IMG/VR virus record: IMGVR_UViG_3300043437_000785 | Span: 1 to 28,662 of that record | DNA from: a virus | DNA: 28,662 nt | Strand: one strand, 5' to 3' | Part shown: piece after piece, positions 1 to 28,662 of the stretch | Layout of the letters: the number at the start of each line of letters is the position of its first letter | Position numbering within the stretch: the first letter of the stretch is position 1 | The notes under the pieces: generated by a model | Seen by the model: the letters and a program-made list of their open reading frames with translations, nothing else | The model's database searches: none | What the model was told of the DNA's origin: nothing | Made by a program: the position numbers and the translations under genes

Positions 1-1
1 A

Positions 2-3000
2 GATTTAATTGAAAAAAGTTATAATAAACTTAAAAATCCAGAAAACCATCCAGAATTAAAAAGTAATAAATTAGCTCAAGAAAGTTTTAAAGAATGGGTA
101 AAAGCTTTAGATAAATATCCTTTAGCTTTTAAAGATATAATGTTAAAACATGCTATTAAACAATTAAACCCTCAAAGAAAATCTAAATACGTATTACAAT
201 TAAGTGATGTAGCTTTAACTAATACTTATGGTTTAGTGATGAATAAACCACATGAACTTAACAGAATAGGTAAATTATATGATTCAGAAGTGTTAAAAAC
301 TGTTTCTGATGCTGTAGGACATGAACCTTCTGCAAGTGGTAAAGGATATTGGGTACATATTCCAAGAACTGAAAATATAAAACAAAAAAATAGAAGTTAT
401 GTGATATTAGCTAAAAAATATTCACAATCTGAAGGGTATTATAATTTATACGATTTAGAGGGTAAAACTCCAATTAACTATAAAGTTATTGACAAGTATG
501 ATAATACATTTTCTAAAATTTTTAAAACAAAAGAAGAAGCAGATAATTTTATAAAAACAAATAGTAATAAAATAGATAACTCTGCACAATTTAAAGTAAA
601 TGTAGAACTTCTTAGAAAACTATCTCCTTCTACTTGGTGTACTGCTTCGGGAATGGCTTCTCATTATGTAGAAAACTATGATAACTATTTATTAATAGTT
701 GATGGTATTACTGTTGCTGGAATTGAAGCTTATCCAGGAGTAGATAATTCTGAAAAAATACAAGACCTTGAAAATAAAATTAAAAATTTAGAAAATAATG
801 AGTCTTATACAATAGTAGATAGAAATAAAATTAAAGGGCAACCATCTATTTTCACTACTACTATAAAACCATTTATGGGGGTTAAATATCAACTTTCAGC
901 AAACAGTAGAGAAGAAATTCTTAACAAAGAAAAAAACACTATTAAAAGAATAAATGAAGATTTACAAACAGAATTAAAGTATTTAAAAATTAAAATACAA
1001 AACCTATTAGAAGAATCTAAATTAAGAAAAGTAAAAGAAGTTACCTCAAGAGCTAATAATGGAACTTCTTCAATAGATCATTATGATGATATCTTAGCTT
1101 TCTTTGAAAAACATAACTTAGATACTAACAATAATTCTTTACAAAGAGCTAAAAATGCTAAAGATTTAGGTAAAAAAGATAGTGAAGTAATACCTGATTT
1201 TGATCCTGAATATGAAAATTGGCAGGATTATTATGAACCAGATAGATATCTCGATGATCAATTAGCTCAAGAAACAGCATATATTGAAACATTAAGAAAT
1301 ATTACTAAAGTAGAAGATGCTTTAAATCCACAAATAGTTCATAGTCTAGATGCTAGATATTTTGATTCATTACCTGAAATTATTAGAAATAATAAAGAAG
1401 TCGCCGAAAAAGGAGTTAACGTAGATCCACATAATATAACATATTTAAATGAAAATCTTCCTTTTTATTTAGATTTAGCTAAAGTAGTTATGAATAGGGA
1501 ATATGCTATGTATGAGTACTTGCCTGATAATATTAAACAAAATTCAGAAATACAGGCAATATATGCTAAAGGTATAAGAGAAAACCAAGAAAGAACAGAA
1601 GCAGAAAGAATAAGAATTGCAAATTTAACTCCAGAAGAACTACTAGCTGAAAACGATGATTTACCTTTTTCTAAAACTAATGAAAATCTAATACAAGGTT
1701 ATTATGATGCTAATAATGATAAAGTAGTAGTAATAGCTAATAATACTCCATTAGATGAAGCATCTAAAGTAGGTATTCATGAAGTAGCTCATAGAGGTAT
1801 GCTTAGAATGGCTAAAGAATTAGGAGGAGTACAAGAATTAGGAAAAGTTTTATTTTCTGCTGAAGATCAATTAATGAAAAAATTACCTGAACTTTTAAAA
1901 AGAACAGGACATACTTCTTTAGAAAATTTAATGTTGGATTATGGTTTTACTAATCAAAGTGAAGAAGGTAAAATAAAATTATTAATGGAATTAGCAGCTA
2001 GATGGGCTGAAACATTAATAGATAAACCAAAACCTTCTTGGTGGAAAGAATTAATAGGTAAGATTAGTGATTGGGTTAAAAAGTTTACAAATATAACACT
2101 AACTGAGAAAGAGACTAATGAACTTATAGGGGGTTTTGTTAAATACGGTACTCAAAATATAACAAGTACTCAACCATTATCCCCAGAAGAAACATCTATA
2201 CAAGAAGAAACAGATATTATAGCTAAAGAAATACAAGATAAGCTAGATAAAGATAATAAACTAAAAGAAAATATCGTTAATTTAGTAGATGATTACTTTG
2301 ATAGAATGTCTAATCATCTTAACAATTTATTAAAAAATAAAAATTATAGTAGATTAAGAAATATATTTACAGGAGAACATGGAGTACTTAAAATTACTTC
2401 TATAACTGATTTACTTAGAAGAACAAAAGAATTACAAGAATCTATAGAAACAGATAAAAAAAGAGTTAGTGCAATAGCTAAATCCATCAAACAAATAGAT
2501 TATCTTTCAGATTTCATATTAGAAGATGTTCAATCTATAGTAGAAAGTAGTGAAGAAAGTCCTGTGGTTTTGATAAAAACCTTACAATCTTACTTAAATG
2601 TTATAAATGATTGGAAAGTATTAGTTGCTGATACTCTAATTTTAAGTAAAAGCAAATCTCCTTTAAGAAATATTTTGGCTCAATTATCTGGCAAAATAGA
2701 AGATATAGAAAAATTAATATCTCAAAATAATGAATCTGCTATTGTAGATAGTCTGAAGGATATTCTTACTCCTCAAGGAAAAGAATATATGAATGTACTA
2801 GAAGATTACATAAAAGATAAAGAAAAGAAATTATCTTTAACTACAAACCCTAAACTAAAAGAATCTCTTAAAAGAGACATTAAAGGTATAAAAGAAATTC
2901 AAGAGAAATATAACTTTGAAGAAGGTAAAAACATAATAGGTTTCCTAAAAGGATTACCTGGTTATGGAGATTCTGGATTTTTCAACTCTATAGTAGAGAA

Positions 3001-6000
3001 ATTCTCTAATTCTTCTGACCCTATCATATCTTCTTTTAGAAAATATGTTCATGATATTCAAAATTCTACAGCTACTAAATCTATACAATGGAGTGATAAA
3101 TTCATAAAAGAAGTTCTTCCTTTAGTAACTCAAGCTGAAAGATTTGATCCTAAAAAGGTAAATGAAAGAATATCTTTTGAAGATACTATCTTAAACTCTA
3201 AAGGAGAGAAAGAAAAAATTATAACTCTTTTAAATGAATGGAAAGATTATAGATATGATTATCAATCTCTTGTAAAAGAAGAACAAGAACTTAAAAATGA
3301 ATATTTATCAACCAAAACTAAAGAAAATCAAGATAATTATGAAAAAGCTAGACTAAAAAGACAAGAATTTGAAAAAAATGTATTATATCAAGAAAATTCT
3401 CCTAAGTACTATGATAAGTTCTCACTTTTAAAAGATGATGTAGGTTTATCTCTCAAAGAAGATATAGATAATATATTTGACCAAATTAATGAAATACAAG
3501 AAAAATATTACTCTAGAGAAGAAGAATTAACTCCTGAAGACTTAGAAACTATAGATGGTCTTTGGAGAGAGTATAAATTATTAGGTAATGTAAACTATGC
3601 TAATGGAACCCCTAAAGAAGATTTTCAACTAAATAAAGCTCTTAGAATGAGAGAAATTAGAGCTTTAAATCAAGAAGTTTACAACTTTACTGATAATTGG
3701 GTAATGTTTGAAAAAGCTAAAGAAAATTACATAGAGTTTTTACACACTACTTTAAACTTACAAAAAGATTCTCCAGAATTTATACAATTATTTAAAGATT
3801 GGGAAGATAAAAATACTAGAGTGGTAGTAACAGATCAATACTATAAAGATGTAGAAAATCTTTTCTTAGAATTACAATATTTACTTTCTAAAACTAAGAA
3901 TCCAGAATTAGAAGAAGATATTCAAAAACAATATAAAATTGTTAAAGACTTAATTTATGGTAACAAAGATGAAGATAATCAACCTATAGGAACACTTTTT
4001 CAACCTAAAGCCTCTGAAAGAATTAAAGCTGCTCAAGAAGCAATAGAAGAATTAAGATTTAAAGCAAAACAATTAGGGAATCTTACTACAGAACAATATG
4101 ATAGATTACAAGAATTAGCTTCATATTTAGAAGATAATAGTTTAACTCCAGAGGAACAGATAGAAATGAATGAGTTAGAACAATTACAACGAATTCCTAA
4201 TTTATCTAAAACTCAATCTGAAACTCTTCAAAATCTTTTAGAAAAACTAGCTGAAATACAATCTAAACTTCCTACAGAATATTATGTAGAAGTTTTTAAT
4301 AATATAGCTTCTCAGTATGGTATTACTATACAAGATGATGGAACTTTAAAAGAATCTGAAATAGATATATTAAAAAGTCCAGAATTAAACTCACTCCTAA
4401 TACATTCAGATTTTAAAGAATGGTTTGAAAAAAATCATTACCAAGCTAGAGAATGGAACAAAGGTTTAAAAGAATATGAAGATGTTTGGAAAAGAACTCC
4501 TCAATGGACTATAACAAAACCTAATGACCAAAAATACTATGAAGTAAGACCTTCTAGAAAATACTCTAAAAGAGAAATTAAACCTGAATACAAAACAGGT
4601 TATAACCCTCAAACTAAAGAAGTAGAATTAAAAGTAGGTGTACATATAGACAACAAAGGTAACTTTCTTCCTGATCCTTCTAAAGAAGGTTCTAAACAAT
4701 ACAAGAATGAAAAATATCATCAACTCATCAACTCTAAATCTACAGATGATGAAAGATTAGTAAAGTTATTAAACATTTACAAAGAACACTTACTAGAAGC
4801 TCAAGAAGAGCAATCTTATCAAAATAAATTATACTTGGATATTCCTGGAGTAGTAAAGTCCTCTAGAGAATCCCTTCTTTCTACCTTAAAAAGATTAATA
4901 TCCGACCCTAAAAATCTTTCCAAGGAAGTAATTGCTTATCTGAAAGGATTATGGGAAAAAATAGTATCTTTTGATTACAACGATATTGATTATGAAGATC
5001 AAGTAAGTAAATTTCAAAGAGATTTTACTAAAATACCTATGAAGTTTAAAAATGCTTTACCCTCAGACATAGCTTCTTATGACTTCTTTAAATCTATATC
5101 TAAGTACTATTACTCAGCAGAGCTACATAATTCCCTCAAAGAAGCTCTTCCTTTAGCAAAAGCTATAGTAAAAGAATCTGATAAAGCCTCTATACAACAT
5201 AACACTAAAAATTCTAATAGAAATAGAGCTATCAGAAGAATATTTGAAGCTGATTTTGAAGGTAAGACTTCAGGTATAGAATTAGGAGATAATCATGCAT
5301 TAAAACAATTAGTAGGAACCACTTTAAGAACTTTAACAGGCTCTGCTGCTTGGATGTATATGAAATTAAGTCCTACTTCTACTATTGCCAATTTGGTAGA
5401 AGCAAGAATTTCTAACCTAATAAAAGCATTTGGTACTAATATGTTTACTCCTAGAGACCTAGCTTTAGCAAATAAATCTTTACATTCTACTTATTTATGG
5501 AAATGGATACTAGATTATATTAAAAATGATCCTACAAATCTTTCTTTAGAGACTCAATTATTTCAACTTTTCTCTCCAATAATAGGAGAATCCACCATAG
5601 AAAATTTAGGAGAATCTTACAGTAATTCTACTATTGCAAATCTAGCTACTCTACAGCCTTTACAACATAACAGAGCTTTAAGTGAGATATATGCTCAATC
5701 TTCTATGTGGTTAGCTATAATGAAAGCTATCAAAGTAGAACAAATTACTCCTCAAGGTAAAATAGACTTAAACCTAGAAGATGCTTATGAATTAGGACCT
5801 AACAATACTATAAAATTAAAAGAAGGTATTTCAAAAGATTGGGATTTTCAAGGTCAAAAGTTTTTAGATATAAAAACTAAAACTCAAAGACTACTAGAAG
5901 AAACCCATGGTGCTTCCTCTCAAGATGATAAATCTTACCTAGATGCTTCTTTTACTGCTAATTTTTTATTATTTTTAAAGAAATTCCTTATAGAAAAAGT

Positions 6001-6655
6001 CTCAGATGCTTTTGCTACAAATATTTCTTTTGATAGAAAAACATTCAGACTTAAAAATGATGTTGCATTACCTTCTTTTAACCTTCATAAAGGTGCTAGA
6101 ATAGGATATACTTCTCAAACTATAGTAAGTATTATTAAAGTTTTGAATGATAAAATTCTTTATAATACTATTAACAAACCTACTAAATTAGAACAACAAG
6201 CTATTTTTCAACAAATAGCTAAATTAACTAGTATAATATTACCTATTGTATTAATTAAGTTAATTTGGGGTTACGGAGGAGATGATGATAAAGAAAAGAA
6301 AAAAATACTTAAAAATTTATCAAATCTAGATAATAATCTACTTTACTTTATGAAAAGAATGTCTGTAGAACAAGCTTCTATTTATAAAATTAAAACTTAT
6401 AAAGAATACTTAACAGATATTACTTCTTTAGAAGGTTTTAGTCAATGGAAAAAAACTTTAGAATATTTATTATCAGGAGAAGAATATGAAAATACACAAA
6501 GATCTCCTTCTGGAACTATAATTATTAGAGAAGGTGATAAAAAATGGAAAATTTACTTTAGAAAAGTCATAGGTATAAAAGGTGCTCAAGACTTTTTAAA
6601 AGACCCTGATTATGTAATAAGAGAATATGAAAAAAATCTAAGAAGAGATAATTAA
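2..6655 (+). CDS. Giant multidomain (polyvalent-type) phage protein with zincin motif, 5'-truncated by window edge
   Basis: The frame is open from base 2 without a stop, so the gene starts left of the window; the ATG at 140 is in frame but probably internal. About 2217 residues are visible, ending at TAA 6653-6655. Visible parts in order: a TWCTA motif (nt 632-646) followed by a YLLIVDG strand; a charged, coiled-coil-like stretch (nt 750-1020); short helical repeats weakly resembling DUF4116 (about nt 1290-1600); a zincin-type HEVAH (nt 1778-1792) with ELAARWAE about 70 residues later, a possible third zinc ligand; a very long Lys/Glu-rich helical middle; and a helical C-terminal region with one strongly hydrophobic segment (nt 6224-6280) followed by GDDDKEKKK. 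Known of the class: phage and conjugative polyvalent proteins combine metallopeptidase and other domains and are often carried in the virion or delivered to the host. Inference: virion-associated or ejected protein. Its plus orientation opposes the replication block. The CDS is certain; the role is not. Confidence 0.9.
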   Translation, partial: DLIEKSYNKLKNPENHPELKSNKLAQESFKEWVKALDKYPLAFKDIMLKHAIKQLNPQRKSKYVLQLSDVALTNTYGLVMNKPHELNRIGKLYDSEVLKTVSDAVGHEPSASGKGYWVHIPRTENIKQKNRSYVILAKKYSQSEGYYNLYDLEGKTPINYKVIDKYDNTFSKIFKTKEEADNFIKTNSNKIDNSAQFKVNVELLRKLSPSTWCTASGMASHYVENYDNYLLIVDGITVAGIEAYPGVDNSEKIQDLENKIKNLENNESYTIVDRNKIKGQPSIFTTTIKPFMGVKYQLSANSREEILNKEKNTIKRINEDLQTELKYLKIKIQNLLEESKLRKVKEVTSRANNGTSSIDHYDDILAFFEKHNLDTNNNSLQRAKNAKDLGKKDSEVIPDFDPEYENWQDYYEPDRYLDDQLAQETAYIETLRNITKVEDALNPQIVHSLDARYFDSLPEIIRNNKEVAEKGVNVDPHNITYLNENLPFYLDLAKVVMNREYAMYEYLPDNIKQNSEIQAIYAKGIRENQERTEAERIRIANLTPEELLAENDDLPFSKTNENLIQGYYDANNDKVVVIANNTPLDEASKVGIHEVAHRGMLRMAKELGGVQELGKVLFSAEDQLMKKLPELLKRTGHTSLENLMLDYGFTNQSEEGKIKLLMELAARWAETLIDKPKPSWWKELIGKISDWVKKFTNITLTEKETNELIGGFVKYGTQNITSTQPLSPEETSIQEETDIIAKEIQDKLDKDNKLKENIVNLVDDYFDRMSNHLNNLLKNKNYSRLRNIFTGEHGVLKITSITDLLRRTKELQESIETDKKRVSAIAKSIKQIDYLSDFILEDVQSIVESSEESPVVLIKTLQSYLNVINDWKVLVADTLILSKSKSPLRNILAQLSGKIEDIEKLISQNNESAIVDSLKDILTPQGKEYMNVLEDYIKDKEKKLSLTTNPKLKESLKRDIKGIKEIQEKYNFEEGKNIIGFLKGLPGYGDSGFFNSIVEKFSNSSDPIISSFRKYVHDIQNSTATKSIQWSDKFIKEVLPLVTQAERFDPKKVNERISFEDTILNSKGEKEKIITLLNEWKDYRYDYQSLVKEEQELKNEYLSTKTKENQDNYEKARLKRQEFEKNVLYQENSPKYYDKFSLLKDDVGLSLKEDIDNIFDQINEIQEKYYSREEELTPEDLETIDGLWREYKLLGNVNYANGTPKEDFQLNKALRMREIRALNQEVYNFTDNWVMFEKAKENYIEFLHTTLNLQKDSPEFIQLFKDWEDKNTRVVVTDQYYKDVENLFLELQYLLSKTKNPELEEDIQKQYKIVKDLIYGNKDEDNQPIGTLFQPKASERIKAAQEAIEELRFKAKQLGNLTTEQYDRLQELASYLEDNSLTPEEQIEMNELEQLQRIPNLSKTQSETLQNLLEKLAEIQSKLPTEYYVEVFNNIASQYGITIQDDGTLKESEIDILKSPELNSLLIHSDFKEWFEKNHYQAREWNKGLKEYEDVWKRTPQWTITKPNDQKYYEVRPSRKYSKREIKPEYKTGYNPQTKEVELKVGVHIDNKGNFLPDPSKEGSKQYKNEKYHQLINSKSTDDERLVKLLNIYKEHLLEAQEEQSYQNKLYLDIPGVVKSSRESLLSTLKRLISDPKNLSKEVIAYLKGLWEKIVSFDYNDIDYEDQVSKFQRDFTKIPMKFKNALPSDIASYDFFKSISKYYYSAELHNSLKEALPLAKAIVKESDKASIQHNTKNSNRNRAIRRIFEADFEGKTSGIELGDNHALKQLVGTTLRTLTGSAAWMYMKLSPTSTIANLVEARISNLIKAFGTNMFTPRDLALANKSLHSTYLWKWILDYIKNDPTNLSLETQLFQLFSPIIGESTIENLGESYSNSTIANLATLQPLQHNRALSEIYAQSSMWLAIMKAIKVEQITPQGKIDLNLEDAYELGPNNTIKLKEGISKDWDFQGQKFLDIKTKTQRLLEETHGASSQDDKSYLDASFTANFLLFLKKFLIEKVSDAFATNISFDRKTFRLKNDVALPSFNLHKGARIGYTSQTIVSIIKVLNDKILYNTINKPTKLEQQAIFQQIAKLTSIILPIVLIKLIWGYGGDDDKEKKKILKNLSNLDNNLLYFMKRMSVEQASIYKIKTYKEYLTDITSLEGFSQWKKTLEYLLSGEEYENTQRSPSGTIIIREGDKKWKIYFRKVIGIKGAQDFLKDPDYVIREYEKNLRRDN

Positions 6656-6658
6656 ACC

Positions 6659-6895
6659 TTAATTAAAATCTAACTTATCTAATATTTCTTTTATAATACC
6701 TTCATCTTTAACTAAATTATAATATAACCTAGTAAAATCTATCTCATTGATTTCTACTAGGTTATCTTTATTTAATTCCAATTCTTCTTTACTTATATCA
6801 TAAAAAGTATATATAAACCCTTTATCTACTTTTTCAGACTTTACTAATTGAACAATTTTATCTTGTTCTATATAAATATAATATTTTACTATCAT
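6659..6895 (-). CDS. Hypothetical protein, 78 aa, convergent with the giant gene
   Basis: Not recognised. It is rich in Lys, Asp, Glu and Ile with aromatic residues (YYIYIEQDK at the N-terminus) and no signal peptide or membrane segment. Its stop lies only 3 bases from the stop of the giant plus-strand gene, and its start is about 20 bases downstream of a good Bacteroidota-type promoter on the minus strand (6914-6945). That promoter and the A-rich leader before the ATG are the main support that it is expressed. It appears to be monocistronic. Function unknown. Confidence 0.6.
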   Translation of the reverse strand: MIVKYYIYIEQDKIVQLVKSEKVDKGFIYTFYDISKEELELNKDNLVEINEIDFTRLYYNLVKDEGIIKEILDKLDFN

Positions 6896-6913
6896 TAATT
6901 TTAATTTTATTTA

Positions 6914-6945
6914 CAAATATATAACTTTTTATTTGGTTATATCAA
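6914..6945 (-). promoter_or_regulatory. Bacteroidota-type promoter for the 78-aa gene
   Basis: On the minus strand TATATTTG (plus positions 6914-6921) matches the -7 consensus TAnnTTTG. A TTG (6943-6945) lies 21 bases upstream, the position of the -33 element. The ATG at 6895 follows after a short A-rich leader. The segment AAGTTATATATTTG resembles the other two promoters found in this window. No equally good match was found on the plus strand for the divergent gene starting at 6995. Confidence 0.6.
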
Positions 6946-6994
6946 TTTTTATTATTACTTTTACAAATTATTAAACAATTAAAACAAAAAATAT

Positions 6995-7291
6995 ATGACA
7001 TCAACAGATAATCCTAGTATACCAATAAATGATGCACAAGATATACCAGAAATCTTAAATGAAGCTCCAATAGGATATGTAACTACAGATAAACTAATCA
7101 CATTACAACCTAGAGAATTTATGGCTTTACAACATTTTCTTCAAATATTTGAAGAACCTGTAGCTATAATAAATGCCATCAAAGATAGAAATATAGAAGA
7201 AAAAAATCTATTACTCTATACTGCTTCAGATCTTAACGAAGATAAAACTCTAAAAGAAGAATTCTTCACTAAAAATAATATTCAAAAATAA
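6995..7291 (+). CDS. Hypothetical protein, 98 aa
   Basis: Not recognised. It is the only short plus-strand gene in the window and shares the giant gene's orientation, from which it is separated by the minus-strand gene at 6659-6895. It starts with a Ser/Thr/Asp-rich, Pro-containing N-terminus (MTSTDNPSIPINDAQ), then a helical region around LQPREFMALQHFLQIFEE, and ends in a charged tail. The ATG follows an A-rich leader (AAACAAAAAATAT), as expected in Bacteroidota. A strong bidirectional terminator lies about 60 bases after the stop. The position next to a putative virion gene hints at a small structural or accessory protein, but nothing in the sequence proves it. Confidence 0.75.
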   Translation: MTSTDNPSIPINDAQDIPEILNEAPIGYVTTDKLITLQPREFMALQHFLQIFEEPVAIINAIKDRNIEEKNLLLYTASDLNEDKTLKEEFFTKNNIQK

Positions 7292-7348
7292 TCACTTTTT
7301 TGTTTTAATACTTTTCATGTTTTGCTGTAATTTTTAATGTTAATGAAA

Positions 7349-7380
7349 AAAAGACCTACTAAATTAATAGTAGGTCTTTT
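7349..7380. terminator. Bidirectional intrinsic terminator between convergent transcription units
   Basis: A perfect 13-bp inverted repeat AAAAGACCTACTA / TAGTAGGTCTTTT (7349-7361 and 7368-7380) encloses a 6-base loop (aattaa). It is followed by TTTTG and more T on the plus strand and by an equivalent T run on the minus strand. It lies between the plus gene ending at 7291 and the minus operon ending at 7391, so it can stop transcription from both sides. Confidence 0.9.
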
Positions 7381-7390
7381 GTTTTTTGTA

Positions 7391-7594
7391 TTATTTAAAT
7401 TGAATACTTTCTATTTCATCTAAGTCAAAATATCCTATAACTTCAGGAAAATCTTCCATAGAATTTAAGTGCATTTCCATACTTTCACTACCTGGAATTA
7501 ATTTTAAAAAATCACAACCATTTTTAGTATATGTTATTTTAAAATCTCTCCTATTTAAAACTTCACTTTTAAACTTAATAATTAATCTTCTCAT
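7391..7594 (-). CDS. Hypothetical protein, 67 aa, last gene of the accessory operon
   Basis: Not recognised. A small mixed alpha/beta-looking protein with a basic N-terminus (MRRLIIKFKSEVLNRR) and acidic C-terminal half (DLDEIESIQFK). The start is 2 bases after the TAA of the methyltransferase gene upstream, typical of the tight coupling in this block. It is the last gene before the bidirectional terminator at 7349-7380. No motif supports a function. Confidence 0.7.
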   Translation of the reverse strand: MRRLIIKFKSEVLNRRDFKITYTKNGCDFLKLIPGSESMEMHLNSMEDFPEVIGYFDLDEIESIQFK

Positions 7595-7596
7595 AT

Positions 7597-8169
7597 TTAT
7601 ACTTTTTTAAATATTAATAATGTATTCTTAAACCAAGGAGCTTCTGAAAGATCTATATTTCTAACTTCCTCTGTTTCTTTTTCTATTAACTTAAAACCTC
7701 TTTCTTCTATTAATGGTATAACTTCATGATTATCAAGACAATTAACATGACCGAATCCTTCTTGTCCTCTTATAGCCCAAGACATAATTAAATAACTATC
7801 ACAATTATTACATACATTGTCTATATATTTATCCATATATATTCGATTAATATGTTCTCCACATTCCAGACTTATAACTACTCCTTTAGGAGATATAGTA
7901 AAAGGTATAGTTAAATCTTGTTGTAAAATATTATCAAATACTTTATATTTAGGAGGATCTGCTTCAAATCCTGCTAAATTTATAAATCCTTTATTATCTA
8001 AATCTCTAAGATAATTCCCCAATCCACATGCCAGATCTCTTATAGGACAATCTAGACCTACATTTTCTTCTAAAAACTCACATATCCATCTACTTAATTC
8101 TTTACAATGTACATGATGGATATGAGCTGTTTCTCCATTCCAATAACCTGTTTCTGATATTTCTTTCAT
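7597..8169 (-). CDS. Class I SAM-dependent methyltransferase
   Basis: Probable SAM-dependent methyltransferase of 190 aa. The SAM-binding loop is seen as RDLACGLGNYLRDL (residues 44-57), a variant of the DxGxGxG motif, followed by an acidic residue in AGFEAD after the second strand and a motif LECGEHI (101-107) like the post-II motif of type-11/12 methyltransferases. The N-terminus has an unusual HIHHVHCKE stretch that could bind metal. The start ATG overlaps the previous gene's stop as TAATG. It belongs to a cluster with a second methyltransferase and two glycosyltransferases, so a sugar or a sugar-bearing target is a reasonable inferred substrate; the sequence does not identify it. Length suits a minimal Rossmann methyltransferase without a target-recognition domain, which argues against a restriction-modification enzyme. 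Confidence 0.8.
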   Translation of the reverse strand: MKEISETGYWNGETAHIHHVHCKELSRWICEFLEENVGLDCPIRDLACGLGNYLRDLDNKGFINLAGFEADPPKYKVFDNILQQDLTIPFTISPKGVVISLECGEHINRIYMDKYIDNVCNNCDSYLIMSWAIRGQEGFGHVNCLDNHEVIPLIEERGFKLIEKETEEVRNIDLSEAPWFKNTLLIFKKV

Positions 8170-8378
8170 TAATTTTTAATTATTATTTCATGTAAAAATA
8201 CTTGAGCTTCTGAACCTCCTTGATTATATTGTATAAATATAGGAGAATCTTCATCTAAACCTTCTAAATCTTCTATAGAAGAAATAGTATAATCATTTTC
8301 TTCTATAGGATCTGGATCATTCCAGATTAATACTTTATTGCTTAACAAAGCATTATTTAATTCTTTAAAATTTTTCAT
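8169..8378 (-). CDS. Hypothetical acidic protein, 69 aa
   Basis: Not recognised. A small acidic protein (DPDPIEENDY, EDLEGLDED) between the two methyltransferase genes. It is coupled on both sides by one-base TAATG overlaps, so it is very probably translated with them. The C-terminal part (VFLHEIIIKN) is beta-like. No signal peptide or membrane segment. It could be a partner of the methyltransferases, but only its position suggests this. Confidence 0.75.
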   Translation of the reverse strand: MKNFKELNNALLSNKVLIWNDPDPIEENDYTISSIEDLEGLDEDSPIFIQYNQGGSEAQVFLHEIIIKN

Positions 8379-8950
8379 TACTTATTAATTTTAATAAACC
8401 AACAATCATTTTCTACTTTATCAGGTTCTTTACCAAAGAACTCCAACACAGCTTTTTTAACTCCTTCCCAAGAGTTATAATCATGTCCTGCCATAGTAGA
8501 ACCATTTTTCATCTTAGGATACCAAGCTTTTAAATCTGCTAATACTGCTTCATAGGAGTGACCAGCATCTATGAACAAGTTATCCACACTATTATCAACA
8601 AAATGTTGAGCAGATAAATCTGAAGATCCTTGTCCTACATTCATACTATAAGCTATATGTTTAGTATTATTTTGAAATTCTTCATACATTTTAGAAATAT
8701 TTACTTGTTTATAAGCTTCAACTTCCTTAAGATAACTAGCATTACTGCTTCCATTAAAAGTATCAAAGGTGTAAAAATTAATTTTTCTACCTCTATTTAT
8801 CATTTCTGTAACTATAAAAGAAGTACTCTTTCCTTTATAAGCTCCTAATTCTACAAATATTCCTCCTTCTGGAGTATTTTCTAATAATTCTAAGTATTGG
8901 TCTTCCATATTAAACCAACCTTCTATTTCTTTATAATTGTGTTTTATCAT
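8378..8950 (-). CDS. Class I SAM methyltransferase, Methyltransf_24 / CmcI-TylF-like
   Basis: Probable O-methyltransferase of 190 aa. SAM-binding motif VELGAYKGKS at residues 33-42, a second-strand acidic motif TFDTF (61-65), and the typical family segment FIDAGHSYEAV (126-136) followed by GHDY (155-158), whose Asp/His residues resemble the metal- or substrate-binding set of CmcI/TylF-type sugar and small-molecule O-methyltransferases. The start is 4 bases from the upstream gene's stop and the stop forms TAATG with the next gene. Together with the methyltransferase at 7597-8169 and glycosyltransferases at 9410-10102 and 11299-13011, it suggests methylation of a sugar. Family assignment is fairly firm; the substrate is inferred. 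Confidence 0.85.
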   Translation of the reverse strand: MIKHNYKEIEGWFNMEDQYLELLENTPEGGIFVELGAYKGKSTSFIVTEMINRGRKINFYTFDTFNGSSNASYLKEVEAYKQVNISKMYEEFQNNTKHIAYSMNVGQGSSDLSAQHFVDNSVDNLFIDAGHSYEAVLADLKAWYPKMKNGSTMAGHDYNSWEGVKKAVLEFFGKEPDKVENDCWFIKINK

Positions 8951-8954
8951 AAGT

Positions 8955-9413
8955 TTAATTATATTTACTATTATTTAATAATTCAGTTATTTTATTTTCT
9001 GAAAGAACTATTCCTAAATCTTCAATAACATTATAAAAAAGATTAAATTCTTCTCTTGTTAATCTACTTTTCACTAATTTATCTTCATATAATATGTATA
9101 TAGTAGTTTCTGTCAATTCTAATACATTAATCTTATAAAAAATTGGATAATTTTTATGATGAATTATATAAGTATGTTTTTCTTTTAATGGTTGTTCAAT
9201 TAGACAACCTAAATCTTTTTCAATAGTAAAATTAGTTTCAAATTCTAATATAGGACATTTTACTACATCCTTCTCAAACTCATATTTATACACTATATCA
9301 ATATCAATAATTTCTAATACTTTTATTTGATACCTCATTTGAGGAAAATCACCCTTTTCTTTATTTCTTTTTACTCTATAAGTATTTCCAATTTTTAATT
9401 CTTGTTTTATCAT
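8955..9413 (-). CDS. Hypothetical protein made of two diverged tandem repeats
   Basis: Function not recognised, but the 152-aa protein is an internal duplication. Residues 11-69 and 81-134 align: each begins with TY and a basic segment, continues with a Y-x-I-x-VLE strand, an I-x-Y-x-(x)-YE strand and a Val-Lys pair, and ends in I-E-x-DLG (EKDLG / IEDLG). This suggests two copies of a small beta-rich fold, SH3-like in size. It overlaps the glycosyltransferase start by 4 bases (ATGA), with TGA as the stop of the glycosyltransferase gene. Located between methyltransferase and glycosyltransferase genes. Confidence 0.8.
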   Translation of the reverse strand: MIKQELKIGNTYRVKRNKEKGDFPQMRYQIKVLEIIDIDIVYKYEFEKDVVKCPILEFETNFTIEKDLGCLIEQPLKEKHTYIIHHKNYPIFYKINVLELTETTIYILYEDKLVKSRLTREEFNLFYNVIEDLGIVLSENKITELLNNSKYN

Positions 9414-10102
9414 AATTCTTTTGCTAATTTTAAATGGTTTTTAAATGATTCTCTTAATGATTGTTCTTGTTCAGAGTAATGATAACCCCATTGTTTAGCC
9501 TTATTTTCCTCTGAAAGTCTACTAGCATAAGATTTATATTTTTCTACTAATAAGTCTTCATTCATAAACTTCATATGTAATAATTTAGGTCTCTTAGAAG
9601 TATATATAACATCTCCTATAGGATTACAAGAATGACAGCCTGGAGTATAATTTATTTCTTTAATGTATAATTTATTAAAACATAACACTTTATCATATTG
9701 TACAGCTTCTATACCATGTCTAATAGTTAATATATCCTCAATATTATCTACATTACACATATTATAACCTTTAGATTTAAATAATGTTTGATCTGTATTT
9801 AGATCTTCTGGTTTGATGTTTAATAATTCATCAGAGTCAGCTATAAGAACCCAATCTGTAGTAGCATGTTTCCAACAATTATTCTTTATTTCTAAGTATT
9901 TACTGTCTGAAAGTTGATTATTAGTATCATAAAGTATCACTTCACAATTATTATCTTTAGCTATTTGTACTGTGTTATCTGTACTATAATTATCATAAAC
10001 AACTATCTTACAATCAGGAAATCTATTTCTATACCATTTTATAAAGAAAGGTAACATATATTCCTCGTTATATGTAATTGTGTAGATTTGTATATTATTC
10101 AT
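9410..10102 (-). CDS. Family 2-like glycosyltransferase
   Basis: Probable GT-A-fold glycosyltransferase of 230 aa. N-terminal strand and nucleotide-binding start IYTITYNEEYMLPFF (residues 6-20), a YDNYSTDNT segment (36-44) typical of Glyco_tranf_2_4 proteins, and a DxD-type metal/nucleotide-sugar motif ADSDE (88-92). A His/Cys segment around PGCHSCNP comes later, followed by a C-terminal helical part. No membrane segment, so it probably acts in the cytoplasm on a soluble or phage-borne acceptor. The start overlaps the stop of the upstream gene by 8 bases. Inferred role: adds a sugar to a phage structure, DNA base or host glycan; the methyltransferases next to it may decorate that sugar. Confidence 0.85.
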   Translation of the reverse strand: MNNIQIYTITYNEEYMLPFFIKWYRNRFPDCKIVVYDNYSTDNTVQIAKDNNCEVILYDTNNQLSDSKYLEIKNNCWKHATTDWVLIADSDELLNIKPEDLNTDQTLFKSKGYNMCNVDNIEDILTIRHGIEAVQYDKVLCFNKLYIKEINYTPGCHSCNPIGDVIYTSKRPKLLHMKFMNEDLLVEKYKSYASRLSEENKAKQWGYHYSEQEQSLRESFKNHLKLAKEL

Positions 10103-10403
10103 ATCCTATATCATTATAATTTTCTTTAAAAACTTCTGTTGCTGCTTCCATAATAGTATAATCCATTAAAGAGTATATTTCTGATTTATAAAATTGTCCT
10201 TTACAATTAAATAAAATAAACCTAATTTGAGGAGATTCAGCTATAAATGCTGGTCTATTACTTATATGATTTTCTACTATCATATAAATATTTTTATGCC
10301 TATATCTTATAAAATAAGGATAATATTTTTTATCTGAATTGAGATAATCTGTAGGATTTTTTATAGCATTTTCATCATATTGTGAGTTTGCAAATATTGT
10401 CAT
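10095..10403 (-). CDS. Hypothetical protein, 102 aa
   Basis: Not recognised. A Tyr- and Ile-rich soluble protein without obvious motifs. The start lies 3 bases after the TAA of the upstream gene in the repeated TAA-AAT-ATG arrangement, and its end overlaps the glycosyltransferase start by 8 bases, so it is firmly embedded in the accessory operon. No cysteine cluster, signal peptide or membrane segment. Confidence 0.75.
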   Translation of the reverse strand: MTIFANSQYDENAIKNPTDYLNSDKKYYPYFIRYRHKNIYMIVENHISNRPAFIAESPQIRFILFNCKGQFYKSEIYSLMDYTIMEAATEVFKENYNDIGYE

Positions 10404-10406
10404 ATT

Positions 10407-10859
10407 TTATATATTTAATAGCTTACAAATAGTTTTAAAGTCATTTATACATCTACAAATCCCTCTAAATATCATTAAATCTTTTTGATATACATCTTTT
10501 ATAACCTCATAAACTTCTAAAATTTTAGAATTATAATTATAAAATGTTCTATATTTAAAGTTATTAAGTTGATGATTAATTATTCCTCCGTTAGGAGTTG
10601 TAATAATTCCTGAAAATACCCAACCTTCTTTTTCAATATCTTCTTTAGTTAAAAAGGGTACTCTAATAGAATTACTTTCAAAATCTCTATTAAAAAGATA
10701 ATTTTCTTCTGAAGTAAAATCATCAAATACTTGTTTAAACCATTTACTATCTGTTAATTTAAAATCTGGAGGACTATATGTATTATAAAGTTTTTCATAT
10801 TCAAAACCTTCTTTAAAATCTTCTCTATCAGGTACATAGTATTTTTCTTCTGTATTCAT
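10407..10859 (-). CDS. Hypothetical protein, 150 aa
   Basis: Not recognised. The N-terminal half is rich in Tyr, Phe, Glu and Asp (VPDREDFKEGFEYEKLYN), the middle carries a beta-like GIITTPNGGIINHQLNNF segment, and the C-terminus has several Cys (CRCINDFKTICKLLNI). These cysteines are close together but not in a standard zinc motif. The gene sits 6 bases after the DUF5522-like gene and 3 bases before the next one in the accessory operon. Confidence 0.75.
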   Translation of the reverse strand: MNTEEKYYVPDREDFKEGFEYEKLYNTYSPPDFKLTDSKWFKQVFDDFTSEENYLFNRDFESNSIRVPFLTKEDIEKEGWVFSGIITTPNGGIINHQLNNFKYRTFYNYNSKILEVYEVIKDVYQKDLMIFRGICRCINDFKTICKLLNI

Positions 10860-10865
10860 ATTTTA

Positions 10866-11306
10866 TTATATTTCTAAATTAATAATTTCATCATAATTAC
10901 CACATTGTTCACAGACTTCTGTAGATTCATATTCTCCATATGCTTGTAATAATGTTTTATAAAGTTCAAATGAACCATGTTTTAATAGTAATTTATTAAA
11001 TAATTTTTCAGTTTCTTGTAGTAATAATGAGTTATCTTGAGAAGAATCTAAATGATTTAACTTCTTATTGTTTATTGATATTGAACTCCCTAAACAATAA
11101 CTAGAGTAATTATATTTTTTTTTATTCATATTTTTAGTTTTATTTATTAAATCATCTACTTTTGACATAAGTAAATTTTGCTCTAATTGTAAATTTGTTA
11201 TTTGATCTATTAATCTTTTACCAAAACCCCAGGGGCAATTTTTACAAGAATTTTTGCAACATTTACCTCTTTTCAACAAAAATTCCCTACTTAATGGTTT
11301 AGACAT
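10866..11306 (-). CDS. DUF5522-like cysteine-motif protein with extra C-terminal CxxC
   Basis: The N-terminus RGKCCKNSCKNCPWGF (residues 13-28, Cys 16, 17, 21, 24) matches the short Cys-rich pattern of the DUF5522 family (CC-x3-C-x2-CPy), probably a metal site. In known cases the family is mostly this short domain; here it is extended by a helical middle and a separate C-terminal CEQC (about residues 132-135). The middle contains a Lys-rich KNMNKKKY stretch and a Ser/Asn-rich linker. The start overlaps the stop of the large glycosyltransferase gene by 8 bases. Biochemical role unknown; metal binding is inferred from the cysteines. Confidence 0.75.
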   Translation of the reverse strand: MSKPLSREFLLKRGKCCKNSCKNCPWGFGKRLIDQITNLQLEQNLLMSKVDDLINKTKNMNKKKYNYSSYCLGSSISINNKKLNHLDSSQDNSLLLQETEKLFNKLLLKHGSFELYKTLLQAYGEYESTEVCEQCGNYDEIINLEI

Positions 11307-13011
11307 TTTTTACTTTTAATTTTTTACATTCAATAAATTGAAGAATTAATCTTTCTAATACAAAAGTAATCATATTGTAATAATCTAAGCCTGTATGTAG
11401 TTTTAAATCTTCTTTAGATAATCCTCCTATATAATTAGCATCTTTGTTAGCTAAAGTCCAATATTCCCCTTCTAAACAAGCTAAAGCAGGTTTAATCCAT
11501 TCTTCTACATATTCTTTGTAAATAGAAGTTTTTAGAATGAAAAAATTAGAGTAAACTATATTTTTAGGATTAGGGTTATAAATAACTCCTAATTTTAAAC
11601 ATATTAATTTTAATAAGTTTTCAAGTCCAGGATGTTGTTTTTCACTAAACTCCATATATTCTTTACCACTTAACCATTTTCTAGGAGATAAATTAATCAT
11701 ATCTACATTGCCTTCTTTTAAAGTAGGTTTAATCATATTATAAAGTAAATTCTTAGCTAAACCTGTTTTCTGAAGAAATCTCCAACTTAATACTCCTACA
11801 TATTCTTTTTCTACTTTAGGTACTATATTCATCAAGGGATTATACTCAAACCTCCAAGAAGTCTCTTTATTTTGATTTAAATAACTTTGATATTCAGTAT
11901 TTTGATCTTCCCTATATTTAATAGAATACATATCTAAAGTTTCTAAATCAGATACTAGTTTTTTATTCATACTAGCTTCTACCAATAATCTTAAGTTTTC
12001 TATTCTACCTTCAAAATTAGATAAGTTTCTGTTAACTTCTCCTAATCTTTTACCTATTTCTACATAGTTATCATCTTGTATTAGGTATCTAATAGTTTCT
12101 ATCCAAGATTTATCAGTTTTAGCTACTATAACACCATTAAATTCTTTATCAGCATACATTAGGTTACTTATCATAGGAATGTTCCATAAAGAGCACTCAA
12201 GAGCCTTTAAAGCCGATTTTTTCCTATTAAATTCTACATCACTTAAAGGAGCTAACACAATATTAATTCCTTTATAAGCTTCCATATAATTCTCTAAAGG
12301 TAAAGAATTTCTTAATTCTACTTTAAATCCATTTTGACTAAAGATAGCTACAATTTTATCCCAATTTTTATCTTTTTCTACATATCCAGCTATAACAAAT
12401 TTACATTTTTCTTTTATCTCTTTATTTAAAGTAATCCTTTTAATAACATTAGCAATACTTTGATAATCAGGAAGATGTGATACAGAACCTATTACTCCTA
12501 TGACTATCTTTTCTCCTTCTTTAATATTATCTCTAACAGTAAATTGTCCTTCTCCTATAGGTAAATCATTGTTGGATATAGAAATATTGTTACTATAAGG
12601 AATAACACTAACTCCTAAAGTACCAGTAGCACAAATAGTAACATCACTTAAACTAGAAAGAATAGGTACATTATCATAACTTCTACCTACTATAGGAACC
12701 ATTATGCTCTTTTTAGGTAATTCCCAATAATCATCTACATCTTCTATAAAGATAATACCTTTACTTTGTAAAAGTCCTATAATAGTATTAGGAATATTAC
12801 AAGAAAAATTATTCCAAATAATATTATACTTTTCTAATATTTCTAAAGGAGGATTAAAAGTATCTATAAAATCTACATTTATCTCTTTATCTTCTTCTCC
12901 TACTTTAATTACTTTACCTTCTAAGGCTGTTAAAGGAAGATATAATCTATGATACTTAGAAGCACTTAGATTATTATCTCCCATTATAGCTAATATTTTT
13001 ATTTTATTCAT
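11299..13011 (-). CDS. Large two-part glycosyltransferase (GT-B/GT4-like plus C-terminal domain)
   Basis: A 570-aa protein. The first about 370 residues look like a GT-B glycosyltransferase: N-terminal strand KIKILAIMGDN with SASKYHRL, a DVDDYW motif (91-96) common in phage and capsule GT4 proteins, a second-domain start IGVIGSVSHLPDY, and the donor-site helix region KSALKALECSLWNIPMI. The last about 185 residues start at YVGVLSWRFLQKTGLA and include SNFFILKTSIYKEYVEEW, resembling in layout the second glycosyltransferase-like domains of capsular polysaccharide enzymes; this part is less certain. No membrane segment. It is the longest gene of the accessory cluster and probably its central enzyme. 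The start overlaps a 56-aa gene by 8 bases. Confidence 0.85.
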   Translation of the reverse strand: MNKIKILAIMGDNNLSASKYHRLYLPLTALEGKVIKVGEEDKEINVDFIDTFNPPLEILEKYNIIWNNFSCNIPNTIIGLLQSKGIIFIEDVDDYWELPKKSIMVPIVGRSYDNVPILSSLSDVTICATGTLGVSVIPYSNNISISNNDLPIGEGQFTVRDNIKEGEKIVIGVIGSVSHLPDYQSIANVIKRITLNKEIKEKCKFVIAGYVEKDKNWDKIVAIFSQNGFKVELRNSLPLENYMEAYKGINIVLAPLSDVEFNRKKSALKALECSLWNIPMISNLMYADKEFNGVIVAKTDKSWIETIRYLIQDDNYVEIGKRLGEVNRNLSNFEGRIENLRLLVEASMNKKLVSDLETLDMYSIKYREDQNTEYQSYLNQNKETSWRFEYNPLMNIVPKVEKEYVGVLSWRFLQKTGLAKNLLYNMIKPTLKEGNVDMINLSPRKWLSGKEYMEFSEKQHPGLENLLKLICLKLGVIYNPNPKNIVYSNFFILKTSIYKEYVEEWIKPALACLEGEYWTLANKDANYIGGLSKEDLKLHTGLDYYNMITFVLERLILQFIECKKLKVKNV

Positions 13012-13174
13012 TATCTTTTTTTAATTTTAATAATTCTTCTCTTATTTCTATCCAATAATCATAAACATGAGTTATTCCAGTAGATCTTAATATATATCTA
13101 ACACACAATAAAGCTAAACCTATATTACCAAAATCTCTTACTAATTCTTCTGCTTGTTTCTTAGGTGTTAACAT
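13004..13174 (-). CDS. Small phage protein, 56 aa (MTPKxKAxEL-type)
   Basis: Found by reading the 149-base gap. From the ATG at 13174 the frame runs 56 codons to TAA at 13004-13006. It begins MLTPKKQAEELV and ends YWIEIREELLKLKKDNE, matching a small family frequent in Bacteroidota phages (TPK-x-KA-x-ELV at the start, YW-x-EV-x-x-EI-x-KL at the end); the cysteine in ALLCVRYI also fits that family's CAL segment. It overlaps the upstream gene by 14 bases and the glycosyltransferase start by 8 bases (ATGAATAA). Function unknown. Confidence 0.88.
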   Translation of the reverse strand: MLTPKKQAEELVRDFGNIGLALLCVRYILRSTGITHVYDYWIEIREELLKLKKDNE

Positions 13175-13367
13175 TTTTTGTATTTACTATTTTAGTTAAT
13201 TGATTAGGTAGAATAATAATTAATTCTCCTTTATTATTTTGTACTAAATAATGAGTAGTACCTTCTATTTCTATTTTATCTACTATTTTAGCTTCCATTT
13301 CTTTACCTGCTAAAGTATTTTTACTACCTTTTACAAAGTTTTTATATTTAATTTGACTTGTTACCAT
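13161..13367 (-). CDS. Hypothetical protein, 68 aa, first gene of the accessory operon
   Basis: Not recognised. A small, basic, probably beta-rich protein (KIVDKIEIEGTTHYLVQN, GELIIILPNQL) that resembles a compact SH3- or KOW-like fold in pattern, although this is only an impression. It is the first gene downstream of a strong promoter candidate at 13382-13411 and would lead the operon that runs to the terminator at 7349-7380. The ATG follows an A/T-rich leader without Shine-Dalgarno sequence. Confidence 0.8.
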   Translation of the reverse strand: MVTSQIKYKNFVKGSKNTLAGKEMEAKIVDKIEIEGTTHYLVQNNKGELIIILPNQLTKIVNTKNVNT

Positions 13368-13378
13368 ATATTATTTAT

Positions 13379-13837
13379 TTACAAATATAATACTTTTTCC
13401 TTTAATTCCAAGTATTTCTTATACATTTTACTACACTTTGTATGATCTTGTTCCCAGGTACTATGTGTATCTGGAGTTACTAATTCCATATTCCACTCTT
13501 CAAAAGCATATTGGGGATATGTACTTTTAGGAAAATAATGAGAATATATACAACTGTTATATTTATAATTATCTTCATACATTTTAAAACCTGTTTCAAA
13601 ACATCTTACAAAATAACCTTTAGCATCTTTTTCTTTATGTTTATCAAATAAAGTTAAAAACCAAGAATGTAACTCTTTAGTTTTTAAAGCTTTATCTTTA
13701 TTCTTTTCTGTTTGTTTAGTAGATACTTTTTTAATAGGTTTACTATCTTCTTTAGAAGCACATGATTTGCACCTATTTTTAGAAAAAATAAATTGTTCAG
13801 TATTACAAGATAAACAGGTCTTTTTTTTCCTAATCAT
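13379..13837 (-). CDS. NinG/HNH-like zinc-finger protein
   Basis: A 152-aa protein if started at the second Met (MIRKKKTCLSCN, ATG at 13837); the longer start at 13864 would overlap the upstream gene by 35 bases, whereas 13837 gives the 8-base overlap seen repeatedly here. An N-terminal zinc ribbon (CLSC and CKSC) is followed by a Lys-rich linker and a C-terminal half with the NinG/HNH layout: RCFETG, then SHYFPKSTYPQYAFEEWN and VTPDTHSTWEQDH. In NinG-type phage recombination proteins the His and Asn of this region form an HNH-like nuclease fold; here the second knuckle C-x-x-C is not evident, so activity is uncertain. Inferred role: recombination or DNA-junction processing. Confidence 0.8.
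   Translation of the reverse strand: MIRKKKTCLSCNTEQFIFSKNRCKSCASKEDSKPIKKVSTKQTEKNKDKALKTKELHSWFLTLFDKHKEKDAKGYFVRCFETGFKMYEDNYKYNSCIYSHYFPKSTYPQYAFEEWNMELVTPDTHSTWEQDHTKCSKMYKKYLELKEKVLYL
13382..13411 (-). promoter_or_regulatory. Bacteroidota-type promoter of the methyltransferase/glycosyltransferase operon
   Basis: The minus strand carries TATATTTG (13382-13389) with TTG (13409-13411) 19 bases upstream, close to the TTTG-N19-21-TAnnTTTG consensus. It lies inside the last codons of the NinG/HNH-like gene and just upstream of the 68-aa gene starting at 13367. The bases between and around the boxes (TTGGAATTA, AAGG, AAGT) are also shared with the promoter at 21624-21655, which strengthens both calls. 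Confidence 0.65.
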
Positions 13838-14027
13838 TAAATTCAGGAAAATTAAACTTTTCACTAATAGATAACATAATAGCCCTTAATATTTCTTCTT
13901 TTATTTTATCTTCAGAAGGATCATCATCATGTTTAAAAGCTTTCAAGAAACCCCAATTAATACCACTTTCTACACATTCCTCTAAAATAGTATATACTTT
14001 TACTTCTAATTGATTTTTTTTAGCCAT
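13830..14027 (-). CDS. Hypothetical protein, 65 aa
   Basis: Not recognised. I choose the Met at 14027 (MAKKNQLEVKVY) because it overlaps the upstream stop by 8 bases (ATGGCTAA), like several neighbours; a longer frame to 14069 exists. It is a small helical, acidic protein with DDDPSEDKIKEEIL in the middle and ends with TAG. It lies between the NinG/HNH-like gene and the gene next to ribonucleotide reductase. Confidence 0.78.
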   Translation of the reverse strand: MAKKNQLEVKVYTILEECVESGINWGFLKAFKHDDDPSEDKIKEEILRAIMLSISEKFNFPEFND

Positions 14028-14325
14028 ATTTATTATATTTTTCATTATAAAATTGTAAAGCTTTATCAAAAGCTATTTCCATTTTGTTATATCTTTGTTG
14101 AGCAACTAATCCTCCTAATTGTCCATGTTGTTTAAGAGCAAAAGAAGGGGATTGAATATCCCCTATCTTCTGACCTTTTCTTTCATAAATATAACTCTCT
14201 ATAAGATTTAAACATTCTTTTTCATCATAAGTATATTGATTAAATATTTCTCCTGAAGAAGTTTTCTTTACTTGTTTAAAATCTTTAGATAAAAGATCTC
14301 TTATTTCTTTTTCTGTTAATATCAT
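14020..14325 (-). CDS. Hypothetical protein, 101 aa
   Basis: Not recognised. A helical, charged protein beginning MILTEKEIRDLLSKDFKQV, with a Gln/Gly segment HGQLGGLVAQQRYNK and a Tyr/Lys-rich C-terminus. It starts 13 bases after the ribonucleotide reductase stop and overlaps the next gene by 8 bases. A small accessory protein co-expressed with the reductase is possible, but nothing specific supports this. Confidence 0.78.
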   Translation of the reverse strand: MILTEKEIRDLLSKDFKQVKKTSSGEIFNQYTYDEKECLNLIESYIYERKGQKIGDIQSPSFALKQHGQLGGLVAQQRYNKMEIAFDKALQFYNEKYNKYG

Positions 14326-14338
14326 TATATTTATTTAA

Positions 14339-16192
14339 TTATTTAATTTCACAACCATCAGCTCCACAAGCAATTTCATCAGCTTGAGTAGTATTATCTT
14401 CTAATTCAATAATTTGAGAAAAATCAATATCTTGTAATGTACTATATAGTTCTTCATATTTTTCTTCTGTTATTTCTTCAAAAGGAGCTTGAATATAAGA
14501 TCCCCCATCATAAGGTAATACAGAAAGTCCATTATATGTAGTTTTATTTTCCCACATCCAATTACCAACTCCTTCCCATTCTTCGGGTTTCACACTTATA
14601 GTAGCAGAAATATTATGGGTGTTTACTCCATTTCTATGTCCAGGTTTAACCCAATTATTATAGTAATATTTAATTCTTTCTAAAAACTCTATAGGGGTTT
14701 CTTGTTGTCTAGTTAAAGCATCTTTTGGAGCTTTTATAGGAATTCTTACACACAATGTATGTTTAGGAGAATAAAATTCATCTTCACATATTTCAGGATG
14801 ATTTTCCATTAAATACTTAGCTATAGTTTCTGTTTTATTAAAACGCATAGTTCTTATATAATAAGGAGAATGCCAAGTATGAATACCACTTGAAGTTCCT
14901 AATACACAAGAAGTAGTACCACTAGGTTTAATACAAGTGATTCTAGCAGCTTTATTTATTCCTATAATACTAGCAACTCTCTCATTTTCTAATAATGCTA
15001 CTTTAACTCCTTCATTCAAATAATCTTCAACTTTATTAGAAGCCACTCCAGTCATACCTATACCTAGCAATGCTTCTTTTTCAGTAGTTCTTTTCCATAT
15101 ATCTCTAAGATAATGAAAATCTGTAAATGATGCTTGTAATGTACCAAAAAATGAAGCTACTTTTACTCTATTATAAAAATCTTGATCATTTTCTACAGAA
15201 GATACATTTAATTCACATAAATTACAAAATTGAAAAGGTCTTAATGCTATTTCCACGCAGGGATTTGTACCCCATTCAGGATTATTAGTTAGATAAATCC
15301 CAGGTTCTCCACTACCACTTAATTCAATTCTTTTCCAAAGTTGTAAGAATTCTTTTTTATCTAATTTTGGTCTAAAAGCTACAGCACTATTGTTAGCTCT
15401 ACCCCTTTGAGGGTTTTTCTCCCACCAAGTACCATATTTAGAACTAATCATATCTTCATCATCAAAATCAAATAAAGCAATCATAGCAGCTCTTCTAATT
15501 CCTCCACTTAATACAGAATCTGCAATATGACACATAATATCATGGCATTCTGTAGAAGTTAATTTTTCTCCATTTTGTTTACTTTCTAAAATAGCTTCTA
15601 TATGAGCTAAACATAATTTTAAAGGTTCTGGACCAGGAGCTTTTCCTCCTGCTGTTATTAATAATGCTCCTTTTTCTCTAATAGCTCTAAAATCAAATCT
15701 AGGTTTACTTCCTAAACCAAAATAAGACTTTATAAGAACTTTAACTGCATCAGCCCAACCCATAATATCATCTTGTACTAAGAATTTTCTTTCTTTTGTA
15801 GGTTTATGAATTTCTGGTAATTTTTCAATATGTTTATTTTGTACAGAATAACCTACACCACTACCTCCTAGAAGTAAAAACATTGTCTCACTAAAAGCAT
15901 GATAACTATCTACTAATAAATAAGAACAATTATAACCTCTAGAGTTATTAACTTCTATAGCTTTACCTGCAAATTGCATCATTCTCATAGAAGGTAATAC
16001 TTTATAATCTCTAATATATTTACAATTATTAATAATTTCAAATTCCAAATCAGGAAATTTATCAATCATCATGTTTTGGTATCTAGTTACAATTTCATCA
16101 AAACTTTCTCTTTTTTTTGTTTTTGGGTTATATTTAGCATATTTACTAAAAATTGTTATATCTGATAATAGTTTTAAACCTTTATCTACCAT
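14339..16192 (-). CDS. nrdJ: Class II (adenosylcobalamin-dependent) ribonucleotide reductase, monomeric RTPR-like
   Basis: Reduces ribonucleotides to deoxyribonucleotides for phage DNA synthesis. Catalytic residues follow the Lactobacillus RTPR pattern exactly: N-terminal redox Cys in YNCSY (Cys89), the finger loop NPCVE (Asn310, Cys312, Glu314) and the second redox Cys323, 11 residues after the radical Cys as in RTPR. The C-terminal tail ends ACGADGCEIK (Cys609, Cys614), a CX4C pair like that which reloads the active site in RTPR. SGGIRRAAMIALFD (229-242) and CIKPSGTTS are further family landmarks. At 617 aa it is clearly shorter than RTPR (about 740 aa), so part of the specificity/insert region may be missing or reduced. 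Not class I or III: no small-subunit or activase gene is nearby. Needs host- or environment-supplied cobalamin. Confidence 0.95.
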   Translation of the reverse strand: MVDKGLKLLSDITIFSKYAKYNPKTKKRESFDEIVTRYQNMMIDKFPDLEFEIINNCKYIRDYKVLPSMRMMQFAGKAIEVNNSRGYNCSYLLVDSYHAFSETMFLLLGGSGVGYSVQNKHIEKLPEIHKPTKERKFLVQDDIMGWADAVKVLIKSYFGLGSKPRFDFRAIREKGALLITAGGKAPGPEPLKLCLAHIEAILESKQNGEKLTSTECHDIMCHIADSVLSGGIRRAAMIALFDFDDEDMISSKYGTWWEKNPQRGRANNSAVAFRPKLDKKEFLQLWKRIELSGSGEPGIYLTNNPEWGTNPCVEIALRPFQFCNLCELNVSSVENDQDFYNRVKVASFFGTLQASFTDFHYLRDIWKRTTEKEALLGIGMTGVASNKVEDYLNEGVKVALLENERVASIIGINKAARITCIKPSGTTSCVLGTSSGIHTWHSPYYIRTMRFNKTETIAKYLMENHPEICEDEFYSPKHTLCVRIPIKAPKDALTRQQETPIEFLERIKYYYNNWVKPGHRNGVNTHNISATISVKPEEWEGVGNWMWENKTTYNGLSVLPYDGGSYIQAPFEEITEEKYEELYSTLQDIDFSQIIELEDNTTQADEIACGADGCEIK

Positions 16193-16310
16193 ACCTTAAT
16201 TTATTTATTTCTTTGTTATATAATATTTCTAATTCTTTTAAATTTTGACTTGTAATTATTACTTTTTTAGGTAATAATTGTTTTATGTAACTAAGCACCA
16301 CTGCTACCAT
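16182..16310 (-). CDS. Possible small protein, 42 aa, bridging dUTPase and RNR genes
   Basis: The 98-base gap between the dUTPase stop and RNR start is filled by an open frame from ATG 16310 to TAA 16182-16184. It overlaps the dUTPase end by 20 bases and the RNR start by 11. The product begins MVAVVLSYIKQLLPKK and continues as a helical charged segment (NLKELEILYNKEINKLRYGR). Overlap with both neighbours fits the packing here, but the product is short, unrecognised and its start lies in dUTPase motif V codons. Confidence 0.45.
   Translation of the reverse strand: MVAVVLSYIKQLLPKKVIITSQNLKELEILYNKEINKLRYGR
16254..16279. repeat. 9-bp inverted repeat after the dUTPase gene
   Basis: AATTATTAC (16254-16262) and GTAATAATT (16271-16279) form a perfect AT-only-plus-one-GC stem with an 8-base loop. 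It lies about 12 bases beyond the dUTPase TAG. No T run follows on the minus strand, so it is not a typical terminator; it may be a weak RNA hairpin or chance in AT-rich DNA. Confidence 0.35.
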
Positions 16311-16749
16311 ACCCTCCTGTGTTTCTTTCAGTTACAGATAATTCTTCTACTTCTTCAAATTCTATTTGAGGATAAGGAAGTATAATTCCTTGACCTACTC
16401 TATCCCCTATTTTATAAGTTTCAAATTTTACCATTTCTAAAAAAGATTCTTGGGAATTATCATTCCATTTATAAGGTTTATATTTAAACATTACTTCTCC
16501 TCTATATCCAGAATCAACTATTCCACAATGATTAGTGAGCATTAAATTTGTTTTAGAATTAGAGCTTCTTGGTACAAGCATCATAAAAAACCCAGCAGGT
16601 ATTTCAAAAGATAATCCTGTTCTATAAACTATATTTCCATTATTATCATAACTAATTTCTATAGCAGTTAAATCCATTCCAGCATCTCCAGGTTTAGCAT
16701 ATTTAGGTATTACTGCATCTTTGTGTAGTTTCTTTATTTTTACTTTCAT
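16291..16749 (-). CDS. dut: dUTP diphosphatase (trimeric dUTPase)
   Basis: Hydrolyses dUTP to dUMP and pyrophosphate, keeping uracil out of DNA and supplying dUMP. All five motifs of trimeric dUTPases are visible: I AGMDLTAI (23-30), II PRSS (60-63), III GIVDSGYRGEV (76-86, catalytic Asp79), IV DRVGQGII (116-123) and V RNTGGYGSSG (142-151). An insertion around WNDNSQESFLE (95-105) is slightly longer than usual. The gene ends with TAG right after motif V, where homologues end, showing TAG is a real stop in this phage. The start is 3 bases from the metallophosphoesterase stop. It forms a nucleotide-metabolism group with the RNR and the diphosphohydrolase-like gene. Confidence 0.97.
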   Translation of the reverse strand: MKVKIKKLHKDAVIPKYAKPGDAGMDLTAIEISYDNNGNIVYRTGLSFEIPAGFFMMLVPRSSNSKTNLMLTNHCGIVDSGYRGEVMFKYKPYKWNDNSQESFLEMVKFETYKIGDRVGQGIILPYPQIEFEEVEELSVTERNTGGYGSSGA

Positions 16750-16752
16750 ATT

Positions 16753-17433
16753 CTATTTTAAATTAATTATTAATCCATTATTTATTAAACCTTTACTAAA
16801 TTTACCATCTTCTACCATAGAACAATTCATAAAAGTAGTTTTACAACCTTGAATAGTTCTAGTACCTTGATTATAACAATTATTATTGTTGTGAATATGA
16901 CCAAAGCAATGATATTTAGGTTGTACTTTTAATATTTTCTTAAAAAGAGCACCATCTCCACAATTTTCTAGTACACCTTCTTTATTTTCTGATAAATCTA
17001 AAATACCATAAGGAGGTCCATGAGTTATAAGAATATCTATATTTTCTTCTAATTCTTCCCAATATCTAAATAATTTAGCTCTATCTTTCATATGATGCCA
17101 ATTTCCAAATGTAGGAGTATAAGGAGAACCAAATATCTTTAAACCTTCTAATTTATAATATTCATGTTCTAAATAGATAATACCTAAACTTTTTACTTTA
17201 TCAATATTATATTTTTTCATACTCCATGAATCATGATTGCCTGGTATTAAAATTTTATGTTTTACATTTATAGTAGAATACCAACTAATAAAATCATCAA
17301 ATTCTGGTTGATTATGGTAAATATCATAATAATTAGTACTATCTCCACAATGTATAATACAATCTACATTATCTTGTATAAATACTTGATTATGAAAACC
17401 ATGTGTATCTGAAATTACTTGTATTTTTTCCAT
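16753..17433 (-). CDS. Calcineurin-like metallophosphoesterase
   Basis: A 226-aa binuclear-metal phosphoesterase. The metal ligands are all visible: ISDTHGFH (Asp9, His11), HCGD (Asp31), PGNHD (Asn66, His67), ITHGPPYG and CFGHIHNN. The pattern resembles MPPED-type phosphohydrolases rather than Mre11/SbcD, because no capping or coiled-coil partner domain is present. Substrate unknown; nucleotide or phosphoester turnover is inferred from its location between the ligase and dUTPase genes. Spaced 3 bases from both neighbours in the TAA-AAT-ATG style (TAG on the dUTPase side is this gene's own stop). Confidence 0.9.
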   Translation of the reverse strand: MEKIQVISDTHGFHNQVFIQDNVDCIIHCGDSTNYYDIYHNQPEFDDFISWYSTINVKHKILIPGNHDSWSMKKYNIDKVKSLGIIYLEHEYYKLEGLKIFGSPYTPTFGNWHHMKDRAKLFRYWEELEENIDILITHGPPYGILDLSENKEGVLENCGDGALFKKILKVQPKYHCFGHIHNNNNCYNQGTRTIQGCKTTFMNCSMVEDGKFSKGLINNGLIINLK

Positions 17434-17436
17434 ATT

Positions 17437-18519
17437 TTATTTAATTAAATTATCATTACGAACACCTAAAAATATAGGAAATCTAGGTAAACCACTTTCT
17501 GTATAACCAAAATGTTTTATTACAGCAGTTTGTCCTATATATTCTTCTTTATTTAAAAGAATTTCTTTTTTCTTATCATGATTCATTTTAGGTGTAGCAT
17601 CGAAAGTACCATATTCACTTTGGCATACTATCATTCCCCATTCAGGTCTATTTTCTGCTGGTATAACATCAACAATTAAATAATCACTATCTTGAAAATT
17701 TTTATATTTTAATAAGTTAAAACTTCTACCATTTAATTTATATCCTTCATTACCCCATCTTATAATAGATCCTTCATATCCTTCTTTTAAAAACATATTG
17801 TGATATTTTAATAAATTTTCTTTATTATAAATATTATAGGTTGAAACTTCTACACAAGAAAGTAAATTCTTAATATAACCTCTTACTATTCTTTCTTTAA
17901 AGGGGTTAGATGATATTTTATCATATACATAATACTTAACTAATTCAGATACTCCTGGTCTGTATTTTTTAATAGCTTTCATTACATCTTGAAAATTATC
18001 TTCTGTAGAATGAATATAAAGCTCACCATCAAGTATAACATCTTCTTTAATAGTAGCTAAATCATTAATAATATGTCGCATACTACCATGTGCTTTTTGA
18101 ATATCTATACCATCCCTAGATAATAAAGTTACATTACCTTCCTTAGTACAAATAGCTAAACATCTTTGACCATCTAATTTAGGTTGTATAAAACAATTAT
18201 TCCAATCTATTTTGTGTTCTTCATCTTCAAACTTTTTAGCTAACATAGGTAATATTACTACACTATTCATAGCTTCTTGTTCAGTTCTAAAATAATCTTC
18301 TTGTAATTTTTCTCTTATTTTAGACTCCATTTCAAATACAGCTTGTTGTTCAGGAGTTGTTTCATTAGTTTTACCTATGTTTTTACCTTTACATATTTTA
18401 ACATTAGGTACTAATAAACCATCTTTAACACCAGAAGATTGACAAAATTTATCATTTTCAGTCCAAAAATTAATTATTCTACATTTACCTTTACTATCTT
18501 TTTTATATAATGTTGTCAT
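17437..18519 (-). CDS. ATP-dependent DNA ligase with WGR-like N-terminal domain
   Basis: Seals nicks in DNA using ATP. The nucleotidyltransferase motif I is IQPKLDGQR with the adenylated Lys at 114; motif III is ILDGELYIH (about 162-170), motif IV GYEGSIIRW, and motif V is followed by KYKNFQDSDYLIVDV leading to an OB-fold C-terminus. The first about 80 residues form a separate module (LYKKDSKGKCRIINFW, KGKNIGKTNETTPEQQA) that resembles the WGR-like region in front of ligases of some Bacteroidota phages and may bind DNA. 360 aa is a compact size like other phage ATP ligases. Works with the exonuclease and RecA encoded nearby. Confidence 0.95.
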   Translation of the reverse strand: MTTLYKKDSKGKCRIINFWTENDKFCQSSGVKDGLLVPNVKICKGKNIGKTNETTPEQQAVFEMESKIREKLQEDYFRTEQEAMNSVVILPMLAKKFEDEEHKIDWNNCFIQPKLDGQRCLAICTKEGNVTLLSRDGIDIQKAHGSMRHIINDLATIKEDVILDGELYIHSTEDNFQDVMKAIKKYRPGVSELVKYYVYDKISSNPFKERIVRGYIKNLLSCVEVSTYNIYNKENLLKYHNMFLKEGYEGSIIRWGNEGYKLNGRSFNLLKYKNFQDSDYLIVDVIPAENRPEWGMIVCQSEYGTFDATPKMNHDKKKEILLNKEEYIGQTAVIKHFGYTESGLPRFPIFLGVRNDNLIK

Positions 18520-18522
18520 ATT

Positions 18523-19206
18523 TTAATCCATTTCATGTACATCTAATAAATTACTTATCCTATTATCTTTTACATAATGTTTAGGTCTATCATCATTGTT
18601 TTTAGCATTCACTAACTCTATAAGCATCATAATACAACATCCTGCATGAACTAAATGATTTTCTCCTGTTTCAGGATCTAATTCTTCTCCTTTATACCAA
18701 GAATTTAAATGTCTTAAACAAGAACCATAAACTCTACTTAATTTTAATCCATCTCCTTTAAGATAATTCCAATCTTCATATTTATTAGCTCCAAATGTAA
18801 ATACTTTAGCAATCTTTTCTAAACTATAAGGAGGTAATAATTCCATTTTAACTTTATCTTTGTCATGTTTTATGGCTTCTACTACAGGATCTTGAGTTTT
18901 TTCTAATTTATCCCAAGCTCCCCATTTAGGAAATGAGTCTCCAAAAATATAAGATTTTCTTTGTATAGCACAATTACCCATTTTAATATCAGGTCTAGCA
19001 TCCCAAACTACTTGTTCAGGAGCTTTATAATATTCATTAATAGCTTCTTGAGTATCTCTATCATGATTAGCACAAAAACTAACTTGACTAGTGGCTATTT
19101 TGTTTTTTTCATATTCTTCTAAAGCTTTTCTAACTTCTTCTGAAGCATATAATTGTGTTTTGTTCTTAATATTTAATATTAAATTGTTTTTACTGTCTAC
19201 TTGCAT
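18523..19206 (-). CDS. dATP/dGTP diphosphohydrolase-like protein (DUF5664-type)
   Basis: The C-terminal half (about residues 113-200) shows the family pattern: KHDKDKVKMELLPP, FTFGANKYEDWNY, CLRHLNSWYKGEELDPETG and HLVHAGCCIMML, with His, Glu and Asp residues likely to bind metal as in all-alpha NTP pyrophosphohydrolases. Related proteins in phages are annotated as the N-terminal dATP/dGTP diphosphohydrolase domain and may adjust dNTP pools. The first about 110 residues are an extra, unrecognised region. No PurZ-like gene is in the window, so I see no evidence for a modified-adenine genome here. Sits between ligase and a hypothetical gene, 3 bases from each. Confidence 0.85.
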   Translation of the reverse strand: MQVDSKNNLILNIKNKTQLYASEEVRKALEEYEKNKIATSQVSFCANHDRDTQEAINEYYKAPEQVVWDARPDIKMGNCAIQRKSYIFGDSFPKWGAWDKLEKTQDPVVEAIKHDKDKVKMELLPPYSLEKIAKVFTFGANKYEDWNYLKGDGLKLSRVYGSCLRHLNSWYKGEELDPETGENHLVHAGCCIMMLIELVNAKNNDDRPKHYVKDNRISNLLDVHEMD

Positions 19207-19209
19207 TCT

Positions 19210-19797
19210 TTATTTTTTTATAAGTTGTTCATAATCAAATATGTAATCCTTTTCTTGAGGAATATCATCAAGTTCACTATTATCTAATTCCCCTTCTTCT
19301 AATCCTATTTTATTCTCTAAAGCATATTGATAATCTTTATCTTTTAATATTATTTTATATTGAGAAAGATAATTTATTTTACCTTGAGAAGTTTCTTTAA
19401 AGAAATCAGCATATCCTTTACCAAATTTAGAGTATTTACCTTCTAAAAATAAAGGTATTATAGGTTTAAACTTTTCTGCTATCTTAAAAAGAACCCCATA
19501 AGTATTAATATCTATTTCATAATGTAAAAGATAATTAGGTACATCTTTTTCTAGTTCTTTAATGAAGTTAAAGAAATTATCTTTAAAAGAACTAGGAATA
19601 GAAAATACTAAAGTTAAAGTATCAGATACTTTATGATCATATCCTATATCTATAAGATAAGCATTAACAAATCCTAGTTCCTTTAATAACTTAAAAGTAA
19701 CTCCTTTAGAATTAATATCTAAGGTATTTATCAAATATTTAGTAGCCAGATTATATCTAAGACTATGTAAATTTACTTTTTTTCTTTCTTCTATCAT
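19210..19797 (-). CDS. Hypothetical protein, 195 aa
   Basis: Not recognised. A soluble protein with alternating strands and helices; SLRYNLATKYLINTLDI near the start and a strongly acidic C-terminus (LEEGELDNSELDDIPQEKDY). Two similar-looking Ile/Asn/Gly-Val segments (DINSKGVTFKLLKELGF and DINTYGVLFKIAEKF) sit about 70 residues apart and could mark an internal duplication. Located between RecA-linked genes and the diphosphohydrolase gene. No catalytic motif seen. Confidence 0.8.
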   Translation of the reverse strand: MIEERKKVNLHSLRYNLATKYLINTLDINSKGVTFKLLKELGFVNAYLIDIGYDHKVSDTLTLVFSIPSSFKDNFFNFIKELEKDVPNYLLHYEIDINTYGVLFKIAEKFKPIIPLFLEGKYSKFGKGYADFFKETSQGKINYLSQYKIILKDKDYQYALENKIGLEEGELDNSELDDIPQEKDYIFDYEQLIKK

Positions 19798-19808
19798 ATA
19801 TTTATTTT

Positions 19809-20048
19809 CTAATCTTCATTTTCTAATCCTTGTTCTCTAGATTCTTTTAATAATTCTATATCATTAACATCTTCTCTATCTAAAAAAGTTCCTATATCTC
19901 TAAACTTTTGATTAACATAGTTACATAATCTTTTAAATTCATTATCATTATAACTTATATTTTTAAAGTAACCAAAATTAAACATATTTTTAGAACCATC
20001 TAAATTTATTAAGTCATTAAAGTACTTTTTCCTCACTAATTTGTCCAT
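19809..20048 (-). CDS. Hypothetical protein, 79 aa, overlapping the RecA gene end
   Basis: Not recognised. A small charged protein starting MDKLVRKKYFNDLINLDG and ending with acidic residues. The only early ATG gives a 32-base overlap with the 3' end of the RecA gene, more than other junctions here; a later start cannot be excluded because the next Met is at residue 22. No motif supports a function. Confidence 0.7.
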   Translation of the reverse strand: MDKLVRKKYFNDLINLDGSKNMFNFGYFKNISYNDNEFKRLCNYVNQKFRDIGTFLDREDVNDIELLKESREQGLENED

Positions 20049-21054
20049 TTTCTTCTGTTGTTATTGGGTTATTTAATCTATCTAACACTTTATCTACTAT
20101 TTCTTTTTTAATGTCAGGATTTTTATCTAAATAAGCATAATATTCATCCATAGCATCTTTATCACTTAATTCAAATATTTCTCCATTATAAGTAACTTTT
20201 TTACCATGTTTCTTAATAATTTCAAAATCTTTAGCTAAGTAAAATATTTCACTTTCTTTATCAAAACCTTTACCCCAAATAATAGTGGTTTCTGCTTCTT
20301 TCATAGGAGGAGCTAATTTATTTTTAATAATTTTAAAATGCATAGTATTAGTTTGATTTTCAGCTTTAATTTCTTTTCTTCTAATCATAATTCTAACATG
20401 GGCATAAAATTTCAGTGCATTTCCTCCTGATGTAGTTTCCGGACTTCCAAACATTACTCCTATCTTCTCTCTAATTTGATTAATAAATACTACACAACAA
20501 TTAGAATTTCTAACTTTATCATTGACCATTCTCATTCTATCAGAATTAATTCTAGCCTCTTTACCCATAGCTCCTCCAGGATTATCTAAACTTGCTTGAG
20601 GTTGAAAAGAAGTCAAAGAATCTACTACAATTAAACCAAAAAGTCTAGAGTCTAGTGCTTTTTCTATTAAACTATAACAATCTTCTAAAGAATTAGGATA
20701 GGCTAATTGTAGTTTATCTAAATTTACTCCTAATCTTTCAGCATAAAATTTATCAAAACTATTTTCTTTATCTATTAAAAGACAATTATCTCCATATGTT
20801 TTTTGATCATTTGCTATAGCATCACAAGATAGAGTACTTTTTCCTGCACTTTCCCAACCAATAATTTCTATAATTTTATTTTTAGCAAATCCTCCTTTAC
20901 CCAAAGCATTACATAATGTCAAACTGGTTAAAGGAATAATATCTCCAGGAGGAATTTCTTCATTTGCTGTTATAATACTTCCTTTCCCAAAAATTTTTTC
21001 AATTTCTGATTGAAAACCATCAATATTTTGTTCTTTTTTTACTTCTTTTGCCAT
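20017..21054 (-). CDS. recA: RecA recombinase
   Basis: ATP-dependent strand-exchange protein for recombination and repair of phage DNA. Walker A is GWESAGKST (residues 66-74; bacterial RecA has GPESSGKTT), Walker B LIVVD (141-145), loop L1/L2 region NQIREKIGVMFGSPETTSGG (192-211) with GGNALKFYAHVR following, all closely matching bacterial RecA rather than T4 UvsX. Length 345 aa is normal. The Pro-to-Trp change in Walker A is unusual but leaves the Lys and Thr/Ser ligands. The N-terminus is Lys/Glu-rich, as in RecA. It follows a 58-aa gene and ends inside the next gene's start. Confidence 0.97.
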   Translation of the reverse strand: MAKEVKKEQNIDGFQSEIEKIFGKGSIITANEEIPPGDIIPLTSLTLCNALGKGGFAKNKIIEIIGWESAGKSTLSCDAIANDQKTYGDNCLLIDKENSFDKFYAERLGVNLDKLQLAYPNSLEDCYSLIEKALDSRLFGLIVVDSLTSFQPQASLDNPGGAMGKEARINSDRMRMVNDKVRNSNCCVVFINQIREKIGVMFGSPETTSGGNALKFYAHVRIMIRRKEIKAENQTNTMHFKIIKNKLAPPMKEAETTIIWGKGFDKESEIFYLAKDFEIIKKHGKKVTYNGEIFELSDKDAMDEYYAYLDKNPDIKKEIVDKVLDRLNNPITTEENGQISEEKVL

Positions 21055-21069
21055 ATTTTTTTATTTAAT

Positions 21070-21246
21070 TTATTCTTTTATAAATTCTACACTATCCTTC
21101 AACTTTTCTTCTAATAACCTTAAGTTTTTACTTTCTATAGCCTCTTTTATATCTTTCCAAAGATTAGATATTTCTTCTAAAAGAATATCAGGTTTATCTT
21201 TCCACTTTATTAACTCTAAATTTCCTACTTCTAGATTTTGATTCAT
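21070..21246 (-). CDS. Small acidic/helical protein, 58 aa, upstream of RecA
   Basis: Found by reading the 194-base gap before RecA. ATG 21246 to TAA 21070-21072 encodes a 58-aa helical protein beginning MNQNLEVGNLELIKWKD and rich in Leu, Lys and Glu with regular spacing (ILLEEISNLWKDIKEAIE), suggesting a coiled coil. The start is 2 bases after the previous stop and the end is 15 bases before the RecA ATG. Not recognised; possible small partner of neighbouring gene products. Confidence 0.85.
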   Translation of the reverse strand: MNQNLEVGNLELIKWKDKPDILLEEISNLWKDIKEAIESKNLRLLEEKLKDSVEFIKE

Positions 21247-21248
21247 AT

Positions 21249-21602
21249 TTAATTAATATTCTTATAAGATTTAATAATTTCTGTTAATTTTTCAGCCATT
21301 TCTTTAGAAACAATACTAACTTCATAACTATACATAATGCAATGGTAACTATCTTGAGCTTGTTTATCTTCAGGAAAAGCAAATAAACTTCTAAAATGTT
21401 TATCTATATTTACAAAAACAGAATCTTCTATAAAAGATTCTACAGGATTTTCATAAAACATAACACCTTCTTTACCAATTAATTGCTCATATAATTTATT
21501 AGTAGTTATAAATTTAGTGAGTTTTCCTTCTTCAGGTTCTCCATGTCCATTAAAATGAGTTTGTTGTTCTAAAACTAAATAATAATTAATTTTTTCTTCC
21601 AT
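21249..21602 (-). CDS. Hypothetical protein, 117 aa, first gene of the RecA operon
   Basis: Not recognised. A soluble acidic protein starting MEEKINYYLVLEQQTHFNG, with a HCIMYSYEVSIVSKEMAEKL segment near the end. It is the first gene downstream of the promoter at 21624-21655 and so probably leads the transcription unit that contains RecA, ligase, dUTPase and RNR. A/T-rich leader AAAAGAAAAAT before the ATG, no Shine-Dalgarno sequence. Confidence 0.8.
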   Translation of the reverse strand: MEEKINYYLVLEQQTHFNGHGEPEEGKLTKFITTNKLYEQLIGKEGVMFYENPVESFIEDSVFVNIDKHFRSLFAFPEDKQAQDSYHCIMYSYEVSIVSKEMAEKLTEIIKSYKNIN

Positions 21603-21623
21603 ATTTTTCTTTTAATTAAGTTT

Positions 21624-21655
21624 CAAATATAAGACTTAAACCTTATAATTCCAAA
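21624..21655 (-). promoter_or_regulatory. Bacteroidota-type promoter of the RecA/RNR operon
   Basis: Minus-strand TATATTTG (21624-21631) matches TAnnTTTG, with TTTG (21652-21655) 20 bases upstream. The gene start is at 21602. The segments TTGGAATTA, AAGG and AAGT between the boxes match the promoter at 13382-13411 at the same relative positions, give or take one base. The -33 box overlaps the loop of the hairpin at 21639-21665. Confidence 0.7.
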
Positions 21656-21665
21656 TTATAAGGTT
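21639..21665 (-). terminator. Perfect 12-bp hairpin, probable terminator overlapping a promoter
   Basis: AACCTTATAATT and AATTATAAGGTT (21639-21650 and 21654-21665) form a perfect 12-bp stem with a 3-base loop. It follows the stop of the minus gene at 21682. The T tract after it on the minus strand is interrupted (TTTAAGTCTTATATTT), so termination may be partial. Its loop contains part of the -33 element of the next promoter. Confidence 0.6.
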
Positions 21666-21681
21666 CTTATCTAATATTATT

Positions 21682-22128
21682 TTATATATTTAAAGGTAAA
21701 TTTGCATAAAGTTCTGTACCACAATACTTTCCATAAGATTTAAAAGAAAATCCACTTCTATCTATACCAGTAATAGTACAATCTACTCTAAGTTCATTTT
21801 CACAACTATCTAGTATAATACAATTTTCTTGTATTTCTTCAAATTCTTTATCTGTTAATTCTATATAAGACCAACCTTCTTCATTATTTTCTAAAAAATC
21901 ATTTATGATAGGGTAATATTCATTACTAGAGTCGAAAAATTCAAACATAATTACTCCATGCTCAGAATATTCTCCTTTTAATCCATTATTTTCTAGTATA
22001 GGTATAATTCTTTCTTTAAAGTCTATACATTGTTTTGCATTTATTATAATAAAGTCACTTACAAAGTAATCATCATTATTATTTGCTGTAGCTATAATCC
22101 AATCTGTAGGTTTTTTACTTAATTTCAT
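21682..22128 (-). CDS. Hypothetical protein, 148 aa
   Basis: Not recognised. A mixed alpha/beta acidic protein with two Cys-containing strands (ENCIILDSCENELRVDCTITG) and an aromatic/Gly-rich end (GFSFKSYGKYCGTELYANL). It starts 3 bases after the upstream TAA in the TAA-AAT-ATG arrangement and is the last gene before the hairpin at 21639-21665. No known motif. Confidence 0.8.
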   Translation of the reverse strand: MKLSKKPTDWIIATANNNDDYFVSDFIIINAKQCIDFKERIIPILENNGLKGEYSEHGVIMFEFFDSSNEYYPIINDFLENNEEGWSYIELTDKEFEEIQENCIILDSCENELRVDCTITGIDRSGFSFKSYGKYCGTELYANLPLNI

Positions 22129-22131
22129 ATT

Positions 22132-22428
22132 TTATTTACTTTTATTATAATTATCAATATTTTTATTCATTAATCTTAAATCAACTTCATTCAGCTCATA
22201 TACTTCTTTTGTCATATATTTATATTTTTCATTAATTTTATCACATATTTTCATTTGTTTATCCATATAATCATAAAATTCATAAGAAATTAAGGCTATA
22301 TTATCTTGATTCATTGTTTTAAATGACTTAATAATATTATAATCTAGTAAAGCTTTTTCATGTTCTAATTTATTAATTAGCTCCATGTGATGTGCAATTA
22401 TTACATCTATTTGCTCTTGTTTTTCCAT
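22132..22428 (-). CDS. Hypothetical helical protein, 98 aa
   Basis: Not recognised. Almost entirely helical and charged, with heptad-like Leu/Ile spacing (IIAHHMELINKLEHEKALL), so a coiled coil is likely. It lies directly downstream of the exonuclease gene, with exact TAA-AAT-ATG junctions on both sides. No catalytic or metal motif. Confidence 0.8.
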   Translation of the reverse strand: MEKQEQIDVIIAHHMELINKLEHEKALLDYNIIKSFKTMNQDNIALISYEFYDYMDKQMKICDKINEKYKYMTKEVYELNEVDLRLMNKNIDNYNKSK

Positions 22429-22431
22429 ATT

Positions 22432-23271
22432 TTATTTATTTTCAACATTTTCTAATTCTTTAAAATTCCATAATTTAACTAATTTATAAGATAATTCCAT
22501 CTTTTCTTTAGCTAAATCAACATTTCCTTTCCAAGCTTTTAAAAACCCATTATATACAGCTTCTTTATATTCTTCTTCAGTCATATCTATATCTAATACT
22601 TTTTCTGCATATTTTTTACCTATTTTTGGGCTTAGATTTTCAAAATCTGTACTATCTCCTATCAATACTTGGGTCCAAAAGTTATAATTAGCTGTTTTTT
22701 CATCAATATATTGATAAAAATCTTTAGAATAGTTGTAATGGTATCCAGAAATAGTTAATAAATCTTTGTCTATTCCACAAATTAAAGCATTATCTCCTAA
22801 AGTATCTACTAATGTTTTAATTGCATCATCAGCTTCTCCTATAGGAGCTATAAAAGCATTATGTTTTTCTATAAGAATATTGTGCAAATAGTTAACTATT
22901 TCTGGAGTTTCTGGTCTATGAGTTTTATAAGAACTTAACCATTGTTTTCTTGGATTATTATTACCTTTTACACATAAATAAATGGTTTTTATAGTAAAAT
23001 ATTCTTCTATTTTGTTAAAAATTCCTAATAATTTCTCATTTAAAATACCTTCAGCTATATCAAAACCCCCATTTTTTTTAGTATAATATTCTGTAGGATT
23101 ACCAAATTCATCATTTTTAGGCTGATAACTACAAATAAAAGGTAAGCTATCAGCATCAAATACAACTACTTTTTCCTCTTTCACATTAAAATCACTTATA
23201 ATACTATTAATATTATTGTCATGTGGAATAGGTTCTATATAATCATTATTACTTTTTGTTACTAAATTCAT
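22432..23271 (-). CDS. 5'-3' exonuclease / flap endonuclease family
   Basis: A 279-aa nuclease of the T5 D15 / T4 RNase H / Pol I 5'-exonuclease family, likely removing RNA primers and flaps. Acidic metal ligands are visible in VVVFDAD (Asp39, Asp41), GEADDAI (146-150), GIDKDLL (Asp168, Asp170) and GDSTDF (Asp206, Asp209). The helix-hairpin-helix DNA-binding motif follows as LSPKIGKKYAEKVL. The segment WLSSYKTHRPE is the helical-arch/clamp region typical of the family. Acts with the ligase and helicase encoded in the same block. Confidence 0.93.
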   Translation of the reverse strand: MNLVTKSNNDYIEPIPHDNNINSIISDFNVKEEKVVVFDADSLPFICSYQPKNDEFGNPTEYYTKKNGGFDIAEGILNEKLLGIFNKIEEYFTIKTIYLCVKGNNNPRKQWLSSYKTHRPETPEIVNYLHNILIEKHNAFIAPIGEADDAIKTLVDTLGDNALICGIDKDLLTISGYHYNYSKDFYQYIDEKTANYNFWTQVLIGDSTDFENLSPKIGKKYAEKVLDIDMTEEEYKEAVYNGFLKAWKGNVDLAKEKMELSYKLVKLWNFKELENVENK

Positions 23272-23278
23272 TTTTATT

Positions 23279-23494
23279 TTATTTAATTTGTATTACTTTG
23301 TATTGAATAGGAGCTTCATATAGTCCAAAACTAATAAATTGTAATAATTGTTTATACCATTTTTTATGTGGAGTTTCTAAAACTTTAACTCTTGTTCCTC
23401 CAACATTTAATATTTCATTTTTATTAAACCAAGGTTTTTGTATAGTTAAATAAAAGTTTTCAGGTTTAATGTATCTTTCATAATTATTTTCCAT
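23279..23494 (-). CDS. Small conserved phage protein, 71 aa
   Basis: Contains the pattern VGGTRVKVLETPHKKWYKQ followed by LLQFISFGLYEAP and YKVIQIK, which I recognise as a small recurrent protein of Bacteroidota phages and elements (VLETP, KWYKQLLQF, GLY-x-AP). Function unknown. It has an amphipathic aromatic stretch that could touch a membrane, but no clear membrane segment. Overlaps the Rieske-protein gene by 11 bases. Confidence 0.85.
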   Translation of the reverse strand: MENNYERYIKPENFYLTIQKPWFNKNEILNVGGTRVKVLETPHKKWYKQLLQFISFGLYEAPIQYKVIQIK

Positions 23495-24014
23495 TATTTG
23501 TTATTAATTGTTTAGTTATAGCATCAAATTGTAAACCATGATTAGGACAAGTTATTACTCCATTAATATCAGGTTCTAAAGTTAAGTTTTGACCTCTGTG
23601 AGGACATTTACCTTTTATTATACATTTATGTTTTAGTTTAGAGTTTTTTATATAACTTACAGGAGTGGTAAATTCATTAGATTTTTTTATACATTTCATC
23701 ATCATATAGACTATTTTAGTATTTTTAGTATGTTCTAATCTAATATTACTATCTTCAAATAAATAATGTTTACTTTTTTCTCCAAATTCAAATCTATAAT
23801 CTACATGATAATGTAAGTAATTTTGTCCATTTTCTCTATCACTATGAGGTTTTTCTGAAGTAACAGGTAAATAATAAATATATTCAAATTTTTTATATGT
23901 AGGATAACCTATATTTAACTCATATAACTTTACTTGCTCTAATCTATTATAAACTTCTTTATATTCTATACAAGGGATTTTATAATAATTACCTATTGTA
24001 TATTTATCTTTCAT
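23484..24014 (-). CDS. Rieske-type [2Fe-2S] protein
   Basis: The last 45 residues carry a complete Rieske cluster-binding pattern: CPHRG (Cys137, His139), 16 residues, then CPNHG (Cys156, His159), followed by LQFDAITKQL, as in Rieske ferredoxins (C-x-H-x16-C-x2-H). The first about 130 residues are an unrecognised region rich in Tyr and His (NYLHYHVDYRF). Rieske ferredoxins pass electrons to oxygenases or reductases; here the electron partner is unknown. No partner oxygenase is visible in the window. Starts by a one-base TAATG overlap with the previous gene's stop. Function beyond cluster binding is inferred. Confidence 0.88.
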   Translation of the reverse strand: MKDKYTIGNYYKIPCIEYKEVYNRLEQVKLYELNIGYPTYKKFEYIYYLPVTSEKPHSDRENGQNYLHYHVDYRFEFGEKSKHYLFEDSNIRLEHTKNTKIVYMMMKCIKKSNEFTTPVSYIKNSKLKHKCIIKGKCPHRGQNLTLEPDINGVITCPNHGLQFDAITKQLITNNGK

Positions 24015-24313
24015 TATTTTATATTTTCTTCTATATTATAAGCATTTAAAATAGAATCTTTACTTACTGTAATAGTTACATAACCATCATCATAATTATT
24101 AGTAAAACCAGGTGTTTCATTTGTATCATTTTCTGAAACTCTCATTTCACTATTTAAAAATGCTTGTTCTAATGCTTTTTCAACATGTAAAGTAGCAAAT
24201 TTTTTTAATGCTTCTTTAAAATCTTCTTTATCTATTAAATAAGCGTAATGTCCTTCTGTTAAAGCAACATGTTCTTTATAATAGTTAAATAATTGATCTG
24301 TTGTTTGTATCAT
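24014..24313 (-). CDS. Hypothetical protein, 99 aa
   Basis: Not recognised. N-terminal helical half (DFKEALKKFATLHVEKALEQ) and a C-terminal beta-like end (DGYVTITVSKDSILNAYNIE). Its stop and the Rieske gene's start share TAATG, so the two are translationally coupled. It starts 21 bases after the radical SAM gene's stop. Confidence 0.8.
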   Translation of the reverse strand: MIQTTDQLFNYYKEHVALTEGHYAYLIDKEDFKEALKKFATLHVEKALEQAFLNSEMRVSENDTNETPGFTNNYDDGYVTITVSKDSILNAYNIEENIK

Positions 24314-24334
24314 AATAGTTTTTATGTTTTTATT

Positions 24335-25114
24335 TTAAAAAATATACCTAATATTACACCAAGGTATGATATTATTATGTAATTCTTTAAATTCATTAAT
24401 TAATTGATTTTTAAACTCCCATTGATACCTAATATTTTCTCCTCCATATTGAGATATTTTAGTTTCTTGTATTTCTGGTTTCCAAAGTAGGTTTTCTATT
24501 TCTATAGCATTTTGTTCTAAATTAATATTATGTAAGTTTTGATTATGAGTTAAAAATATAACTTCACAAGCTACTTTATCTTTATATAATACTTTCTGAT
24601 CTATTAGTTTAAATAATTCTTCATAATCTTTTTTCCAAGTATTAGTATATACAATAGGACTAAAATTAATATGTACATCCCAACCATGCTCTATAAATTT
24701 ATTAATAGCTTCAATCCTTTTCTCTATTTTAAAAGTTTTAGGTTCTAAAATATCAGACATATGTTGAGGCATTAAACTATATCTAATTCTTAGTTTTTCA
24801 TTACCATAAGGTAGTAATTGATTATTAACAAATTTAGTAGCAAAAGTAGCTTTAATATTAGGAGTTTCTGTAAAAAACTTTAATACTTTATCCCAATTAT
24901 AATCTTTCCAATGATAATTAAGATCTACATCACATCCCACATCAAAAGTCCAATACTTTAAATCTGTTTGATTAGGGATTTTAGTACCTAATTTTAAAGA
25001 ATGTTGTCTTATTGATTCTAATATTTCATCTACATTAGTATTAATATAAATATATTTTCTTCCAAATCTTCTAGTATAACAATAACTATTAGAACATCCA
25101 GCATTGCATCCCAT
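24335..25114 (-). CDS. Spore-photoproduct-lyase-like radical SAM protein, 5' end lost by a frameshift
   Basis: The 259-aa frame matches phage SPL-like radical SAM proteins: GCNAGC near the start, then RRFGRKYIYINTN, FDVGCDVDLN, ATFATKFV, RIRYSLMPQ, GWDVHINFSPIVY, VIFLTHNQN and the C-terminus SQYGGENIRYQWEF and IPWCNIRYIF. The frame is open upstream of the ATG and encodes VSKPNFI, which belongs in the family just before GC. The expected start of the protein is found in the other frame at 25132-25218, ending PP then TAA, so a shift of one base splits the gene. In addition the Cys pattern is C-x3-C-x4-C (residues 3, 7, 12), not the CX3CX2C needed for a canonical 4Fe-4S site. Either a decaying pseudogene, a recoded gene or a sequence error. 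Confidence 0.75.
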   Translation of the reverse strand: MGCNAGCSNSYCYTRRFGRKYIYINTNVDEILESIRQHSLKLGTKIPNQTDLKYWTFDVGCDVDLNYHWKDYNWDKVLKFFTETPNIKATFATKFVNNQLLPYGNEKLRIRYSLMPQHMSDILEPKTFKIEKRIEAINKFIEHGWDVHINFSPIVYTNTWKKDYEELFKLIDQKVLYKDKVACEVIFLTHNQNLHNINLEQNAIEIENLLWKPEIQETKISQYGGENIRYQWEFKNQLINEFKELHNNIIPWCNIRYIF

Positions 25115-25131
25115 AATAAAATTTGGCTTAC

Positions 25132-25218
25132 TTACGGAGGAACAAAATCACTGCTTCTACCATTCTCTTTTATTTTAAGAGTTCTTGTAATTTGTTTTTT
25201 TAATTCTAAATCATTCAT
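25132..25218 (-). pseudogene. N-terminal fragment of the radical SAM gene in a shifted frame
   Basis: ATG 25218 to TAA 25132-25134 encodes 28 residues, MNDLELKKQITRT then IKENGRSSDFVPP. SSDFV-x-P followed by KPNFI-x-GC is the expected N-terminal region of SPL-like phage proteins, and KPNFIMGC is read in the adjacent frame at the stop. The start overlaps the endonuclease stop by 8 bases (ATGAATGA). Total 24335-25218 is 884 bases, one short of a multiple of three, in line with loss of a single base near 25135. Confidence 0.65.
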
Positions 25219-26182
25219 AATTTAAATTGTTTATTTTTGTAAAACATTCATGATGCCCTTTAAAACTTATTTTAGGTATATATCTATAAGAAATGTGTTC
25301 GATTTGTATTTTATTTTCTAATTTAGAAATATAATCAGCATCTTCATTTTGGATTATTTTTAAAATTTTATAATTATAAGGTAAAAAATCTTTTCCAGAA
25401 AATCTTTTTATTATAGGTAAAAATGTTTTACCTACTTTAAAAAATCTTTCATTTTCATTCCAACATTCAAGAATATATACTTTAAAAGAATCAAAATTTT
25501 TAGACTTTAAACCAGCTTTTTTCCAACCAGAATAACTTCTAAGATTTAAATCTTTATTTTTTAAAAAATTATTATTTGCAATAGATGCACATTTTTTACA
25601 CCCATTTCCTTTTAAATGATTAAAAGGAATTTGTTCAAAATCCCCATGAATTCTGCAAGTTATAGTTACTTTATTATAACTATTTATATAAATACATTTA
25701 TCATATTCATAAGTATCTCCATGAACATCCTTACTTCTTGTAATAAAATTTAATGCTACTTTTTTTGCTTTTTTATAGTTTTGTTTAGCACAAGTATGAC
25801 ATTTAGATCCTTTTAATAAAGAAGTTGCTTTCATTTCAAAAATACCATGTTTTTTACATATTATTTTAACTTTTGCTCTATCGTTCACATATTCAACTAA
25901 AGAATAATCATAATCATATTGTAATTTATCTACATGAATTTCTTTTAATTTATTAATAAAATATTCTGTTTTATTAATTGCTGTTTGAATAGAAGGAGTT
26001 TGATTTCGTTTTAATGAAATAAAAAATGGATTACATATTCCATATTTTGTTTTAACTAAAACTCTACTGTTTTTAGGATTATCAATAATTTCTAAATTAA
26101 AATTAGGATTTATTTTTAAAATGTCCTCTTTTAAAGTTTCTTTTGTATATTTTATATTTTTCATACTGTAAATATACAACAT
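25211..26182 (-). CDS. GIY-YIG homing-type endonuclease with Cys/His repeats
   Basis: A 323-aa putative mobile endonuclease. Two copies of a DNA-binding Cys/His module are seen: ICKKHGIFEM...GSKCHTCA (Cys109, His112, Cys128, Cys131) and TCRIHGDFEQIPFNHLKGNG-C (Cys176, His179, Cys195, Cys198), each preceded by a Y-x-Y and Y/N-rich segment, as in repeats of phage homing endonucleases. The C-terminal part is GIY-YIG-like: VYIL (235-238), FKVGKT (248-253), Arg260 and Glu289. The IPKISFKGHHECF end also fits that group. The ATG at 26182 follows an AAATAA-type leader; an alternative start is 26164 (MKNIKYTKE). It lies between two fragments that look like the same gene start. Confidence 0.88.
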   Translation of the reverse strand: MLYIYSMKNIKYTKETLKEDILKINPNFNLEIIDNPKNSRVLVKTKYGICNPFFISLKRNQTPSIQTAINKTEYFINKLKEIHVDKLQYDYDYSLVEYVNDRAKVKIICKKHGIFEMKATSLLKGSKCHTCAKQNYKKAKKVALNFITRSKDVHGDTYEYDKCIYINSYNKVTITCRIHGDFEQIPFNHLKGNGCKKCASIANNNFLKNKDLNLRSYSGWKKAGLKSKNFDSFKVYILECWNENERFFKVGKTFLPIIKRFSGKDFLPYNYKILKIIQNEDADYISKLENKIQIEHISYRYIPKISFKGHHECFTKINNLNYE

Positions 26183-26187
26183 TTTAT

Positions 26188-26274
26188 TTAAAAAACAAAA
26201 TTACAAATTACATAATCAGAACTTTCCTTACAAGCAATAGTTTTAGTCTTTTGATATTTAAGTTCTAATTGCAT
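26188..26274 (-). pseudogene. Relic resembling the start of the radical SAM gene
   Basis: ATG 26274 (TAATG with the helicase stop) to TAA 26188-26190 encodes 28 residues: MQLELKYQKTKTIACKESSD then YVICNFVF. It aligns with the fragment at 25132-25218 (M-x-LELK-x-Q-x-T-x-T, KE, SSD-F/Y-V). It fills the gap between helicase and endonuclease. Inferred to be the original gene start, cut off when the endonuclease gene arrived; an independent tiny gene is possible. Confidence 0.5.
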
Positions 26275-27407
26275 TATAGTTTTAATTCTTTTAAAGGTGT
26301 TAATTTTCTTTGTGTAAAGTAAGTATTATCTATAATAGATTTATAAGTTTCTTCAGTAGTATCTTGAACTTTAGGCATTTCTTTGAAGATTCCCACTACT
26401 GGATTAAAGGCAAGTCCAATTCTGACATCATCTGAGCCATAACTATTCTTTAATATTTTAATACTTCTATACATTTTATTACCATAAGAGTTTCTTAATT
26501 TTTCTAAATTATAACCAATAGGGTCAGGTATTTTATATCTCATTGGATCAAATAAAGCTATACATACCTCACTATCTTCTTGTGTTGATGCAGAATCTTT
26601 AAAGTCCTCTAACATAGGTTCTACATCTCCATTTTTTAATCTTATAGGGTTAGATATATCTCTGTTAAATTGAGATATTTTTACTATAGTATAACCATAA
26701 ACATCTCTAAATTTTCTAGCATCTTCTGAAGATTGATCTATAATTTCTTTTTTAGAGGATAATCTAACTTTATCTCCATTAGGATAACTTCTGGTTTCTT
26801 TCTTTTGTAAACCAATATGGTCATAAATTACTATAACATGCTCATTAGGGTCATTAGGGATATATTTATAATTATGTTCATCTATTTTTACTTTTTTACC
26901 ATTAGCTTCAGCATAAGCATCTATAGTTTTTTTAATACCCATAGGATTTTGAGGATTTTCTATAATAGTAACTACATTATTTAACATAGTATTTATATAA
27001 TCTTTGTAAGATTTTACTATTTCTAGTTCTTCAGCAGTTAATTTATTTTCTTTAGAAACCCAACCTAAAATCTTATTTACAGATATAATTTGACCTGTAT
27101 CAGTAAATATTTTTCTACTTATCCATTTAGCTATTTTGTAGTTTTTTCTTCTTTCCATAGAAAAATAGAAGATTTTTAACTTCAATCCTTTAGTATTTTT
27201 AGGAGATAAAACAAACTCATAAGGATTTAATACAAAAGCATCATCTAAAAATGTAGTTTTTCCTGAACCTGTAAAACCTCCTATTAGGTAATAAGTAGCT
27301 TTTCTTAACCCTATATGATAATTTAATCTATCAAAACCCATTGAAATAAGTTCTTTATTTAATCCTTCTGTTATTTCTTTCTCTAAATCATCAAAATAAT
27401 CTATCAT
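26274..27407 (-). CDS. DnaB-like replicative helicase (RecA-fold ATPase domain)
   Basis: A 377-aa hexameric-helicase-type ATPase, likely unwinding DNA at the phage fork. Walker A GGFTGSGKTT (43-52), then FYFSMERRKNYKIAKWISRK (about 80-99) typical of DnaB motif H1a, Walker B VIVIYDH (191-197), KISQFNRDI (about 243-251, motif 3 with the sensor Gln) and EDFKDSASTQEDSEV (arginine-finger/motif 4 region). It is shorter than bacterial DnaB (about 450-470 aa) because the N-terminal primase-binding domain is missing or reduced to about 35 residues. The start overlaps the stop of the 197-aa gene (TAATG), so the two are coupled and may work together. Confidence 0.92.
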   Translation of the reverse strand: MIDYFDDLEKEITEGLNKELISMGFDRLNYHIGLRKATYYLIGGFTGSGKTTFLDDAFVLNPYEFVLSPKNTKGLKLKIFYFSMERRKNYKIAKWISRKIFTDTGQIISVNKILGWVSKENKLTAEELEIVKSYKDYINTMLNNVVTIIENPQNPMGIKKTIDAYAEANGKKVKIDEHNYKYIPNDPNEHVIVIYDHIGLQKKETRSYPNGDKVRLSSKKEIIDQSSEDARKFRDVYGYTIVKISQFNRDISNPIRLKNGDVEPMLEDFKDSASTQEDSEVCIALFDPMRYKIPDPIGYNLEKLRNSYGNKMYRSIKILKNSYGSDDVRIGLAFNPVVGIFKEMPKVQDTTEETYKSIIDNTYFTQRKLTPLKELKL

Positions 27408-28000
27408 TATATATCAAATGTGTTTATTGGTGTACTTGTATTGTGATTAGCTTGAATAGTTGTATTTTCTTTTCCATCATAATTCTCATAATCATCTACT
27501 AACATACTCTTACTATCTTTACTTATATAGTATCCTAAGAGAGGAATATATTTAAAATTAGCTTTTACAGCTTTTCTTATGTGATTTAAGAGTATAGTTT
27601 CTATTTTATTGTAGTCTTTTAGTTTATATTTTAGAACTACTTTTTTAAGTTTATCTGTGAAATCTTTTAAATTTGGAAAAAAAGAATATTTACCATCTAC
27701 TCTATATTGTCTTTCTCCTGTAAGTTTAAACAATTCATCTTGAAGTTTTTTATGTAAAAGAGGATAATTAATACCTTTTGTATCATTTTTACCTTCTATT
27801 TCCTTTAAAATTTCATAACCTTTAGTAGTTAATTCTTCAGTATTTGTTAGAAAACCTTCAGTTTTCATACCTACTATAATATCTAAATATTCTTCTCTAA
27901 AGTTAAAAAGAGCATTATCTTCTACTAATTTTAATAGAAGATAATACCTTACAGATAAACCTAGTTCTTTTATTTTTAATAAAGTTTCTAAGTTGTACAT
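27407..28000 (-). CDS. Putative winged-helix replication accessory protein, 197 aa
   Basis: Family not identified. The N-terminal about 60 residues (LGLSVRYYLLLKLVEDNAL, EEYLDIIVGMKTEGFL, TEELTTKGYEIL) look like a winged helix: helix, helix, recognition helix and a TTKG wing that ends in a helix, as in many phage replisome proteins. The C-terminal part is basic and helical (LKDFTDKLKKVVLKYKLKDY, HIRKAVKANFKYIPLLGYYI). It is coupled to the DnaB-like helicase by a one-base TAATG overlap, so a role as loader, organiser or DNA-binding partner is inferred. No Walker motif, so it is not a DnaC-type ATPase. Confidence 0.75.
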   Translation of the reverse strand: MYNLETLLKIKELGLSVRYYLLLKLVEDNALFNFREEYLDIIVGMKTEGFLTNTEELTTKGYEILKEIEGKNDTKGINYPLLHKKLQDELFKLTGERQYRVDGKYSFFPNLKDFTDKLKKVVLKYKLKDYNKIETILLNHIRKAVKANFKYIPLLGYYISKDSKSMLVDDYENYDGKENTTIQANHNTSTPINTFDI

Positions 28001-28034
28001 AGTTTTGTTTTTTTTTAATTATAATTATTAAAAA

Positions 28035-28068
28035 ACCCTCTTATACTTTTTAAATTATATAAGAGGGT
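28035..28068 (-). terminator. Intrinsic terminator after the right-edge gene
   Basis: ACCCTCTTATA and TATAAGAGGGT (28035-28045 and 28058-28068) form a perfect 11-bp stem with a 12-base loop. On the minus strand it is followed by TTTTTTAAT, a good T tract. It lies about 25 bases after the stop of the gene at 28093 and before the helicase operon, separating the two. No TAnnTTTG promoter is obvious between it and 28000. Confidence 0.88.
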
Positions 28069-28092
28069 CTAAGACTTAATATAATTTATTTA

Positions 28093-28662
28093 CTAATAAT
28101 CATCACTTGTACTACTAGCTAAAACTGCTCCAGAAGCTAAAAAGTTCTTTGAAGAGTCATAAATATCTATTTCTTGTGGTAAGAAATAGCTACTTTTTCT
28201 AAATCCATTAACTTCATCCATAGTGTCTATTAAAAATGTTTCTACTGGAGTAATTTTTCTAGCTTTGCTTTCTTTAGCTTGTATAAGGGAAGCTAATTTA
28301 GTAGGGTCTAGATTATAAGCTTTTACATTTTTAAACATATATCCAGGTAAAAATGCTCTGTTATAAATAGTTTGTACAGGAGTTCCATCATCTTTTAATT
28401 TAACTCCATAAGAACATACTACAGTTTTCTCATTTCCACTAACATCAAATCTAATGTCCATTAGAGTTTTTCTTAGTGATTTAAAGTTTCCTTTTAGCAT
28501 AGTAGGTATATCTAATAAAAGATTTAAATCTTGACTATATATATCTAAATTAAACATATTAATCATAAAGTTATATACAGCAACTTCTCCTTCTAAAGCT
28601 TTTCTAAATACTTTATTTCCTAAGTTATCTACTTCTTCTGGTTTAGCTCCAGCATTATATTT
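28093..28662 (-). CDS. Unidentified protein, C-terminal part, truncated by window edge
   Basis: The frame stays open to the right edge (32 codons before the ATG at 28566), so at least 189 residues are the C-terminal part of a longer protein. It includes EGEVAVYNFMINMFNLDIYS, a Leu-rich LLLDIPTMLKGNFKSLRKTL, a segment YNRAFLPGYMFKNVKAYNL and an acidic, Ser-rich C-terminal tail (ASSTSDDY). It has its own strong terminator and lies upstream of the helicase, a pattern expected of an abundant protein such as a single-strand DNA-binding protein with an acidic tail. That assignment is inference only; I do not recognise a defining motif. The stop is TAG. Confidence 0.8.
   Translation of the reverse strand, partial: KYNAGAKPEEVDNLGNKVFRKALEGEVAVYNFMINMFNLDIYSQDLNLLLDIPTMLKGNFKSLRKTLMDIRFDVSGNEKTVVCSYGVKLKDDGTPVQTIYNRAFLPGYMFKNVKAYNLDPTKLASLIQAKESKARKITPVETFLIDTMDEVNGFRKSSYFLPQEIDIYDSSKNFLASGAVLASSTSDDY

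Follow-up and report, generated by a model that had tools for sequence, protein, structure and literature searches.

The window analyzed in this study comprises positions 1 to 28,662 of record IMGVR_UViG_3300043437_000785 from an uncultured phage, with a length of 28,662 nucleotides (nt). The locus of interest consists of a gene for a DnaB-like replicative helicase, a gene for a homing-type endonuclease, and a gene for a spore-photoproduct-lyase-like (SPL) radical SAM protein, which is a probable DNA-repair gene. The endonuclease gene is flanked by two short frames, here termed the outer and the inner copy. All elements are located on the minus strand, as follows.

26274 to 27407, minus strand: DnaB-like replicative helicase gene (Pfam DnaB_C, 4.9e-8; phrog_19, 1.7e-17)
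26188 to 26274, minus strand: outer frame of 28 amino acids (aa), MQLELKYQKTKTIACKESSDYVICNFVF
26239 to 26274, minus strand: native start of the SPL gene, first 36 nt, MQLELKYQKTKT (identical to the endonuclease-free contigs L001 to L004, L008, and L009 in the alignment)
26188 to 26238, minus strand: foreign tail of the outer relic, IACKESSDYVICNFVF followed by a stop (absent from empty alleles; TIACKE shared with L144 and L146; shuffle test)
26168 to 26199, minus strand: candidate Bacteroidota-type promoter, TTTG-N19-TATATTTAC (single match in the window)
25211 to 26182, minus strand: open reading frame of the homing-type endonuclease, 323 aa (phrog_681 endonuclease, 2.9e-33; family with T5orf172 and DUF723; presence/absence polymorphism)
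25589 to 25858, minus strand: two zinc-finger (treble-clef-like) modules, presumed to bind DNA (conserved C/H; DUF723 or DUF4379 in five to six of 11 family members)
25229 to 25483, minus strand: C-terminal T5orf172/GIY-YIG-type nuclease domain (invariant Y, K-x-G, R, E, and P...E; T5orf172 in 6 of 11 members)
25132 to 25218, minus strand: inner copy, a foreign SPL start of 28 aa, MNDLELKKQITRTLKIKENGRSSDFVPP (overlaps the endonuclease stop in ATGAATGA)
25127 to 25137, minus strand: excess of 11 nt, CCGTAAGTAAG, with a placement ambiguous by 2 nt (shifts the frame and puts a TAA after the inner copy)
25127 to 26238, minus strand: whole incoming segment of 1,112 bp, taking the place of 42 bp in the empty allele (blastn of L001 to L004 against the window; base-by-base differences)
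24335 to 25114, minus strand: remainder of the SPL-like radical SAM gene (Pfam SPL, 5.5e-21; TIGR03886, 3.5e-78)

The endonuclease could start at the ATG at position 26182 or at that at 26164. The TTTG-N19-TATATTTAC motif is found just upstream, with 0.12 matches expected by chance in the window, and possibly acts as the promoter of the endonuclease gene. The nearest helicases are those of crAss-like and Bacteroidota phages, with identities below 60%, and a Bacteroidota host is therefore likely. The same replication region also encodes a predicted protein (positions 23484 to 24014, minus strand) with a Rieske-like pattern, CPHRGQNL...CPNHGLQFD, which is unusual for such a region in phages.

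An earlier note on this sequence described the endonuclease gene as lying between two related 28-codon frames, the outer one coupled to the helicase gene by TAATG and the inner one to the stop of the endonuclease gene. Both frames and both couplings are present, the TAA of the helicase gene overlapping the ATG of the outer copy. The similarity between the copies exceeded that of all 20,000 composition shuffles, and each copy also resembled the N terminus of SPL from endonuclease-free relatives more closely than any of 20,000 shuffles.

In IMG/VR, the SPL protein was found at 98 to 100% identity in nine contigs, and the protein in the window is 100% identical to that in L001 to L004. Six contigs (L001 to L004, L008, and L009) carry no endonuclease gene. 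At their helicase-SPL junction, for which the earlier note had suggested a search, the helicase stop overlaps one intact SPL start (TAATG; MQLELKYQKTKTLNIKENGRSSDWVTPNFIMGC), and the ATG at the helicase TAA opens the full SPL frame, MQLELKYQKTKTLNIKENGRSSDWVTPNFIMGCNAGC. The other three (L005 to L007) contain the endonuclease gene with exactly the junctions and the frameshift of the window. Compared with L001 to L004, the window differs by the single replacement of 42 bp by 1,112 bp. The flanks of the window and its closest empty relatives are identical for more than 1 kb on either side of the insert; against L001, no differences were found over about 1.9 kb upstream and about 1 to 1.1 kb downstream, where that contig ends. 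Because of these identical flanks, we regard the insertion as recent. The N terminus of the empty allele shares the motif KTKTLxIKENGRSSDWVTPNFIMGC with the 74% identical SPL protein of L057, which indicates that the empty state is ancestral.

The empty alleles also bear on whether the outer frame is an independent small gene, as its coupling to the helicase gene might suggest. The same start codon opens the full SPL gene in endonuclease-free relatives, the outer frame is homologous to SPL N termini, and a conserved stand-alone gene of this kind, which would have contradicted the earlier note, did not occur in the relatives examined. We thus give this explanation practically no credence. An assembly chimera or a sequencing error might be suspected in metagenomic contigs in which divergent neighbors coexist. 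However, junctions and frameshift are the same in four contigs from different samples and in at least three flank backgrounds, which makes an artifact very improbable; since three other contigs have the identical junction, the frameshift is not the error of one assembly.

Regarding these backgrounds, the variants in L005 are of the L008 type up to about 1.4 kb upstream of the insert; thereafter, its sequence is of the window type. The multiple backgrounds fit spread by homing and also ordinary recombination, and since the four occupied contigs go back to one insertion event, they do not distinguish between the two. Over positions 22463 to 28662, alignments of the window with L001 to L009 consist of blocks without any difference that alternate with blocks differing by several percent or more, a mosaic that shows frequent recombination among related phages.

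The origin of the two ends of the insert was deduced from comparison with these and more distant SPL genes. According to the earlier note, the outer copy is a relic of the local gene start and the inner copy a diverged SPL start that arrived with the endonuclease gene. The latter agrees with the comparison of occupied and empty alleles: the SPL start in the inner copy is a third version, with L057, L001, and L058 as nearest relatives. The former holds for the first 36 nt (12 codons), over which outer copy and empty allele are identical; the remaining 16 codons, IACKESSDYVICNFV, are missing from the empty allele and are foreign. Because the flanks are perfectly identical, the 45 changed nt of this stub came with the insert and not through later decay. 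The tail can be aligned to SPL N termini with one gap of three codons (NGR). Its best match was L144 at the DNA level (MFELKHQKTKTIACKENGRSGDYTSGHFVLGC; identity at 13 of the first 14 nt of the tail) and L146 at the protein level, with TIACKE common to both. As its first half matches L144 and its second half is closer to L057, its exact source is probably an unsampled lineage. The tail is the decayed N terminus of another SPL lineage, with L144 and L146 as nearest relatives.

Both ends of the insert are therefore foreign SPL sequence, so the arrangement of stub, endonuclease gene, and new start probably formed elsewhere and moved in as a whole. Most simply, the segment came from a donor with the two pieces already on either side of the endonuclease gene; in that case, an insertion into a different SPL lineage must have occurred at least once before. 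Searches with degenerate patterns (IKENGRSSD and NGRSSDFVPP) and profiles of SPL and the endonuclease revealed no donor whose inner start belongs to an intact gene; they returned only the known occupied and empty contigs and more distant relatives. Bacterial genomes did not yield a donor, and GenBank phages gave no match to the region by megablast or to SPL by tblastn.

The earlier note further proposed that the insertion may explain the frameshift at the junction. The frameshift indeed lies there, and it can now be described more precisely as an 11-nt excess at the right-hand junction that is the same in all four occupied alleles. The inner ATG lies 104 nt from the ATG in the SPL frame (104 mod 3 = 2), and without the excess the distance to the SPL frame would be a multiple of three. 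In all 146 SPL N termini from the fetched loci, which include many close relatives and are not 146 independent cases, there are exactly five residues between the D of GRSxD and the F of (N/S)F. The occupied junction reads GTT CCT CCG TAA GTA AGC CAA ATT... and has the 11 additional nt within this fixed spacing. In the SPL frame, the first ATG encodes the methionine of MGCNAGC and lies right at the radical-SAM cysteine motif. A model of the empty-allele protein, with a mean pLDDT of 92.7, shows structure for residues 1 to 30 and matched SPL crystal structures with a TM score of 0.83. Since the excess breaks the fixed spacing, the first ATG lies at MGCNAGC, and the modeled N terminus is structured, loss or reduction of SPL function is expected in the occupied lineage. 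Full-length SPL has probably been lost there, and the excess most likely leaves at best a truncated protein starting at MGCNAGC.

Two other explanations were considered. In the first, ribosomes hop from the CCG preceding the stop to the CCA ahead of NFIMGC and bypass TAAGTAAG, so that the 11 nt would be tolerated and the insert would protect the occupied allele, as proposed for T4 gene 60 and MobA. The take-off codon CCG, an adjacent TAA, and the landing codon CCA are present, the product SSDFVPP-NFIMGC would keep the five-residue spacing, and there is precedent for bypassing (PMC5009743, PMC3014915). In contrast, no stable RNA structure was predicted (z about 0), support for a nascent-peptide signal is missing, CCG and CCA match at two bases only, and paired proline codons may arise by chance or through microhomology. 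Bypassing is therefore improbable in our view. No slippery heptamer for −1 frameshifting was seen by eye between the TGA of the SPL frame and the inner TAA. The second explanation is a group I or group II intron or an intein that joins the outer and the SPL parts by splicing, as the endonuclease gene sits within a formerly single coding sequence. Yet no Rfam match was obtained, even at permissive thresholds, and no group I ribozyme core was recognized; for an intein, frame continuity is missing and an inner SPL start inside the insert would be senseless. We consider splicing hardly credible.

To characterize the endonuclease, 11 family members were aligned (alignment A4). The residues Y230, K243, G245, R254, E283, P297, and E306 in the C-terminal part are invariant, and the C/H columns of the zinc fingers are conserved. 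Pfam matches among the members comprised T5orf172 (6/11), DUF723 (6/11), DUF4379 (5/11), and CapR (2/11). The window protein itself scores below the Pfam cutoffs for T5orf172, which its family members match (L148, for example, is above the cutoff), and it shares less than 40% identity with phage records. A fold search with a model of the endonuclease (pTM only 0.39) gave nothing significant. T5orf172 is a GIY-YIG subfamily that occurs in phage homing endonucleases with zinc-finger repeats (PMC10448857). By way of its relatives, the protein can thus be assigned, at the level of sequence, as a member with zinc-finger repeats of the T5orf172 (GIY-YIG) homing family. In addition, it is present or absent at one conserved site among close relatives. 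The relative in L148 (positions 6783 to 7415) is shorter and belongs to a distant phage, where it adjoins a DNA ligase gene and lies some 2 kb downstream of an SPL gene.

We then compared the sequences upstream and downstream of the endonuclease gene at 83 loci with relatives of the window endonuclease. The same layout was found on an A1-like DNA-transfer gene at two of them, L218 and L263, where a stub of 46 to 51 codons is followed by the endonuclease gene and then by the full A1-like gene with a different N terminus. The stubs resemble the N termini of the endonuclease-free L266 and L267 (52 to 59% identity), whereas they share only 32 to 36% identity with the start of their own downstream gene. 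The inner starts of L218 and L263 resemble each other, and the two loci may descend from one insertion. Both A1-like genes (L218, positions 2815 to 6332; L263, positions 2806 to 6383) have a zinc-finger endonuclease gene with the stub immediately upstream and a second one, on the opposite strand, immediately downstream. The A1-like gene of PP540027.1 (Maribacter phage Panino; L268, positions 2495 to 4050) is annotated as two overlapping frames and is possibly another split or frameshifted target.

A further locus, L226, contains a 13-codon stub of a Ku-like gene (MASHSTGSFTIGF versus MASHSTGSFVIGF) beyond an oppositely oriented endonuclease gene (2078 to 2950, minus strand; 3010 to 3915, plus strand; 3903 to 3944), with a flanking direct repeat of 42 nt that is 86% identical. 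This case suggests a recurrence of the layout more weakly. The C-terminal nuclease parts in L218, L263, and L226, as read from their sequences, look unlike T5orf172, and the part common to these proteins is therefore the zinc-finger region. Flank repeats at two other loci were rejected as gene stubs: that of L198 turned out to be a second, tandem endonuclease gene and that of L201 a duplicated terminator-like hairpin. In L201, the two diverged hairpins (77%; positions 2904 to 2947 and 4531 to 4574) bracket an endonuclease gene downstream of a capsid-like gene, which looks as if the endonuclease gene had carried a replacement terminator. Five named GenBank phages with relatives of the endonuclease have no flanking stub.

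These loci help to judge whether the stub is accidental debris that forms no unit with the carried gene end. About 80 of the 83 related loci lack a stub, and the order helicase-endonuclease-SPL with overlapping stop and start codons is also known from free-standing endonucleases of T4 (PMC2988022). Against this stand the recurrence of the layout on other genes and the position of the left crossover, which is inside the SPL gene and not in the helicase gene, with a stub tail from the SPL of another lineage. Because of the origin of this tail, the donor probably already had a stub, and we regard accidental debris as unlikely.

Altogether, the sequences directly show the two allelic states, empty and occupied, as well as the two junctions and that the segment ends are of foreign origin, and we are confident that a free-standing T5orf172 homing endonuclease gene invaded the SPL-like gene in one segment together with its own foreign SPL 5′ end. 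The interpretation of the earlier note is supported, with three refinements: the relic is a hybrid, the frameshift is an 11-nt excess, and the layout is found in other genes, too. According to the proposed mechanism, the enzyme would cut the SPL gene near the conserved GRSSD-NF-GC codons in a coinfecting phage without the endonuclease gene. The carrier would then serve as template for repair of the break, and the recipient sequence between two short stretches common to both, AAAACT on the left and AATTTTATTATGG on the right, would be replaced. The start codon and first 12 codons of the recipient would remain as a stub behind the helicase gene, and the carried start would take over the rest of the SPL gene. 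Because the carried copy differs in its codons and, here, by 11 extra nt, the occupied allele would escape cutting. The foreign tail of the stub implies at least one insertion into another SPL lineage before arrival.

More tentatively, such loci may represent a recurrent phage cassette, in which a zinc-finger endonuclease gene and a recoded 5′ end of its target insert into a gene, restore it with an uncut start, and hop between distant lineages, leaving an N-terminal stub. Here, the 11-nt excess would add immunity, and SPL would be kept by reinitiation or ribosome hopping. The locus captures a recent endonuclease invasion among wild phages, with both empty and occupied alleles and base-exact junctions in otherwise identical genomes, in which the endonuclease rewrites the start of its target gene rather than merely interrupting it, in a layout that recurs on unrelated genes. 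If general, this would account for short orphan frames before phage genes and for abruptly diverged N termini, would constitute a natural parallel to recoded-rescue gene drives (homing drive), and would make it directly testable how such elements limit damage to host genes.

Searches of open-access papers did not yield an earlier report of a carried gene start in phages. ICP1-like, T5-like, and Vibrio phage endonucleases likewise combine a C-terminal T5orf172 domain with DUF723/CapR-like zinc-finger repeats and lie near core genes, and the window protein is a distant member of this group; a replacement gene start is not described for them in the accessible part of PMC10448857. T4 mobA in gene 60-39 and Aeh1 mobE in nrdA are further free-standing endonuclease genes that split a replication or nucleotide gene (PMC2988022, PMC3014915, PMC5009743). 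However, two coding parts result in these cases, no foreign replacement start is described, and the enzymes are of the HNH and not the GIY-YIG type. Protection of the occupied allele against cleavage has been proposed for an extra stretch in the target in T4 (PMC2988022, PMC3014915, PMC5009743), and the 11 nt possibly act likewise here; while the T4 insert of 50 nt is bypassed efficiently, bypassing of the 11 nt is hypothetical.

The nearest known case is that of fungal mitochondrial gene hybrids with a mobile endonuclease open reading frame, namely atp6 of Allomyces and atp6, atp9, cox2, and nad3 of Glomus sp. (PMC3630166). There, too, the endonuclease gene brings a foreign terminal piece of the target gene that completes the gene and leaves the native piece as a relic, the copies are diverged in DNA, and insert-free relatives exist. 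In contrast to these hybrids, the relic in the window is partly foreign, the frame is broken, and the host is a phage; the carried part is in frame with the gene core in L218 and L263 and out of frame in the window. Moreover, the fungal elements carry a C terminus with the relic downstream, whereas the phage locus carries an N terminus with a start codon and has the relic upstream, and is thus the N-terminal mirror image of the fungal hybrids.
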